Assembly: GCA_020846005.1 (NCBI GenBank)
Contig: JADLEQ010000054.1
Location: 1-64,000, forward strand
DNA length: 64,000 nt
Reading direction: 5' to 3'
Origin: Polyangiaceae bacterium
GTDB taxonomy: Bacteria; Myxococcota_A; Polyangia; Polyangiales; Polyangiaceae
The notes under the pieces were generated by a model. That model saw nothing but the letters and a program-made list of their open reading frames with translations, had not been told where the DNA came from and did no database searches. Made by a program: the position numbers and the translations under genes. This document shows positions 1 through 64,000 of the stretch, one piece after another (position 1 is the stretch's first letter; every line of letters begins with the position of its first letter).

Positions 1-219
1 GCGAAGCGCCTCTGCGAAGAGGTGCCCTACCTCGACGCCACCGGGCGCTTCGAGGCCGGGGACTGCCCGGGCGGGGCGGTCGGGCGCTGCACGTCGGAGC
101 CCAGCTATGGCCGCCGCGACTACTACTACGTTGGGTTCGGCGGGTTCGAGGATCCGGACCAGGTCGCGATGGTGGCGTCGGTCATCTGCGATCATGAGTG
201 GGAGGAACTTGCCCCCTGA
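1..219 (+). CDS. C-terminal tail of a small Cys-containing secreted/lipoprotein-like protein (5' end outside window)
   Basis: The frame is open from base 1 and ends at a TGA at 217-219, so only the last 72 residues are present. The fragment has four Cys (two near the start, one in a GRCTSEP segment, one near the end) and a YYY patch. Cys pairs around a GDCP-type motif followed by a tyrosine run are a pattern I associate with small myxobacterial lipoproteins of unknown function. That link is recollection and cannot be tested without the N-terminus. The histidine kinase gene starts 25 bases downstream on the same strand. Function unknown. Confidence 0.55.
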   Translation, partial: AKRLCEEVPYLDATGRFEAGDCPGGAVGRCTSEPSYGRRDYYYVGFGGFEDPDQVAMVASVICDHEWEELAP

Positions 220-244
220 GCGACGACACCCGACCCGGTCGCCG

Positions 245-1618
245 ATGACCCGCGTGAGCCCCTCGATCCTGCGCATCGTCGCGCCCTACGCGGCGTTCTC
301 GGCGCTCTGGATCCTGATCTCCGACACCGCGCTGGAGGCGCTGCTGCAGGACAAGGCCGCGTTCGCGCAGGCCTCCATCTACAAGGGCTGGTTCTTCATC
401 GCGGTGACGTCGGCGCTGCTCGTCGGCCTGCTGCGCGTCCAGCTCCGAGAGCGTCAGCGCGCCTTCCAGGAGCTGCAGGCGCGCATGGCCGAGCAGACGC
501 GTGAGCTCGCCGAGGCCCGCCGCTTCCTCGACGCGCTCGTGGACCACATCGCGAGTCCGATCTTCTACAAGGGAGCGGACCTCCGCTTCCGCGGCTGCAA
601 CCGCGCGTACGAGCAGGCCTTCGGGATCGAGCGCAAGGACTTCATCGGCAGGACGGTGCTGGATCTCGAGTACCTGCCCGCCCCCGACCGCGACGCGTAC
701 CAGGCCGAAGACGCCGCGATGGTGGCTGCGTGCAGCACGACGAGCCGTGAGGCGGCGATCCCGTTCGCCGACGGGCGGGTGCACCAGACGCTCTACTCGG
801 TGAGCGGCTTCCGCGCGCCCGACGGCACGCCCGGCGGCCTCGTCGGGATCATCGTCGACATCACGCCGCTCAAGGACGCCGAGGCCGCGCTGCGCGAAGC
901 CAAGGTCGCCGCCGAGAGCGCCGACCGCCTCAAGTCGGCGTTCCTCGCCACGATGTCGCACGAGCTGCGCACGCCGCTCAACTCCATCATCGGCTTCTCC
1001 GGCATCCTGCTGGCCGAGCTGCCCGGGCCTCTGAACGCCGAGCAGAGGAAGCAGCTGGGCATGGTCTGCGCGAGCTCGGAGCACCTGCTCGCCCTCATCA
1101 ATGACGTGCTCGACCTCTCGAAGATCGAGGCCGGCCAGCTCCAGACAGAGTCGGCGCCCTTCCTCGCCGAGCCGTCGATCCGCCGGGTCGTGGAGACGGT
1201 GCGGCCGCTGGCCGAGAAGAAGGGGCTCGCGCTCGACCTCGACCTGGGCGGCGACCTCGGCGAGATCGTCAGCGACCGGCGGCGCGTCGAGCAGGTCCTG
1301 CTCAACCTGCTGTCGAACGGGGTCAAGTTCACCGACCGCGGGCGCGTCCACGTGACGGCCGGCCGCCGCGACGGGGTCGTGGAGGTCGTCGTGACGGACA
1401 CCGGGAAGGGGATCGCTGGCGCAGATCTGGGCCGACTGTGGAAGCCGTTCTCGCAGATCGAGACCGGCCTGGACCGTCGCCACGAGGGCACGGGGCTCGG
1501 CCTGTCGATCTGCAAGCGCCTCGTCGAGCTGCTCGGTGGTAGCATCTGGGTCGAGAGCGAAGAAGGGCGCGGGAGCTCTTTTGGCTTCCGGCTTCCCGCG
1601 GGCACGGTGCGACGATGA
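245..1618 (+). CDS. Membrane-bound PAS-domain sensor histidine kinase
   Basis: 457 residues from an ATG at 245; the open frame extends further upstream, but only this start begins just before the membrane region. Two membrane helices lie at about residues 8-28 and 50-68, separated by a short loop. They are followed by a coiled segment, a PAS domain (about 95-215), a HisKA dimerisation domain and a HATPase domain. The H-box reads FLATMSHELRTP with phospho-acceptor His239. The N box (LLNLLSNGVKF), the DTGKGI G1 box and the GTGLGLSICK G2 box are intact, so it should autophosphorylate. Its stop overlaps the start of the receiver gene by four bases (ATGA), implying translational coupling to its likely partner. 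No output domain is present on either protein. Signal unknown. Confidence 0.9.
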   Translation: MTRVSPSILRIVAPYAAFSALWILISDTALEALLQDKAAFAQASIYKGWFFIAVTSALLVGLLRVQLRERQRAFQELQARMAEQTRELAEARRFLDALVDHIASPIFYKGADLRFRGCNRAYEQAFGIERKDFIGRTVLDLEYLPAPDRDAYQAEDAAMVAACSTTSREAAIPFADGRVHQTLYSVSGFRAPDGTPGGLVGIIVDITPLKDAEAALREAKVAAESADRLKSAFLATMSHELRTPLNSIIGFSGILLAELPGPLNAEQRKQLGMVCASSEHLLALINDVLDLSKIEAGQLQTESAPFLAEPSIRRVVETVRPLAEKKGLALDLDLGGDLGEIVSDRRRVEQVLLNLLSNGVKFTDRGRVHVTAGRRDGVVEVVVTDTGKGIAGADLGRLWKPFSQIETGLDRRHEGTGLGLSICKRLVELLGGSIWVESEEGRGSSFGFRLPAGTVRR

Positions 1619-2001
1619 GCGGCTACCGGGTTCTGTACATCGAGGACAACGAGCAGAACTACTACTTGGTGGAGTACATCCTCCGTGTGCGGGGTCACGC
1701 GCTGACGTGGGCGCGGGATGGGCGCGCGGGGGTCGACCTCGCGCTCCGGGACACGCCGGATCTCATCTTGCTCGACATTCAGCTGCCGGTCCTCGATGGC
1801 TACGGGGTGGCCCGCGCGCTGCGTTCGCACTCGGGGTTGCAGTCGCTCCCGATCGTCGCGCTCACCTCGTACGCGATGCCTGGCGATCGCGAGAAGGCGC
1901 TCGCGGCGGGTTGCACGGGCTACATCGAGAAGCCGATCAACCCCACCACCTTCGCCGACGAGATCGAGGTCTACCTGTGCCCGCCCGGCGCGGAGACGTG
2001 A
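1615..2001 (+). CDS. Single-domain response regulator (CheY-like receiver)
   Basis: 128 residues, a complete receiver and nothing else. The acidic pocket is Glu10/Asp11, the phospho-acceptor is Asp54 in LILLDIQLP, Thr84 is the switch Thr/Ser, and Lys106 sits in the conserved EKP motif. It overlaps the upstream hybrid-free histidine kinase by four bases, so the two are almost certainly a cognate pair. With no DNA-binding or enzymatic output domain it must act by protein-protein contact or as a phosphorelay intermediate. Stand-alone receivers of the DivK/CheY type are common in myxobacteria. Target unknown. Confidence 0.92.
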   Translation: MSGYRVLYIEDNEQNYYLVEYILRVRGHALTWARDGRAGVDLALRDTPDLILLDIQLPVLDGYGVARALRSHSGLQSLPIVALTSYAMPGDREKALAAGCTGYIEKPINPTTFADEIEVYLCPPGAET

Positions 2002-2059
2002 CGACATCCGGAGCGCGCGGCGGCTGGGTCGGAGGCATCCATCGATCGGCTATGGGGTA

Positions 2060-3847
2060 TCACGCTCCCGATCCCGCGGGCGGCGCGGGAGGCGTCGTGG
2101 GCGGGGCGGGGGGCGCTGACGTGGCCGGCGAGGGAGGTGGCCCGGCGCTCGGGGGTGGCGGCGCGCTCGCAGCCGGCGGCCCGTCGACGCTCGCCGCGGG
2201 CGGCGCGGCGCTCTCCGCGGGCGGGAGCGTCGCGCTGCCGGCGGGAGGATCCTCCGCGGGGAACAGATCGGGCGGATCTGCGGGGACGGGGATCGCCGGG
2301 CGTTTCCCGGGCATGGGCACGAGGCGGACCAGCACGCGCGGCTGCGATCCGTCCACCGATACCCGGCGAGAGTGGAAGCCCTCGCGCCGCACCTCGAGCG
2401 TGCTCGACTCGCCGGCGCGCACCCGCACCGTGACCGGCATCATCCCGAGGTTCGTGTCCCCCTGGAACACCTCGGCGTCGATCGGCGACAGCACGAGCGC
2501 CACCGCGCGGGCGTCGCTGCCGCGTAGCGCAGGGGGAGCGCTGCCGACCGGTGGCGGTACGGACGCGCTCTCTGCGACCGGAGCGCCCGCGTCACCGCCG
2601 GTTGGCGGGGCGGTCGCGAGCCACCAGGTGAGCGCTCCGCCCGCGGCGACGCCGAGCACGCCGAAGGCGAGCACCCCGCGCGTCGGCGGGGAGCGGGGCG
2701 GCGGCGCGCTCGCCACGACCCGCCGTGCTCGGCTCTCGAGGAGCGCGCGGGGCTCGGAGCCCGCCTCGAGCTCGCTCAGATCGGCGATGAGCTCCACCAT
2801 CGACGCGTAGCGATCCTCCGGCTCCTTCGCCAGACACTTCTCGATCACCGCCTCGAGGCCGAGCGGCACGCGGCCCGGCACCACCCCCCGTTCACCCAGC
2901 CTCGGCGGAGGGACCGTCATGTGCTGCGTGAGCACGGCGAGCGGGTTCTCCGCGTCGAACGGCACCGCCCCGGCGCACAGCTCGAACAGAATGACTCCCA
3001 GCGCGTACACGTCCGCGCGGGCGTCCACGGCGAGGCCCTTGGCCTGCTCGGGCGACATGTAGTGCGGCGTCCCGAAGATGGTGCCCGCCCGGGTGATGCG
3101 GTTCTCGAGCCCGGCGACCTTCGCGACGCCGAAATCCAGCACCTTCACGAAGTCGGCGCCATCGCGGTCGAGCACGTAGACGTTGTCCGGCTTGAGATCT
3201 CGGTGGACGATGCCGGCGCCGTGGGCGGCGGCCAGCGCGTCCGCGATCTGACGCGCGATCCCGAGGACGCGGGCCGCCGGGAGCGGGTGCTCGTCGGCGA
3301 TGACCCGCGAGAGAGGCGCGCCCTCCAGGAGCTCCATCACGAAGTACGTCGACCCATCCGGCAGCTCGCCCACGTCGATGACATCGATGATGTGGGCGTT
3401 GCCGATCGAGCTCGCGGCGCGCGCCTCGGTGAGGAAGCGCTCGGTGACCTCACGGTCCTGCGCCAGGTCCGCGCGGAGCACCTTCACCGCCACGGGCTTG
3501 TCGATCACCTTCCGGCGGGCCCGGAACACGAGCCCCATGCCTCCCTCGCCGAGCAGCGACTCGATGTGGTAGCGGCCGTCGACGGTGCACCCGAGGTACG
3601 CCTCCGCGAGGCGCGCCGGCGGGGGCAACGACGTTGGAGGCGGCTCCCCGGTCAGCGCTTCGGCCGGATCGGCGGCCTCGGCCGGCGAACGAAGGCGCGC
3701 GTGGGTGGTGCTGACGGACGCGCGCGCGCCGGCGCCCGCCCGCGCGAGCTCCTCGGCGCGGACGCTGTAGAGGGTGGGATCGTGCGCGATCGACGTGTCG
3801 GGACCGGGCGTCTCGTCGCTCGGCAGCTTCTCCTTGGCGTCGCTCAC
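2060..3847 (-). CDS. Ser/Thr protein kinase with transmembrane segment and PEGA domain
   Basis: 595 residues. A low-complexity N-terminus (1-90) precedes a Hanks-type kinase domain (about 93-365). The glycine loop reads LLGEGGMG, Lys122 is the ATP lysine, HRDLKPDN carries catalytic Asp217, DFG has Asp238, and GTPHYMSPEQ is the activation-loop end. A single membrane helix lies at about 391-410. Outside it is a PEGA-like beta domain (about 450-510), and the C-terminal ~80 residues are Pro/Ala/Ser-rich. All catalytic residues are present, so it should be active. The layout (cytoplasmic kinase, TM, PEGA) is typical of myxobacterial receptor kinases. It converges on the two-component pair; the intergenic gap is 58 bases with no clear terminator. 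Confidence 0.93.
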   Translation of the reverse strand: MSDAKEKLPSDETPGPDTSIAHDPTLYSVRAEELARAGAGARASVSTTHARLRSPAEAADPAEALTGEPPPTSLPPPARLAEAYLGCTVDGRYHIESLLGEGGMGLVFRARRKVIDKPVAVKVLRADLAQDREVTERFLTEARAASSIGNAHIIDVIDVGELPDGSTYFVMELLEGAPLSRVIADEHPLPAARVLGIARQIADALAAAHGAGIVHRDLKPDNVYVLDRDGADFVKVLDFGVAKVAGLENRITRAGTIFGTPHYMSPEQAKGLAVDARADVYALGVILFELCAGAVPFDAENPLAVLTQHMTVPPPRLGERGVVPGRVPLGLEAVIEKCLAKEPEDRYASMVELIADLSELEAGSEPRALLESRARRVVASAPPPRSPPTRGVLAFGVLGVAAGGALTWWLATAPPTGGDAGAPVAESASVPPPVGSAPPALRGSDARAVALVLSPIDAEVFQGDTNLGMMPVTVRVRAGESSTLEVRREGFHSRRVSVDGSQPRVLVRLVPMPGKRPAIPVPADPPDLFPAEDPPAGSATLPPAESAAPPAASVDGPPAASAPPPPSAGPPPSPATSAPPAPPTTPPAPPAGSGA

Positions 3848-3944
3848 GTCGGGCTCCGGCGCGGCGCGCCGGGGCGATCATCCGATGCCACGCCGCGCGC
3901 GGCAAGGGGAGGGCGCCGCCGCGCCCCGACGGCGCCGGTCGTGA

Positions 3945-5795
3945 TCATTGCTTGGGTCCCTCGTCGTAGCCGCGCGGCCGGTACTTGCGGTCCACGCCCC
4001 CGTGCTGCTCGCCGTTGTCGAGCGTGTCGATCGCCAAGTACGCGAGCCACGTGCCCGGGTGGGCGGCGGCGAGCTCCACGAGCTCCTCGCGGACCGCCTC
4101 GATCGCGCGCACCTCGCCGCCGTCCTCGGTGGGGACCCGGATGTCCCACAGACACTGGAGCGCGAGCGCGAGCAAGTTCGACTCGTTGGGGCCGAGCGCG
4201 AAGCCTCGCTTCATGTGCGGCCAGGCCTCGAGGGGGCGCTGCAGCCGGCACAGCGCGTCGCCGAGGTAGACGTGCGCCATCGGCCACGTCGGCGCGAGCT
4301 CGACCGCGCGCGACCCGGAGACGACGCGCTCCTCGAGCCGGCCGCGAGCGCCGACCATGACGGAGTAGTTGAGGTGCGCCTTCGCGCTCCGCGGCGTGGA
4401 GCGGCGCATCGCATCCCAGAACATGAGGTCGTTCGTGTACGCGACGGCGTGGGCTCGGGCGCGCCCCGCCTGGAACGACAGGAACGCGCCGACGATCAGC
4501 GCCGCCCAGCGAGTCCCGCGCGCGGCGCCGCGCTCCAGCAGCCGCAGGCCGATCACGCCGAGCACCGTCGAGGTGCCCACCACGGGGAGGTACCAGAAGC
4601 GCTCCGCACGCACCGTCGGCAACAGGACCGGGATGTTCGAGTGCGGGAAGTACGCGATCGGGAACCAGAGCAGCCCGAGCGCGACCAGCGCGCGCAGCCC
4701 GGCGGCCGCCGGGTCGCCTCGGCGCTCGGCGCGCAGCGCGCTCGCGAAGCACGCGAGCCCGACGAGGGGCGGGACCACGAGCCCGAGCGCGCCGATCACG
4801 CTCTCCGGGAAGATCACGGCGTCGGGCACCGGCTCTGCAGGCATCGAGTAGTCGCCGCTCAGCGTCCACGGGAACAGCACCTGGCCGAGCCCGCGCGCGT
4901 AGACACGCAGCGCGCCGGCCGCCCGCAGCTCGAACGTCGGCGCCTGGATCAGCGGGTTGTTCACCGGGTCGCTCGGGAGCCGAGGCTGCTGGAACCACCG
5001 CTGGAACTCGTGCACGGCCTGCTTCACCAGGGGCTCGGTCGAGGACAGCGGCGCCCGGAGCGGCTCGGGAAGCTCGACCGGGAAGAACCTGCGCCGGAGC
5101 TCGACGTACGTGACCAGGCCCGCCGTGGCGGCGGCGAGCGCGAGGGCCGCGCGGGCCAACCGCAGCGGGCGCTGCTCGTGCAGCCGCGGCGCCGTGACGA
5201 GCGCGGCCCACGCGAGCAGCGGGACCCCGACGATACCGCTCTCCTTGCTGAAGAGCGCGAGCAGTATCCCGCCCGCCACGCCGAGCGGCATCGACCAGAG
5301 CGGCAGGCGAAGCGCGTGGAGCGCGGCGAGCACGCCGAGCCCGCCGAGTACGTCGGCCAAACCGACGACACCGCTCACCGCCTCGGTGAGGACGGCGCTC
5401 ACCAGGAACAGCCCGGCCGTTAGCCAGCCGAGATCGCGCCGGCGCGTGACCGCGAAGGCGAAGCTCCCGACGAGCGCGGCGTTCACCGAGTGGACGACGA
5501 CGTTCACCCAGTGCGGCAGCCACGGGGACTGGTTGAGCTGCCACAGCGCTCGCCACACCAGGTTGGGCAGCGGCCGGTAGCTGCCGATGCTCCGATCGGG
5601 CGGCAGCCCCCAGAAATCCCTGCGGATCACGTCGAGCCAGCCGAGATCCTTGCCGTTGACGTACGGGTTCGCGAGGAGCGCCTCCTGCTCGTCGAAGATG
5701 TAGTTCGAGCCCGGGCTGCGCGTGTAGAGCAGCGCCGCGAGCACCAGCAGCGGGGTGAACGTCGCCCAGAGCGTGGGATCGTCGTTCGCCACCAT
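3945..5795 (-). CDS. TMTC-like multi-pass membrane protein with TPR tail (GT-C fold glycosyltransferase candidate)
   Basis: 616 residues from an ATG at 5795 (an in-frame GTG at 5813 is the alternative; no earlier start exists after the upstream gene). About ten hydrophobic helices follow an N-terminal helix. The first loop has [13 protein letters not shown] and a GSYRPLPNL motif followed by [13 protein letters not shown], which resembles the YRPL...HLxNxxLH signature of TMTC/DUF1736 proteins. The C-terminal ~170 residues are soluble and TPR-like ([29 protein letters not shown]). TMTC proteins use lipid-linked sugars to O-mannosylate secreted proteins; that role here is inference. It lies 98 bases downstream of the reductase gene on the same strand and may be co-transcribed with it. 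Confidence 0.72.
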
Positions 5796-5893
5796 CGACC
5801 GGATGGCACGCACGGCGCGCGCCGGGAGCGAGGCGAACCACGCGCGCGCGCGGCGCGGCGCCGCCGGCGGGGTGGGGCCCCCGGTCGCGGCGC

Positions 5894-6697
5894 TCAGGGT
5901 GGGGTCGGCTCCTCGATCGGCCACACGTCGCCCCAGAGCGAGCCGCCCCCGTCGATGTACCACGTCGCGCCGGTGACGAAATCGATCGAGTCGCTGGCGA
6001 GCAACACGATCACGCGGCTCACCTCGTCCACCGTTCCCAGTCGCTTCACCGGCGTCGCCTGGCGCGACAGCTCGAGCGTCGCCTCGCCGTACTGCTGCGT
6101 CCCGCTCGAGCGGATGGTGCCCGGGGCGCACGCGTTCACGCGGACGCCTCGGTTCGCCCACTCGACGGCGAGCGTCTTCGTCATGTTGTCCACCCCCGCG
6201 CGGGCAGCGCCCGTGTGCACCATGCCCGGAAAGCCTCGGGCGACGTCGGCGATGACGTTGACGATCCGGCCGCGCCGCGCCGGGAGCATGGCGCGCGTCG
6301 CGATCGCGTGGGTCATGTAGAAGAGACCGTTCAGGTTGTTGCGGATTACTGCCTCCCACCCGCGAGGCGAGAGCGACTCGGCGGGGGTCGGGAACTGACC
6401 GCCGGCGTTGTTCACCAGCACGTCGATCTTGCCCCACCGGGCCAGGACGGCATCCGCCAGCGCCACGCACGATTCGGGCTCCCGCACGTCGAGCACCTGG
6501 CCCATGGCGTCGATCCCCCCGGCGCGGAGGCCGGCGACCCCGGCGTCGACGTTCTCTTGCTTGCGGCTGCCGATCGCCACGCGCGCGCCGAGCGCGCCGA
6601 GCTCGCTCGCGACGCGGAAGCCGATCCCGGTGCCGCCGCCCGTCACGACCGCGACCTGGCCCGAGAAGAGCCCGCGGGCGAAGATGCTCTCGATCAC
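5894..6697 (-). CDS. SDR-family reductase resembling peroxisomal trans-2-enoyl-CoA reductase (PECR-like)
   Basis: 267 residues, a normal SDR length. The NAD(P) motif TGGGTGIG is at about 19-26, NNAGG at about 95-99, and INxxAPG-type VNACAPG near 190. The classical Tyr of YxxxK is not present; the segment is [20 protein letters not shown], which matches the form I recall for PECR/2,4-dienoyl-CoA reductases rather than typical SDRs. The likely reaction is NADPH-dependent reduction of an enoyl-CoA in fatty-acid metabolism. It is divergent from cysH across 69 bases and followed on the same strand by the TMTC-like gene, which gives no functional hint. Family is sure; substrate is inference. Confidence 0.82.
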
Positions 6698-6766
6698 GGC
6701 CCGGGCCTACACCGGGCCCCACATCGGCGCCAGCCCTCCGTGGCTCGTGCGTGGTATCACCCGCGC

Positions 6767-7471
6767 GTGACCCCCTCGGTCGAGACCTGGGCGCAAGAAC
6801 TGGCCGGCGAGTCGCCCTACGTGGTGACGAGGCGGGCGCTCGAGGTCTTCGGGGTGGACGTAGCGATCGCCTTCAGCGGCGCGGAGGACGTCCTCTTGCT
6901 CGAGTACGCGAACCAGACCGGCTTGCCTTTCCGCGTGTTCGCGCTCGACACCGGCCGGCTCCCTCCGGAGACGTATCAGGCGTTCGCCGCCGCCGAGGCC
7001 CACTACGGCATCCGGATCGAGTACTGCTTCCCGGACGCCGGCCGCGTCGAGTCGCTGGTGCGCAAGAAGGGGCTCTTCTCGTTCCTCGAGGATGGTCACG
7101 AGGAGTGCTGCGGGATCCGGAAGGTGGAGCCCCTGGCGCGGCAGCTCGCGGGGCTGCGCGCGTGGATCACGGGTCAGCGTCGCGATCAGAGCCCGACCCG
7201 CGCGGGCGTGGCGAGGGTCGAGCTGGACGGCGCGCACGTGGGGCCCCTGGGGCCCCTCGTCAAGCTGAACCCGCTGGCGGAGACCACGGCCGAGGAGGTC
7301 TGGGACGCGATCCGCGCGTTCGGCGTGCCCTACAACCCGCTCTTCGAGCGCGGGTACCGGAGCGTGGGCTGCGCGCCGTGCACGCGCGCGGTGCTGCCGG
7401 GCGAGCATGAGCGAGCGGGGCGCTGGTGGTGGGAGGAGGCCACGCGGCGCGAGTGCGGGCTGCACCGATGA
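6767..7471 (+). CDS. cysH: Adenylyl-sulfate (APS) reductase, 4Fe-4S type
   Basis: 234 residues from a GTG at 6767. The PP-loop reads AIAFSGAED, and the ribose/phosphate-binding [10 protein letters not shown] follows. The iron-sulfur cysteines are the adjacent pair Cys114-Cys115 in ECCGIRK and the Cys202-x2-Cys205 pair in GCAPCT. The catalytic cysteine is Cys230 in the C-terminal ECGLH. Presence of both Cys pairs marks the APS-using plant/bacterial branch rather than the PAPS-using enterobacterial enzyme. It makes sulfite from APS with thioredoxin or a similar donor in assimilatory sulfate reduction. No cysD/N or sulfite reductase gene is adjacent, so it stands alone here. It ends 19 bases before the pseudokinase gene. 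Confidence 0.95.
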
Positions 7472-7490
7472 CGCGAGGCTCGCCCGATCC

Positions 7491-8843
7491 ATGACGAGCG
7501 AGCGCGCCGAGGGGACGCGCCGCTTCCCCGACTTCCCGGGGTGCGAGGTGGAGGCGCTCCGGCATCGGGGTCCGGTCGTCGACGAGTACCTCGCCGTCCA
7601 GCGGGTGCTCGGCCGCGCGGTGGTCGTGCGGGCGCTCGGCGCCGGGCTCCTGCCCACCTCCCCAGTGGCGGCGATCGTGGAGCACGAGGCGCGCATCCTG
7701 GCGAAGCTCCGTCACGAGGGCGTGCCCACCCTGCACGACTTCGTGCGTGAGGCGCAGCGCGCCTGGCTCGTGCTCGAGCGCTGCGACGGCCCGACCCTCA
7801 CGGACCTCGTGGCCGCGCGCGGCGTGCTCCCCGCTCGCGCGACGCTCGGCGTCCTCCTCGCGCTGGCGCGCACGCTCGCGCACCTGCACGAGCACGGGGT
7901 CGTCCTCCGCGTCTTGCGGCCCGAGCACGTCCGGGTGCTCGCTGAGGGGCGGGTGGTCCTCGACGGCTTCGGGCACGCCGTCAGCGCGGGCGAGCGCCGC
8001 CCGCCCGCGGAGCTCGCCGCGACCTCGGCGGACGTCGTCAGCGTGTACGCCGCGCCCGAGGTGCGCCTCGAGGAGCCGTGCGACGGGCGGACCGACCTCT
8101 ACTCGCTCGCGTGCATCGCGGCCGCGATCGTGGACGGCGGCTCGCCCGGCGCCGCCTCCGACGCGCGGCGCGCGGTGCGGCGCGCGGCGCGCGACGGCGT
8201 GCTCCCCGCTGCGGTCGCCCCCCTGCTCGACGCCGCGCTGGAGGACGATCGCGAGCGCCGGCCCGCCGACGCCGCGTCGCTCGTCCACGCGCTGGAGCGA
8301 GCGCTCGAGCTCACCGCCGGCGCGGACCTGCGGGACTGCGTGCGCGGGGCGCTGGCGGCCCCGCCCGCGAGCGCCCCGCCGCCGGCGCCGAGCGCCCGGC
8401 CGGCGCGGCCCGGCGCCGCGCCGCCGCGCGTGCGCTGGTGGTGGCTGGCCGGCGCGGCGCTCGCGGGCGCCGTCGCGGTCGAGGTCGGGCTCGTGACCCG
8501 GCGCCTGCGCGCCCCCGCGGCGGAGCCGTCGCGCTCCGTCGCGCTCGCGTTGGCCCCGGCGAGCGCTGGCTACCTGCGGGTCGTGGCGGAGCCCTGGGCG
8601 CACGTGCACGTGGACGGGGAGCACGTCGACACGACACCGTTCGCGCGCGCGCTCCCGCTCGCGGCCGGCCCGCACAGCGTCCGGCTCACCCACCCGAACG
8701 CGCCGGACGAGCTCCGGGCGGTGCACATCGCGCCCGGCGCGACGGTGTCGCTCGACGTGCGGATGACCATCGATCCCGCCGTCCGGCCGCCGACGCAACA
8801 ACGTCCCGTCGCGTCGGTCGACGCCGGCACGCCGAGCCCCTGA
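7491..8843 (+). CDS. Pseudokinase: degenerate Ser/Thr kinase domain, TM helix and PEGA domain
   Basis: 450 residues from an ATG at 7491. A kinase-like fold runs from about 30 to 290, recognisable by ARILAKLRHEGVPTLHDF, AWLVLERCDGPTLTDL and DGRTDLYSLACIAAAI. However, the ATP lysine position is Arg (VVVRALG), HRDLKPDN is replaced by LRVLRPEHV, and DFG reads GFG. All three catalytic landmarks are therefore lost and the domain should be inactive. A Pro/Ala linker, one TM helix (about 317-337) and a PEGA domain (about 360-425, with HVHVDGEHVDTTPFAR) follow. It is co-oriented with cysH (19-base gap) and converges on the FHA gene. A scaffold or regulatory role is inferred. Confidence 0.88.
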   Translation: MTSERAEGTRRFPDFPGCEVEALRHRGPVVDEYLAVQRVLGRAVVVRALGAGLLPTSPVAAIVEHEARILAKLRHEGVPTLHDFVREAQRAWLVLERCDGPTLTDLVAARGVLPARATLGVLLALARTLAHLHEHGVVLRVLRPEHVRVLAEGRVVLDGFGHAVSAGERRPPAELAATSADVVSVYAAPEVRLEEPCDGRTDLYSLACIAAAIVDGGSPGAASDARRAVRRAARDGVLPAAVAPLLDAALEDDRERRPADAASLVHALERALELTAGADLRDCVRGALAAPPASAPPPAPSARPARPGAAPPRVRWWWLAGAALAGAVAVEVGLVTRRLRAPAAEPSRSVALALAPASAGYLRVVAEPWAHVHVDGEHVDTTPFARALPLAAGPHSVRLTHPNAPDELRAVHIAPGATVSLDVRMTIDPAVRPPTQQRPVASVDAGTPSP

Positions 8844-8856
8844 GCGCGGCGACGGC

Positions 8857-9858
8857 TCAGGTGCTCGCGAGGAGCCAGTAGAGGCCGAGCAGGCTCGCGG
8901 CGAGCACCGCGATGGCCAGCACGGCGACGATCGTGTCGGCCTTCGACCAGCCTTTGCGGCGTGACGCGGCAGACGCGGGACGTCGCGGCGCCGCGCGCTC
9001 CGCTGCCGGCGCGCCGGCGGGGCTCGCTGGCGCCGCCTCGGGGATCGGCGGGGGAGGGCTCGGCGCGGCCGTCGCCTCCGGCTGCGCCTCGGGGGTCTCG
9101 ACGACCTCGTCCTCGCGCATCCGCTCGTCGGCGGCTCGCTCGAGCTCGTCCAGCGCCGCGGCGACCGGATCCTCGTGCACCAGCTCCGTCGCGCCGAACG
9201 CCAACGTGTCGCCGCGCGGCCACGGCGCCTCGTCGCCCGCCGCCAGCAGGCGCTGTCCGAGGCGCGAGCCGTTCTTGGAGCCGAGCTCGCGCACCCACAG
9301 GCGCGGGCCGCGGCGGCTCACCTCGATCTGACGGCGCGAGGCGTCCGGATCGGTGAGCGGGAGATCGGCGTCCGCGCTCCTGCCTACGACGTACGCACGA
9401 TCGAGCTGGGCCAGCTCGAGCTCGCGGCCCTGGTCGGGCCCGGCCGCCACTCGCAGCCGGGCGGCCGCCGGCTCGCCCGACGCCGCCAGCGCCCCGGCCA
9501 CGAGCCCGAGCGCGATCTCGCACGTGGCGAGCTGGGCATTCTCCGTCGGCATCGCCGCCTCGATCCGGACCTCCAGCCAGATGCGCCCCACGCGGACGAG
9601 GTCACCTGTCCGGAGCACGCGCGGCGCCTGCGGCGGCAGGCGCACGGGCCCGATGAACGTGCCGTTCGTGCTCCCCTCGTCGAGGACGATCCACTCGCGG
9701 CCGCGCTGGCGGAACGACGCGTGGCGGTGGCTCACGCTCGCGTCCGGCAGGCGTACGTCGCTGGCCTCGCCTCGCCCCACTACGACCCGCGGCGCCTCGA
9801 ACACGACGCCCGGGCTGCTCCCCGGTTCGCCGGAGCGGACGATCACGGTGAGCGCCAT
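8857..9858 (-). CDS. Two-FHA-domain protein with C-terminal membrane anchor
   Basis: 333 residues from an ATG at 9858. FHA domain 1 occupies about 1-100 (VVVGRGEASDVRLPDASVSHRH with GSTNGTF) and FHA domain 2 about 135-225 (YVVGRSADADLPLTD, SRRQIEV, GSKNGSRL). Both keep the GR, SxxH/SRRQ and N-G residues that contact phosphothreonine, although domain 2 has SRRQ in place of SRxH. An acidic and Pro/Ala linker leads to a single C-terminal helix (about 310-330), so this is a tail-anchored cytoplasmic adaptor. It converges on the pseudokinase gene with 13 bases between stops and is divergent from the PilZ gene. It probably reads phosphothreonine made by the abundant kinases; partner unknown. Confidence 0.9.
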   Translation of the reverse strand: MALTVIVRSGEPGSSPGVVFEAPRVVVGRGEASDVRLPDASVSHRHASFRQRGREWIVLDEGSTNGTFIGPVRLPPQAPRVLRTGDLVRVGRIWLEVRIEAAMPTENAQLATCEIALGLVAGALAASGEPAAARLRVAAGPDQGRELELAQLDRAYVVGRSADADLPLTDPDASRRQIEVSRRGPRLWVRELGSKNGSRLGQRLLAAGDEAPWPRGDTLAFGATELVHEDPVAAALDELERAADERMREDEVVETPEAQPEATAAPSPPPPIPEAAPASPAGAPAAERAAPRRPASAASRRKGWSKADTIVAVLAIAVLAASLLGLYWLLAST

Positions 9859-10018
9859 CGGCCGCGCATGATGATGAGCCCCCGGCCTGGAGTCCACCCG
9901 TCCGGCGAGCGACCGCAGGGAACTTGGCCGTTCGACGCGCCCGGACCTACCCCGCGGGGAGCCGGAGACCCGGAAGGTCGACCGGTCTGGCGACCTCTCG
10001 TCGCCCTGCGGAGGCACG

Positions 10019-11908
10019 ATGGACCAGCACGAGCGACGAAACGAGCAGCAGCGACGCGTCCCCCTCGACGCGCTCGTGGAGCTTTGCGGCAACGAGCCTG
10101 GCGTCCCGGCTTTCGAGGCTCGGGCGGTCGACGTGAGCGGGCACGGGATGCAGCTCCGGACGGCGTACTTGCCGGACGTGGGCGCGCCGCTCGTGTGCCG
10201 CTTCGACGACCAGGGCCGGGAGGTGATCGTGGAGGGGGTCGTCGCCTGGCGTCGCGAGGAGGCGCGCGGCGGCGAGTTCGGGCTCTCGTTCACGGCGCTC
10301 GACGCCGGCAGCGTCGCGGCGCTGCGCGAGCTCTGCGGCGAAGACCCGCCCGAGGAGCCAGCTCCCCCGACTCGGGTCGCGGGGACGAGCGTGTCCGAGG
10401 GAGCGCGCGTTCGACTGCACATCGACGGGCTCGCGGCGCCCATGAAGGCGCGCGTCCGCACTGGCACCGACCGGAAGTTGGCGGTCGGCTCGACGCTCGA
10501 GTTCCTCAAGGTGGGCCGCGAGCTCGACGTGGAGGATCTGGACGGCGGCCAGCGGCGCACCGCGCGGATCGAGACGGTGGGCGTGCAGGTCGATCCGACC
10601 TCCGGCGTGCCGCAGCTCGTGGTCGGGCTGCGCCTCGACGGCGCCGACGCGACCCCCGAGCCTACCGTGCTCCACTCCGACGGCGGCGAGGACGACGCGC
10701 CTCGGCCGCGCCGTGCCGCGCCCGTCGTGGCGGCGGTCCCGGCCGGAGCGGCGGCCACGGACGAGTCCACCGAGGGAGCGGACGGCTGCGACGAGGACGG
10801 CGCGGAGGCGGTGGCCGGCGAGGAGTCGGACGACGCGTTCCGCGGCAACGTCGCCCGCGCGGCGACGGTCGCCGGCGACGCCGCCAAGGTGGCGGGCGCC
10901 GCGATGGCTCGCGCCGGGACGCAGGCAGCCGCCGGCCTCGGCTGGCTCTTTCGCGGCGCGAGCGAGCGCGTGATGGCGCTCCGCGCGCGCGGGGGCGCGG
11001 GCACCACGGCGCGTCGGACCACCGCGCCGGCGCCAGCCAGCGCGACCGCCGCCCGTACCCTCCGCCCCCAGTCGACGGCTCGCGCCGCGGCGGCCGCGCC
11101 TCCGGCTCCGGACGCGGCCCAGCCGCGCAAGAAGCGCCTCGCGGTGCTCGGCGGCGCGGCCGTGCTGCTCGTGGGCGTGGGGGTCCTCGCGACGCGCAAG
11201 ACGGCGCCCCCGCCTGGTGAGGTCGCCGCGGCGGCCAGCGTCCAGATCGCGGCGGACGAGGTGACGGAGGTCGATGAACAGGGGACTCCGGTCGCGCGCG
11301 CCGCGGCCGCGAAGTCGCTCGCGCCGGCCGCGTCGGGCGGCGCCGTGGTGGCGGACGTACCGCTCTTTGGTCCGACCCCGATGGCGACCACCGAGGCGGC
11401 GCCGCTCGACCCGCCCGTCCCCGCCGAGGAGGAGAGCGCCGCCGAGGCCGAGGGAGCGGAGCCCGAGCCTGCGGCGGCCGATGAGTCCTTCCCAGAGGAG
11501 AAGGTGGCGGCGCGGCCGACGCGCAAGCCCGAGGAGGTCGAGCCGTGGGGGCGCGGCAAGCTGAGCACGCCGACGATCCACCGCATCCGGCTCGACGGGC
11601 CGGGGTCGGCGGTCCAGGGCGCGATCACCCCGACCGGCTTCGCGGTCGTAATCCCGGGGCGCAAGACGCTGGAGCCGGGCACGGGCATCATGAGCCGGGA
11701 CAAGCGCATCGCGCGGGTGCGGACCACCAACCTGCCCTCGGGCGCGCAGATCGCGTTCAGCTTCCGCGATGGTGTTCCGGGGTACCGAGTCCGCCTGCGG
11801 CGCGACTACGTGGAGTTCCTCATCAGCGCCCCGGCGGCCAAGGCGGAGCCAGCGTCCGGCGCGGCGAAGACCGGGAAGGCGGGCGCCAAGAGGTCGAAGG
11901 CGCGCTGA
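10019..11908 (+). CDS. PilZ-domain protein with TM helix and C-terminal AMIN-like domain
   Basis: 629 residues from an ATG preceded by GCGGAGGCACG, a good ribosome site. The N-terminal PilZ domain (about 5-105) has DVSGHGMQL, the DxSxxG part of the c-di-GMP motif. The upstream arginines are spaced Arg7-x4-Arg12 rather than the usual x3. A second similar beta module (about 127-210) follows. After an Ala-rich stretch comes a TM helix (about 377-393), then a charged Pro/Ala/Glu linker. The last ~110 residues (TIHRIRLDGPG, TLEPGTGIMSRDKRIARV, GVPGYRVRLRRDYVEFLIS) look like an AMIN-type peptidoglycan/envelope domain. It would couple cytoplasmic c-di-GMP to the periplasm. Domain calls are good; the coupling idea is inference. 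Confidence 0.82.
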   Translation: MDQHERRNEQQRRVPLDALVELCGNEPGVPAFEARAVDVSGHGMQLRTAYLPDVGAPLVCRFDDQGREVIVEGVVAWRREEARGGEFGLSFTALDAGSVAALRELCGEDPPEEPAPPTRVAGTSVSEGARVRLHIDGLAAPMKARVRTGTDRKLAVGSTLEFLKVGRELDVEDLDGGQRRTARIETVGVQVDPTSGVPQLVVGLRLDGADATPEPTVLHSDGGEDDAPRPRRAAPVVAAVPAGAAATDESTEGADGCDEDGAEAVAGEESDDAFRGNVARAATVAGDAAKVAGAAMARAGTQAAAGLGWLFRGASERVMALRARGGAGTTARRTTAPAPASATAARTLRPQSTARAAAAAPPAPDAAQPRKKRLAVLGGAAVLLVGVGVLATRKTAPPPGEVAAAASVQIAADEVTEVDEQGTPVARAAAAKSLAPAASGGAVVADVPLFGPTPMATTEAAPLDPPVPAEEESAAEAEGAEPEPAAADESFPEEKVAARPTRKPEEVEPWGRGKLSTPTIHRIRLDGPGSAVQGAITPTGFAVVIPGRKTLEPGTGIMSRDKRIARVRTTNLPSGAQIAFSFRDGVPGYRVRLRRDYVEFLISAPAAKAEPASGAAKTGKAGAKRSKAR

Positions 11909-11925
11909 GCGGGGCGCGGGCGCCG

Positions 11926-12981
11926 TCAGCGTCGCCCGCCGCCCTTGCGGGTCCGCCGCTCGAGGCACGTGCGAGGGTTCACCGCGACCGCCGCGCCGTC
12001 GTCCTCTCCCGCGACCAGCCGGAGGCTGCCGGCGTAGGCGATCATCGCGCCGTTGTCGGTGCAGGCGCGCGGCGCCGGGACGATCAGGCGCAGGCCGCGT
12101 CGCTCGCAAGCGGCGGCCGCGCGGGCGCGAAGCTCGCGGTTGGCGGCGACGCCGCCGGCGATCAGCACGGTGCGCACGCCCTCGCGGCGTACGGCCTCGA
12201 GCAGCTTCGCCAGCAGGGCGTCGATCACCCGCCCCTGGAACGCGGCGCACAGATCCCGCAGCCGGCGATCGTCGCCCGGGAGGCCGTCCGCCTCGATCCA
12301 CCGGGCCACCTGCGTCTTCAGCCCGCTGAAGCTCAGCTCGAGCGAGTCACGAGCGCGCATCGGGCGCGTCAGCGGGACCACCGCCGGATCTCCCTCGCGC
12401 GCCAGACGATCGACGATCGGTCCCCCGGGGTAGCCGAGCCCGAGGAGCTTGGCGACCTTGTCGAACGCCTCTCCCGCGGCGTCGTCGCGCGTCGCGCCGA
12501 GCTCGTGCACCTGCGCCGCCTCGAGCGCGTCCACGCGGTAGAGCGCGGTGTGCCCGCCCGAGACCAGGAGCGCGACGAACGGCAGCGGATCGGCGAGGGG
12601 CGGAGCGTCGTCCCAGCGGAGGAACGGCGCCGCGAGGTGACCGAGCAGGTGATCGACCCCGACGAGGGGCAACCCCCGGCTCCACGCGATGCCGCGCGCC
12701 AGCTGGACGCCGACGAGCAGCGCGCCCGAGAGGCCCGGGCGGCAGGTGACGGCGACGCCCCCCACCGCGTCGAGCCCAACGCCCGCTCGATCGAGCGCCG
12801 CCTGCACGACCGGCGCTGCGTTCCGCAGATGGTCGCGTGACGCGAGCTCCGGCACGACCCCGCCGTACGGCGCGTGCAGGCTCACCTGGCTGTGCACCAC
12901 GTCGGAGAGCACTAGGCCATCCGAGCGCACCACCGCCGCGGCGGTCTCGTCGCAGGAGGTCTCGATCCCGAGGACCAGCAC
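11926..12981 (-). CDS. tsaD: tRNA N6-threonylcarbamoyladenosine synthase subunit TsaD
   Basis: 351 residues, close to the usual ~340. It starts MLVLGIETSCDETAAAVV, the signature of the Kae1/TsaD/Qri7 family. GVDHLLGHL provides the metal-binding His pair, LLVSGGHTALYRV is the ATP-binding strand, and SGLKTQV, AGGVAANRELR and CTDNGAMIAYAG are all conserved. It transfers the threonylcarbamoyl group from TC-AMP to A37 of ANN-decoding tRNAs, with TsaB and TsaE, which are not in this window. The 3' end converges with the PilZ gene (17 bases). The upstream neighbour on the same strand is a lipoprotein gene of unrelated function. Confidence 0.97.
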   Translation of the reverse strand: MLVLGIETSCDETAAAVVRSDGLVLSDVVHSQVSLHAPYGGVVPELASRDHLRNAAPVVQAALDRAGVGLDAVGGVAVTCRPGLSGALLVGVQLARGIAWSRGLPLVGVDHLLGHLAAPFLRWDDAPPLADPLPFVALLVSGGHTALYRVDALEAAQVHELGATRDDAAGEAFDKVAKLLGLGYPGGPIVDRLAREGDPAVVPLTRPMRARDSLELSFSGLKTQVARWIEADGLPGDDRRLRDLCAAFQGRVIDALLAKLLEAVRREGVRTVLIAGGVAANRELRARAAAACERRGLRLIVPAPRACTDNGAMIAYAGSLRLVAGEDDGAAVAVNPRTCLERRTRKGGGRR

Positions 12982-13011
12982 GCTAGCCGACCGCTCCCGG
13001 CGCGCTCTGGC

Positions 13012-13626
13012 TCAGAACCCGCACGCGCCCTGCTGCTTCGAGAGACGGAACAGCGCGAAGCCGGGCCGCTCGGCGGCCGTCGCGGTCGCCGCGGGCGACG
13101 GCGCAGGCTTGAGGAGTCGCACCTCCACGTCGTCGCTGCGCATCAGCGAGACGACGGCCAGCATCGTCCCCTGGCAGGTCGAGTCGGCCCACGCGAGGAA
13201 GTTCTGGTCGCGGCCGTCGCCGAACTCCAGGAAGTGGAGCTGGTCATGCTGCAGCTGCTCGATCGCGCGCAGCGGCGCGCCCTCGAACAGGGCGCGCGGC
13301 GCGCAGAGCCCCCCCGTGTCGTCCGTGGAGATCTCGCCGGGCAGCGTGTCGAGGGCGTCCATGTCGAGCCGTAGCCGGAGGCGGAGGCTCGGGGGCCGTC
13401 CCTCGCGCACGAAGCCATCGTGGATGAAGGCGGCGCTCTCGAGCGCCCCGCAGAAGGCCTCCCCGGGACGGGTGTCGAAGCGATCGGTGTCGCGACATCC
13501 TGCCGAGGCGACGAGCGCGAGGAGCCCGGCGGCGGACGCCGACGCCGTGGGTCGCGGCGAGCTGCGTGTCCTTCGGCGGGGGCTGCGGGCGGGAGGGGGT
13601 GCGGGCACGACGCGCCACGGTAGCAC
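13012..13626 (-). CDS. Putative lipoprotein, function unknown
   Basis: 204 residues from a GTG at 13626 (an in-frame GTG at 13608 is nearly as good). A basic N-terminus is followed by a hydrophobic stretch and the lipobox-like LVASAGC, so the mature protein probably begins at that Cys. The rest is soluble, with four further Cys: one soon after the lipid Cys, GGLCAPR, STCQG and the final GACGF. Two disulfides are likely. Its start lies 66 bases downstream of the end of the TPR/HEAT gene and its stop 30 bases upstream of the end-to-start junction with tsaD, all on the same strand, so read-through is possible. I recognise no family. Confidence 0.6.
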   Translation of the reverse strand: MLPWRVVPAPPPARSPRRRTRSSPRPTASASAAGLLALVASAGCRDTDRFDTRPGEAFCGALESAAFIHDGFVREGRPPSLRLRLRLDMDALDTLPGEISTDDTGGLCAPRALFEGAPLRAIEQLQHDQLHFLEFGDGRDQNFLAWADSTCQGTMLAVVSLMRSDDVEVRLLKPAPSPAATATAAERPGFALFRLSKQQGACGF

Positions 13627-13692
13627 TCGCCTGCTGCACCGGCCCCGGGTCCCGCGCGGGTGCGCGCGGAGCGCCCGGGTGGTCCCCTCGCC

Positions 13693-16600
13693 TCACGGGC
13701 GCGCGGCGCCGAGGCCGGTGAGGGCCGCCGCCGCGGCCGCGCGGACGCGCGGCTCGGCGTCCACGCGGCGCACCTCCTCGAGCGTCGACCGAGCGTGCGC
13801 GCCGCCCACCGCCGCTACGGCTCGCACCGCCGCCTCGCGCACCAGCGCGTAGGCGTCGGAGAGCGCCGCGCGGCGCAGGCGGTCCTCGATGTCGCGGTCC
13901 GCGGCCCCGAGCGCCGCGAGCGCGTCGGCCGCCGCCACCCGTGCGCCGAACTCGGGATCGGCGAGGAGCGCCGCGAGCTGGGGCGCGGCCTCGCGCAGCT
14001 CGAGCTCGCGCGCCAGCGCGATGGCCGCGCGCCGCACCCGCGAGTCGCGGTCGGCGAGGGAGGCGACGACGAGCGCGCGGGCCTCCGGCTCGGTCCGTCG
14101 CCCGACCACGCCGAGCGCGAGCACCCGTAGCTCGGGCGACGGGTGGCTCGCGAGCGCGACGAACGCGGCGACGAGCTGGGTCGCGACGGCCTCGGCGGCC
14201 GCCTCCGCGCGCGCGCGCGCCGCTGGCGACCCCTGGTCGAGGCGGGCGGTCGCGAGCCCGAACGCCGGCCGGCCGCCGCGCGCCGAGAGCGCCGCGGCTA
14301 CGGTCCGCGCGCGCTCCGGGCCGCTCTCCACCGCCGCCGCCGCCGCGCGGGCGAGCTCGGGCGCGATCGCCGCGAACGCCTCGGCCTCGGTGTCGGGCGA
14401 GAACCCCGACGGTCGAGCGTGCAGCAGGAGCTCCGCCGTGCTGCCCGCGGGCTCGTCCGTCCCCGCACGCGCGGGGTCGGCGCTCGCGCCCGGCGCGGCG
14501 CGCACGCAGGCGCCGGCCCAGGCGGCCTCGGTGACGGCGGGGTCGCCCGAGACCAGCCCCTCGGCGAGCGCGCGCGTCACGCCGGGCGCCTCCAGTCTCG
14601 CCGCGGCGATGAGCGCCGTGCCGCGCTCGAGCGAGTCGGCAGCGTGCGCCAGCTCGAGGACGGCCGCGCCGTGCCCGCGCTCCCCGAGCTCACCGAGCGC
14701 CCAGGCGGCCGCGGCGCGCTCCGTCGGATCTCCCTGCGCCGACCCGACGAGCGCCGCGAGTCGCTTCGCCGCTGCGCGGTACCCGGACAGCCCCGCGCCG
14801 ATCGCGCCGGCAGCGCGGAGGGCAGGCGCCTCCGACTCGAGCAGGCGATCGATGTGGCTCCACGCCTCGCGCGTGCCCACGCGCGCGACGGCGAGCGCGG
14901 CCTCGACGAGCACGGGATCGGCGTCGTCGCTCCGCCACGCGCCGTCTGGGGCGAGCACCTGGAGGAGGCGCGGCAGCAGCGCCGGGTCGCGCAGCGCGCC
15001 GGCAGCGCGCAGCGCCCGTACGCGGAGGTCGAGCTCCGCGCCGCTCAGGGCGAAGGCGACGAGCGCGGGCCCGGCGTCGCGCCGCCGGAGGTGCCCGAGG
15101 AGGTCTACGGCCGTCCGCTGCTGGCTCGCTCGGTCGTCGCCGAGCGCGTCGAGGAGCGGCTTCTGCGCTCGCTCGCCCAGCCGCGCGAGGCGCTCGCGCG
15201 CGGCTGAACGGACCGCGGCGTCCGAGGACTGGGCCTGGACGATCCACGGCAGCGCGAGCAGCGCGTAGGTCTCGACGAGCAAGCGCCGGTGCAGCGGGCG
15301 TGTCGGGTTCGCGAGGGCGAGCGGCAGCAGGTCGCGCTCGAGCAGCTCCAGGGCACCGCGTCCGAGGTTCAACTGCATGCTCGATCGCGCCGCGCGCGCC
15401 ACGAGGTCTTCGTCGGGCGCCGACCGGACGACGCGACGCAGGAGCTGGTCGGCCTCGTCGATGGCGCCCTGCGCCGCGAGCAGCTCCGCGAGCTCGAGGT
15501 AGACGGCGAACGCGCGGTCGTTCTTGGCGATGGCGAGGCGGTACGCCGCGATCGCGCGCGGAAGATCCTGCTGCTTGCGGTACATCTCCGCCAGCTTCTG
15601 GTGCCCGGCCGCGTCGTCGGGTGCGAGTTCGACCGCGCGGGTCGCGTACTCGATGGCCCGAGCGTCGTCGTAGCGGGCGGCCGCGTGCTCCGCCATGCGT
15701 TGCCAGTACTCCCGGGCGCGGCGGGCGTCCGCGGCCGCGAGCTTCTTCAGGACCTCGATCGCCTCCACCAGCTTCTTCTGCTGGACGAGCGCGCGCTCGA
15801 GCCGCGTCAGCGCGTCGACATCGCCGGGAGCCGCGGCGACCAGCGCCGCCAGGGTGCGCTCCGCCTCGGCGAACCGCCGGAGTCGAAGCTGCGCCTCGGA
15901 CAGGAGCCTCCCCGCCTCCAGATCGGGGGGGGTCCCCCGCGAGCGTCGTTCGAGCTGCGGCAGCCGCCGCTCGAGCGTGCCCGTCAGGCTCCAGACGCCG
16001 ACCAGGCGCTGTCGAGCTTCGCGCGCGGCGGGAGAGTCCGCGCTCGCGCTCGACAGGATCGCCTCCCACGCGCCCATCGCCTCGTCGAGCATGGCGGTGC
16101 GCTGAGGTCCCCGCGCGTCGGCGGCCGCGCGCTCCAGCGCGACCGCCAGCGAGCGAGCGTAGCGCGAGCGTTGCGGGGCGAGCTGTCGCGCCTCGCGGAG
16201 CGCGGCGAGGCCCTCCGCCCACTCCTCGTGCTCGACCAGCACCTCGCCGTGCGCGTGCGCGGCCCGCGCGCGATCGCGGACCAGCGTGCGGAGCCGCTGC
16301 CAGGTCTTCTTCGCGAGATCCTGCTGGCCGTCCCGCCACTGCCGCTCGCCGAGCTCCACCAGGTGTCGAGGATCCCGGGCGGCGCGGCCTGCGAGCTTCT
16401 GCAGGATGGCCAGCGCGCGCTCCTTCTCTTCCAGGCGCTCGTAGAAGTCGACCAGCGCTGCGAGGACGTCCTCGTCGCCTGCGGCGCGTGCCTCGAGCCG
16501 CGCCAGGTGCTGGAGCGCTCTCGCCCGCTCACCCCGCTGCAGCAGCGCCTCGGCCAGCTGGAAGGTGAGATCGGCCTGGTCCGGGATCCGGGTGACCAGC

Positions 16601-17751
16601 GCCTCCAGCTCCACGATGGCGGCCTCGATCTCGCCGCGGAGCTGCAGGAGCTGGACGACCTTCAGCCGCGCGTCCACGTCGCGCCCGCTGCGCGCGATCA
16701 CGCGCCGGTACGCGCGGAGGGCGTCCTCCACCCGCCCCGTCTCCTCGTAGAGGCGAGCCAGCAGTCGATCTCGCTCGGTGTCCGCGCCCCCGGCCTTCTC
16801 CAGCTCGGCGATCAGCTCCGGCAGGCGGCTCTGCGCGCGATGCACCTCGACCAGCAACTCGAGGACCTCGCGGCGCACCCCGGACTCGCCCCCCGAGATC
16901 GCGAGCGCGCGCCGGAGGGTCGCCCCGGCCTCGTCGTGGCGGCCCGCGCGCGTGAGCGCACGCCCGAGATCGCGCAGCGCCGGGCCCACGACCCGCTGGT
17001 CGCCCTCGGCGGCGCGGACGAGCGCGCGGTGCTCCTCCACGGCCTCCCCCCACTTGCCCCTCGCGCCGAGCTCACGCGCCAGCTCTGCGCGGACGTAGAA
17101 CGAACCCTTGGCGCGCTCGATGAGCTCGCGGTGGTGCCGCCGCGCGGCGTCGAGGTCGCCGGCGTCGAGCGCGAGCCCGAGCAGGGTCCGGAGGAGCGTC
17201 TCCCTCTCGGCCGGCTCCCGGACCCACGCCAGCGCCTCCGTGTAGCGTCGCCGCGCGGTCGCCGGATCGCCTCGTCGCTCGTAGAGGCGCCCGAGCGCGA
17301 GGAGTGGGATCGGGCTCTCGGGGCGCTGCCGCTGGGCGCGCTCGTACAGCTCGACGGCTCGATCGAGCTGCGCGTCCTGGCGGTAGATGCCGGCCAGCGC
17401 GACCAGCGCGCTCCAGCGCTCGCTGCCTTCCGTCTCGGCGAGCGCGGAGAACTCCGCCAGGAGCTTGTGCAGACCGCCGTCCCTCGTGCGGTGGAGCGCC
17501 GCCAGCCGCTCGAGCGGGAAGTCGGCGCCCGGCTGCTCGAGCGCGATGCGCCGGTACCGCGCGATCAGCTCCGCCGGGTCCTTCTCCTTCGGAGGCTTCG
17601 TGCCGGCGCGCGGGCGGGGCTCGACGGGCGCGGTGCCGCGCCGGGTCGGCTTGCGGCGCCCGCTCGGGTCGAATTGCGCTCGTGCCGGCTCCGGCGCCGC
17701 GACCAAGCCCACCAGCGCCGCGACCAGCGCCGCTGCCGCCGCTCGCCTCAC
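13693..17751 (-). CDS. Large exported TPR plus HEAT-repeat protein
   Basis: 1352 residues from a GTG at 17751, chosen because it begins directly at a clean Sec signal peptide (MRRA, hydrophobic core, PARAQF cleavage region). Residues ~60-900 are consecutive TPR-type helical hairpins (many xxLAxLYxxxGxxxxAxxxYxxA patterns). Residues ~960-1350 are HEAT/PBS-lyase-like repeats (DSRVRRAAIALARELELREAAPQLAALL pattern cut here into short pieces, DPEFGARVAAADALAALG). The two solenoids form a long scaffold likely sited in the periplasm or attached to the envelope. No catalytic motif is visible. It is divergent from the sigma-factor operon across 229 bases, so the two could share control. Role unknown. 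Confidence 0.85.
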   Translation of the reverse strand: MRRAAAAALVAALVGLVAAPEPARAQFDPSGRRKPTRRGTAPVEPRPRAGTKPPKEKDPAELIARYRRIALEQPGADFPLERLAALHRTRDGGLHKLLAEFSALAETEGSERWSALVALAGIYRQDAQLDRAVELYERAQRQRPESPIPLLALGRLYERRGDPATARRRYTEALAWVREPAERETLLRTLLGLALDAGDLDAARRHHRELIERAKGSFYVRAELARELGARGKWGEAVEEHRALVRAAEGDQRVVGPALRDLGRALTRAGRHDEAGATLRRALAISGGESGVRREVLELLVEVHRAQSRLPELIAELEKAGGADTERDRLLARLYEETGRVEDALRAYRRVIARSGRDVDARLKVVQLLQLRGEIEAAIVELEALVTRIPDQADLTFQLAEALLQRGERARALQHLARLEARAAGDEDVLAALVDFYERLEEKERALAILQKLAGRAARDPRHLVELGERQWRDGQQDLAKKTWQRLRTLVRDRARAAHAHGEVLVEHEEWAEGLAALREARQLAPQRSRYARSLAVALERAAADARGPQRTAMLDEAMGAWEAILSSASADSPAAREARQRLVGVWSLTGTLERRLPQLERRSRGTPPDLEAGRLLSEAQLRLRRFAEAERTLAALVAAAPGDVDALTRLERALVQQKKLVEAIEVLKKLAAADARRAREYWQRMAEHAAARYDDARAIEYATRAVELAPDDAAGHQKLAEMYRKQQDLPRAIAAYRLAIAKNDRAFAVYLELAELLAAQGAIDEADQLLRRVVRSAPDEDLVARAARSSMQLNLGRGALELLERDLLPLALANPTRPLHRRLLVETYALLALPWIVQAQSSDAAVRSAARERLARLGERAQKPLLDALGDDRASQQRTAVDLLGHLRRRDAGPALVAFALSGAELDLRVRALRAAGALRDPALLPRLLQVLAPDGAWRSDDADPVLVEAALAVARVGTREAWSHIDRLLESEAPALRAAGAIGAGLSGYRAAAKRLAALVGSAQGDPTERAAAAWALGELGERGHGAAVLELAHAADSLERGTALIAAARLEAPGVTRALAEGLVSGDPAVTEAAWAGACVRAAPGASADPARAGTDEPAGSTAELLLHARPSGFSPDTEAEAFAAIAPELARAAAAAVESGPERARTVAAALSARGGRPAFGLATARLDQGSPAARARAEAAAEAVATQLVAAFVALASHPSPELRVLALGVVGRRTEPEARALVVASLADRDSRVRRAAIALARELELREAAPQLAALLADPEFGARVAAADALAALGAADRDIEDRLRRAALSDAYALVREAAVRAVAAVGGAHARSTLEEVRRVDAEPRVRAAAAAALTGLGAARP

Positions 17752-17980
17752 GGGCGCGCTCCCCGGGCCCGGGGAGCGCCTCCGGCGACGCCGGCTGGGG
17801 AGGTGGAGTCCGTCATGGGGGGAGCCGTCCTGGAGGGTCGGACACTCGGACGTGCCCCAGCTTAGCCCGGCCGCAGGGGCCGGGCCCGCGCGGCGCGCGC
17901 CCGGCCCCCGGCCCGGCCGGCGGGGCGCGGCGTGGCGGTGCCTTGATCGATCTGGCCGTTCGAGCCCACGATTGGAGCGC

Positions 17981-18616
17981 GTGAGCTCGCTCGACTCGGC
18001 TACGGCGGGTGCCACCGTCCCGGCGGAGGCGTCGCCCGACGACGCGCTGCTCGCGCGCGCCATGCAGGCGGCGGACGGCGACACCGCCGCCGTCGTCGAC
18101 GTGCTCCGCGCGGCGGCCGGCCCGGTGCATCGCGCCGTCGTCACCGTGCTCGCGCCCGGGCACCCCGAGCTCGAGGACGTGGTCCAGCAAGCGCTGGTCG
18201 GGTTCGTGCAGGCGGTGCCTCGGTTCCGCGGCGAGTGCCACCCGATCTACTATGCGTGCCGGATCGCGATCCGGATCGCGGTGGCTGCGCGCCGGAGGTC
18301 GACCGTGCTGGCCGCCCAGCGCGCGGAGATCGGCGGGACGCTCGGCCTGCTCGCGGGGCCCTCGGAGTGCCCGGCGACGCTCTCCGGCGCGAGCCGTCGC
18401 CGCGCGCTCGTGCGCGAGCTGCTCGACGAGCTCCCGGCCTACCTGGCGGAGACCGTCGCGCTCAGGATCATGCTCGGGTACAGCCTCGTCGAGGTGGCCG
18501 AGATCACCGGCGCGCCCGTCAACACCGTGCGCAGCCGCCTCCGTATCGCCAAGACCGCGCTCCGCGAGCGCATCGCGCGCGATCCGCTCCTCGTCGACGA
18601 GCTGGGGCAGGCGTGA
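17981..18616 (+). CDS. ECF-type RNA polymerase sigma factor
   Basis: 211 residues from a GTG at 17981, with GGAG five bases upstream. Region 2 is seen in ELEDVVQQALVGFVQAVPRFRGE, shortened here to its ends, and region 4 in VALRIMLGYSLVEVAEITGAP followed by NTVRSRLRIAK, the recognition helix. Region 3 is absent, as in ECF sigmas. Its TGA overlaps the ATG of the next gene (TGATG), which encodes a membrane protein with an anti-sigma zinc motif. This is the classic sigma/anti-sigma arrangement, and autoregulation of the operon is likely though no promoter match can be shown here. Confidence 0.88.
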   Translation: MSSLDSATAGATVPAEASPDDALLARAMQAADGDTAAVVDVLRAAAGPVHRAVVTVLAPGHPELEDVVQQALVGFVQAVPRFRGECHPIYYACRIAIRIAVAARRRSTVLAAQRAEIGGTLGLLAGPSECPATLSGASRRRALVRELLDELPAYLAETVALRIMLGYSLVEVAEITGAPVNTVRSRLRIAKTALRERIARDPLLVDELGQA

Positions 18617-19656
18617 TGCTCGCACCGGATCTCCACCCCGAGGAGCTCCTCGACCGGGTGCGCGCCGGGCGGGCGACGGACGAGGACACGGCGCGGTGGA
18701 GCGAGCACCTCAGCCACTGCGCCGTCTGTCGCCTGGAGCAGCAGCTCAAGGCGGACTTCGGCGCCGAGGACGCGAGCGCGCCCGGCTCCGCGCCGAACCG
18801 CCTCCTCCTCGCGAGCGTGCTGGAGCACGCGCTCCCCCGGCCCGAGCTGGACGCCCCCACGAGCGTCCCGCCGGTCGCGGAGGCGCCGGCGTCGCCGGCG
18901 TCGCGTCGGCTCGCCGGGAGCCGCCGCCGCAGCCGACTCTTGGCCGCGCTCGTCGCGGCGCTCGCCGCGACGCTGCTCGGCACGCTCGTGGCCGCGGCGG
19001 CGAGCTCGGGCTGGGCGCCCTGGGGGGCTCGCGGCCCCGGCCGAGCGCCCGTCGACTCCGCAGGGCTCCGCGCGGCGGGCGGCTTGTTCGCGCGTGTGCC
19101 GCAGCGCTCCTCCCCCGGCGCGAGCGCGGCGGGGGGAGGCGCGATCGCCGGCACGGCGGTCCCAGCGGGCGGCGAGCCCGCTCCAGGGTCGAGCGCGCTC
19201 GGGGCGCTGGGCGTGCCCGAGGTCGAACCTCTGGGCGTCGCGCCGCGCGCGCACGCGGACGCGCGGGCCGGCGGCGCTGCGGGCTCCCCCGAGCTCTTCC
19301 GCGCCGCGAACGCGGCGCGCCGTGGCGGCGATCTCGCGCGCGCCAGGTCGCTCTACCGCCAGCTGATCGAGCACCACGGGACCTCGCCCGAGGCGCGGGT
19401 GGCGCGGGCGGTCCTGGCCCGTCTCGCGCTCGACCAGGGGCGCGCGGGGGAGGCGGTGGACGACTACGACGCCTACCTCGCTGGCGGCAGCGCGCCGCTC
19501 TCCGAGGCGGCCTTGGTGGGGCGGGCGGTCGCGCTCGAGCAGAGCGGGAGGCGTGCCGAGGCGCGGGCCGCCTGGCAGGCGCTGCTCCGCGCTCATCCGC
19601 ATACCCCCCACCGGGTGCGAGCCCAGGGTCGGATTGCCGCGCTCGCCGGCCCCTGA
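18616..19656 (+). CDS. Membrane anti-sigma factor candidate with ZAS zinc motif and periplasmic TPR domain
   Basis: 346 residues. The cytoplasmic N-terminus carries HLSHCAVC, an H-x3-C-x2-C zinc-associated anti-sigma motif, at about residues 33-40. One TM helix follows at about 110-133. A long Gly/Ala/Pro-rich linker leads to a TPR-like domain (about 225-340) with ELFRAANAARRGGDLARA and PEARVARAVLARLALDQGRAGEA. The start overlaps the sigma gene by one base, which strongly suggests it binds and inhibits that sigma factor. The extracytoplasmic TPR resembles YbgF/tol-pal-type helical hairpins and may sense an envelope partner, possibly one of the two downstream products. Confidence 0.8.
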   Translation: MLAPDLHPEELLDRVRAGRATDEDTARWSEHLSHCAVCRLEQQLKADFGAEDASAPGSAPNRLLLASVLEHALPRPELDAPTSVPPVAEAPASPASRRLAGSRRRSRLLAALVAALAATLLGTLVAAAASSGWAPWGARGPGRAPVDSAGLRAAGGLFARVPQRSSPGASAAGGGAIAGTAVPAGGEPAPGSSALGALGVPEVEPLGVAPRAHADARAGGAAGSPELFRAANAARRGGDLARARSLYRQLIEHHGTSPEARVARAVLARLALDQGRAGEAVDDYDAYLAGGSAPLSEAALVGRAVALEQSGRRAEARAAWQALLRAHPHTPHRVRAQGRIAALAGP

Positions 19657-19666
19657 GCCCGGCGTC

Positions 19667-20773
19667 GTGCCCTGCGGCGCCGGGCGCCGCGGCGCGCGCC
19701 GATCGGGCCACCGGGTCGTTCCCTGGGCGCTCGCGCTGGCCGTCGTGTGCGCCGGCGCGCCGCTGCGCGCAGACCCCGCGGCCGCCGCCGCGGTGGATCG
19801 GGCGCCCGGCTCGCGCCTCGTCGAGCTCTCGATCGAGGGCGCCGACGCCGAGGCCGACGCGGTGGCGCTCGCGATCTCGGAGCCGCTGGCTCGCCTCGGT
19901 GTCGTCACCCGGCGTGTCGCCCCGGACGGTGCGGAGGCGCCGGCCAGCGCGGGCGCTCCCCCGCTCGCGAGGGCGGCGGTGCGACTCGACGCGGCCGGCG
20001 CGGCGCTCGCTGTCCGCGACGGGCAGGGGGTGGAGATCGCCGAGCGGACCTTCGACACCCGCGCGAACCGCGAGGTCCTGTACGAGGAGATCGCCCACGC
20101 GCTGCAGTCGATCATCGAGGCGATGCTGTCCCCGGTGCGCGCTCCGGCGCCGGTCGTCGCGGCGCGCCCGGCGCGCGGGCGCCCCGTCGCGCGGCGCGCG
20201 CGCCCTGCGCCAGAGCGCCGAGCGCGCCTGCGGGCAGGCCCGAGCCTCGGCTTGGGGTGGTTCGCGACCGGTCGGGGCGCGACCTGGGGCGCCGGGCTCG
20301 GCGCGGCCTTCGCCCTCGACGACACCTGGTCCTTCCGCTACGACGCGCTGCGCTGGCTCGACGTCGAGAGCCAGCCTGCGGGAGTCGCGGTCGACGTGCG
20401 CCATTGGAGCGTGCGGGTGGCGCCAGCGGCGACGCTCGCTCGCGGCGACGCCTGGCGAGCGGCGGCGTCGCTCGGCGCCGCGCTCTGGTTGGCGCAGCCC
20501 GCGGTGCGCCCCGCCCCCGAGCTGCTCCTCGCCGACGCCCCGCTCGTGCCGGCGGTGACGGCGTCCGGCGCGCTCCACGTCGAGGCGCGCCTCGCGTCGC
20601 GGCTCGAACTGGTCGTCTCGCCGCTCCTCGAGTGGGCGCCGGTCGTTCGTTCGTACGTCGTCGAGGCGGCGGACGATCGCCGATTGGCGTTCCGGCGGTC
20701 GCCGCTCGCGGTGCTGCTCACCGCGGCGATCACGATCGGCGAGCCCGAGTCGCCGCGGCGAGGTGCGCGGTGA
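19667..20773 (+). CDS. Exported protein, possibly an outer-membrane barrel, third gene of the sigma operon
   Basis: 368 residues from a GTG at 19667, which gives a basic N-terminus then WALALAVVCAGAPLRA, a Sec signal peptide. Residues ~40-160 form a soluble domain with alternating strands, and ~180-365 are rich in alternating hydrophobic/polar strands with aromatic residues (SLGLGWFATGRGATWGAG, SLGAALWLAQP), as in small outer-membrane barrels. The protein ends RRGAR, without the usual terminal aromatic. The gene starts 10 bases after the anti-sigma gene and overlaps the next gene by four bases (GTGA), so all four genes are one operon. No family recognised; barrel is inference. Confidence 0.68.
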   Translation: MPCGAGRRGARRSGHRVVPWALALAVVCAGAPLRADPAAAAAVDRAPGSRLVELSIEGADAEADAVALAISEPLARLGVVTRRVAPDGAEAPASAGAPPLARAAVRLDAAGAALAVRDGQGVEIAERTFDTRANREVLYEEIAHALQSIIEAMLSPVRAPAPVVAARPARGRPVARRARPAPERRARLRAGPSLGLGWFATGRGATWGAGLGAAFALDDTWSFRYDALRWLDVESQPAGVAVDVRHWSVRVAPAATLARGDAWRAAASLGAALWLAQPAVRPAPELLLADAPLVPAVTASGALHVEARLASRLELVVSPLLEWAPVVRSYVVEAADDRRLAFRRSPLAVLLTAAITIGEPESPRRGAR

Positions 20774-21552
20774 GCCGCCCGCGCTCGAGGAGCGGCTCGC
20801 GTGGGCCGACGCACGCCGTGCCGCCGCTCGCGCTGCTCGCCGCGGCCGTCGTCGCCGCGTGCAGCGAGTCCGACGTGGTGCTCGGGACGATCGTCCGTGC
20901 CGACGCCTCCACGGCGACCGGCGGTCGCGGCGGTGCGGCCGGCGGCGCCGGCTCCGGCGCAGGCGGCGCCGACGCGTCGATCGGCGGCGCAGGCGCGGGC
21001 GGCGCGGGCGCGGGCGGCGCAGGCGCGGGCGGCGCGGGCGGCGCGGGAGCGGGGGGCGCAGGCGCGGGCGGCGCGGGCGCGGGCGGCGCAGGCGCGGGCG
21101 GCGCAGGCGCCGGCGGCGGGCAGTCGTGCTTCACGGACGCCGAGTGCGGCCCCGCGGCGTTCTGCGATCCGACCGTGTGTGCCGGACCCGGGCACTGCGT
21201 GCCGCGCCCGGCGACCTGCGGCGCCGAGCGCGCGCCCGTCTGCGGCTGCTCCGGGCACAACTACTGGAACGACTGCCTCCGCCGCTCGGTAGGCGACGGG
21301 AAGGTAGCGGACGGCGCGTGTACACCCACCGCGCTCCCGTGCGGGACGATCCCGTTCCCGTGTCAGGTCTCCGGGGCGGTGTGCCTCGTCGAGTCGGGCC
21401 TGGAGTGCTCGCTCGGCGTCGGGCGATGCTGGGTGCTGCCGTGCGGAGCCGGCGGCCCGCGAGTGCGTGAGTGCGATCAGGCCACCGGGTGCCTGGACCC
21501 GTGCGGCGCCGGCACCGCGGAGCCGTTCGTCGTCGACGAAACTTGCCCGTAG
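20770..21552 (+). CDS. Kazal-like lipoprotein with Gly/Ala repeat linker, last gene of the sigma operon
   Basis: 260 residues from a GTG that overlaps the previous stop. The signal region LLAAAVVAAC is a lipobox, so the mature protein starts at Cys33 or so. A ~50-residue (Gly-Ala)-rich linker, encoded by a 15-bp DNA repeat, separates the anchor from a Cys-rich head. The head contains CFTDAECGPAAFCD (a Cys-knot-like segment) and then APVCGCSGHNYWNDC, which matches the Kazal-type PVCGxDGxTYxNxC pattern. About ten more Cys follow. Kazal modules inhibit serine proteases; many myxobacterial Kazal-like modules are untested, so inhibition is only a possibility. Position in a sigma/anti-sigma operon suggests an envelope-stress output. 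Confidence 0.8.
   Translation: MSRPRSRSGSRGPTHAVPPLALLAAAVVAACSESDVVLGTIVRADASTATGGRGGAAGGAGSGAGGADASIGGAGAGGAGAGGAGAGGAGGAGAGGAGAGGAGAGGAGAGGAGAGGGQSCFTDAECGPAAFCDPTVCAGPGHCVPRPATCGAERAPVCGCSGHNYWNDCLRRSVGDGKVADGACTPTALPCGTIPFPCQVSGAVCLVESGLECSLGVGRCWVLPCGAGGPRVRECDQATGCLDPCGAGTAEPFVVDETCP
20984..21117 (+). repeat. 15-bp-periodic Gly/Ala-encoding repeat
   Basis: Tandem copies built on GGCGCAGGCGCGGGC, with some units shortened by 6 bp, encode the GAGAG linker of the Kazal-like lipoprotein. Copies differ mostly at one A/G position, which suggests recent expansion by slippage. Confidence 0.8.
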
Positions 21553-21688
21553 AGCTGTTTCTTGGGCGAATTTCGGGAAAACGGTTGACCCCCCCCCGCG
21601 CGCGAGGGAGTGATCCGTTTCAGCGCGAGCGCTCACCATTGTGTCGCGGGCGATTGGATCGCCTGCCGCCTCTCCGGAGCTTCCCAGC
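21553..21688 (+). promoter_or_regulatory. Intergenic leader of the small lipoprotein; weak promoter candidate
   Basis: This 136-base gap is AT-richer than its surroundings (CGAATTTCGGGAAAACGG). TTGACC at 21585-21590 is a fair -35 hexamer, but the best downstream -10 (TGATCC, 21611-21616) is 20 bases away, which is too far for a normal sigma-70 promoter. A promoter is expected here; its exact position is not settled. Confidence 0.3.
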
Positions 21689-22162
21689 ATGAACCACCGC
21701 GTCGTCTTCTCCGCTCTCCTCCTAGGTTGCGCCTCGCTCGTCGCCCCCGCGTGCGCCGGGGACACCGAGGACGAGGTCTTCAAGGGCAGCCCGACGGGCG
21801 GGAGCGGCGGCGGCGCAGGGGACGCGGCGACCGACGGCGCAGGGGACGGCGCGTCCGGCTCGTCCGGCTCGTCCGGGACGGGCGGGAGCGGGGGCACCTC
21901 GGGCACCGGGGGCGGCTCCAGCGGGACGGGCGGCTTCGGGGCGACGGGCGGCTTCGGCGCCACCTCAGGGGCGGGCGGTGGCGGAACCGGCGGCGGGGGA
22001 ACCGGCGGCGGCTCCAGCGGGACGGGCGGCACCGTCGGCACCTGCAACCCCGCCTTCTGCCCCAACCCGGGCACCGGCTCGCCTTGCTGCGTGACAGCGA
22101 ACGGCCCGTGCGGCGTGGACACGGGCACCGGCTGCACGTCGATCGATCCCGCCGACTTCTGA
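21689..22162 (+). CDS. Small Gly-rich lipoprotein with C-terminal Cys cluster
   Basis: 157 residues from an ATG at 21689. The signal peptide reads MNHRVVFSALLLGCASLV with candidate lipid Cys at either the GCAS or the PACAGD position; the second fits better because acidic residues follow. A ~90-residue Gly/Ser/Thr linker leads to a head of about 35 residues, CNPAFCPNP..CC..CG..C, with six Cys. Such Gly-linker lipoproteins are abundant in this genome type. It is not overlapping the sigma operon and has its own leader. No function can be assigned. Confidence 0.7.
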   Translation: MNHRVVFSALLLGCASLVAPACAGDTEDEVFKGSPTGGSGGGAGDAATDGAGDGASGSSGSSGTGGSGGTSGTGGGSSGTGGFGATGGFGATSGAGGGGTGGGGTGGGSSGTGGTVGTCNPAFCPNPGTGSPCCVTANGPCGVDTGTGCTSIDPADF

Positions 22163-22232
22163 TCGGCCGCCTCGCGGGACGCTGCTCCGGCGCGCGAACA
22201 CGGCTCGCGCACGGCGCGCCGGTCGCGCGCGC

Positions 22233-23318
22233 TTAGCGCGTCGCCTGCCGAGAGAGCACGCAGAGCCCCGCGAGGAACGACAGCGCGCCGGCCCCGACCA
22301 ACACGGCCGATGGGAGCGCCAGCTCGCGCGCGGTGAACCCGCGGAACAACGCGCCCTCCAGCGCGACGATGCCCCAGCGCACGGGGCTCGCGTACGAGGC
22401 CGTCTGTAACCACGGCGGCATCGCGGAGACCGGCACCATCGCGCCGCCGAGCATCGCCATCAGGATGAGCGCGCCCCACCCTGATCCGGACACCGCCTGC
22501 TGGGTCCGGCCGAGCACGCTCAGCAGCACCGTCATGCCGACGAAACAGATCGACGCCGCCACGGTGGCCGCCACCACCGCGAGCGGCGCCTCGAAGCGGA
22601 CACCGAGCAGCAGGGCCGACATCCCGGTGATCACCCCGGCGTCGAGCAGGCACGCCGCGAAGCACGCGAGCGCCTTGCCCGCGAGCACGGTCGCGCGCGG
22701 GAACGGCGCCGAGGCCAGCCGCGCGTACGTACCTCCCGAGCGCTCGACGACCATGGCGACGGCGAAGCTCGCCGCGCAGCCCATCAGCCCCCACAGCACC
22801 GCCGCGGGGAAGACGAGATCCGCGACGCTCCGCGCGCTCGCGCCGCGGCCGACCACCTCGACGACCGCGATGGCCGGCGCCGTTCGGAGCGCAGGCCCCG
22901 GAGGGCCGCCAGGCGCCGCCGGGCCCGCGGCGCCGAGCGTCTCGAGCGTCACGCCGCGCAGGATCGCCGCGTCCGTCTCGCGCGACGGATCGACCCCGAT
23001 CTCCACGCCGCCGCCCCGCAGCCGCAGATAGCCGGCCGCGTCGCCGCGGCGCACGCGCTCTCGAGCGTCGTCGAGGGACGCCCGCTCGAGAGCGAGCGCT
23101 GGCGCGGACTCGAACGCCGCCACCAGCGCCGCGCTCGCGTCGGGCTCGACGACGAGCGGCGCCTCGAGCACCCGACCGCCTCGGTCGAGCGTCGCGCCGA
23201 GCACGGCGCCGAAGAAGAGCGCGAAGACCAGCGGGAAGCCGACGACCCAGAACAAGGTCACCCGGTCGCGCGACAACAACACGAGGTCCTTCCAGGCGAT
23301 GACGAACGCTGCGTACAC
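22233..23318 (-). CDS. ABC-2 type exporter permease
   Basis: 361 residues. One TM helix near the N-terminus (WVVGFPLVFALFFGAVLG) is followed by a ~130-residue extracytoplasmic domain and then five more helices from ~170 to the end, the layout of ABC-2/YhgE-like or DrrB-like permeases with an ectodomain. It starts three bases after the end of the ATPase gene, so the two are translated together and form a half-exporter that dimerises. Substrate is not deducible. The ectodomain is unremarkable. Its 3' end converges with the small lipoprotein gene. Confidence 0.88.
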   Translation of the reverse strand: MYAAFVIAWKDLVLLSRDRVTLFWVVGFPLVFALFFGAVLGATLDRGGRVLEAPLVVEPDASAALVAAFESAPALALERASLDDARERVRRGDAAGYLRLRGGGVEIGVDPSRETDAAILRGVTLETLGAAGPAAPGGPPGPALRTAPAIAVVEVVGRGASARSVADLVFPAAVLWGLMGCAASFAVAMVVERSGGTYARLASAPFPRATVLAGKALACFAACLLDAGVITGMSALLLGVRFEAPLAVVAATVAASICFVGMTVLLSVLGRTQQAVSGSGWGALILMAMLGGAMVPVSAMPPWLQTASYASPVRWGIVALEGALFRGFTARELALPSAVLVGAGALSFLAGLCVLSRQATR

Positions 23319-23321
23319 GGG

Positions 23322-24242
23322 TCAGTCTCGGAGAGTGCGGCCGGTGAGGTTGAGGAACACGCGCTCGAGGTTCGGGGACTCGACGGTGACGGCCTCGAGG
23401 GCGAGCCCCGACCGAGCGAGCTCGGCCAGCGCCTGCGTCGGGTCGTCCGTCTCGAGCACGCCGCCGAACTCGTGCAGCGGGCGCCCGCCGACGCACGTGC
23501 CCGGCGGCGGCGGCGTGGCGAGCGTGAAATGGGCGCGGCTCCGCCCGCCGTGCCGCGCCACGAGGTCTGGGACGGTCCCCTCCGCGAGGACCCGCCCGCG
23601 ATCGACGACGACGACGCGATCACAGAGGCGCGTCGCCTCTTCCATGTAGTGGGTCGAGTAGAGCAGCGTCCGCCCCTCGCTCCGGAGCTGGCCCAGCGCG
23701 TCGAGGATGTGGTTTCGCGACTGTGGGTCCACGCCGACCGTCGGCTCGTCCAAGAGGACGACGCTCGGATCGTGGACCAGCGCGGCGGCGACGTTGAGCC
23801 GGCGCTGCATCCCGCCCGAGAACGTGCCGACCCGGTCGTCGCGGCGCTCCTGCAGGCCCGCCATCGCGAGGCACCGCTCGACGCGCTCCGCGAGGCGTCG
23901 TCCCCGCAGGCCGTGCAGGCGCCCGAAGAAGCGTAGGTTCTCCTCCGCCGTCAGCTCGGAGTAGAGGGCGAGATCCTGGGGCGCGATCCCGAGGCGGCGT
24001 CGCGCCGCGGGTCGGGTCGGGTCGCTCGTGCCCGCGATCTCGATCGATCCGGCGTCCGGCGCCAGGAGGCCGACGAGCAGCGCCATCGTCGTGGATTTGC
24101 CGGCGCCGTTCGGCCCGAGGAGCCCGACCGTCTCGCCCGGGTCCGCGTGGAAGGAGAGGCCGGCGACGGCATCGACCGAGCCGAACCGCTTGCGTAGGCC
24201 TGAAACCCGGATCCCGGACGTCGAGGATCCCGCTTGGCTCAC
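23322..24242 (-). CDS. ABC exporter ATP-binding protein
   Basis: 306 residues. Walker A GPNGAGKST at about 44-52, the Q loop (APQD), the signature FSGGMQRR, Walker B VVLLDEPTVGVD and the switch His in YSTHYMEE are all intact. The C-terminal ~70 residues resemble the DUF4162-like extension found in CcmA/DrrA-type exporters. It pairs with the permease gene 3 bases downstream. It is divergent from the carotenoid operon over exactly 100 bases, so the two transcription units may share a control region. Confidence 0.95.
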   Translation of the reverse strand: MSQAGSSTSGIRVSGLRKRFGSVDAVAGLSFHADPGETVGLLGPNGAGKSTTMALLVGLLAPDAGSIEIAGTSDPTRPAARRRLGIAPQDLALYSELTAEENLRFFGRLHGLRGRRLAERVERCLAMAGLQERRDDRVGTFSGGMQRRLNVAAALVHDPSVVLLDEPTVGVDPQSRNHILDALGQLRSEGRTLLYSTHYMEEATRLCDRVVVVDRGRVLAEGTVPDLVARHGGRSRAHFTLATPPPPGTCVGGRPLHEFGGVLETDDPTQALAELARSGLALEAVTVESPNLERVFLNLTGRTLRD

Positions 24243-24342
24243 CGCTCCACCTTAGCCGAAACTGGGCCGCCGGTGCGTCCTGGACAAAAGCTGTACACAT
24301 CCTTGACGTGGCACTCGGTGCGGCCCATGTTCCAGGACACCG
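24243..24342 (+). promoter_or_regulatory. Divergent control region between the ABC exporter and the carotenoid operon
   Basis: Within these 100 bases are a TGTACA palindrome at 24292-24297 and TTGACG at 24303-24308, a good -35 hexamer; a matching -10 17 bases further on would read CATGTT. TGTACA-type sites are sometimes bound by light-responsive MerR regulators of carotenoid genes, but a single 6-bp palindrome is weak evidence. AGGA eight bases before the ATG is the ribosome site of crtY. Confidence 0.4.
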
Positions 24343-25515
24343 ATGGAGCCCCCGCCCGCCGACCCCGCCCAGCCGAACGCCTTCGACGTGGCGCTCGTCG
24401 GGGGCGGGCTGCAGAGCGCGCTCATCCTCCTCGCGCTCCGGCGGCTGCGCCCCGAGGCGCGGGTGGTGATGGTCGAGCGCGAGCCTCAGGTCGCCGGCAA
24501 CCACACGTGGTGCTTCCACGCGGGGGACGTACCGGCCGCTGCGCGCGAGGTGGTGGCGCCGCTCGTCGTCGCGCGTTGGCCCGCCTACGACGTTCGCTTC
24601 GAGGGCCTCGAGCGGACGATCGACGACCCGTACGCCTGCATCACGTCGGAGTCGGTGCGCCGGGAGGTCGAGGCAGCCAGCCGCCCACCCGGTGTCCGGC
24701 TCGTCACAGGCGCAGAGGCGGTGTCGGTCGACGCGACGAGCGTGCGGCTGGCCGACGGCCGTCGGTTCGGCGCGTCGCTCGTGGTCGACTCGCGCGGTCC
24801 CGGCCGCTTCGCGCCGCGCGGCGCCGCGGGCTGGCAGAAGTTCGTCGGGCTCGAGCTCGAGGTCGAGCCAGCGCTGCCCTTCACGCGCCCCGTGCTGATG
24901 GACGCCACGGTCGCGCAGGAGGATGGCTATCGGTTCTTCTACGTGCTGCCCCTCTCGCAGCGGCGTGTGCTGGTCGAGGACACGTACTTCTCCGACGCGC
25001 CCTCGCTGGACCGCGCGCGGCTGGCGCGGGGGGCGCTCGCGTGGGCGGCAGCGCACGGCCTGCACGGCGAGGTGGTGCGTGAGGAGCAAGGTGTGCTCCC
25101 CCTCCCGGAGGAGGGCATCGGAACGCCCACCCGGGACGGCGTGCTGCTCGGCGGATACCAGGGCGGATGGTTCCACCCGACCACGGGCTACTCGTTCCCG
25201 GTCGCGCTCCGGCTGGCGCTGCACGTGGCCAGCCGCTCGCCCGCGGAGGTCTTCGGGCCCGCCTTCGACCGGTTGGTCGCCGAGCACCGCCGCCAGTGGC
25301 GCTTCGCCGCGTGGCTGAACCGCCTCCTGTTCCGCGCCGTCCAGCCGCACGACCGCCACCATGTGCTCGCACGGTTCCACCGGATGCCGGAGGCGACGAT
25401 CCGCCGGTTCTACGCGCTCTCCACCACCGGGACGGACCGTGCCCGGATCCTCTGTGGACGTCCACCGCGCGGCGTCTCCCTTCGCGCCGCCCTCGACCGA
25501 GGACTCTTCGCATGA
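24343..25515 (+). CDS. crtY: Lycopene beta-cyclase, CrtY type
   Basis: 390 residues, the normal size for the monomeric bacterial CrtY. The N-terminus holds a flavin/NAD-binding strand VALVGGGLQSALILLAL, then NHTWCFH, a strong CrtY landmark. DSRGPG, YRFFYVLPLS, DTYFSD and TGYSFPVALRLA are further conserved segments. It cyclises the ends of lycopene to beta-rings at the membrane. It opens the operon, and its stop overlaps crtE by four bases (ATGA). Myxococcus xanthus uses a heterodimeric cyclase, as I recall, so a single-chain CrtY is a difference between lineages. Confidence 0.9.
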   Translation: MEPPPADPAQPNAFDVALVGGGLQSALILLALRRLRPEARVVMVEREPQVAGNHTWCFHAGDVPAAAREVVAPLVVARWPAYDVRFEGLERTIDDPYACITSESVRREVEAASRPPGVRLVTGAEAVSVDATSVRLADGRRFGASLVVDSRGPGRFAPRGAAGWQKFVGLELEVEPALPFTRPVLMDATVAQEDGYRFFYVLPLSQRRVLVEDTYFSDAPSLDRARLARGALAWAAAHGLHGEVVREEQGVLPLPEEGIGTPTRDGVLLGGYQGGWFHPTTGYSFPVALRLALHVASRSPAEVFGPAFDRLVAEHRRQWRFAAWLNRLLFRAVQPHDRHHVLARFHRMPEATIRRFYALSTTGTDRARILCGRPPRGVSLRAALDRGLFA

Positions 25516-26546
25516 GCACCGCACTCGCACTCCAGCACGAACCCCCGCTCGTCGACCTGCTCGATGAACAATTCGGCAAGCAAGCCCTCGCCGAGCTCCT
25601 CGATCTCCCCCCCAACCAGGTGCCCTGGGAGCTCTGGGCGGACGCCCTGCACGGACCGCTCCGTGATCTGCTGTCCCGCCCCGGGAAGGAGTTCCGCGCC
25701 CGTCTCGTCGACGCGGCGTGGCGGCTGGCGGGTCAGCACGCCGCGCCGCCCCGGGAGCTGACGCTGCTCGTGGAGGCGCTCCACGCCGGGTCGCTCATCA
25801 TCGACGACATCCAGGACGGCTCGGCCTACCGGCGAGGCGCGCCCGCGCTCCACGTCGGGTACGGCCTGCCGCGCGCGCTGAACGCGGGCAACTGGCTCTA
25901 CTTCTGGTCGGAGCAGCTCGCGGGCCGTTGCGGCCTTGCACCCCACGTCGAGCTTGCGGTCAGGCGGCTCATGACTCGGACGCTGGTCCAGTGCCACCAC
26001 GGCCAGGGGCTCGATCTGACCGTGCGCGTCGCCGAGCTCCCGAAGGACGCCGTGCCCGGCGTGGTGAGGGCGACGACCCAGCTCAAGACGGGTGCGCTGA
26101 TGCAGCTCGCGGCGGAGCTCGGGGCGGTGGCCGCGGGTGCCCGCCCCGAGGTGGCGAGCGCCATCGGGCGCTTCGGTCGCGAGCTGGGCGTGGGCCTGCA
26201 GATGCTCGACGATCTGGGAGGCCTCGTCAGCGAGCGCCTGTGCCACAAGGGCCACGAGGACCTCGTGCTCGGGCGCCCCACGTGGGCGTGGGCGTGGGCG
26301 GCCGAGCGCGCGGACTCCCTCCGGTACCGCGCGCTGCTCGCGGCGGCGCGCAAGGTGCAGGCGGGCGCGCTCCATCCGGAGGCCCTCGCCGAGCAGCTCC
26401 GGGCCGAGATCGCGGAGCTCGGTACCCGGCGCGTGCACGAGCACCTCGAGCGCGCGTTCCATGAGCTGGAGGCCGTCGTCGGGTCGAGCCCGGCGCTCGG
26501 CTTCGTCCGGCACGAGATCGAGCGATTGGAGCGGAGCCATGTCTGA
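25512..26546 (+). CDS. crtE: Polyprenyl diphosphate synthase (GGPP-synthase-like) with altered second Asp motif
   Basis: 344 residues. The first aspartate-rich motif is intact: LIIDDIQDGSAYRRG, with ALH and a following NAGNWLYFW segment more like class III (eukaryote-like) GGPP synthases than the usual bacterial CrtE. The second motif, normally DDxxD, reads DDLGG, so its last Asp is missing. It is followed by KGHEDLVLGRPTW instead of the usual KxxGxDL. Context, between crtY and crtI with overlaps on both sides (4 bases and 8 bases), makes a C20 diphosphate supply role likely. Activity with the altered motif is uncertain. Confidence 0.75.
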   Translation: MSTALALQHEPPLVDLLDEQFGKQALAELLDLPPNQVPWELWADALHGPLRDLLSRPGKEFRARLVDAAWRLAGQHAAPPRELTLLVEALHAGSLIIDDIQDGSAYRRGAPALHVGYGLPRALNAGNWLYFWSEQLAGRCGLAPHVELAVRRLMTRTLVQCHHGQGLDLTVRVAELPKDAVPGVVRATTQLKTGALMQLAAELGAVAAGARPEVASAIGRFGRELGVGLQMLDDLGGLVSERLCHKGHEDLVLGRPTWAWAWAAERADSLRYRALLAAARKVQAGALHPEALAEQLRAEIAELGTRRVHEHLERAFHELEAVVGSSPALGFVRHEIERLERSHV

Positions 26547-28098
26547 GCGACGAACGAAGCGAGCGGCGGTGGTGGGCAGCGGGTTCGGAGGGCTGGCGAC
26601 GGCCATCCGATTGCAGGCGGCCGGGATCCACACGACGATCTTCGAGGCGCGGGACAAGCCCGGCGGGCGCGCGTACGTCTACCAGGACTCCGGGTTCACG
26701 TTCGACGCGGGCCCCACGGTGATCACCGCCCCTCACTGCATCGACGAGCTCTTCGAGCTCGCGGGTCGCCGCCGCGCCGACTACGTCGAGCTCCTCCCCG
26801 TGCTCCCGTTCTACCGCCTGGTGTGGAGCGACGGCGACTCGCTCGACTACGCCGGCGGCGACGTGCTCGAGCGGCAGATCCGCGAGCGGAGCCCCGACGA
26901 CGTCGAGGGCTACCGGCGCTTCCTCGACTACTCGCGCAGGGTCTTCGAGAAGGGATACCAGGAGCTGGTGGCGACGCCGTTCCTGCGGTTCTGGGACATG
27001 ATGAAGGTCGCCCCCGACCTCGCCGCGCTCCGCGCCGATCGGTCGGTCTACTCGGCGGTGTCCCGCTACGTGCAGGATCCCCACCTGCGCGAGGCGCTGT
27101 CGTTCCACGCCCTCCTCGTCGGTGGCAACCCGTTCGACACGAGCAGCATCTACACCCTGATCCACCACCTGGAGCGCGAGTGGGGCGTGTACTTCCCGCG
27201 CGGAGGCACCGGGGCCCTGGTGCAGGCCCTCGTGCGCCTGTTCGAGGACCTCGGGGGTCGACTGCACCTCTCGAGCCCCGTCGAGCGCATCGAGCTCACC
27301 GCACGGGCGCCCGCGCCCGTTCACCGCGTGCATGCCCGCGGGCAGGCGCCCGCCGACTTCGACCTCGTGGTGTCGAACGCCGACATCCATCACACCTACG
27401 ATCGGCTCTACGCTGGCGTGAAGGGCGCCGCCGCCCGCGCCCGAAAGCTGGAGCAAGCGGACTGGAGCATGTCGCTGTTCGTGCTCTACTTCGGCACCGA
27501 TCGTCAGTACGACGTGGCTCACCACACCGTGCTGTTCGGCCCCCGCTACGAGGGTCTGCTGCGGGATATCTTCGGGGGTAGCTCGTCGCTCGCCGAGGAC
27601 TTCAGCCTCTACCTGCACGCGCCCACGGTCACCGACCCGTCGCTCGCGCCGGAGGGCCACGCGGCGTTCTACGTGCTGTCGCCGGTCCCCCACCTGGGGC
27701 ACGCGCCGCTCGACTGGGCCACGGAGGCTCCCCGGTACGCCGAGCGGATCCTGGCGTCGCTCGAGCGGGTGCTGCCCGACGTGCGACGGCACGTGGTGGT
27801 GAAGCGCTGGATGACGCCGCTCGACTTCCAGTCGGAGCTCAACGCGTACCAAGGCTCGGCGTTCAGCGTCGCGCCCAAGCTCACGCAGAGCGCCTGGTTC
27901 CGGCCGCACAACCGCGACGATCGGATCCCCGGTCTCTACGTCGCGGGCGCGGGCACCCACCCGGGCGCGGGTTTGCCGGGGGTGATCAACTCCGGGAAGG
28001 CCACGGCGCGGGTCATCCTCGAGGATCTCGGCCACGTGCCCCAGCGGTCCGCCGCCGGTGCTCCGATCCCGACGAGCGCGGGAGCGGTGACGACGTGA
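26539..28098 (+). CDS. crtI: Phytoene/carotenoid desaturase, CrtI family
   Basis: 519 residues. The N-terminal dinucleotide fold reads VVGSGFGGLATAIRLQAAG followed by EARDKPGGRAYVYQ and FDAGPTVIT. The C-terminal FAD motif is GLYVAGAGTHPGAGLPGVINSG. Both are diagnostic for CrtI-type desaturases. Whether it takes phytoene all the way to lycopene or does part of the steps cannot be read from sequence; only one crtI is present here. It overlaps crtE by eight bases and crtB by four. Confidence 0.93.
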   Translation: MSERRTKRAAVVGSGFGGLATAIRLQAAGIHTTIFEARDKPGGRAYVYQDSGFTFDAGPTVITAPHCIDELFELAGRRRADYVELLPVLPFYRLVWSDGDSLDYAGGDVLERQIRERSPDDVEGYRRFLDYSRRVFEKGYQELVATPFLRFWDMMKVAPDLAALRADRSVYSAVSRYVQDPHLREALSFHALLVGGNPFDTSSIYTLIHHLEREWGVYFPRGGTGALVQALVRLFEDLGGRLHLSSPVERIELTARAPAPVHRVHARGQAPADFDLVVSNADIHHTYDRLYAGVKGAAARARKLEQADWSMSLFVLYFGTDRQYDVAHHTVLFGPRYEGLLRDIFGGSSSLAEDFSLYLHAPTVTDPSLAPEGHAAFYVLSPVPHLGHAPLDWATEAPRYAERILASLERVLPDVRRHVVVKRWMTPLDFQSELNAYQGSAFSVAPKLTQSAWFRPHNRDDRIPGLYVAGAGTHPGAGLPGVINSGKATARVILEDLGHVPQRSAAGAPIPTSAGAVTT

Positions 28099-29081
28099 CG
28101 CCGCCAGCGACGAGCGCCGCGCTGGTGGTCCGCGCGAGCCCCGTCGCCCTCGCCGAGGCCCGCGCGACCATCGCGGTGCACAGCAAGAGCTTCTCGCTCG
28201 CGTCGAGGCTCTTGCCGGCCCGCGTTCGGGACGACGCCGTCGTGCTCTACGCGTGGTGTCGCCACGCGGACGACGCGGTGGACCACGCGCCGCCGGGAAC
28301 GGCGCCCGCCGCGCTCGCGTCGCTCGAGCGGGGGCTCGCGCGCGTGTACGGCGGCGCCGAGCCCGACGACACGCTGGAGGCCGCGCTCCGTGGTGTGGTC
28401 GCCGCGCGTTCCATCCCCCGGCGCTACCCGGCCGAGCTCCTCGCCGGGATGGCGATGGACGTGGCGGACACGCGCTACCTCAGGTTCGAGGAGCTCGATC
28501 TGTACTGTCATCGGGTCGCCGGGGTGGTCGGCCTGATGATGGCCCACGTGATGGGCGTCGCCGATCCGGCCGCGCTGCGCAACGCCGCACACCTCGGGAT
28601 GGCGATGCAGCTCACCAACATCGCCCGCGACGTGCACGAGGACTGGCGACGCGGGCGTCTCTATCTGCCCGACGCTCTCCTCGCCCGGCACGGCGCCGCG
28701 GGTCTCGCGGCGGAGCTCGGCGGTGCATTCCCCGAGGCGGCGCGCAGCCCCGTGGCGAGCGCTACGCGCGAACTCCTCGAGCGCGCCGAAGCGCTCTACC
28801 GCTCGGGGGACGACGGGCTCATCGCGCTCGCGCCCCGGTCGGCGCTCGCCGTCCGGGCGGCCCGGCTCATCTACTCCGCCATCGGCGACCAGGTGCGACG
28901 CCAGCGCTGCGATCCGCTGGCCGGGCGCGCCCACGTCTCCGGGTGGGGGAAGCTCCGCCTGGTCGCTCGCGCCGCGGCCCTCACCGCAGCCGAGCTCCCT
29001 CGGCGTACGGCGCGCCCGCACCGCGCGGCGCCGATCGAGACGGAGCTCACCTTCGACGAGCTGCTCCGGGCGCTCCCCTGA
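28095..29081 (+). CDS. crtB: Phytoene synthase
   Basis: 328 residues from a GTG overlapping the crtI stop. The two substrate-binding aspartate motifs are DDAVD in WCRHADDAVDHAP and the second in QLTNIARDVHEDW, with YLP of RLYLPD downstream. It condenses two GGPP to phytoene. It closes the four-gene carotenoid operon, and the following gene lies 109 bases away with no overlap. The last ~30 residues are basic and low in conservation. Confidence 0.95.
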   Translation: MTPPATSAALVVRASPVALAEARATIAVHSKSFSLASRLLPARVRDDAVVLYAWCRHADDAVDHAPPGTAPAALASLERGLARVYGGAEPDDTLEAALRGVVAARSIPRRYPAELLAGMAMDVADTRYLRFEELDLYCHRVAGVVGLMMAHVMGVADPAALRNAAHLGMAMQLTNIARDVHEDWRRGRLYLPDALLARHGAAGLAAELGGAFPEAARSPVASATRELLERAEALYRSGDDGLIALAPRSALAVRAARLIYSAIGDQVRRQRCDPLAGRAHVSGWGKLRLVARAAALTAAELPRRTARPHRAAPIETELTFDELLRALP

Positions 29082-29190
29082 GCCCGCGCAGCCCGCCGCG
29101 CATCCCGCCGGGGCGGCGGAGCCCGGATCCCGGAGGGTGAGCCGCGCGAATTGCGTCCTCGGGGGCCCCTGGTAGCGTTGCGCCCGGGTC

Positions 29191-29652
29191 ATGCGGCACC
29201 GAGAGACGAGCGACGGCTTCGTGGTCGAGCACGACCGCGGGTCCGCTCGCTTCCAGCGCCTCGCCGAGGGCGTCTCGCTCACGACGTACGTGGGCCTGGC
29301 GCGCGCCCGCGACATCCCGCCGTTCCGTGTCGAGGTCGAGGCGTGGATCCGTCGGGGGCTCCGCGTGGCGATGTTCGTCGACGCGTCCGCGCTCGACGCC
29401 TACGAGACGGAGTTCCGCCGGGAGTGGACCTCATGGATCGCAGCGCACCGGGCGAGCCTGGAGCCGACCCACATGCTCTTCCGCTCCCGCATCGTCGAGC
29501 TCGGTGTCGGGATCGTGAACTCCTTGCTCGGGGGGGTGATCGTCCCGCACTCCCGCCGCGGGGAATTCGATCAGGCGATCTGGCTCGCCTGCCGCCGGGC
29601 GACTCCGGGCGACGCCGGCGGCTCGGGCGACCGCGAGCACCGGTCAGCGTGA
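29191..29652 (+). CDS. Conserved-looking hypothetical protein
   Basis: 153 residues from an ATG at 29191. The sequence alternates short strands and helices: VSLTTYVGLARARDI, GLRVAMFVDASALDAYETEFRR, MLFRSRIVELGVGIVNSLLGG. VAMFVDA followed by a helix recalls SpoIIAA/STAS-like small domains, but the match is only in overall pattern. No signal peptide and no TM are present except a mildly hydrophobic helix near 110-125. It is spaced away from crtB and 76 bases before aat. Function unknown. Confidence 0.6.
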   Translation: MRHRETSDGFVVEHDRGSARFQRLAEGVSLTTYVGLARARDIPPFRVEVEAWIRRGLRVAMFVDASALDAYETEFRREWTSWIAAHRASLEPTHMLFRSRIVELGVGIVNSLLGGVIVPHSRRGEFDQAIWLACRRATPGDAGGSGDREHRSA

Positions 29653-29728
29653 GCCGGGGACGGGCGCGCGTGCTCGCCGGCGAGGCGTCTGGTGGGCGCG
29701 CAGCGCGGCGGCGGCGGGGAGCCCGCGC

Positions 29729-30442
29729 GTGAGGGCGCCTTGGATCCGCCGCGGGCCGCCGCTGCTCGATCCGAGCGGCCTCGACTTCCCCGACCCAGCC
29801 CGCGCGCCGACGCACGCGCCGCTGGCCCGTGGCGGCGATCTGTCAGCGGAGCGTCTCGTCCGCGCCTACGAGCTCGGCATCTTCCCCTGGTACGACGTGG
29901 GCACTCCGCCGCTCTGGTGGAGCCCTGATCCGCGGGCCATCCTCGAGCCCGCCGCGATCCACGTCTCGCGGAGCCTGCGGCGCACGCTCCGCCAGCGCCG
30001 GTTCCGCCTCACCTGGTCCCAGCGGTTCGATGAGGTCATCGAGGGCTGCGCGACGGTGCGGCGTCAGGGGACGTGGATCCTCCCCGAGATGGCCCGAGCC
30101 TACTCGCGCCTGCACGCCCTGGGTCACGCGCACAGCGTCGAGGTCTGGCGGGGAGACGAGCTCGTGGGCGGCCTGTACGGCGTGCTGGTCGGCGGGCTGT
30201 TCGCCGGCGAGAGCATGTTCAGCCGCGACACGGACGCCTCGAAGGTCGCGCTCGTCGCGGGGGCGCGGGCGCTCTTCGCCGTCGGCCTCCGCGTGTTCGA
30301 CGTCCAGTTCCTGACGGAGCACCTCGCGAGCCTCGGGGCCGCGGAGATCTCGCGGGACGACTACCTGGCCCGGGCGCGCGACGCCCGCGGCGCCACGGTC
30401 GCGCTCCCGCGGCTGGATCTGGCGCGGGCCTGCGACGTTTGA
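29729..30442 (+). CDS. aat: Leucyl/phenylalanyl-tRNA-protein transferase
   Basis: 237 residues from a GTG, matching the family size. Conserved landmarks are GGDLSAERLVRAYELGIFPWY, PLWWSPDPRA, WILPEMARAY, VGGLYGVLVGGLFAGESMFS and FDVQFLTEHLASLGA. It transfers Leu or Phe from aminoacyl-tRNA to proteins with N-terminal Lys/Arg, making them ClpS-ClpAP substrates in the N-degron pathway. ClpS is not in this window. It converges on nadA with only 13 bases between stops. Confidence 0.96.
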   Translation: MRAPWIRRGPPLLDPSGLDFPDPARAPTHAPLARGGDLSAERLVRAYELGIFPWYDVGTPPLWWSPDPRAILEPAAIHVSRSLRRTLRQRRFRLTWSQRFDEVIEGCATVRRQGTWILPEMARAYSRLHALGHAHSVEVWRGDELVGGLYGVLVGGLFAGESMFSRDTDASKVALVAGARALFAVGLRVFDVQFLTEHLASLGAAEISRDDYLARARDARGATVALPRLDLARACDV

Positions 30443-30455
30443 TCGCCGCGCGCGG

Positions 30456-31427
30456 TCAGCTCAGCGCGAGCATGCGATCGATGGGCACCTGGGCGCGCCG
30501 CCGCAGCGCCTCGTCCAGCTCGAGGCGAGGTTGGAGGTCGCGCAGCGCGAGGTAGACCTTCTCGGGCGTGTTGAGCCGCATGTAGGGGCACTGGTTGCAC
30601 GCGCAGGTGCCGTCGGGCGGGGCCGCGATGAAGACCTTCTCGGGCGCCGCCTTCCTCATCTGGTGGAGGATGCCCTCCTCCGTCGCGACGATCAGCTCCC
30701 GCGCGGAGTCCTGCGCGGCGTAGCGCAGGAGCGCGCTCGTCGAGCCGATGAAGTCGGCGTGGTCGAGCACGGCCTCCTCGCACTCGGGGTGGGCGATCAC
30801 CTTTGCGCCCGGGTGGCGGGCCCGCAGCTCCAGCAGCTTGCGCAGACTGAACGTCTCGTGGACCTGGCAGCTCCCGGGCCACAGGACGAGCTTCCGACCG
30901 ATCTCGCGCTCGATCCACCGCCCGAGGTTCCGGTCGGGCGCGAACAGCACCTCACGATCCGCGGGGATGCTCTCGACGATCCGCTTGGCGTTGCTCGAGG
31001 TGCAGATGTAGTCGCTCTCGGCCTTCACCTCCGCAGAGCAGTTGATGTACGAGACGACCACGCTCCCCGGGTGCTGCGCCTTCCAGGCGCGGAAGGGCTC
31101 CACCGGGCAGCCGTCGGCGAGCGAGCAGCCGGCCCCGAGGTCGGGCACGATCACGATGCGATCCGGGTTCAGGATCTTGGCGGTCTCCGCCATGAAGTGG
31201 ACCCCTGCGAACAGGATCACGTCGGCGTTGGTGCGCTTCGCCTCCTGGGCGAGCTGGAGGGAGTCCCCAATGAAGTCTCCGAGATCTTGGATCTCGCTCT
31301 CCTGGTAGTAGTGGGCGAGGAGCACCGCGTTACGGTCGCGCTTCAAGCGACGGATCTCGGCGTCAAGATCGAGCGTCGCGAGCGACGGGTCCGGCGACGG
31401 GGCGGCCAGCGGCAGCGGGATCGGCAT
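30456..31427 (-). CDS. nadA: Quinolinate synthase
   Basis: 323 residues. [31 protein letters not shown]-like [14 protein letters not shown] and [19 protein letters not shown] are diagnostic. Cysteines for the 4Fe-4S cluster are in [18 protein letters not shown] and [10 protein letters not shown]. It condenses iminoaspartate with dihydroxyacetone phosphate to quinolinate in de novo NAD synthesis. nadB and nadC are not adjacent. It lies 10 bases downstream of the MscS gene on the same strand and may be co-transcribed with it. Confidence 0.97.
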
Positions 31428-31437
31428 GGCGCAGAAC

Positions 31438-32340
31438 CTACGTCTTCGGGGGCTCCACCGCCACCGGAGCCGGCTCGGCGGCGCTGGCCGCCGACCTCGC
31501 GAGACGCGCCGCGGGCGCCTCGTCGCCGCGGTTGTAGACGACCTGACGCGGGAACGGGATCTCGATCCCCGCGGCGTCGAACCGCTCCTTGATGCGGAGC
31601 CGCAGCTCCCGCTCCGCCGCCCACTGGTGACTGGGGCGCACCTTCGCCATCACGCGCAGCGTGATCCCCGAGTCGCCCAGGCCGACCACGCCGTGCACCT
31701 CGGGCGGCTCCAGCACGATCTCGGCGTGCTCCTCCGCCCACGAGCTCGCGAGGAGGCGCAGCTCGTCCAGCGCCCGGGTCACGTCACCCTCGTAGGCGAC
31801 GGACACGTTGACGATCGCGCGCATCCAGTCGCGCGAGGCGTTGCTCACGATGACGATCGCGCCGTGCGGCACGTAGTGGAGCCTGCCGTCGAGGCCGCGG
31901 ACGCGCACCACGCGCAGGCCCACGTGCTCGACCTCGCCCTCGACCGGATCGACCTTCACCCAGTCGCCGACGGCGAGCGCGCCCTCGAGGCCGAGGAAGA
32001 AGCCCCCGATCACGTCCTTCACCAACGACTGGGCGCCGAACCCGAGCGCCACGCCGACCAGCCCCGCGCCCGCCAGCAGCGAGCCGACCTTCACCCCGAC
32101 CTGATCGAGCGCCATCACGATGCCGACGATCCCCACCGTGCCGCGCGTCACCCTACGCAGCCACCCCGCCAGGGCCGTGCTGCTCGGGGAGCGCAGCAGC
32201 GTCGCGCGCTCGACGACCCGCCCGAGGGCGCCCCCGGTGAGTCTCGCGATCACGACCACCGCGAACGCGCCCACGAGCTGGAGCACGAGGTCCCCCCAGC
32301 GCGCCGCGAGCCAGCTCCACGCGAGCTCCGCTGTCGTCAT
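31438..32340 (-). CDS. Small-conductance mechanosensitive channel family protein (MscS-like)
   Basis: 300 residues. Three TM helices in the first ~110 residues end in the pore helix with [23 protein letters not shown], shown here in part, the MscS signature. The beta domain follows ([35 protein letters not shown]) and then the alpha/beta C-terminal domain. A ~25-residue Ala/Pro tail is unusual but low in content. It would open under membrane tension to release solutes on osmotic downshock. It is upstream of nadA with a 10-base gap. Confidence 0.92.
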
Positions 32341-32377
32341 GGCCTACCTCCGAGGGGGTCGTTGCGTGCGGGCGGAG

Positions 32378-34387
32378 TCACCGCGCGGCTCGAAGGCGTC
32401 GTCGCCGGAGCGCGGCGAGCAGCCCGAGCCCCGCGGCGAGGCCGTGCGCGCCGCGCCGCCCCGTGCCGCCTCCGGTCGTGACGGCACAGCTCCCGTCGTC
32501 GTCGGGAGACGCGCGCCCGCCCGCCGGGCCGCCGCCCGCCCCCGCGCCGCCGGCGCCGCCCGCGCCCGCGTCGAATCCGCCGGCGTCGGTCGCCCCGGCG
32601 TCGGTCACGGCGCCGCCGGCGCCGCCCGCGCCGCCTGCGCCGGCGTCGGGCGGGAACGCGCCAGGCGCTGCTCGGCACAGCAGCGCGCCGCCGACGACAT
32701 CGCAGGTGAACCCGGCCGGGCACGGCGCGCTCGTCGGGCTGCACGCCCGGGTGCACGCGCCGAGCGTCGGGTCGCAGCGGTCCGTCGTGCACTGACTGTC
32801 GGCGGCGCACGGCTCGCCCAGCCGCCCGATCGCGGGGACGCAGACGAGCGTGCTGAACTCGGAAGCGCACGCGAAGCCGTCGGGGCAGCCGGAGCCGTTC
32901 GTGCACCTCCGAGTGCAGAAGTTGCGGTGCGGCTCCGGGTAGGTCGCGCAGAGCCCGCTCGAGCACAGCTCCGGCTTCGTGCAGCGCTCGCCCAACGCGA
33001 ACGGGGCTCCGCGCACGCAGCGCCCGGCGTCGCAGCGGAAGCCGTCCGGGCAGATCGAGCCTTGGAAGCACGTCGTCGCGCAGCGCCCGACGCCGAAGCC
33101 GTCGCCGGCGCACACCGCGCCGTCGGTGCAGTCGGCGTCCACCGCGCACGCCTCGCCCAGGCGTCGCGGATCGGGCGCGGCGGCGAGCGGCACACACTCG
33201 CCGCAGGCCCCCGTCGTCGCGCACGCCTGGTCGTCCGGACACTCCCCGAGCGCGGCTCCGCACAGCGTGGTGCACCCGGCGCTGCTGCAGTGGGACGACG
33301 CGCACTCGGCGTCGGTCGTGCACGCCGCGAGCAGCGGGCCGGAGCCGGCAGGATCGGTCGTGCAGTGGCCCTCGCCGCAGGTGCCCACGCACCGCTGGCC
33401 GGGGGGGCACGTCGTCTGCCGGTCGCAGCGTCGACCGCACACCGGGCCCGCGCCGAGGTCGATGCACGCGCCGTTCCGGCAGGCGACGTCGCTGGTGCAC
33501 GCGGCGCCGTCGGCGAGGCAGCCGTTGTCCGGTATCTGGTCGCAGTCCTGATCGAGGCCGTCGCCGCACACCTCGTCGATCGGGGTGCAGCTCGGCACGA
33601 CGCCGAGCGCGGCGGCCAGGAGCGCGTTGACGCGGGGGTTGCGCACGCTGGAGGCGTGCGTGATCCCCACGTCGCAGAAGCTGGTCGTGCTCGAGCCGGC
33701 GGCGGTGCTGGTGACGCCCACCAGCTCCCGCAGACCCCCGAAGTAGAAGGAGCCTCCGGAGTCGCCGCTGCACGCGCCCTTCCCCTTCGCGGTGAGGATG
33801 CCCGTCGAGCCGTCGAACGCGTGGAACGCGTCGGTCGTCTGGAGCTTCACGCCGGAGGTGTCCGACGACAGCGACGATCGCCCGTATCCGACGATGGTGA
33901 GCGAGTCGCCCGCCTTCGGCACGTAGTCGAGCCGCACCGAGTGGACGTGCGCGCTGGCCGGCGCCGCGCTGGCGAGGTGGAGCAGCGCTACGTCCTCGCC
34001 CGCAGCGACCGCGGCGTCGACCTCGAGCTCTCCTGGCATGCCGACCCACTCCAGGCTGGTCGTGCCGCGCCAGGTGAGCTGCCCCCAAGCCGGCCCGAAC
34101 CCGACCCGGAAGCGGTCCCCGGCGAGCGGCTCATCCGGGCCGCTCGCCCGCTCCAGGAACGCGCAGTGCTTCGCCGTCACCACCAGGGTCGGCGCGATGA
34201 GCGTCCCCGAGCAGAGCAGGCCGTAGTCGAGGTGGGTGATCGCGACTGTCCCTGACTCGTTCGGATCCGGGGACCCGCCGATGATCGGCGAGGCCACGGC
34301 GGCAGGCGCCGGCGGATCGGCGGAGCCGCAGCCGGCACCGGGGAGCAGGGCGACGAGCAGGCAGAACCGGCGCGCGGCGGGCGACAT
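32378..34387 (-). CDS. Trypsin-like serine protease with Cys-rich region and MYXO-CTERM tail
   Basis: 669 residues from an ATG at 34387. A lipobox-like signal (LLPGAGC) precedes a protease domain with activation site IIGG (35-38). The catalytic triad is His74 (TAKHC), Asp132 (EDVALLHL) and Ser210 (GDSGG), so it should be active. Residues ~265-560 hold many Cys modules of the type CxxDxxCxxGxCV and CPDGFxC. A Gly/Ala/Asp linker follows, and the end has a Cys, a short hydrophobic helix (GLAAGLGLLAAL) and RRRRLRAAR. That tail is the MYXO-CTERM sorting signal processed in myxobacteria. The protein is expected at the cell surface. Substrate unknown. Confidence 0.9.
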   Translation of the reverse strand: MSPAARRFCLLVALLPGAGCGSADPPAPAAVASPIIGGSPDPNESGTVAITHLDYGLLCSGTLIAPTLVVTAKHCAFLERASGPDEPLAGDRFRVGFGPAWGQLTWRGTTSLEWVGMPGELEVDAAVAAGEDVALLHLASAAPASAHVHSVRLDYVPKAGDSLTIVGYGRSSLSSDTSGVKLQTTDAFHAFDGSTGILTAKGKGACSGDSGGSFYFGGLRELVGVTSTAAGSSTTSFCDVGITHASSVRNPRVNALLAAALGVVPSCTPIDEVCGDGLDQDCDQIPDNGCLADGAACTSDVACRNGACIDLGAGPVCGRRCDRQTTCPPGQRCVGTCGEGHCTTDPAGSGPLLAACTTDAECASSHCSSAGCTTLCGAALGECPDDQACATTGACGECVPLAAAPDPRRLGEACAVDADCTDGAVCAGDGFGVGRCATTCFQGSICPDGFRCDAGRCVRGAPFALGERCTKPELCSSGLCATYPEPHRNFCTRRCTNGSGCPDGFACASEFSTLVCVPAIGRLGEPCAADSQCTTDRCDPTLGACTRACSPTSAPCPAGFTCDVVGGALLCRAAPGAFPPDAGAGGAGGAGGAVTDAGATDAGGFDAGAGGAGGAGAGGGPAGGRASPDDDGSCAVTTGGGTGRRGAHGLAAGLGLLAALRRRRLRAAR

Positions 34388-34505
34388 GGGCCCAGGATAC
34401 GCCGGCCCGGCGCCGCGCGCCCCTGTCGCGACGGCCCGCGCCGCCGCTCGGGGCGCGGGCTTCTTGGCCCCGCGGGCGGTTTCGGGTGACGCTCGCCCCA
34501 CGACG

Positions 34506-34832
34506 ATGAGCCAGCGAGCCCGGAGGTGCTGCGAGATCTGCGAGAGCCTTCGCCAGGCAACCGGAGCGCTCGTCACCTCGCGCAGCCCACACCTGTTCCG
34601 GGTGGTCCTCGCCGACCGCGTGCTCTGGCTCTGTGAGGAGCACTCGGACGAGGTGTGCGCGACGCGCGCCGGGGTCGTCGACGAGCTCCGGCTCCAGTTC
34701 CTCGAGCCGTTCCCAGGGCGGCGCTCGCTGATCCCGCGACGGTCGCCGTTCGGGCCGGAGCACGACGCGCCTCGCCGGGCGGGTCGCCGATCCGGCGAGG
34801 TCGCCCCGGATCCCGCCGAGATCGGCCGCTGA
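34506..34832 (+). CDS. Small protein with Cys/His pairs, function unknown
   Basis: 108 residues from an ATG at 34506. The first half has RRCCEICESL and then LWLCEEHSDEV, giving a C-x2-C ... C-x2-H arrangement that could bind one zinc. The second half is basic and Pro/Arg-rich. It is divergent from the protease gene (118 bases apart) and convergent with the fusion gene. I recognise no family; the metal-site idea rests on spacing alone. Confidence 0.55.
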   Translation: MSQRARRCCEICESLRQATGALVTSRSPHLFRVVLADRVLWLCEEHSDEVCATRAGVVDELRLQFLEPFPGRRSLIPRRSPFGPEHDAPRRAGRRSGEVAPDPAEIGR

Positions 34833-34895
34833 GGCGCGCCCGAGCGCACGCCGCGCGGGCCGCCGTCGAGCGAACGCCCGTCGTGCGCGCTGCCG

Positions 34896-37800
34896 TCACG
34901 CGCTGGCTGGGCGGTAGAGGTCGTTCAAGAACGCCCGGAGCACGCGCTCGGTCAGGGGCGCCGGGAGCGCCTCCAGCACTCGGTTGATGTCGGCCATCCG
35001 CTCGGGGAGGCCGCTCCCCCCGATCCCCGCCATCGCCATCAGCTGCTCCAGCGTGGCATCGTCGATCGCCGACGGATCCACCGCGTCGAGCGCGCCGCCG
35101 AGCTGACGGGCGAGCTCGCCTGGGCCGCGGGTGCGGGCCGCGTCCACGCTCGCGCGAAGATCCGCGAGGAACGGCTCGACGTGCCCGAGGCTGGCGGGCG
35201 TGATCGAGAGGTGGACGTTCGACTCGCTCCCGTGGAAGCCCAGCTGCGGCTGGACGTACCACCCGCGCTGTTTCATCTCGTCCACGATCTCGAACGGGCT
35301 CACCTCGCGGCTGGAGAACGCGAACAGCGTCATGTCCGGCTCGGCGAGGAGGTGGAGGCCCGGGATGCGCGCGATCCCCGCCGTGAGCGCGCGCGTCGCG
35401 GCGAGCATGTCTCGGGCCCGCGCGAGGTAGCCGTCGTCGCCGATGGCGTGGAGGGTCGCCCACGCCGCCGCGAGCGGCCCGCCCGACTTCGTGCTCTGGA
35501 TCGTCGGGTTGAGGATCGTGTAGCCCGTCCAGCTCGAACACGAGAAGATCTGGAACTTCCGCAGCTCCTTGTCGCGGTAGAGCACCACGCTCGCGCCCTT
35601 CGGGCAGAACGCATACTTGTGGAAGTCCATCGAGATCGAGGTGACGCCCGGCACCGAAAAATCGAAATCCGGCACGGGGGCCCCGAGCCGCGCGAAGTAC
35701 GGCAGCAAGAAGCCGCCGATGCAGCCGTCGACGTGGAAGAGCAGCCCGCGGTCCAACGCGAGCTGGCCGAGCTCACGGATCGGATCGACGACGCCGTGCG
35801 CGTACGACGGCGCCGAGCCCACGAGCAGGATCGTCCGATCGGTGATGGCCTCCTCCATCCGGCGTGGGTCCGCGCGGAAGTCGCGCCCGACCGGGACGAG
35901 CACGGGCCGCACGCCGAAGTAGCTCGCTGCCTTCTGGAAGCACGCGTGCGCCGTCACCGGCAGCACCATCTCCGGCTCCGTGATCCCGGGGCGGTGCGCC
36001 CGCGCCCAGTCCCGCGCCGTCTTCACCGCGAGCAGGACGCTCTCCGTGCCCCCGCTGGTGAAGTTGCCTACCACGTCCGGCCCCCCGCGCAGGTGCGTCG
36101 CCGCCATCGCGACCAGCTCGTTCTCGAACCGGAGCAGACTGGGGAACACCGTTGGATCGAGGGCGTTCTCACCGAGGAACTCCAGGAACGCGCGCTTCTG
36201 CACCTCCTCGATCTCGGGCCCCGGATCGTACACGTACGCCCAGACGCGCCCGCCGCGCCAGGGCAGATCCTGCTCGCGGTACGCCTGCATCCGCCGTTCG
36301 AGCTCGGCGCGCCCGAGCGCGTGAGGCGGGATCGCCACGCGGGTCGCCGCGCCCGGCTCGATCGGAGCGCTCGGCGGCGCGCCGCCGCCGTCGCTCGGCG
36401 CGGGGTGAGGACCGCTCGGCGCGCGCACCTCGGGCACGCGCGCGGCGGCCTCCGCCGCCGGCTCGATCGTGGGCGCTCCCGGCACGGGCGCCGGTCGCCA
36501 CGCGCCGAACGCCGCCTCGATCTGCTCGGCGACCCACAGCGTCAGGTGATCGTTGTTGCGGATCGCGGCGACCTGGACGCCGAGCGGCAGCCCGCCTTCA
36601 TCGAACCCGGTCGGCACCGCCGTGGCGGGGAGCTCCAGCGGGTTCAACATGCCCGAGTAGGTGAAGCCGAGCGTGCTCGCGTGCGACTCCCAGCCGATCC
36701 GCGGGGCGGCGCGGTGGAACACCGGGCACACGAGCACCCCGCGGGGGCCGAGCTCGCTCTCGATCTCGCGCTGCATCTCGAGTCGGAGATCGGCCATCCG
36801 GCGTCCCCACGCGGGGAACCGCGAGGCCGCGGCCTCCACCGTCGCGAGCGCCAGGCACGGCAGGATGTGCTCGCCGCGCCCGGCGGCGGCGCGGAGCCAC
36901 GCGCGCCGGAGGTCGACGCCCTGGAAGTCCCCGAGCGTGTCGATGTAGCGGGGTCCCCCGGCGTGCTCGAGCGCGTTCATCCACATCTCGAGCGAACGGT
37001 GCGACTGCGTGGGTCGCCACCTCCGGACACGGAAGCCCATCGCCTCGAGCGCGCCGACCGTGCGCGCCACCGCGCGCCTCACGTCGTCGCTCGGGCTCAC
37101 GACGCCGTTGTCGTCGAACCACGCGACGGTGATCTCCGACGGCCGGAACCGCGGCGCGGTACCCCAGGGGGGACCATCGACGGTCGGATCGTGACCGTCC
37201 GGCCCCGCGAGGTGCGGCATCAACGCCGCCAGGTCGCCGACCGTCCGCCCCATCGGGCCGCAGACCTTGTAGCGGCCGATGAGCCCCCTCGCGCCGGGCC
37301 AGCAGCCCGTCTCCGGGATCCGCCCCCCGGTCGCCTTGTGCCCGGCGATGCCGTTGAAGATCGCTGGCATCCGGATCGAGCCACCGATGTCGCCGCCGAG
37401 CCCGATCGGCGAGCCGCCCGCGCCGATGATCGCGCCCTCGCCCCCAGACGACCCGCCCGCGCTGTGCGCGGGGGACCACGGGTTGCGAGTCTGGCCGTAC
37501 ACCTTGTTGTAGGTGCAGTGCCACGTGAGCGCCTCCGGGACGTTCGTCGTCCCGAGCGGGACGAGGCCGGCGGCTTTCATGCGCTTCACCAGCGTGGCGT
37601 CCTCCCGCGCGACGGCCGCCCGCCTCCGGACGAGCCCGGCCGTGTTCGGCAACCCGGCGAACGCGAAGTGCTCCTTGATCGTGCAGGGCACGCCGAGGAA
37701 CGGCGGGAGCTCCTCCGGCCTCACCGAGCGCCGCGCGAGCGCGGCCTCGGCCGCCTTCGCCTCGGCCCGCGCTGCCTCGTAGCGCCTCTGCACCACGGCG

Positions 37801-38003
37801 TTCACGATCGGGTTCACCGCCTCCACCCGGCGGACGTGCGCCTCGAGCAGCTCGGTCGGTGAGACCGTGCCCCGCCGGACGAGGCGCGCCAGCGCGAGCG
37901 CCGGCGCGTGGAGGAGCTCGGCGTCTGGCAGCGAAGGCGCCGCGGGCGCCGGGCGCGCCGATGGGCGGACCCCATCCGTCGGCAGCGCAGAGAGGGTCGG
38001 CAT
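34896..38003 (-). CDS. Fusion enzyme: FAAH-like amidase joined to sphingosine-1-phosphate-lyase-like PLP enzyme
   Basis: 1035 residues from an ATG at 38003 (in-frame ATGs at 38018 and 38045 would put the operator inside the gene). Residues ~25-505 are an amidase-signature domain with the Ser-cisSer-Lys triad: Lys110 (PCTIKEHF), Ser185 in GGSSGGEG and nucleophile Ser209 in GDIGGSIRMP. The wording is especially close to fatty-acid amide hydrolase. A Pro/Ala linker (~505-560) leads to a PLP decarboxylase-fold domain (~580-960) with TSGGTES, FHVDGCIGGFLLP, and the PLP lysine Lys796 in SMDFHKYAFCPKGASVVLYR, which matches S1P lyase. A ~90-residue helical tail completes it. The pairing suggests sequential breakdown of a sphingoid or N-acylated amino-lipid; that is inference. 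Confidence 0.85.
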   Translation of the reverse strand: MPTLSALPTDGVRPSARPAPAAPSLPDAELLHAPALALARLVRRGTVSPTELLEAHVRRVEAVNPIVNAVVQRRYEAARAEAKAAEAALARRSVRPEELPPFLGVPCTIKEHFAFAGLPNTAGLVRRRAAVAREDATLVKRMKAAGLVPLGTTNVPEALTWHCTYNKVYGQTRNPWSPAHSAGGSSGGEGAIIGAGGSPIGLGGDIGGSIRMPAIFNGIAGHKATGGRIPETGCWPGARGLIGRYKVCGPMGRTVGDLAALMPHLAGPDGHDPTVDGPPWGTAPRFRPSEITVAWFDDNGVVSPSDDVRRAVARTVGALEAMGFRVRRWRPTQSHRSLEMWMNALEHAGGPRYIDTLGDFQGVDLRRAWLRAAAGRGEHILPCLALATVEAAASRFPAWGRRMADLRLEMQREIESELGPRGVLVCPVFHRAAPRIGWESHASTLGFTYSGMLNPLELPATAVPTGFDEGGLPLGVQVAAIRNNDHLTLWVAEQIEAAFGAWRPAPVPGAPTIEPAAEAAARVPEVRAPSGPHPAPSDGGGAPPSAPIEPGAATRVAIPPHALGRAELERRMQAYREQDLPWRGGRVWAYVYDPGPEIEEVQKRAFLEFLGENALDPTVFPSLLRFENELVAMAATHLRGGPDVVGNFTSGGTESVLLAVKTARDWARAHRPGITEPEMVLPVTAHACFQKAASYFGVRPVLVPVGRDFRADPRRMEEAITDRTILLVGSAPSYAHGVVDPIRELGQLALDRGLLFHVDGCIGGFLLPYFARLGAPVPDFDFSVPGVTSISMDFHKYAFCPKGASVVLYRDKELRKFQIFSCSSWTGYTILNPTIQSTKSGGPLAAAWATLHAIGDDGYLARARDMLAATRALTAGIARIPGLHLLAEPDMTLFAFSSREVSPFEIVDEMKQRGWYVQPQLGFHGSESNVHLSITPASLGHVEPFLADLRASVDAARTRGPGELARQLGGALDAVDPSAIDDATLEQLMAMAGIGGSGLPERMADINRVLEALPAPLTERVLRAFLNDLYRPASA

Positions 38004-38016
38004 GCCCCGAACGTGA

Positions 38017-38045
38017 CCCATATGACACTCGGTGTCAACAACCAA
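38017..38045 (-). promoter_or_regulatory. Promoter of the amidase/S1P-lyase fusion with an operator in its spacer
   Basis: On the minus strand TTGGTT (38040-38045) and TATGGG (38017-38022) are separated by exactly 17 bases. The perfect dyad TGACAC-TCG-GTGTCA (38023-38037) fills that spacer. A protein bound there would block polymerase, as TetR- or similar repressors do. The hexamers match consensus only at three positions each. Transcription would begin about 7 bases before the ATG at 38003, so the message would be nearly leaderless. Confidence 0.55.
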
Positions 38046-38120
38046 GTGCGGGCCACCGGGCCGGCTCCGGCGGCAGCGGTCCGGCGTCGAAGCGGGCCTA
38101 CGCCCCTCAGGGCGCCCGCT

Positions 38121-39560
38121 TCAGCAGCCGGTGATCTGGAACGAGTCGAGGACGGCGCCCGTCCGATCGACGAACTCCCCGGTGCCGCGGCAGCCGTGCA
38201 CCACGAAGCGGAGGTAGCCGTGGATCAGCGGGATCACCTTCGCGGCGTGCGGCTCACCCTGCGCCGCATCGCGGATCCCGGCGCCGCCCGTCCCGACGAT
38301 GACATACGGGATGGCCCTCGTCCCGCCCGGCATCGTCGGGCAGTGACCGAGCATGCGGTGCGTGCGCTCGTAGTGGTGGTCGTGGCCGACGAGGACGAAG
38401 TCCACCCCGGCCGCCTCGAGCACCGGTAGCACCGTCGCGATGAGCTGGGCGTTGTCGCCGCGCGTGCTGGAGGTGAACGGCGGGTGGTGGAAGAAGGCGA
38501 TCTTCCACTCGGCGGTGGACCGCGCGAGGTCGTCGCGCAGCCAGTCGACCATGTCGTCCTTCACCGAGCCGCCGCCGAGATCGTCCAACTGGATCGGGAG
38601 GAGCAGCTCCGGGTTGGAGTCGAGCGCAACGAAGTGCACGTTCCCGTAGTCGAAGCTGTAGTAGCGCTCCTGGTCTGCGGGGCGCCACGCCTGCGCCCAG
38701 TGGTGCAGCATGTCGAGGTACGGTTGCCCGCCATCCGTCTTGTACTCGTGGTTCCCCAGCACTCCGAAGTGCGGCACCCGGTGCATGAAGTCACGGTAGA
38801 TGTCGAAGTGGTTCGTCTCGAATTCCACGAACGTTCCGCTCCCGTAGGCCAGATCGCCGAGCCCGAGGAAGAGATCGAAGCCGTCCTGCGAGAAGCGATC
38901 CCGGACCGCCTTCTGATCGTCGCTTCCACTCCCGCTGTCGCCGAACGCCAGGACGCGCACTGGGCGAGAGCGCTCGCGGAACGCCGTCTCGAAGCGGAGG
39001 TTCGTGGCGACGGGCTGGCCGTCCATGAGCACCTCGTAGCAGTACGCGGTGCCGGGCCCGAGCCCCGTCACCTCCGCGTGGTGCTGCTCATAGTCGACGG
39101 AGTCCGCTGTGCGGCTCACGGGGAAGGCCTCCGTGGCGGCCGCGAACGACTGCCACGGCCCGCTCGCGGACGGCGCGACGCGGACCGTCGGGCTGCTCCC
39201 GCCGGTCGTCGTCCACAGGATCGACGCGGAGGCGCCATCGACGGCCTGCAGGTACGGATAACGGCGCAGCGGGCTGCCGGCCGGGAAGGCCGGCGTGCCG
39301 CAGTCGAGCGTCGGGGGGAGGGAAGGGGTACCCGGATCGGCCGCGGGGGGCTCGGTCGTCTCGGGGCTCGTGGGGCAGGCGGCCGGGCCGGCGTCGCCTC
39401 CGGCGTCGACGCTCGCGTCGGCGCTCACCCCGCCGCCTTCGCCGCCCGAGCCCGCGCCGCCGCCGGAGCCGCCCGCGCCGCCGCCGCCGGGGGAGTCCTC
39501 GGCGCTACAGCTCGACGCGAGCGCGACCGCGAACGCGAGCGCCCAGGGAGGAGTACGCAC
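38121..39560 (-). CDS. Purple-acid-phosphatase-like metallophosphoesterase lipoprotein
   Basis: 479 residues. Signal MRTPPWALAFAVALASSC carries a lipobox (ASSC). A Gly/Ser linker is followed by an FnIII-like N-terminal domain (~100-200) with SASILWTT and GLGPGTAYCYEV. The catalytic domain has AFGDSGSG, GLGDLAYG, LGNHEY, FFHHPPF and GHDHHYERTH, which together are the metal ligands of the PAP/metallophosphoesterase fold. Mature protein probably sits at the outer membrane and releases phosphate from organic esters. The last residues ITGC could form a disulfide with HGCRG. Its 3' end lies 76 bases upstream of the fusion gene's promoter. It starts 136 bases from the end of the Cys-repeat gene. Confidence 0.88.
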   Translation of the reverse strand: MRTPPWALAFAVALASSCSAEDSPGGGGAGGSGGGAGSGGEGGGVSADASVDAGGDAGPAACPTSPETTEPPAADPGTPSLPPTLDCGTPAFPAGSPLRRYPYLQAVDGASASILWTTTGGSSPTVRVAPSASGPWQSFAAATEAFPVSRTADSVDYEQHHAEVTGLGPGTAYCYEVLMDGQPVATNLRFETAFRERSRPVRVLAFGDSGSGSDDQKAVRDRFSQDGFDLFLGLGDLAYGSGTFVEFETNHFDIYRDFMHRVPHFGVLGNHEYKTDGGQPYLDMLHHWAQAWRPADQERYYSFDYGNVHFVALDSNPELLLPIQLDDLGGGSVKDDMVDWLRDDLARSTAEWKIAFFHHPPFTSSTRGDNAQLIATVLPVLEAAGVDFVLVGHDHHYERTHRMLGHCPTMPGGTRAIPYVIVGTGGAGIRDAAQGEPHAAKVIPLIHGYLRFVVHGCRGTGEFVDRTGAVLDSFQITGC

Positions 39561-39695
39561 CCTGCGAGGATATCACCGCCTGCTCGCGCGTGGCCTCCAG
39601 CCCGCGTGACGATCTCGCGGCGAGGCCGTGAATCGGCCCCATCCGTCGCCGGCGCGCGGGGCCGCCGCGGCCGCGCCGCGCCCCGCGTCGCTGCC

Positions 39696-42614
39696 TCAGC
39701 GGAACTCGATCTGATCGAAGTAGCCGACGGCGTACGCCGAGTATTGGTAGAGATCCATCCGGCCCAGTGCGCTGCCCGTGCCGATGAAGCTGAGGGCGAC
39801 GCCCTTCACGGAGCCGTCGACGTAGTAGTCGAAGGTGCGGGTCGTCCAGTTGATGTTGCGGAGCTCGATGTGGTACCAGGTGTTCGCCGAGTAGGCTTGG
39901 CTCACCGCGGTGCCCGCCGAGAGCGTCATCGCGCCGCTCGACGAGAAGTAGTGGGAGAAGAGCGCGTTGGACGCCGATGACGTCGGGTACATCGCCACAT
40001 AGTTGGCGGTGTAGGTCGCCTGCCCCGGCCTCGACCACCAGGAGATGCTGTTCGGTTGGAGCGAGGCGAACGTCCGGTAGATGCCGTCGTTCGAGCTCGA
40101 GGTGGTGCTCTTGGCGAGGTAGAGCGAGTAGAGCGAGCTGGCCGCGGACTGCGCGGTCGTCACCGTCCGTGAAGAGTAGCTCCCTCCGCCCGTCGTCCAG
40201 CCCGTGTAGTTGCCGTCCTCGAAATCCTCGGAGAACAGGATCGGCGTGCACGCGCCGGCCACGCACCACTGCGGCGAGCAGTTCGTGCTCGTGCCGGTGT
40301 AGCCGGAGCCGGTGGTGTTGCACGTCGTCGCCGAGTTTCCGTCGCACGCCGGCTGGTTCGGAGCGCAGACCTGCGGCTGGCAGGTCGAGACGCCGTCCGC
40401 GCAGTACTCCGACGACGAGCAGGTGTCGTACAGCGTGCTGGAGAGGCCGTTCGTGGAGCAGCGCTGGACGTTCCCCCCCTGGCAGAAGTACGCGCTCGGC
40501 GTGCACACCGGAGTCTGGCACGACCCGAGGTAGCAGACCTGACTCGTCGTCGCGCAGTCCGTCCCCCCCGTGACGTAGCCGGAGCCGTCCGTGTTGCAGG
40601 TCGTCGCGCGTGTGCCGTCGCACACCGCCGCGCCCGGCGTGCAGATCTGAGCGTTGCACGTCGAGTCGTTCGCCGCGCAATATTCGGTGGCCGTGCAGTT
40701 GTCGTACAACGTGCTGGAGAGGCCGTTCGAGGCGCACAGGTAGACGTCGCCGTCCTGGCAGAAGTAGGAGCTCGCCGTGCAGACGGGCGTGTAGCAGGCG
40801 CCCTGCCAGCACACCTTGCTGTTCGCGGCGCAGTTGGTGCCGCCCGTCGAGTAGCCTGAGCCCTCGGCGTTGCAGGTGGTCGCGCGGTTCACGTCACACA
40901 GCGCGGCGCCCGGTGTACAGATCTGGGCGTTGCACGTGGAGTCGCCTGCCGTGCAGTACTCGGTGGCGGTGCAGTCGTCGTAGAGGGAGCTGGAGAGGCC
41001 GTTGGCGGAGCAGCGAAATACGTCCCCCGACTGGCAGAAGTAGCTGTTGGCGGTGCAGATCGGCGTCTGGCAGACGCCGCCGCTGCACACCTGGCCGCTG
41101 GCGGCGCAGTCGGTGCCGCCGCTGAGATACCCGGAGCCGTCGGCGTTGCAGGTGGCCGCCGTCGTCCCCGAGCAGGCGGGCTGACCCTGGACACACACGT
41201 CCGTCCTGCACGTCGAGAAGCCCGGGGAGCAGTGCTCGCTGGAGAGGCAGGTGTCCGCGAGCGTCGTGGTCTGGCCGGACGCCGCGCACAGACGGACGTT
41301 GCCGCCCTCGCACACGTACGTGTTCGGGACGCAGGCGAGCGACTGGCACGCGCCCTGCCAGCAGATCTCGCCGCTCGCGGTGCAGTCCACCGGGTCCGGC
41401 AGCCAGCCGGCGCCGTTGGAGTCGCACGTCTGGAGCAGGTCGCCCACGCACTGCTGCGAGTCCGGTGTGCACTGCTGCGGGAGGCACGTCGTCGTCGCGT
41501 CGTCGCAGTAGCCGGGGGAGAACCCGACCCAGGCGCAGTCGTCGACGTGGACCTCGGCGTCGCCCTTCGGGCTGCACTCGACGACCGCGTTCGCGTCGCA
41601 GCGGCGGGCGGCCGGCGTGCAGACGACCGCCGCGCAGGCCCCGGCCACGCACACCTCGCCCGTGGTCGCGCAGTCCTGGACGATGCTCGACGAGAGGCCG
41701 TCTGCAGAGCACTCCCGGCGCTGCTCCGTGCCTGGCTCGCACGTCACCCCCCCGGGCGCGCAGACGTGGTTCTGACAACCGGCGATCGACGCCGTCCCCA
41801 CGCACGTCTGCCCAGAGCCGCACTGGACGGGCGCGCCCCACCCGGTCCCATGCTCGTCGCAGGTGGCCACGGCGTTCTGCTGGCAGCGCGAGCTGCCGCC
41901 CGTGCACGCGTCGGCCTCGCACGAGCCGCCGGCGCAGTGGCGGTCCGTCGCGCAGTCCGAGTGCCCGAGGCACTCCACGCAGGCGCCCTCACCGAGGTCG
42001 CAGAGCAGGCCGAGCGGCGTGCAGTCGTTGTCGGAGTCACAGGCGGGAGTGCACGCGCTGGCGCGGCACTTCGCCTCCGTGCCGCAGTCGCCGTCGACGA
42101 CGCACTCGACGCAGCGCTGCGTGGAGGTGTTGCAGACCTTGCCCGTAGGGCAGTCGAGGGATGAAACGCACACCTCGGCGGGCACGCAGCGTCGCGTCGC
42201 GTCGCAGTCGTTGCCGGGCGCGCAGTCGGCCGAGAGCACGCACTCCACGCACTGGCCTGCCACCGTGTCGCAGACGCCGTTCGTCCCGCCGTCCACGCAG
42301 TCGAGGCTCGTGGTGCAGCCCGGCGGCGCGACGCACTCGTGAGCCTCGCAGGAATGCCCCGCGGCGCAGTCCTCCGCGGTCACGCAGGCGACGCAGACGC
42401 CCGCGGCGGTGTCGCACACGCCGACGTCGCAGTCGGCGTTTCGCGCGCACGCGGCGGCGTCCGCCCCGCCGCCGCCCCCGGATCCCCCCGACCCGCCCCC
42501 GGAGTCGGGGCCTCCGTCCGTCGCAGGCCGCCCGGTGCTGCCCTTCGAGTCGCTCCCGCAGGCCACCGCGAGCGCGACCCACGCCAAGACACCAAACTTA
42601 CGCCAGACCATCAT
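39696..42614 (-). CDS. Large surface lipoprotein of Cys-rich tandem repeats with C-terminal jelly-roll-like domain
   Basis: 972 residues from the ATG at 42614, with GGGAGTGG as ribosome site eight bases before. Lipobox ALAVACGSD gives a lipid anchor. After a Gly linker come many short Cys modules (CxxDxDC...GxCVEC type), then four 92-residue units with a fixed Cys pattern, each containing SYFCQ..GDV..C..NGLSS and TTCN.DGSGY. The last ~185 residues start with FSEDFEDGNYTGW and look like a concanavalin/LamG-like sandwich, a carbohydrate- or protein-binding fold. No catalytic residues seen. It faces away from the 3D-domain gene's end (same strand, 73 bases). Confidence 0.85.
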   Translation of the reverse strand: MMVWRKFGVLAWVALAVACGSDSKGSTGRPATDGGPDSGGGSGGSGGGGGADAAACARNADCDVGVCDTAAGVCVACVTAEDCAAGHSCEAHECVAPPGCTTSLDCVDGGTNGVCDTVAGQCVECVLSADCAPGNDCDATRRCVPAEVCVSSLDCPTGKVCNTSTQRCVECVVDGDCGTEAKCRASACTPACDSDNDCTPLGLLCDLGEGACVECLGHSDCATDRHCAGGSCEADACTGGSSRCQQNAVATCDEHGTGWGAPVQCGSGQTCVGTASIAGCQNHVCAPGGVTCEPGTEQRRECSADGLSSSIVQDCATTGEVCVAGACAAVVCTPAARRCDANAVVECSPKGDAEVHVDDCAWVGFSPGYCDDATTTCLPQQCTPDSQQCVGDLLQTCDSNGAGWLPDPVDCTASGEICWQGACQSLACVPNTYVCEGGNVRLCAASGQTTTLADTCLSSEHCSPGFSTCRTDVCVQGQPACSGTTAATCNADGSGYLSGGTDCAASGQVCSGGVCQTPICTANSYFCQSGDVFRCSANGLSSSLYDDCTATEYCTAGDSTCNAQICTPGAALCDVNRATTCNAEGSGYSTGGTNCAANSKVCWQGACYTPVCTASSYFCQDGDVYLCASNGLSSTLYDNCTATEYCAANDSTCNAQICTPGAAVCDGTRATTCNTDGSGYVTGGTDCATTSQVCYLGSCQTPVCTPSAYFCQGGNVQRCSTNGLSSTLYDTCSSSEYCADGVSTCQPQVCAPNQPACDGNSATTCNTTGSGYTGTSTNCSPQWCVAGACTPILFSEDFEDGNYTGWTTGGGSYSSRTVTTAQSAASSLYSLYLAKSTTSSSNDGIYRTFASLQPNSISWWSRPGQATYTANYVAMYPTSSASNALFSHYFSSSGAMTLSAGTAVSQAYSANTWYHIELRNINWTTRTFDYYVDGSVKGVALSFIGTGSALGRMDLYQYSAYAVGYFDQIEFR
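40235..41340 (-). repeat. Four tandem 276-bp units within the Cys-repeat gene
   Basis: The DNA repeats with a 276-bp (92-residue) period. The two middle units are closest to each other, and the outer ones more diverged. All keep phase and Cys positions. Boundaries are approximate because units were aligned by eye at the protein level. Confidence 0.75.
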
Positions 42615-42687
42615 AATCCACTCCCGGCGCGCCGCGCGGGCGCGCGCGCCGCAGCGTAGCACGCGGGGCGCGGCCCGCTCGCGGCGG

Positions 42688-43608
42688 TCAGCGACCCGCC
42701 TCGGCCTTCGGCCTCGCTCGAGGCGCTGGCGGCGGGGGCGGCTCGGCGGGCACCTCGCCGCGAGCGCACCGCGGGCTCTCGAGCAGGACGGTGACGCCTC
42801 GGTTACTCGGCACGAGCTGGTTCCACAGCCGGGTCATGGCCTCGTGCCCCGTGAAGACGTCGACGTGCTTGCCGCGGACGCGAGAGCCGCGGTCCTGCGC
42901 GAGGAAGCAACCGTCGTGCGCGGTGGTGCGTGCCTCGTCGCGCGGCAGGCCGTCGTACTCGGGGATGTAGAGCGGCGTGCCGAGGGGGATCTCGGCGGAG
43001 TCGACGGCGACGGTGAGGAGCGGAGTGATCGGGCCGCCCGTCGCGCCGCGACCCCACGGGTACGTGCGCGGATCGAGCGCCTCGAAGCAGATCCGCTGGC
43101 TCGTGCGCGGGCAGATCGCCGCGCACTCGCAGTCGCGCTTCGCGAAGCTGATCGTCGACCCGTTCGCGAGCATGCCGCTGCCCTGGACGCACACGGCGTC
43201 GTGGAAGCCGCGCGGCACCTCACCGATCGTCTTGCAGCGAGCGTCCTTCAGCTCGACGAGCGCGCCCTCGAAGTCTCGCTCCGCGGGGAAGTCGTAGTAC
43301 GTGTTGCGGAACGTCCCGAGCGATCGCCCTACCGCGGCCGGTCTGGGAGCAGACTCTGGCGCGTCTTCGACTTCGTCCACCGGCGGGGGCGCGCCGAGCG
43401 AGCGCGGCGCGAGGCCGTAGCGGCGCCGCGCGGGCTCCGGATCGCTCCCCTCCGGCGGCGCGGGCGGCGCGAATTCGCCTGGATCATCGGCGTCGCTCGG
43501 GCCCTCGAGCCACGCGGCGCCGGTCGTGGCGCAGGCGCTCCCGAGCGCCGCGGCGCCGAGCAGCGTCGCGAGCGACCGCTCGCCCCGACCAGGAGACTTC
43601 GCCTGCAC
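42688..43608 (-). CDS. 3D-domain lipoprotein (lytic-transglycosylase-like barrel)
   Basis: 306 residues from a GTG at 43608, chosen because it begins just before the hydrophobic segment LATLLGAAALGSAC. The frame is open further upstream, but that part is not protein-like. The C-terminal part has PLGTPLYIPEYDG, HDGCFLAQDRGSRVRGKHVDVFTG, the 3D (Asp-Asp-Asp) motif of MltA/YorM-type barrels. Six Cys in the central part (KRDCECAAICPRTSQRIC in pieces) probably pair. Such domains cleave or bind peptidoglycan. A Pro-rich tail ends the protein. It is divergent from a small lipoprotein over 179 bases. Confidence 0.8.
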   Translation of the reverse strand: MQAKSPGRGERSLATLLGAAALGSACATTGAAWLEGPSDADDPGEFAPPAPPEGSDPEPARRRYGLAPRSLGAPPPVDEVEDAPESAPRPAAVGRSLGTFRNTYYDFPAERDFEGALVELKDARCKTIGEVPRGFHDAVCVQGSGMLANGSTISFAKRDCECAAICPRTSQRICFEALDPRTYPWGRGATGGPITPLLTVAVDSAEIPLGTPLYIPEYDGLPRDEARTTAHDGCFLAQDRGSRVRGKHVDVFTGHEAMTRLWNQLVPSNRGVTVLLESPRCARGEVPAEPPPPPAPRARPKAEAGR

Positions 43609-43787
43609 GGCCAGGCTTCTACCACGAGTCCCCGGGGCGCTCGCTGGCTGGCCGCGCTTCGGGTCATCGCGGCGCGTCGCCGCTCGGTCACTCGGCGTTG
43701 AGCTCGAGCGCGAGGCCGTACTAGGAACGGCGCACGGTGCTTCGCGGGCTCCGCAGTGAGCCGCACCGCGCACCGTAGAGGTAGCCG

Positions 43788-44153
43788 ATGAACACCACTG
43801 CAAAGCTCTCGCTCTTGGTCCTGTCGATCCCGATGCTGGCCTGCGGCCTGCTGGGGACGGTTCTCTCGTTCAACCCGACGACGACGCCTTCGACGAACGG
43901 CAACTACGACGGGCTCCAGGCCGCCGCGAAGCAGAAGGGTTGGCGTGTCCACCGCGGCAACGCGAGCGAGTACAACCTCTCCGTCTATCCGGCAGAGGGC
44001 GAGACCATCAACTTCACCGAGAACCTGAACAGCCACAACATCGACTACAACTGCACGGGCGGTCGGTTCGAGGACGACAGCGATCGCTGCGCGGCCGAGG
44101 TGCGTGCCCTCTGTGTCGCGGCCTTCGGGGAGTCGTGTGAGGACTTCGACTGA
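43788..44153 (+). CDS. Small lipoprotein, function unknown
   Basis: 121 residues from an ATG with GAGGTAG eight bases upstream. Signal peptide with lipobox SIPMLACG. Mature part is hydrophilic, with NGNYDGLQAAAKQKGW, a short beta-rich region and four Cys towards the end (NCTGG, DRCAAE, ALCVAA, ESCEDF). Codon use is less GC-extreme than its neighbours. It converges on the PPC-type lipoprotein with 30 bases between. No family recognised. Confidence 0.68.
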   Translation: MNTTAKLSLLVLSIPMLACGLLGTVLSFNPTTTPSTNGNYDGLQAAAKQKGWRVHRGNASEYNLSVYPAEGETINFTENLNSHNIDYNCTGGRFEDDSDRCAAEVRALCVAAFGESCEDFD

Positions 44154-44183
44154 GGAGGAGGGCAGCGTGGCCGTACCGCGCGC

Positions 44184-45089
44184 TCAGCTCAGCTCGAACG
44201 CCAGCGAGAACGCGCCGGAGACGGCCGTGGAGTAGTTGTCGACGCCGAGGTAGTAGGTCGTCCCCGCCGTCACCGCGATCGTCAGCACGACGACATCCCC
44301 TACGCTGATCCCGCGCTCGCAGTCGGCGGGCGAAGCCAGCGCGCACGTGTCCGCCGAGTAGTAGAGCGCGAGGCTCGTGCCCGTCGGCGTACCGGTGATG
44401 GTGAGCGTTCCGGTCGTGGGCGCCACGAAGCGGTACACGACGTCTCGGCCGCCGCCGTTCGGGCTGCACGCCCACGGCTCGTAGTCGGCGCCCATCCCGC
44501 TCGTCGATCCGTTCACGGTGGTGACCGCGCCGGCGAGCACGAGCGGCTCGCCCGGGCAGGTGTCCAGCGAGTCCGCGCCCGCCGAGCCGCCGCTGCCCCC
44601 CGACGCAGCGCCTCCCGACGCAGCGCCCCCCGACGCAGCGCCCCCCGACGCAGCGCCTCCCGACGCAGCGCCCCCCGACGCTGACGGGCAGTCGCACGGC
44701 TCGTACCCACTGCCGTCCGGCTTGCACGCTTGCGCGCCCTGCGCCCCGCCCGGGCACGCGCAGGCGACCTGGGCGCCCGGGACGCAGAACGCCGAGCTCC
44801 CGCCCGCGCCGCCTCCGCTCGGCGCGCCGCCGCCGGAGCCGCCGCCTCCCGGGCCGGCGCCGGAGCTGCCGCCGCTCGAACCTCCCCCGACGACACCGCC
44901 CCCCGAACCGCCGCCGGAGCTGCCCCCGCTCGCGCCGCCACCGCTTCCGCCCCCGCCGAAGGTTCCGCCACCGGCCTCGACGCCCGAGTCGGTGACCGCC
45001 GAGGTCCGATCGAGATCGTCGACCACCGCGCAGCCGGCCACCGCGCCGCACGCCGCGGAGAACCAAGCGAGCGCCGAGCCTCGGGCCAT
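44184..45089 (-). CDS. Lipoprotein with Gly/Ser linkers and PPC-like C-terminal domain
   Basis: 301 residues from an ATG at 45089 (an ATG at 45104 is possible). Signal ends AVAGC, a lipobox. Two long Gly/Ser/Ala linkers flank a small Cys module (FCVPGAQVACACPGG, CKPDGSGYEPCDC). The second linker is encoded by a 15-bp tandem repeat. The last ~115 residues (VVYRFVAPTTGTLTITGTPTG, YYLGVDNYST) resemble a bacterial pre-peptidase C-terminal (PPC) beta domain. It would be an outer-surface protein. It is divergent from the kinase-AAA-TPR gene. Confidence 0.75.
   Translation of the reverse strand: MARGSALAWFSAACGAVAGCAVVDDLDRTSAVTDSGVEAGGGTFGGGGSGGGASGGSSGGGSGGGVVGGGSSGGSSGAGPGGGGSGGGAPSGGGAGGSSAFCVPGAQVACACPGGAQGAQACKPDGSGYEPCDCPSASGGAASGGAASGGAASGGAASGGAASGGSGGSAGADSLDTCPGEPLVLAGAVTTVNGSTSGMGADYEPWACSPNGGGRDVVYRFVAPTTGTLTITGTPTGTSLALYYSADTCALASPADCERGISVGDVVVLTIAVTAGTTYYLGVDNYSTAVSGAFSLAFELS
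44596..44685 (-). repeat. Six 15-bp units encoding Ser-Gly-Gly-Ala-Ala linker
   Basis: Units on the plus strand read CCCCCCGACGCAGCG with single C/T changes; the sixth is diverged at its end. They encode ASGGA on the minus strand. Near identity suggests recent expansion. Confidence 0.85.
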
Positions 45090-45198
45090 GTGCCGGGCCA
45101 GCATAGCGCACGCCCGGCCGGCGGTGGGGCCTGAGCTCCCCCAGGCCCCCCGGTCGCGCTCGACGCGCGCCGCGCGATGACTAGACTCGCGCCCGCCC

Positions 45199-48100
45199 AT
45201 GAACCAACCGGGGCCGAAGCGCGGGCGCCGTCAGGCGCCACCCGCCAGCGGGGAGGCGCCCGCGACGCGACGCACTGTCGAGCGGGACGTCCGCACCGCC
45301 ACCTCGCCCGGCCACGCCGCGGCGGAGCCGGCCCCGGTCGCCGCCCCGAGCCGGGGCCTGTCCGCTCCCACGCCCGTGGTGCCGGCGTCGCCCTGGCTCG
45401 ACGCTTCGCCGGTCGAGGAGCCCGAGGAGCCCGCGCCGGAGAGCGCCCCGCCGAGCATCCCGTCCGCCGCCACGGCGAGCCTCGCCGGCGCGGCGGGCGG
45501 AGAAGACGCGCCGATCCAGCCCGGAGACTCCGACCCGGAGCCGAGCGAGCCGCCGACCGTCCAGGCCGGCGCGCCGCGCGCGCGCATCCTCCCCGGGCAC
45601 GTCATCGCGGGCCGCTATGAGGTGCTGCGCACGCTGGGAGAGGGGGGCATGGGGATCGTCTACCGCTGCCGCGACCTCGCGACCGGCGCGGACGTGGCGC
45701 TGAAGCGCGTGATCCCACCCGAGGGCAAGCTCGCTGGCGAGTACGTGATGTGGTTCTACAAGGAGGCGCGCGCGCTCGCGGCCCTCGACCACCCCGCGAT
45801 CGTCGGCGCGCGCGACTTCGGGCAGCTCACGGACGGCACGCCGTACCTGGCGATGGAGCTCGCCCCCGGCGCGTCGCTCCACGATCTCGGCGCGGTGCGG
45901 CTCTCGTACCCGATCCTCTGGGAGATCGTGGATCAGATCCTGGGAGCGCTCGCGCACGCCCACGCGCGCGGTGTGGTCCACGGCGATCTCAAGCCGTCCA
46001 ACGTCCTCGTCGAGGAGCGGCACGGGGCGCCGCCCGTGGCGCGGATCCTGGATTTTGGCCTCGCGTGGCTGAAGCGTGACCGCCACGACGAGCGGCTCGA
46101 CGGCTCGAAGGCCATGGAGTTCGCGCCGCACGCGGGCGCCGGGACACCCGGGTACATGGCGCCCGAGCAGATCCAGCACGAGAGCCACCACGTCGCGGGG
46201 CCGACGGATCTCTACGCCCTCGGCTGCATCCTCTACAAGCTGCTCACCGGGCAGGCCCCCTTCAGCGGCGACGCCAAGGAGCTCCTGCGCAAGCACGCCT
46301 TCGACAAGGTCGCCGAACCCAACCTGGTGGTGGCGACGCCGCCCGGGGTGGACCGCTTCCTCCTTCGCCTGCTCGCGCGCCGCCCGTGGGATCGCTGGGA
46401 GTTCGCCGGCAACGCGCGCGACGACTGGCGCGCGTTCCGCCCCCAGGAGGTCGACACGATCGCCTGGCGGTTCCCGACGCTGCCGCGCGGCGCCACGATC
46501 CCGCCGCCCGCCGCGCCGCAGGCGACGGGCGACTCCGACTCGCCGTCGCCTGCGGCCGACCGCGCGCCGGGGCTGCTGAGCATCCGAGAGAGCCCGCTGG
46601 TCGGTCGCGCCGACATCCGGCGCGTGCTGCTCGAGATCTGCCAGGAGGCGATCGAGGCGCGCGGCATGCCCCACCGCCTCGTGCTCCTCGTCGGGCAGGC
46701 GGGCGTCGGGAAGTCGCGCATCGCGGAGTGGCTCTGCGAGACGATGCACGAGCGGGGCACCATGGTGCCGCTCCGGGCGCGCTACCGGCCGATGCGGGCG
46801 GCGCTCGACGGCATGCTCGGGGCGGTCGTGCAGCACTACGGGTTCGAGCGAGCCGATCGCGACACCATCGAGAAGTCGCTCATGGCCCGGTGGCGCGTGG
46901 CGAAGGACGACAAGAACGGCTGCGCCTGGGTGGCCGGTGCGTCCGAGTGGATCCGGCCGATGCCGCCGGGCGAGCAGCACCGCCTCGGCCCGACGGGCAT
47001 CCGCTTCACGCTCGACTCCCTGGAGACCCGGCGGATGGTCATCCGCTACACGCTCCGCAAGATCGCGCACGGGCGCCCGCTCCTCTTCTGGCTCGACGAC
47101 CTGCATCACGGCACGGCCGGCACCTTCGAGGGGCTGAAGCGCATCCACGACGAGGAGCCCGATCAGCGCATCGTGATGGTGGCCACCGTCCGCGCCGAGG
47201 ACGTACAGATCGGCACCACCGCGGCCGATCGCCTCCGGGAGCTCCGCGAGCGGCTGGACGGAGTCGTGCTGGACGTGCAGTCGATGGACTCGGAGGCCAC
47301 GGCCGCCCTGGTGCGCGCGTCCCTCCCGCTCGACGACGCCGCGGTCGGCGAGGCGGTGCGTCGCAGCCGCGGCAACCCGCTGTTCGCGCTCCAGCAGCTG
47401 CACGCGTGGGCGCTCGCCGGCGACATCCGCCTCGAGGGCGGCGTCTACCGTGTGCCGGCGGACGTGCTCGCGCTCCGTCCGCAGACGACCGCCGAGCTGT
47501 GGGACGGCCGCGTCGCGGCGCTCCCGCCCGAGCATCGGATCGCCGCCCACGCCGCCGCCGCGCTCGGAGGCGACATGCGCCGGCAGGTCCTCGCCGCGCT
47601 CCTCGGCGAGCTCGGCGTCCCGCGCGGCGCGCTGGTGAGCCTGCAGAGCGCCGAGATCCTGCTCCCACGGGGGCCCGAGCGCTTCGGCTGGCCGCACGCC
47701 CTCTTGCAGGAGCACCTGTTTGCCCAGCTCGTGGCGCGCGAGGATGCTCCGCGGATCTTCGAGGCCGCGGCCGACGCGCTGCTGCACCACCCGCTCGCCA
47801 ACACGCGCCGGGTCGTCCGCCAGCGGGTGCAGAGCTTGCTCTCGGCCGGGCAGGCGGAGCGGGCGGCGACCGTCCTCTTCACGCACCTGGAGGAGGCGTG
47901 GAACGGCGCGCGGGAGCCGAACGCCTCCCTCGCGGACCTCGATCTACTGAAGGGCCGCGTCGAGGGCCCCCTCCTGGCGCTGAAGCACCGCTGGCAGGCC
48001 GAGTCGCTCCGGCACCTCGGGCGGACGGACGACGCCATCACCCACGCCGAGATCGCGCGTGCCAGCTTCGAGGAGCTCGGCGAGGCCGAGGAGCTGGCGC

Positions 48101-49044
48101 ACTGCCTCCGGCTCCTCGGGCACCTGTCCAGCGAGAAGGGGCAGAGCGTCGAGGGGCTGGAGATGGTGCGACAGGCGCGCTCGCTGTTCGAGGCGGCGGG
48201 CAACGCGCTCGGCCAGGCGCAGTGCGGCGCGGTGGAGGGCGAGATCCAGTACCTGCTCGGGCACCACGAACGGGCGCGCGAGGTCATCGAGGCCGGCGCC
48301 GCGCACTTCGCGCAGCTCGACCAGCCGCTCGGTCGCGGCCAGTGCCTGCTCCTGCTCTCGTGGATCGACCACGCCGAGGGGGCGATCGCGCTCGCGCGCC
48401 GCAGGACGGCCGCGTCGCGCGCGGAGTTCGAGCGCGCCGGCTACCGGCTCGGGCTCGCGCAGGCGGACGCCTCGGCGGCCCACCTCGAGCACCGACTGCA
48501 GAACTACAACAGCGCGGAGCGCGGAGCCTGCGAGGCGCTCGCGGCCTTCGAGTCGCTCCGCACGCCGCGGGGCCACGCCGCGTGCGAGCGCCTGCTCGCC
48601 ATGATCGCGCTCGACACAGACGATCTCGACGCCGCCGAGCTCCACGCGCGACGAGCGCTCGAGGTGTTCGCCGGCATGGGCGATCCGTGGGGGATCGTCG
48701 AGGCGAGGATCCTGCTCGCCCAGATCGCGCTGGCTCGGCGTGACGTGCCTGGCGCCGAGGCCGCGCTCCGCGAAGCGCAGGCGCTCGACGTGCAGGAGGT
48801 CGAGCCGCGCCAACACCTGCTCGTGACGCGGGCCTGGCTCCAGCACGCGGCGGGCGATTCGGACGCCGCCCTCGAGTCACTCGAGGCCGCGAGCGACGTG
48901 TTCGACGAGCGGACGCGCGTCGGTGACCACGTCCCGCACCTCCTCGATCGCTTGTCCCGCCTCGCCTGGCCGGCCCACGTCGCGAGCCGCATCGACGCCT
49001 GGCGGACGCTCCTGCACGACCGGTCTCGCCGCAACAGCGAGTGA
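45199..49044 (+). CDS. Ser/Thr kinase fused to AAA ATPase and TPR domain
   Basis: 1281 residues. A disordered Pro/Ala N-terminus (~1-135) precedes a kinase domain (~138-420) with TLGEGGMGIVYRC, Lys in VALKRV, HGDLKPSN and DFGLAW. In the catalytic loop Arg of HRD is Gly262, but Asp263 is kept, a change that occurs in some active kinases. Residues ~480-780 are a STAND/AAA-like ATPase with Walker A LVGQAGVGKS (~500) and Walker B LLFWLDDLHH. The remaining ~450 residues are TPR hairpins (LRHLGRTDDAITHAEIAR, ALGQAQCGAVEGEIQYLLG). This is the kinase-STAND-TPR layout typical of myxobacteria and PknK-like proteins. No membrane segment. It likely integrates a ligand signal to phosphorylation. Confidence 0.92.
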   Translation: MNQPGPKRGRRQAPPASGEAPATRRTVERDVRTATSPGHAAAEPAPVAAPSRGLSAPTPVVPASPWLDASPVEEPEEPAPESAPPSIPSAATASLAGAAGGEDAPIQPGDSDPEPSEPPTVQAGAPRARILPGHVIAGRYEVLRTLGEGGMGIVYRCRDLATGADVALKRVIPPEGKLAGEYVMWFYKEARALAALDHPAIVGARDFGQLTDGTPYLAMELAPGASLHDLGAVRLSYPILWEIVDQILGALAHAHARGVVHGDLKPSNVLVEERHGAPPVARILDFGLAWLKRDRHDERLDGSKAMEFAPHAGAGTPGYMAPEQIQHESHHVAGPTDLYALGCILYKLLTGQAPFSGDAKELLRKHAFDKVAEPNLVVATPPGVDRFLLRLLARRPWDRWEFAGNARDDWRAFRPQEVDTIAWRFPTLPRGATIPPPAAPQATGDSDSPSPAADRAPGLLSIRESPLVGRADIRRVLLEICQEAIEARGMPHRLVLLVGQAGVGKSRIAEWLCETMHERGTMVPLRARYRPMRAALDGMLGAVVQHYGFERADRDTIEKSLMARWRVAKDDKNGCAWVAGASEWIRPMPPGEQHRLGPTGIRFTLDSLETRRMVIRYTLRKIAHGRPLLFWLDDLHHGTAGTFEGLKRIHDEEPDQRIVMVATVRAEDVQIGTTAADRLRELRERLDGVVLDVQSMDSEATAALVRASLPLDDAAVGEAVRRSRGNPLFALQQLHAWALAGDIRLEGGVYRVPADVLALRPQTTAELWDGRVAALPPEHRIAAHAAAALGGDMRRQVLAALLGELGVPRGALVSLQSAEILLPRGPERFGWPHALLQEHLFAQLVAREDAPRIFEAAADALLHHPLANTRRVVRQRVQSLLSAGQAERAATVLFTHLEEAWNGAREPNASLADLDLLKGRVEGPLLALKHRWQAESLRHLGRTDDAITHAEIARASFEELGEAEELAHCLRLLGHLSSEKGQSVEGLEMVRQARSLFEAAGNALGQAQCGAVEGEIQYLLGHHERAREVIEAGAAHFAQLDQPLGRGQCLLLLSWIDHAEGAIALARRRTAASRAEFERAGYRLGLAQADASAAHLEHRLQNYNSAERGACEALAAFESLRTPRGHAACERLLAMIALDTDDLDAAELHARRALEVFAGMGDPWGIVEARILLAQIALARRDVPGAEAALREAQALDVQEVEPRQHLLVTRAWLQHAAGDSDAALESLEAASDVFDERTRVGDHVPHLLDRLSRLAWPAHVASRIDAWRTLLHDRSRRNSE

Positions 49045-49150
49045 GGGAACGCGCGCGATCGGCGACGCGCGCGGGTCGCGCCGCTGCGCCGCGGTCTGGC
49101 GCTCGCGCGCCTCGCTCGCGTCGCGCCCTGTCCGCCGCTAGATCCCCCGC

Positions 49151-50428
49151 ATGTCCGACCCCGTCAGCCAGGAGCTCTTCGCCCGCGCGCAGCGGGTCCT
49201 CCCCGGAGGGGTGAACAGCCCCGTCCGCGCCTTCCGAGCCGTTGGCGGCGAGCCCGTCTTCATCACGCGCGCGCGCGGGTCACGGATCTACGGGGCCGAC
49301 GGCGCCGAGTATGTCGACTACGTCGGCTCGTGGGGCCCCGCGATCCTGGGCCACGCGGAGCCGGAGGTCGTCGAGGTGGTCCGCCGCACGGCGCTCGACG
49401 GCCTGTCGTTCGGAGCGCCGACGGAGCTCGAGGTCCGGTTCGCCGAGGCCGTGCGCGAGCGCGTGCCCTCGCTCGAGCTACAGCGGTGCACGTCGAGCGG
49501 CACCGAGGCGACCATGTCGGCGCTCCGCGTCGCGCGCGGCGCGACGGGGCGCGACCTCGTGGTCAAGATGGAGGGCTGCTACCACGGTCACGCCGATGCG
49601 CTGCTGGTCAAGGCGGGGAGCGGCCTCGCGACCTTCGGGACGCCGGACTCCGCCGGCGTGCCGCCGGGCGCCGCCGAGTCGACGCTCGTCCTGCCGTACA
49701 ACGATCTCGCGGCGCTCGAGGCGGCGTTCGATCGCGTAGGGGAGCGGATCGCGGCGGTGATCCTCGAGCCCGTCGCCGGGAACATGGGGTGCGTGCCGCC
49801 CGAGCCCGGCTACCTCCCCGGCGTGGTCGAGCTGTGCGCCCGGCACGGCGCGATCTCGATCTTCGATGAGGTGATGACCGGCCTGCGCGTCGCCCCGGGC
49901 GGAGCCCAGGAGCGCTACGGAGTGACGCCGCGCCTCACGTGCCTCGGGAAGATCGTCGGCGGAGGGATGCCGCTCGCGATCTACGGCGGCGCCTCCGAGG
50001 TGATGCGGCACATCTCGCCGCTCGGTCGCGTCTACCAGGCGGGCACGTTGAGCGGGAACCCGCTCGCGGTCGCAGCCGGGCTCGCCACGCTCGAACGCCT
50101 CGTGCCCGCGGTCTACGAGCGGCTCGAGGCGACCTCCGCGGCGCTCGGCGACGGGCTCGCCTCGCTCCTCCGCGAGCGCGGGGTGGCCGGCGTCGTCCAG
50201 CGTGTGGGCTCGATGCTCACGCTGTTCTTCACCGAGCGCCCCGTGCGATCGTGGTCCGACGCCGCGGGGTGCGACACGGAGCGCTTCGCGCGCTTTCACC
50301 GTGGCCTGCTGGCGCGCGGTGTCTACTGGCCCCCGTCCCAGTTCGAGGCCGCGTTCGTCTCCGCCGCACACGAGCCAGCGGATCTCGATCGGACGCTCAG
50401 CGCCGCACGAGACGCGCTCGTGAGCTGA
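49151..50428 (+). CDS. hemL: Glutamate-1-semialdehyde 2,1-aminomutase
   Basis: 425 residues, the family size. PGGVNSPVRAF at the N-terminus, SSGTEATMSALRVARG and the PLP lysine Lys267 in CLGKIVGGGMPLAIYGG are diagnostic of HemL rather than other class III aminotransferases. It converts glutamate-1-semialdehyde to 5-aminolevulinate, the C5 route to tetrapyrroles. hemA is not adjacent. It converges on the repeat-peptide gene, with a weak hairpin between. Confidence 0.96.
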   Translation: MSDPVSQELFARAQRVLPGGVNSPVRAFRAVGGEPVFITRARGSRIYGADGAEYVDYVGSWGPAILGHAEPEVVEVVRRTALDGLSFGAPTELEVRFAEAVRERVPSLELQRCTSSGTEATMSALRVARGATGRDLVVKMEGCYHGHADALLVKAGSGLATFGTPDSAGVPPGAAESTLVLPYNDLAALEAAFDRVGERIAAVILEPVAGNMGCVPPEPGYLPGVVELCARHGAISIFDEVMTGLRVAPGGAQERYGVTPRLTCLGKIVGGGMPLAIYGGASEVMRHISPLGRVYQAGTLSGNPLAVAAGLATLERLVPAVYERLEATSAALGDGLASLLRERGVAGVVQRVGSMLTLFFTERPVRSWSDAAGCDTERFARFHRGLLARGVYWPPSQFEAAFVSAAHEPADLDRTLSAARDALVS

Positions 50429-50460
50429 CACCCATCCCGATCCGCGGCGCACCGGGCGGC

Positions 50461-50477
50461 GCAGGCTCCAGGCCTGC
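50461..50477. terminator. Weak hairpin between hemL and the repeat-peptide gene
   Basis: GCAGGC (50461-50466) pairs with GCCTGC (50472-50477) across a 5-base loop, extended imperfectly outward. No T-run follows on either strand, so a Rho-independent terminator is not proved. Confidence 0.25.
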
Positions 50478-50494
50478 CGGCGATCCCCGACGAG

Positions 50495-50800
50495 CTACCA
50501 GGAGCCGTGGCTGCCGTGCGAGCCGTGGCTGCCGTGCGAGCCGTGGCTGCCGTGCGAGCCGTGGCTGCCGTGCGAGCCGTGGCTGCCGTGCGAGCCGTGG
50601 CTGCCGTGCGAGCCGTGGCTGCCGTGCGAGCCGTGCGAGCAGTGCTGTGCCGGGATGACCCCGCCACCGTCACCTTCGATCGGCTGATCGCAGTTGTCGC
50701 GCGCCTTGTCGATGACGGCGTCTTCTGTCTTGCTCAGCATCCCACGCGCGCTGCGGGAGAAAGACGGAAGCTTGCCGGGGGTTGAGTCCTTGGGGGGCAC
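50495..50800 (-). CDS. Short protein ending in fifteen Ser-His-Gly repeats and Trp; putative modified or metal-binding peptide
   Basis: 101 residues from a GTG at 50800; an ATG at 50740 would give 81 residues with a ~60-base leader from the predicted start of transcription, and is an equally serious choice. The N-terminal part is charged (KTEDAVIDKARDNC), then GDGGGVIPAQHC, then Ser-His-Gly fifteen times, then Ser-Trp. Read in another register it is His-Gly-Ser, the His-Xaa-Ser pattern of HxsA-type repeat proteins, which are modified by radical SAM maturases. No maturase is nearby. The 15 His and two Cys could instead bind Ni, Zn, Cu or Co. The plus-strand reading (AAVRAV repeats) is less protein-like. 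Function inferred only. Confidence 0.6.
   Translation of the reverse strand: MPPKDSTPGKLPSFSRSARGMLSKTEDAVIDKARDNCDQPIEGDGGGVIPAQHCSHGSHGSHGSHGSHGSHGSHGSHGSHGSHGSHGSHGSHGSHGSHGSW
50504..50638 (-). repeat. 18-bp tandem repeat encoding (Ser-His-Gly)2
   Basis: On the plus strand the unit GCCGTGGCTGCCGTGCGA occurs seven times without a change, followed by one half unit (135 bases). Ser codons alternate AGC and TCG, so the DNA period is twice the peptide period. Complete identity points to recent expansion or conversion. Confidence 0.95.
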
Positions 50801-51181
50801 GGAGTGAGGATACCAGGCAGGCACCCGCCGGTCCACGGAATTTCCGTAGGCGCCCCATCGCGAGCCGACCCGGTGCCGGTGACGGCCGGCTCCACGCGTC
50901 GCCGGCCCGGTCGCGTCAGCGGCTCCGCGCGCGGGGTGTGTGCTCGCAGGGCTCACGGCTCACCGCAACCGCCAGGCCACACGATGGCGCGCCGCGTCGC
51001 ACCGCGCGCCCGAGCGCACCCCAGGGCGCATGTGCCTGGAATTCCGCGAGATCCCGGCGCAGCGCGGCGGCCACGCGTCGCGGCTCGCGCCGCGGCCGCG
51101 CGCGCCGCGCCGTCTCGCGTCGCCGCGCGCTGCCACCGAGTGCCACGTGCGCTGCTGCCCACGCCCGGGCGGCGCCGCCGC
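50801..51181 (-). promoter_or_regulatory. 381-base non-coding gap holding the promoter and a dyad of the repeat-peptide gene
   Basis: On the minus strand TGGACC (50830-50835), a 17-base spacer and TATCCT (50807-50812) preceded by TG-G form a fair extended -10 promoter. A perfect 13-base dyad ACGGAA-A-TTCCGT (50835-50847) abuts the -35. Transcription would begin near 50800. The remaining ~330 bases have no convincing gene on either strand and no tRNA-like structure. Confidence 0.5.
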
Positions 51182-53260
51182 TCAGGCCCGCGCCAGGTGC
51201 TCGAGCGCCGCGACCGCGCCGCACGTCGCGCGAACGTCGCGCAGCAGGCGGAGCCGGTTGTCGCGGACGCGAGCGTCCTCGACCATGACGAAGACGTCGG
51301 TGAAGAACCGCGCCAGGGCCGGCGCGAGCTCCGCCAGCGCGGCGACGGCGCCGGCGTAGTCCCGGGCGGCGGAGCGCTCGAGGACGCGCGACCGCGTCGC
51401 GGCGTGCGCCGCGAAGAGCGCGCGCTCCGACGCGTGCGCCTCGCCGAGCGTGCCGGGCTCCACGGCCTCACCGTCCGGCGCGTCCCGCGCGATGTTCGCT
51501 GCGCGCTTGAGGACCTCGCCCACGGTGGAGCGCGTGTCGGCGTCGAGCGAGGCCAGGGCCGCCGCGCGGAGCTCGCAGTCGTAGGGATCGTCGGCGGCCA
51601 CCGCGAGGCTCGCCTGCACCGCGTCGGCGGGCCAGCGGGCCTCGAGCACGCCGCGGAGCCGCTCGCGGAAGAACGGCGCGAGCCGGTTCCCCGTCTCGGC
51701 GGCGTCGTGATCGAGCGCCACGCCCCCGTACCCGGCGTGGGCGAGCGCGGCCGCCGAGGCGAGCGAGAGCCCCCACCCGTGCGCGAGGAGCGTGCGCAGC
51801 GCGCCGAGCGCCGCGCGCCGGAGCGCGAGCGGGTCGGCGGCGCCCGTCGGCGCGAGGCCGATCGCGAAGCACCCGGCGAGGGTGTCGAGGCGGTCGGCGA
51901 GCGCGATCAGCGCGCCGCTCGGGGACGACGCCGGGGAGTCCTCGGCACCGCGGGGGCGGTAGTGCTCCTCGATGGCGAGCCCGACCTCCGCAGGCTCGCC
52001 GTGGGCGAGCGCGTACGCGCGGCCCATCTCGCCCTGCAGCTCGGGCAGCTCGCCGACCATGGCCGTCACCAGATCGCACTTGGCGAGCGCCGCCGCGCGC
52101 AGCGCCGCCGCCGTCTGCGCGGCGGGCAGCCCGAGCGCCGCCCCGAGCTCGCCGACCAGCCGCTCGATCCGGCGGACCTTGTCGCCCACGGAGCCCAGTC
52201 GCTTCTGGAACGTCATCCCTTCGAGCTTCGGGCGGCGGCTCTCGAGCGGCGCCGCGCGATCCAGATCCCAGAAGAAGCGGGCGTCGGAGAGGCGCGCGCG
52301 CATCACGCGGTCGTTCCCGCGCTGGACGTTCGGCGGGTTCTCGGCCGTGTTGACCACGGCGAGGTAGCGAGGCAGCAGGCGACCGCCGGCGCCGCGCACT
52401 CCAAAATAGCGCTGGTGGCCCTTCGCCACCTCGAGGATCACCCGCTCGGGGAGCTCGAGGAAGCGCTCATCGAAGGAGCCGACGACCACGCACGGGTCCT
52501 CCACCAGCGACAGGTTCTCGCCGACGAGGAAGTCATCGTCGACCAGCTCCCCGCCGAGCGCGCGGGCCGCGTCGCGCAGCCTCGCCACCATGACCTCTCC
52601 GCGCTCCGAGGTCCTCGCGAGCACGTGCCGCGCGCGGAGGAGCTCAGGGTACGTCGCGGCGGACTCGACCGCGACCGCCTCGGGGGCGCGGAAGCGATGC
52701 CCGCGGGTCGTCGTGCCGGAGCGCACGCCGCCGTACGCGAAGTCGATGGCGTCCGCGCCGAGGAGCGCGAGCAGCCACCGGATCGGGCGCCCGAACGTCG
52801 CGTCGCCGGCGCCCCACCGCATCGCCTTGCGGAACGGCACGGCCGCGACCACCCGCTCGAGCGCCGCGGGCAGCACCGCGGCCGAGGCCGCGCCTCGCGC
52901 GACCTTCCGCGCCGACACGTATTCACCCTTCGGGGTCTCGACGCGCCGGAGCGCGCCCGGCTCTACGCCGAGCTTCTCGGCGAACGCGAGCGCGGCGCGG
53001 GTCGGGGCGCCCGAGGCGTCGAACGCGACCCGCGCCGGGGGGCCGACCACGTCCTCGTCCACGTCCGGCTGCGCGGTGGCGACCCCGGCGACCGTGGCGG
53101 CGAGGCGCCTGGGCGTGCCGAAGACCTCGATCGCGCCGTGGGCGAGCCGCGCGCCAGCGAGCTCGGCGGTGAGGAGTCCGGGCAAGGCGTCGAGCGCGCC
53201 GGCCACGAAGCTGGCCGGCAGCTCCTCGACGCCGATCTCGAGGAGGAGGTCGGCCGTCAT
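51182..53260 (-). CDS. glyS: Glycyl-tRNA synthetase beta subunit
   Basis: 692 residues, normal size. It starts LLLEIGVEELPASFV and has GTPRRLA, RPIRWLLALLG, GHRFRAP, ILEVAKGHQRYFGV and GNDRVMRARLSDARFFWDLD, all typical of GlyS. The C-terminal part contains the HD-like region and anticodon-binding domain (FFTDVFVMVEDARVRDNRLRLL). It works as an alpha2beta2 enzyme with GlyQ, whose gene normally lies directly upstream but is not found here, so glyQ must be elsewhere. It is divergent from yacG. Confidence 0.97.
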   Translation of the reverse strand: MTADLLLEIGVEELPASFVAGALDALPGLLTAELAGARLAHGAIEVFGTPRRLAATVAGVATAQPDVDEDVVGPPARVAFDASGAPTRAALAFAEKLGVEPGALRRVETPKGEYVSARKVARGAASAAVLPAALERVVAAVPFRKAMRWGAGDATFGRPIRWLLALLGADAIDFAYGGVRSGTTTRGHRFRAPEAVAVESAATYPELLRARHVLARTSERGEVMVARLRDAARALGGELVDDDFLVGENLSLVEDPCVVVGSFDERFLELPERVILEVAKGHQRYFGVRGAGGRLLPRYLAVVNTAENPPNVQRGNDRVMRARLSDARFFWDLDRAAPLESRRPKLEGMTFQKRLGSVGDKVRRIERLVGELGAALGLPAAQTAAALRAAALAKCDLVTAMVGELPELQGEMGRAYALAHGEPAEVGLAIEEHYRPRGAEDSPASSPSGALIALADRLDTLAGCFAIGLAPTGAADPLALRRAALGALRTLLAHGWGLSLASAAALAHAGYGGVALDHDAAETGNRLAPFFRERLRGVLEARWPADAVQASLAVAADDPYDCELRAAALASLDADTRSTVGEVLKRAANIARDAPDGEAVEPGTLGEAHASERALFAAHAATRSRVLERSAARDYAGAVAALAELAPALARFFTDVFVMVEDARVRDNRLRLLRDVRATCGAVAALEHLARA

Positions 53261-53377
53261 GGGGGGCGCACCCTAGCACCGCTCCCGCGCGGCGCGTGGG
53301 CGGCGCGCGGAGGAGCCGCGCTCCACGCTCCGCGCCCACGAGCTGCGCTCGAGCACGGAGCGCGCTACGGTCCGAGC

Positions 53378-53581
53378 GTGAAGCGGATCGAGTGTCCGAT
53401 CTGCGGCCGGGTCGTCGAGACGGACGCACCCCATCCACCTCGGCCGTTCTGTTCGGCGCGCTGCAAGGCGATCGACCTGGCGGCGTGGTTGGACGGCACG
53501 TACCGATTGTCGCGGCCCCTCGACCCGGACGAGGCGCTGGAGCTCGGGGCGCGGGCGGGGGAGCCGGAGCCGCCGTCGTGA
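53378..53581 (+). CDS. yacG: DNA gyrase inhibitor YacG-like zinc protein
   Basis: 67 residues from a GTG. The zinc knuckles CPICG and FCSARCKAIDLAAWLDG are the YacG signature. In E. coli YacG binds GyrB and inhibits gyrase. Its stop overlaps the GTG start of hslO by four bases, so the two are translationally coupled, an arrangement with no evident functional logic beyond small zinc-dependent proteins. Confidence 0.92.
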   Translation: MKRIECPICGRVVETDAPHPPRPFCSARCKAIDLAAWLDGTYRLSRPLDPDEALELGARAGEPEPPS

Positions 53582-54441
53582 CGGAGTCGCTCGGCCGCGA
53601 TCACGTGCTCCGCGCGCTGACGGACGACGGCGCGTTCCGGGTGATCACCGCCCGGACGACCGACACCGTCGCCGCCACGATCGAGCGACAGCGCGCCACC
53701 GGCCCCACGGCGCGGCACTTCGGCGACCTGCTCACCTGCGCGATCCTGTTTCGAGAGACGATGGCGCCCGATCTCCGGGTCCAGGCGATCGTGAAGGGCG
53801 TGCGCGGGACGGGCAGCTTGGTGGCCGACGCGCACCCGTCGGGTCGCACCCGCGGGCTCGTCCAGCTCCCGGAAGGCGTCGGGGAGATCGACCTCGGGGC
53901 GGGGGCCTTGCTCCGCATGCTGCGGACGCTCCCGGGCGGCCGCATCCAGCAAGGGGTCGTCGAGGTGCGCGCCGGGGGCACCGTCTCCGACGCGCTCATG
54001 GCGTACATGCAGGCCTCCGAGCAGGTCGACACCATGCTCGCCGTCGCGACCGCGATGGACGGCGAGCGCGTGGTCGCGGCGGGCGGCTACCTGGTGCAGC
54101 TCCTGCCCGAGGTCGGGCGCGGGCCGCTCCTGGTGATGGCGGAGCGCCTGGAGGAGTTCCGAGAGGTGACCGCCCACGTGCGCGACGCCGCGTTCTCGCC
54201 CGCGTGGCTCCTCGGGGAGCTGCTCCACGCGATGAGCTTCACCGAGGTGGGGCGAGGGGACCTCTCCTTCGACTGCTGGTGCGACGAGGCCCGCGTGCTC
54301 GGCGCGCTCGCGACCCTCGGCCGCGCGGATCTCGAGCACCTCCTCGAGTCGGGCGAGGCGCTCTCGATCTCCTGCGACTACTGCCGGCGCGAGTACGGTG
54401 TCCCCGTGGCGACGCTCCGCGGCCTCCGCGAGCGCAGCTAG
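53578..54441 (+). CDS. hslO: Hsp33 redox-regulated chaperone
   Basis: 287 residues. The N-terminal domain has HFGDLLTCAILFRETM and GVRGTGSLVADAHPSG. The C-terminal redox switch has the zinc cysteines as CWC (residues in FDCWCDE, so C-x-C) and CDYC (C-x2-C), the Hsp33 pattern. Oxidation releases zinc and turns on holdase activity. It is coupled to yacG, and its stop overlaps the convergent MerR gene's stop by four bases, so the two messages share antisense 3' ends. Confidence 0.95.
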   Translation: MTESLGRDHVLRALTDDGAFRVITARTTDTVAATIERQRATGPTARHFGDLLTCAILFRETMAPDLRVQAIVKGVRGTGSLVADAHPSGRTRGLVQLPEGVGEIDLGAGALLRMLRTLPGGRIQQGVVEVRAGGTVSDALMAYMQASEQVDTMLAVATAMDGERVVAAGGYLVQLLPEVGRGPLLVMAERLEEFREVTAHVRDAAFSPAWLLGELLHAMSFTEVGRGDLSFDCWCDEARVLGALATLGRADLEHLLESGEALSISCDYCRREYGVPVATLRGLRERS

Positions 54442-55229
54442 CGCCGCTTCCGCGCGCGGCTCACCGCGGCCGCCGAGCGCGCCGGTGCCGCGCCGCGCTT
54501 GCCCGGGTGCGCGGGCTGTGCGGCGCCTGCGCGCAGGCCGTCGACCAGGTCCTGGATCAGCTTCTGGCGCAGGCGGACGATCAGGTCGCCGATCGAGCGG
54601 ATCGCGGCTTCCATGCGGCCGCCGAACGCCACATCGGCGGCGCGCATCCGCCGCGCGAAGAGGCGCGCCTCCTCGCCGACGAGCGCGCTCATCGCGCGCT
54701 GGTAGAGGGCGAGATCGCCTGCCGGGAACAGCTCGCGCGTGATGCCGAGCGCGCGCAGTCGGCCGACGGCGTCCGCGATCGCCACGTCGCCAGCGTCGTA
54801 GCGCGCCCGCCGGCCGGCGCCTCGCGGCGTCACGACGGCCATCTGCTCCAGGTCGTCGAGATCGCGCGGATCGATCCCTGTCCGCGCGACGAGCTCGTCG
54901 CGCCCGAGCTCTTCGCCGCCGGCGGGCAGCTCGAGGGCCGGCAGGACGCGCGCCTGGACCTCCACGAGGTCGAGGACCTCCTCGCCGGAGCCCTCCGTCT
55001 CCGCGAGCAGCGAGCGGATCACCCGCAGCGGCAGGCGCCGCTCGTCCTGGAGCCTGCGGATGAGGCGGATCCTCGCGACATACGACTCGTCGTAGTACGC
55101 CATGTTGCGCGAGGTCTTGCGTGGCGCGGCGGGGAGGAGGCCCTCGCGGAGGTAGAAGTGGATTGTCGGGACGGACACGCCCGTCCGGCGGGCGAGATCT
55201 CCGATCTTGAGCGTGGCGGCCTCCGTCAC
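54438..55229 (-). CDS. MerR-family transcription regulator
   Basis: 263 residues. The N-terminal winged helix is clear: LKIGDLARRTGVSVPTIHFYLREGLLP, shown here only in part, followed by RIRLIRRLQDERRLPLRVI. A long dimerisation helix follows. A second region (RYDAGDVAIADAVGRLRALGI) resembles the middle part of another MerR-like helix pair. No Cys or B12-binding motif is present, so the ligand is probably a small organic molecule. It is the last gene of a three-gene operon whose promoter contains a perfect dyad; autoregulation is the natural reading. Confidence 0.88.
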   Translation of the reverse strand: MTEAATLKIGDLARRTGVSVPTIHFYLREGLLPAAPRKTSRNMAYYDESYVARIRLIRRLQDERRLPLRVIRSLLAETEGSGEEVLDLVEVQARVLPALELPAGGEELGRDELVARTGIDPRDLDDLEQMAVVTPRGAGRRARYDAGDVAIADAVGRLRALGITRELFPAGDLALYQRAMSALVGEEARLFARRMRAADVAFGGRMEAAIRSIGDLIVRLRQKLIQDLVDGLRAGAAQPAHPGKRGAAPARSAAAVSRARKRR

Positions 55230-55262
55230 GTCGGGGAGTCGTCGCAGAGGCGGGCCGGGCGG

Positions 55263-56804
55263 TCAACCGCGGCGGCGCGCCGGGGTGTCGCCCAGCGGAT
55301 CGACGACCAGCCGGAGGCGCCCGGTGGCGGCCTTCTCCAGGATCGAGGCGATCTGGAACGGGATGCGCTGAGCGCCGATCTGCAGATCCAGCGCGACCTT
55401 TGCGGCCCGCTCCGGGGACGCGAGGCGCCGCGCGTGGGACTCGAGCAGACGCGGGATGAACTCGTGGAACGTCCCCAGGACGTCGATGGTCGGATCGATG
55501 AGGCGCACCGTCCCATCCATGTTGGCGAGGCTCTTGCAGATGAGCCCGACCACCGGCGGCGCCTGGATGCCGTTGCGAGCCGCGCCGCGCAGCAGGTCGA
55601 CGAGCAGGGCGCCGAGGTTCAGCCGCTCAAGTCGGACGCCGTGATAGCGTGGCAGCAGGCGGCGCACCTCGAGCACCCAGCCGAGCTCGTCTGCGCCACG
55701 CGTGGGCTTCCCGATGTCGAGGAACGCGTGCGCGACGCCGTGGCTGTCCTTCAGCCAGAAGTTCAGCAGGATCCGGACGAGGTTGTCGGAGAGCTGGCGC
55801 TCGATACGCCCCACCATGCCGAAATCCAGGATGACGATGGTGTCGTCGTCCGCGAGGAGGAGGTTGCCGGGGTGCGGATCGGCGTGGAACGTCCCGTCGA
55901 CGAAGAACATCTGGAAGTAGGCGTGCGCGGTCGCCTGGGCCAGCTCCTGCCGCCGTGCCTGGGCCAGCGGCCGCAGCGGCTCGCTGAGCGGACGCCCCCG
56001 CACGAGCTCCGTCACCAGCACGGACTCCGTCGTGAGCTCGTGCCACACGGCGGGGACGCGGACCAGCGGGGCGAACGGCGCGAGGTTCCTCGCGAAGAGC
56101 GCGAGCGACTCCGCCTCGGCACGGAAATCCAGCTCGTCGCGGAGGGTGAGCTCGAGCTCCTCCACCAGCCCGCCCACGTCGTACACCTCACCCAGCCGAG
56201 GGCCCACCGCCCGCGCGAGGAGCGCCAGCAGCCGGAGGTCGCGCTCGACGAGCCGTTCGACGCCCGGGCGTCGCAGCTTGACGGCGACGTCGGTGCCGTC
56301 GTGGAGGGTGGCGCGGTGCACCTGCGCGAGCGACGCCGCGGCGAGTGGCCGCGGATCGAACGTGGCGAACGGCAGCCGCCCGCCGAGCGCCGCCGCGTAC
56401 TCGCTCAGGCAGAGGTCGACCGCCTCCGTCGTCAGGGACGGGACGCGCGAGTGCAGCGACTGCAGCGCGTCCAGATAGGGCCGGGCCAGCAAGTCCGGCC
56501 GCGTGGAGAGCAGCTGCCCGGCCTTGATGAACACGGGCCCCAGCCGCTCCAGCGCCCCCCGGAGCGCGTCCGCGCTGCCGCTCGGCGGAGTCGCCCGCCC
56601 CCCGGCGAGCCAGAGCTCCAGCCAGTCGTCGGGTGACGCGGCGATCCGCCGCGCCCACGGCGCGAAGGCGCGCCCGATCTCGCCGACGCGCCCGGCGAGC
56701 GCCGGGGGTTGGGCGCGGGAGGCGGGCGCGCTCGAGGGCCCGGAGCCGGGGGCACCGGTGGCGATCTCGTCCAGCGCGGTCCGCCTCCCGTGCGCCACGC
56801 TCAC
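55263..56804 (-). CDS. ABC1/AarF-UbiB family atypical kinase
   Basis: 513 residues from a GTG overlapping the previous stop. Diagnostic motifs are KAGQ in FIKAGQLLSTRPDLL (Lys94-Gln97), the Ala-rich loop AAASLAQVH (~155-163), the ATP lysine in VAVKLRRPG, DPHPGN (309-314) and DFGMVG (Asp327). The C-terminus ends with an amphipathic helix region but no strong TM, unlike UbiB with its two C-terminal helices. These proteins act as ATPases/kinases in quinone or lipid metabolism. A lipid-related role for the operon is a guess. Confidence 0.9.
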   Translation of the reverse strand: MSVAHGRRTALDEIATGAPGSGPSSAPASRAQPPALAGRVGEIGRAFAPWARRIAASPDDWLELWLAGGRATPPSGSADALRGALERLGPVFIKAGQLLSTRPDLLARPYLDALQSLHSRVPSLTTEAVDLCLSEYAAALGGRLPFATFDPRPLAAASLAQVHRATLHDGTDVAVKLRRPGVERLVERDLRLLALLARAVGPRLGEVYDVGGLVEELELTLRDELDFRAEAESLALFARNLAPFAPLVRVPAVWHELTTESVLVTELVRGRPLSEPLRPLAQARRQELAQATAHAYFQMFFVDGTFHADPHPGNLLLADDDTIVILDFGMVGRIERQLSDNLVRILLNFWLKDSHGVAHAFLDIGKPTRGADELGWVLEVRRLLPRYHGVRLERLNLGALLVDLLRGAARNGIQAPPVVGLICKSLANMDGTVRLIDPTIDVLGTFHEFIPRLLESHARRLASPERAAKVALDLQIGAQRIPFQIASILEKAATGRLRLVVDPLGDTPARRRG

Positions 56805-57022
56805 TCGGCGGGCTCGGCGCGCGCCGCGCTCTTCTTCTTGCCGTCGCGGGCGTCGTCGTCCTTCTCGCGGAGCAGGGTGTCGACCAGGCGGCGCGCGTCG
56901 CGCTCGGCGTCGGTGCCGCGATCGATCACGTCGTCTACTACGTCCTCGACGGCGTCGACGACCTTGCGGAAGGCCTTGAAGAGGGGGGTTCGGTAACGCT
57001 TCTCGGCATGGGCTTCGGTCAT
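56801..57022 (-). CDS. Small charged helical protein, first gene of the MerR operon
   Basis: 73 residues from the ATG at 57022, with a perfect AAGGAGGT ribosome site (57027-57034). The central part (AFRKVVDAVEDVVDDVIDRG, exactly 20 residues) is an amphipathic helix and the tail is Lys/Ala-rich. No signal peptide. It overlaps the AarF/UbiB gene by four bases (GTGA). Strong translation start suggests it is made in excess over the kinase. I do not recognise a family; phasin-like or antitoxin-like roles were considered but lack evidence. Confidence 0.75.
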   Translation of the reverse strand: MTEAHAEKRYRTPLFKAFRKVVDAVEDVVDDVIDRGTDAERDARRLVDTLLREKDDDARDGKKKSAARAEPAE

Positions 57023-57039
57023 GGGGACCTCCTTCCCAA

Positions 57040-57070
57040 AGTACATAGTAACACTATGTACTTGGCGCAA
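57040..57070 (-). promoter_or_regulatory. Promoter and 23-bp operator of the small protein/AarF/MerR operon
   Basis: AGTACATAGT and ACTATGTACT (57040-57049 and 57053-57062) form a perfect 10-bp inverted repeat with an AAC spacer. On the minus strand TTGCGC (57065-57070) and TATGTA (57042-57047) sit 17 bases apart, so the dyad fills the spacer and covers the -10. MerR regulators typically bind between -35 and -10, and the only MerR gene in the window is in this operon. Confidence 0.7.
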
Positions 57071-57168
57071 GGAAAAAGATCGGTCCTGTCGCCCCGGGGC
57101 CGCCCGGTGCGGGGCATCTCCCGCGCGCGGGCGGCTCCCGGCGCGGGCGTGTCCCCCCTCGCGCGCGC

Positions 57169-58935
57169 TCAGGGGCGCGCGGGCCCGGGCCTCGGCGGGG
57201 CCAGGCGCTCCTTCTGGAGCCTGCGCGCGGCCTCGGAGTCTGCGCGCTCGCTGTGGCAGCTTGCCCGCTCCCCCGGCGCCGCGCCCACCACCTTGCGCGT
57301 CTTGGACGCCAGCCGGTGGAGCTCGTCCGGTGGGAGGTGCCCGCGCTGCGCGAGGATCCTCCGCTGCTCGTCGTTCAGCGCAGGAGTCTGCCCGCTGGAC
57401 GCCCGCTCGAACCCCGGGGATTTGCCGCTCCCGAGCTCGACCAGCTCCTTCGAGATACGCACGCTGCACCAGTCGTGCCCGCACATCGCGCAGAAGTCGG
57501 TGTCCACGTCGAGGTCCTCGTCGTGGTACGCGCGCGCGAGCTCGCCGTCGAACGCGAGCTCGAAGTGCTTCTCCCAGTTGAGCGCCGCCCGGGCGCGGGT
57601 CACGTCGTCGTCCCAGTCGCGCGTGCCGGGGATGCCGAGCGCGACGTCGGCGGCGTGCGCCGCGATCCGATACGCGACGCACCCCTGCTTCACGTCGTCG
57701 CGCTTGGGCAGGCCGACGTGCTCCTTCGGCGTCACGTAGCAGAGCATGCTCGCGCCGTGATAGGCTGCGGCCGTCGCGCCGATGCAGCTCGTGATGTGAT
57801 CGTAGCCCGGGAACACATCCGTCACGAGCGGCCCGAGCACGTAGAACGGAGCGCCGTGGCACAGCCGCCGCTGGAGCTTCATGTTGTACTCGATCTGATC
57901 GAAGGGGACGTGCCCGGGGCCCTCCACCATCACCTGGCAGCCCTTGCGCCACGCGCGCTCCGTCAGCTCGCCCAGCGTCTCCAGCTCCCGCAGTTGCGCC
58001 TCGTCGGTCGCGTCGGCGAGCCCGCCGGGGCGCAGGCCGTCTCCCAGCGAGAACGACACGTCGTGCTCGCGCAGGATGTCGCAGATGTCGTCGAACAGCG
58101 TGTACATCGGGTTCTCGCGGCGGTGGACCAGCATCCACTTCGCGAGCAGCGAGCCCCCGCGGCTCACGATGCCGATGAGCCGCCGCTCCACGAACGGGAG
58201 GTGCGCCCGGAGCACGCCCGCGTGCACCGTGAAGTACCCGACGCCCTGCCGCGCCTGGTGGCGCAGCCCCTCGAGGATCGTCGCTTCGTCGAGCTGCTCG
58301 ACGCTGCGCCCCACGATCATCGAGTAGATCGGCACGGTGCCGATCGGCACGCGGGACGCGCGCACGATCGCCTCGCGCGTGGCGTCCAGGTCGCCTCCGG
58401 TGGAGAGGTCCATCACCGTGTCGGCCCCCCAGCGCACGGCCCAGCGGAGCTTCTCCACCTCTTCGTCGGTGCTGGAGGAGACCGGGCTCGCGCCCATGTT
58501 CGCGTTCACCTTGGTGCGGCTCGCGCGGCCGATCGCCATGGGGTCGAGCGCGTGGCCGAGGTGAACGCGGTTCGCCGGGATCACCATGCGCCCGGCCGCG
58601 ACCTCGTCCCGCACCTGGTCGGCGGTGAGGTGCGGCTCGCGCTCGGCCACCCGCCGCATCTCGGGGGTCACGATCCCGAGGCGCGCGTGCTCGAGCTGCG
58701 TGATCGGTGCGAAGCCCTCGGGAGCGCGAGCGAACGCGCCCTCGCGTCGCCAGCCGGGCGGGAGGAAGTCCCACGCCGTCCGTTCGCTCGGCGCCGGCAT
58801 CCCGGGCGTGTCGGGTGAGGAGTAGGCGAGCGGCCCGCCCACGTCGGGGCGGCGCGCGAAGGAGCCAGGCGTCGTGCCCGATCCGGCGCGTGCGGGGGAG
58901 GTCGCGCCCTGCAGGGGGAGGTTCCAGTCGGCCAT
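57169..58935 (-). CDS. thiC: Phosphomethylpyrimidine synthase
   Basis: 588 residues from the ATG at 58935. [65 protein letters not shown] in pieces, [15 protein letters not shown] and the C-terminal CAMCGHDWC radical SAM cluster motif are diagnostic. It turns aminoimidazole ribotide into HMP-P for thiamine. The C-terminal ~60 residues are variable. A TPP riboswitch precedes it, so thiamine represses it. Confidence 0.97.
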
Positions 58936-58993
58936 GCTGTTCGTTCCTCGCGTCGGTGGGGCCGGCGCGAGGGGCATGGCTCGATGGGCCGCG

Positions 58994-59072
58994 CTTCCCT
59001 ACGCCGGTACGAGCCGGATCAGGTTCGACGGGTGCGTCTCAGCAGGCGGGAGGCCTGCGCCCCGAGCGTGAG
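58994..59072 (-). promoter_or_regulatory. TPP riboswitch (THI box) upstream of thiC
   Basis: On the minus strand the core reads CTGAGACGCACCC, then GAACCTGATCCGG, then GTACCGGCGTAGGGAAGC, the conserved J2-4, J3-2 and P4/P5 segments of the THI element. It begins in a CTCGGGGCGCAGGCC stem. It ends about 58 bases before the thiC ATG. Control is probably at translation or by an early terminator; no clear T-run was seen. Confidence 0.95.
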
Positions 59073-59138
59073 CGCAGCCTAGCGCATGGGCCCCTGACGC
59101 GACAGGGGGGCCCGACGGGTGGTAGCTTCCGCCACGCC

Positions 59139-59582
59139 GTGCGCCGCCTCGTGATTTGTCTCGCGGTGACGTATCTCCTGGGTCTCGTGCCCGTCGGCGG
59201 CTGCGCGACGTGCACCACGGGCGGCCAGTCGCCCATCACGTACTCCCAGGGCGCTACCCGGGGCGACACGTACACCACCTCCGCCTGGAGCGGCGAGTGG
59301 CTCCACTTCCCGCCCGGCCGCCGGCTGCTGCTCCCGCACGGGCTGGCCACGCCCGCGGTCGGGGTGCGCTCGTGGCTCGCGTTCGAGGCGTTCCCCATCC
59401 CGGCCGGGGACGCGGGCGACACCACCGGGACCGCCGCCGAAGCCGCGGGCAACCAGGTGGTCCTGGAGCGCGTCGACGCGGAGGTCGTGCAGCTCCGGAA
59501 CGACACGTGCGCCACGTACTATTTGCGGGTCGAGGTGCGGCGCGACGCTTCGGCCGACGCCGGCCGCGGCGACGGCGCCTGA
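59139..59582 (+). CDS. Small lipoprotein, function unknown
   Basis: 147 residues from a GTG at 59139. Signal peptide with lipobox PVGGCATC gives a lipidated Cys at about residue 23. Mature part is beta-rich with GEWLHFPPGRRLLLPHG and a late Cys in NDTCATYYLRV. It is divergent from thiC and converges on the exonuclease gene. No family recognised. Confidence 0.65.
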   Translation: MRRLVICLAVTYLLGLVPVGGCATCTTGGQSPITYSQGATRGDTYTTSAWSGEWLHFPPGRRLLLPHGLATPAVGVRSWLAFEAFPIPAGDAGDTTGTAAEAAGNQVVLERVDAEVVQLRNDTCATYYLRVEVRRDASADAGRGDGA

Positions 59583-59640
59583 GCCCTCGCGGCACCCCTG
59601 CGGCCTCCCCCGCGCGGCGGAGCCGCGGCTCATGCGCCGC

Positions 59641-60384
59641 TCAGCCGCGGTTCCGCCACGTCTTGCGCTCGGCCTCGAAGCGCTGCGCCAGGCGCCGCTG
59701 CTCACGCACGAACGCGGCGTAGGTGCGAGGCACGCGCTCGTCGGCGCGGAGCGCGTCGAACACGCGGAGCGCCGCCACGCAGTCGTCGGCCGCGCGGTGC
59801 GCTTGCCCGAGCTCGATCCCGAGGCGGGCGCACACGTCGCCGAGGGCGCGGCTCCGCTCGTTGCGCTGCAGCTCGCGGGCCCACGTGAGCGGATCGAGCC
59901 ACTCGACGCCGCTCCGGAGCGCGGGCGGCGCGTGGACCGCCGACGCGCCAGCGCGCTCGAGGTCCCGCGTGAGGACGCCGCGATCGAACTCGGCGTTGTA
60001 CGCGAGCGGCACGGCGCCCCGCAGCGCCTCGAGCAGCTCGGGGACGCGCGCGGCGATGGGCGGCTCGCCGGCCACGGTCGCGTCGTCGATCCCGTGCACC
60101 GCGCGCGCTCCCTCCGTGATGGGGCACTCCGGGTTCACGAGGAACGCCGTCCGCCCGAGCTCCACGCCGCCGCGCCAGCGGACGCAAGCGATCTCGACGA
60201 TGCGGTCGCTCGCCTCTCGCCCGGTGGTCTCGGTGTCGAGGCCGACGATCGTGAGCTCGTCGAGCGGGGTGTCCCCGGGGAATTCCTCCGCCAGCCCCGC
60301 GACGAGCACCTCGAGGAGGTGCGCGATGCCAGGGTAGTGCTTGCCGCTCGGGAAGCAGCCGTGCCCGTCGGCGCCGCCCTTCAT
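59641..60384 (-). CDS. DEDDh 3'-5' exonuclease (DnaQ-like)
   Basis: 247 residues. Exo I VGLDTETTG (~46-54) gives Asp and Glu, Exo II NAEFDRGVL gives Asp, and Exo III HRAADDCVAA gives His and Asp, the DEDDh set. ~45 extra residues precede the exonuclease core. Similar to the DNA polymerase III epsilon proofreading fold, but lacking a clear polymerase-binding tail, so a separate repair or RNA role is equally possible. The start overlaps the stop of the DsbA-like gene by four bases (ATGA). Confidence 0.92.
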   Translation of the reverse strand: MKGGADGHGCFPSGKHYPGIAHLLEVLVAGLAEEFPGDTPLDELTIVGLDTETTGREASDRIVEIACVRWRGGVELGRTAFLVNPECPITEGARAVHGIDDATVAGEPPIAARVPELLEALRGAVPLAYNAEFDRGVLTRDLERAGASAVHAPPALRSGVEWLDPLTWARELQRNERSRALGDVCARLGIELGQAHRAADDCVAALRVFDALRADERVPRTYAAFVREQRRLAQRFEAERKTWRNRG

Positions 60385-61418
60385 CGACCGGACGGGGCGG
60401 GGGGCGCGGGCTTGCGGTCGGGCGAGACCTTGGCACCCGACGCAGGCGGGGGCGGGCTCCCCGCCGACGCGAAAGCGCTCGCGGTCGCGGGCGGCTCGAG
60501 GGCGATCGGCTTCACCTTCTGGCCCGTCTTCAGCTCGACCTCGAGCGAGATCCAGTCGTCCAGATCCTCCGAGATGCCGAAGTAGTCGAGGTCGAAGTGG
60601 CGGCCGTTCACGTAGATGAGCGGCGTCCCGGAGAGCTCCAGCGCGTCCGCCGCTCTTCGATCACGCGCCACGTCGTCGGCGACGGCCTCGCTCTCGAGAT
60701 CGGCCTGGAACTTCTGCAGGTCGAGCCCGATCGAGCGGGCCAGCTTCAGGATGCGGCTCTTCTCGAGCCCGGTCTCCTGCGCCGCGAACAGGGCGTGGTG
60801 CATCTCCCAGAACTTCCCCTGTCGCTTCGCGGCCACCGCCGCGCGCGCCGCCGTCTCCGCGTGCGGGTGGCTGCTCAGGGGGTAGTTCTTGAAGACGAGG
60901 CGCACCTTGCCCGGGAACGCCTCGACCTTCTGATCCAGCACGGGGCTCGCCGCTCCGCAGAACGGGCACTCGAAATCAGCCCACTCGACGAGGGTCACCA
61001 CCGCGTGGTCCGGCCCCTTGCTAGGCGAGCCGCTGAGATCGATGGCGCGGACCTTGTCCGCCGCGAATCGGATCCGGTACGCCGCCTCGACCTTGCTCCG
61101 CGGCTGCCCCTTCTGCACCTGCCGCACGAGGAAAGCGGCGGCCGGGCCGCACGCCTTGCACGGGCGCGCCTCGCGCACGCACTGCGCGATGCTCACCGGC
61201 TGGTCCGGGCAGGGCGCGAGGAGCTCGGAGACGTAGGTCGACCACTCGCGGTGCTCGCGGGCCGTCAGGCTGCTGGTGTCCGCCGCGGCGAGCTCCACCG
61301 TGGCCGCTGGCTCCGCGCTGGCCGGGGTGCTCCGATCCGCCTCGCCCGGCGAGCGGCAGGTGGTGACGGCGGCCTCGACGCCGAGCGCGAGGACGAGGCC
61401 GAAGACGCGCAGGCTCAT
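60381..61418 (-). CDS. DsbA-like thioredoxin-fold lipoprotein
   Basis: 345 residues. The signal peptide ends AAVTTC, a possible lipobox (Cys21). Residues ~125-310 are a thioredoxin fold with DFECPFC (Cys151, Cys154) and a cis-Pro GTPLIYVNG. A helical insertion (~185-250) matches the DsbA/DsbG family. An N-terminal region with four Cys (APC, AQC, CKAC) could form disulfides or bind metal. A Pro/Ala tail ends it. It would oxidise or isomerise disulfides in the many Cys-rich surface proteins in this window; that link is inference. Confidence 0.85.
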   Translation of the reverse strand: MSLRVFGLVLALGVEAAVTTCRSPGEADRSTPASAEPAATVELAAADTSSLTAREHREWSTYVSELLAPCPDQPVSIAQCVREARPCKACGPAAAFLVRQVQKGQPRSKVEAAYRIRFAADKVRAIDLSGSPSKGPDHAVVTLVEWADFECPFCGAASPVLDQKVEAFPGKVRLVFKNYPLSSHPHAETAARAAVAAKRQGKFWEMHHALFAAQETGLEKSRILKLARSIGLDLQKFQADLESEAVADDVARDRRAADALELSGTPLIYVNGRHFDLDYFGISEDLDDWISLEVELKTGQKVKPIALEPPATASAFASAGSPPPPASGAKVSPDRKPAPPAPSGR

Positions 61419-61498
61419 CGCGGCCCGAGACTAGTTCCGGGGGCCCGTCCGCGCCAAGGCCCCGTGCGCGTGGGGCGACTTGGGCTAGAAACGGCCCG

Positions 61499-63058
61499 AT
61501 GATCGAGCCCGCGGTGACCGCCGCGCCACGCGGCGTACGAAGCGTCGTCGCCGTCGGGGGTGGGCGCGGCGGCGCCGGCAAGAGCGTCCTGGCCGTCAAC
61601 CTGGCCGTCTACCTGGCCCAGCTCGGCAGGTCGGTCGTGCTCGTCGACGCCGACCCCGCGGGGGCCGAGCTCCACACGATGCTCGGGCTGGAGCAGCCCC
61701 GGGGGCCGGACGAGACGGACGAGGCCGGCCTGGACGATCTGGCCCCGCTGCCCACGCAGATCCCGGGCCTGCTCCTGCTCCCACAGCTCTATCAGGTCGG
61801 CTCCACCGTGCCCGTGCGCCCCGGCCGCAAGCCCCGCTGGGCGCGGAGGCTCCGTCACCTGGACGTGGACCACGTCCTCGTCGATCTCGGGGCGGGCACC
61901 GCGCCCGCCACGCTCGACCTCTTCCTGGGGGCCGATCTCGGGCTCTGCGTCGCGACCCCCGATCCTCCTGGGGTCGAGGCGACCTACCGCTTCTTGCGGG
62001 CCGCGTTCACTCGCATCCTCCGGCGCGCGCTCATCAAGGATCCGTTCAAGATGCGGCTCGTCGAGCGTACGGCGCAGTCGCTCCCGCCGCTGCCCCCGCC
62101 GCAGGATTTCGTGCGCGCGCTCGCCCGGTGGGACACCGCGCTCGGCGCCTTGGCCGCGCGCGAGCTCGCGCTCTTCCGCCCCCACCTCGCGCTCAACTTC
62201 GCGCGCCTGCGCGCCGACGCCGAGGTCGGCGCGTCGATGGCCGAGCTGGCGCATCGCTACCTCGGCGTCGGCGTGGACTACGTGGGGCACGTCGAGCAGG
62301 ACGACTCCGTCTGGTTGAGCGTCGTCCGGCGCCGCCCGCTCCTGGTGGACAGCCCCACCAGCAAGAGCGCCCGCAACCTCGAGCGCATCGCGCGCCGTGT
62401 CCTGGCGCTGGTCGCGACGCGCGAGCAGGTCCGTGCGGAGTCGCCCATCGCGCTGGTGCCCCTCGAGCCCACGCTCTACGAGGTGCTCGGGACGCCGCGG
62501 GGCGCGACGGACGAGGAACTCCGCCGGGCGTACAAGCGGCGACGCGACGTGTTCCAGCCGGGCAGCCTGCCGCTCACCTCCCTGTTGGACGAGGACGGGG
62601 TCCGGGCCGCGCTGGCCCGGATCGAGGAGGCCCACGACACCCTCCTCGATCCGCTCCGCAGGAAGGCGTACGACCTCTCCACGTTCCCTGAGGAGGACGC
62701 CGCCAGCGCCGTCGCGCCCCCCCTCGACGGCGCGGTGGCCGCTGAGCGTGCCCTCCTCCGCCAAGAGCTCGAGCGCGAGATCGACGCCGAGACGGTCTTC
62801 ACCGGAGCGCTGCTCGCCAAGGTCCGCGAGTCGCTCGGCATCGAGATCGAGCAGATCGCCCAGCGGACGAAGATCTCGGCCTCCCACCTCCGCTCGCTCG
62901 AGGCGGACGACTTCGGCAGCCTACCGGCGCTCGTCTACACCCGCGGCTTCCTCCAGCAGGTCGCGCGCCACCTCGGGCTCGATCCGACCCAGGTGACGAA
63001 GACCTACCTCCGGCGCCTGCGCGAAGCGCGCGCGATCGCCGGCGAGCCGCCGCCGTGA
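61499..63058 (+). CDS. MinD/ParA-like ATPase fused to J-like and RodZ-like HTH domains
   Basis: 519 residues. Residues ~10-300 are a ParA/MinD-type ATPase: RGGAGKSV (Arg23-Ser29) is a deviant Walker A whose usual first Lys is Arg, followed by VLVDADPAGAELHTMLG and VDLGAGTAPATLD. Residues ~320-400 look like a J domain (LYEVLGTPRGATDEELRRAY, DTLLDPLRRKAYDLS), but the HPD tripeptide is missing (FQPG instead), so Hsp70 stimulation is unlikely. Residues ~430-510 are a RodZ-type HTH (LLAKVRESLGIEIEQIAQRTKI, YTRGFLQQVARHLG). There is no TM. It overlaps the next gene by four bases (GTGA). A spatial organiser role is inferred. Confidence 0.85.
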   Translation: MIEPAVTAAPRGVRSVVAVGGGRGGAGKSVLAVNLAVYLAQLGRSVVLVDADPAGAELHTMLGLEQPRGPDETDEAGLDDLAPLPTQIPGLLLLPQLYQVGSTVPVRPGRKPRWARRLRHLDVDHVLVDLGAGTAPATLDLFLGADLGLCVATPDPPGVEATYRFLRAAFTRILRRALIKDPFKMRLVERTAQSLPPLPPPQDFVRALARWDTALGALAARELALFRPHLALNFARLRADAEVGASMAELAHRYLGVGVDYVGHVEQDDSVWLSVVRRRPLLVDSPTSKSARNLERIARRVLALVATREQVRAESPIALVPLEPTLYEVLGTPRGATDEELRRAYKRRRDVFQPGSLPLTSLLDEDGVRAALARIEEAHDTLLDPLRRKAYDLSTFPEEDAASAVAPPLDGAVAAERALLRQELEREIDAETVFTGALLAKVRESLGIEIEQIAQRTKISASHLRSLEADDFGSLPALVYTRGFLQQVARHLGLDPTQVTKTYLRRLREARAIAGEPPP

Positions 63059-64000
63059 GTCGCGCCGCCGCGCCGGCCGCACCCGAGGACCGCGATCTCC
63101 CCTTCACGGTCGCGCTCGCCCTGGTGGCGCTCGCGCCTCGGCTGTGGGTCGCGATCGACTGGGCGCACGTCCCCGTCTGGGACGGCCACTACTACCACTT
63201 CGGCGCGCAGCGGATCCTGGGCGGCTTCGGCTACTCCGAGGACATCGTGGTCGACGGCGTGACGAAGCTCCGCCCCTGGTGCCATTACCCAGTTGGGTAT
63301 AGCGCGCTGCTCGCCGGGCTGTACGCGATCTTCGGTGCGAGCGCGCGCACCGCGACGATCTTCGGCGCGGTTTGCGGCGCGGCGCTGGCGGTCGCCACCT
63401 ATCGGCTCGCCCGCCCGGCGCTCGGGGTCGCTCGGGCGCGGGTGGCCGGCGCGGTGGTCGCGCTCCACCCGGGGCTCATCGCGTACACGGCCGTGGTGAT
63501 GACGGAGCCCCTCGCGGCGCTGCTCCTCGTCCTCGCCGCGTGGGGGGTCCACGGCGCGCGGGCCGGGGGCGTTCGGATCCCGCTGTCGGGGCTCGTACTC
63601 GGCGCGGCGACGCTCGTCCGGCCCACGTCGCTGCTCGTCGGGCCGCTCCTCGGCTGGCTCGTTCAGGCGAGGTGGCCGCGCCGTCTGGCCGTCGGCGCCG
63701 TCGTCACCGCCGTAGCCCTCGTCGCCGTGGCGCCGTGGACGATCCGCAATTGTCGGGTGATGGACGCTTGCGCGCTCGTGTCGACGAACGGCGGGTGGAA
63801 CCTCGCGATCGGCGCGCTCACGGAGACGGGCCGCTTCACCACGCTCCGCGCCGCGGACGGCTGCCTCGACGTGCGCGGCCAGGTCCACCAGGATCGGTGC
63901 TGGGCGGACCGCGGCTGGCGCACGATCCGTGAGGACCCGCTGCGCTGGCTCGCGCTGGCCCCCAAGAAGCTCGGGCAGACGTACGATCACCAGTCCTTCG
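63055..64000 (+). CDS. GT-C fold (ArnT/PMT-like) membrane glycosyltransferase, cut by window end
   Basis: Starts with a GTG overlapping the MinD-like gene; 315 residues are seen before the window ends with the frame still open. The N-terminal region has a TM helix then PVWDGHYYHFGAQRILGG, shortened here, with acidic and His residues, the DxH-like loop of GT-C enzymes. At least six further TM helices are visible (GYSALLAGLYAIFGA, VVALHPGLIAYTAVV, PLAALLLVLAAWG). YTAVVMTEP is the ExTE/TEP segment. It would use a lipid-linked sugar at the periplasmic face. The coupling to the MinD-like ATPase suggests localised envelope glycosylation; inference. Confidence 0.82.
   Translation, partial: MSRAAAPAAPEDRDLPFTVALALVALAPRLWVAIDWAHVPVWDGHYYHFGAQRILGGFGYSEDIVVDGVTKLRPWCHYPVGYSALLAGLYAIFGASARTATIFGAVCGAALAVATYRLARPALGVARARVAGAVVALHPGLIAYTAVVMTEPLAALLLVLAAWGVHGARAGGVRIPLSGLVLGAATLVRPTSLLVGPLLGWLVQARWPRRLAVGAVVTAVALVAVAPWTIRNCRVMDACALVSTNGGWNLAIGALTETGRFTTLRAADGCLDVRGQVHQDRCWADRGWRTIREDPLRWLALAPKKLGQTYDHQSF

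Follow-up and report, generated by a model that had tools for sequence, protein, structure and literature searches.

An HxsA4-Type His-Xaa-Ser Repeat Peptide Encoded Apart from Its Probable Radical SAM Maturases in a Polyangiaceae Genome

Results

Assignment of the Peptide to the HxsA4 Family

The window (the whole stretch of DNA analysed, 64,000 nucleotides) carries on its minus strand a gene for a member of the already catalogued HxsA4 family, which is separated from its probable maturases rather than lone. The peptide is very probably a His-Xaa-Ser RiPP-like precursor of the HxsA4 type that is modified in trans by Hxs enzymes encoded elsewhere. A preliminary description had proposed a RiPP precursor modified in trans, and at the level of gene content this is supported by the HxsB, HxsD, and HxsC-like genes found elsewhere in the genome and by the co-occurrence of A4 and HxsB. 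The earlier observation is real and was correctly read in outline, and the word orphan should be dropped.

Against the NCBIfam profile HxsA4 (NF038313), the peptide scores 96.3 bits (cut-off 55, E 1.4e-27) over profile positions 1-93 of 93, which places the resemblance to His-Xaa-Ser repeat proteins seen before above a curated cut-off. The family is defined by a leader, a QHC motif, and His-Xaa-Ser repeats up to the C terminus, together with HxsB in the same genome; the peptide has each of these parts, including the SHG repeats and the terminal SW, and the genome holds two HxsB copies above the cut-off. The usual but non-defining trait, a gene adjoining HxsB, is absent here; the gene lies beside hemL and glyS, away from HxsB, and the maturase genes are on other contigs. 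HxsA2 (NF038296) also has His-Xaa-Ser repeats, but the peptide reaches only 29 bits against it (cut-off 48). A search of the genome for further HxsA4 copies gave weak, unconvincing matches only, and pattern searches around the HxsB and HxsD loci, as well as within those weak hits, revealed no convincing further His-Xaa-Ser precursor.

A scan of named genomes for the leader gave matches in Polyangiaceae and other Myxococcota, including the cultured species Polyangium fumosum DSM 14668 and Minicystis rosea DSM 24000. In P. fumosum, the genes for A4, HxsB, and HxsD are found together. HxsA4 is above the cut-off in 50 of the 145 genomes of the order and in 88 of the 284 genomes across the phylum.

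The hxsA4 Gene and Its Surroundings

The minus-strand translation ends in VIPAQHC(SHG)15SW, followed by the stop codon at 50495-50497, so the fifteen perfect Ser-His-Gly units described earlier are confirmed, and the coordinates given for them are exact with the GTG start (Table 1). The description of the peptide as (Ser-His-Gly)15-Trp is right in the number of units and wrong in its direct Trp end, since the actual end is Ser-Trp. The His-Xaa-Ser register begins at QHC-S and runs through the fifteen units to this Ser-Trp. At 50502-50635, Tandem Repeats Finder gives 7.4 copies of an 18-bp unit with 100% matches, in agreement with the claim of a DNA repeat without a single change; each 18 bp encodes a pair of SHG units, identical except that TCG and AGC alternate as the Ser codon. 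The frame is open back to a GTG at 50956. We place the start at 50798-50800 because the peptide VPPK..LP[ST]F (GTG-CC.-CC.-AAG, then LP[ST]F) is common to seven genomes and the similarity among the relatives fades just upstream of this GTG; an alternative internal start, the ATG at 50738-50740, would give 81 aa. In the alignment of 14 relatives, the invariant leader positions are P11, G19, E25, A32, and A50-Q51-H52-C53-S54-H55. The preliminary description had made its reading depend on homologues with a conserved N-terminal part, and the leader is indeed conserved in relatives.

Table 1. Coordinates of the hxsA4 gene, its parts, and its neighbors in the window.
Feature	Position	Strand	Basis or remark
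hxsA4 CDS, 101 aa	50495..50800	minus	GTG start 50798-50800, stop 50495-50497; translation and NF038313 profile match
Leader-like part MPPKDSTPGKLPSFSRSARGMLSKTEDAVIDKARDNCDQPIEGDGGGVIPAQHC	50639..50800	minus	Alignment of 14 relatives
(Ser-His-Gly)15 array	50504..50638	minus	Perfect 18-bp DNA period
C-terminal Ser-Trp	50498..50503	minus	In nearly all relatives; Gln-Trp in few arrays
hemL-like class-III aminotransferase (glutamate-1-semialdehyde aminomutase by sequence)	49151..50428	plus	Pfam Aminotran_3
glyS, glycyl-tRNA synthetase beta subunit, upstream of hxsA4	51182..53260	minus	Pfam tRNA_synt_2f
Ser/Thr kinase-AAA-TPR protein, syntenic neighbor only	45199..49044	plus	

The hemL-like neighbor is found at the A4 locus in five other genomes and glyS in six, and the arrangement hemL/A4/glyS or a subset of it, with a pyruvate phosphate dikinase gene inserted, recurs in G000, G111, G038, G047, G055, G083, G061, and G124. 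The position beside hemL, pointed out before, is inherited; no functional link between hxsA4 and hemL was found, and nothing points to a role in haem synthesis. The window also contains a 15-bp tandem repeat at 44595-44681 (5.8 copies, 94% matches) and, inside a long frame, a 276-bp tandem repeat at 40299-41153 (3.1 copies, 76% matches).

Selection on the Repeat Array

We compared 55 distinct arrays of related Myxococcota, comprising 745 units, of which 737 read SHG. The remaining eight (five SHA and three SHS) are all the first unit of their array and still read His-Xaa-Ser. The arrays use all six Ser codons, both His codons, and all four Gly codons, and when unit types are compared with the most frequent unit of their array, 299 codon differences are synonymous and 8 nonsynonymous, against an expectation of ~23% synonymous for random single changes; the relatives behind these counts share kinship, so that a P value drawn from them is overstated, and the direction is not in doubt. 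Relatives conserve both the leader and the QHC-(SHG)n-SW part at the C terminus, and both are under strong purifying selection. The number of units, whose comparison between strains had been suggested, is 15 here and ranges in relatives from 6 in the same-genus G111 up to 52 in G065, and the array length appears free to change while the peptide unit is held. We infer that the perfect DNA repeat of this genome reflects recent homogenization and is not the cause of the peptide sequence. The gene of G065 (L036:1429-2124) has its 52 SHG units unbroken, and that of G071 (L039) has 41. One genome carries a tandem pair of HxsA4 genes (L067:1700-2678 and L071:9120-9770).

Hxs Genes Elsewhere in the Genome

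The assembly has 5.7 Mb in 119 contigs. No HxsB or HxsC profile match lies on the 118-kb contig of hxsA4, so the statement that no maturase is near is correct for this contig; it fails genome-wide, where two HxsB, HxsD, and HxsC-like genes are present. The previously proposed search for HxsB/HxsC-type genes returned two HxsB genes with intact reading frames, scoring 534 bits on contig C55 and 531 bits on contig C35 (cut-off 370), and HxsC-like genes below the cut-off. On C55, a 299-aa HxsC-like radical SAM gene precedes HxsB. Contig C91 has an Hxs operon without HxsB. It starts with a ClpB-like ATPase and a short protein whose N terminus looks, by eye, twin-arginine-like (RRSF), continues with an HxsC-like radical SAM enzyme and a MopE-motif protein, and ends with HxsD and an HxsD-like protein, which score 59.2 and 65 bits against cut-offs of 50 and 41, respectively. 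Comparable gene orders in the relatives G087, G131, and G137 continue with HxsB, which in G087 and G131 is followed by A4. At L133:3511-10480, an Hxs operon without HxsB has genes for the ClpB-like ATPase, HxsC-like radical SAM enzyme, MopE-motif protein, HxsD, and HxsD-like protein; a methyltransferase-like frame and a further radical SAM frame come after it.

No full HxsC was found in the genome above the cut-off of 267.9 bits (best 89 bits), and no full HxsC4 above that of 500 bits (best 124 bits in the whole-genome search and 142 bits for a called protein). Because neither HxsC nor HxsC4 exceeds its curated cut-off, the gene set falls short of a complete, textbook HxsABCD or HxsA4-B-C4 system. 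The HxsABCD system (profiles TIGR03978, TIGR03977, and TIGR03976) comprises the radical SAM maturases HxsB and HxsC together with HxsD (Haft and Basu, as cited in PMC9062424). The genome resembles it in having HxsB and HxsD above the cut-off, but the genes are scattered over at least four contigs and the HxsC-like enzymes fall below the HxsC and HxsC4 cut-offs. The genome appears to hold most of an Hxs system, in pieces.

An AlphaFold model of HxsD from a relative has a pLDDT of about 92-95 for residues 11-80 and an alpha/beta sandwich-like order of elements. Among the PDB matches listed, Rpb11-like RNA polymerase subunits rank best, with E over 0.001 and Z under 8; no PqqD-like RiPP recognition element appears in the list, and no clear structural relative was found.

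Co-Occurrence and Separation of A4 and HxsB

Both A4 and HxsB are present in 47 of the order's 145 genomes; 3 have A4 only, 9 HxsB only, and 86 neither. HxsB thus accompanies HxsA4 in 47 of 50 genomes (Fisher p ~3e-25, uncorrected for relatedness). The corresponding numbers for A4 and HxsC4 are 40, 10, 3, and 92. Of the 47 genomes with both genes, 27 have A4 no more than 10 kb from HxsB, and 20 (19 of the 46 other than the present one) have the two apart. The 20 include good assemblies, such as G055 with 5 contigs and G083, where the two genes are 209 kb apart on one contig, so the separation is recurrent and not an assembly effect alone. HxsD mostly stands directly before HxsB in the genomes examined.

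Two Types of HxsB

In the tree, the C35 HxsB clusters (support 100/97) with the HxsB of G111, G038, G124, and G061, four genomes in which A4 likewise has the hemL or glyS gene as its neighbor. Because of this grouping with relatives that share the A4 locus, the C35 copy is the more likely candidate for acting on A4 here; the C55 copy has a long branch and an uncertain place in the tree.

The most notable side result is the repeated loss of SPASM cysteines in HxsB. Three SPASM positions (columns 462, 480, and 554 of the alignment) are affected: among the 55 aligned HxsB, 33 have no Cys at the last of them, a loss that is mostly joined by that of one or both others. Another four cysteines of the SPASM domain persist in nearly all 55, and the tree requires at least three changes in the SPASM cysteine state. 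This genome has one form each with and without the three cysteines (L047:9123-10616 and L048:9003-10580, aligned with 53 further HxsB). The idea that the C35 HxsB is a degenerate copy, its SPASM cysteines being missing, was ruled out, since 33 of the 55 miss at least one, other Hxs types included. By the anSME arrangement, we take the lost cysteines to be the AuxI ligands and the kept ones to be those of AuxII. In SuiB, according to a review (PMC9012708), AuxI is the acceptor of the substrate electron, and an HxsB without AuxI would therefore have to work differently; by this analogy, a different way of working is a lead, not a result.

Discussion

The N-terminal leader, with its segments LPSF..ARGMLS.tE....KA and VIPAQHC, would be recognized by Hxs proteins after translation. 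A radical SAM enzyme HxsB, most likely the C35 copy, would then generate a 5'-deoxyadenosyl radical and introduce many modifications along the His-Xaa-Ser core, to which HxsD and the HxsC-like radical SAM enzymes of C91 and C55 probably contribute. Their action in trans would follow from the dispersal of the system over the chromosome in this lineage. It is a rather doubtful extension of this scheme that, in such a scattered system, an HxsB without the putative AuxI ligands, lost independently in several lineages, modifies every (Ser-His-Gly)n unit in trans and so makes a repetitive modified-histidine polymer.

Fifteen closely spaced His together with Cys would bind Zn, Ni, or Cu, and the Hxs operons of this genome and its relatives encode a protein with MopE-like putative metal-binding motifs. 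Both points would suit an unmodified peptide acting as a histidine-rich metal buffer or metallochaperone, with the co-occurrence of HxsB as ancestral baggage. However, the strict Ser-His-Gly unit, with its fixed Ser and Gly and the C-terminal Trp, exceeds the exactness that metal binding needs, A4 and HxsB co-occur tightly, and a non-exhaustive look at the neighbors of hxsA4 recognized no metal transporter or regulator; we consider this function unlikely. A two-stage scheme, in which the repeat, once modified by radical SAM chemistry, would serve as a polymer that binds metal or a cofactor, refines the preferred reading of a precursor modified in trans and unites the Hxs gene set, the His-rich core, and the MopE-motif partner; we regard it as a tentative possibility.

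The gene could also have stayed at its locus after maturation was lost in this genome, as the missing HxsC4, present in the same-genus G111, and the place of HxsB outside the HxsD operon of C91 might indicate. Such decay is very unlikely with an intact and uniform array, a conserved leader, and two intact HxsB frames, and nine other A4 genomes are also without HxsC4 above the cut-off. Other frames across the repeat are also open, as they might be if a GC-rich tandem repeat were open on the minus strand by chance and no gene existed; with the curated family match, the conserved leader and start, and the synonymous-only variation between genomes, this is extremely improbable, and comparison with relatives refutes it.

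The Hxs system is known as a family but is biochemically uncharacterized. The literature searched on Hxs chemistry contains passing mentions only, and the product of His-Xaa-Ser systems is apparently undescribed there. HxsA4 is common in Myxococcota and cultured hosts exist, which opens Hxs chemistry to experiment, and an Hxs precursor without a neighboring maturase should not be dismissed as an orphan.
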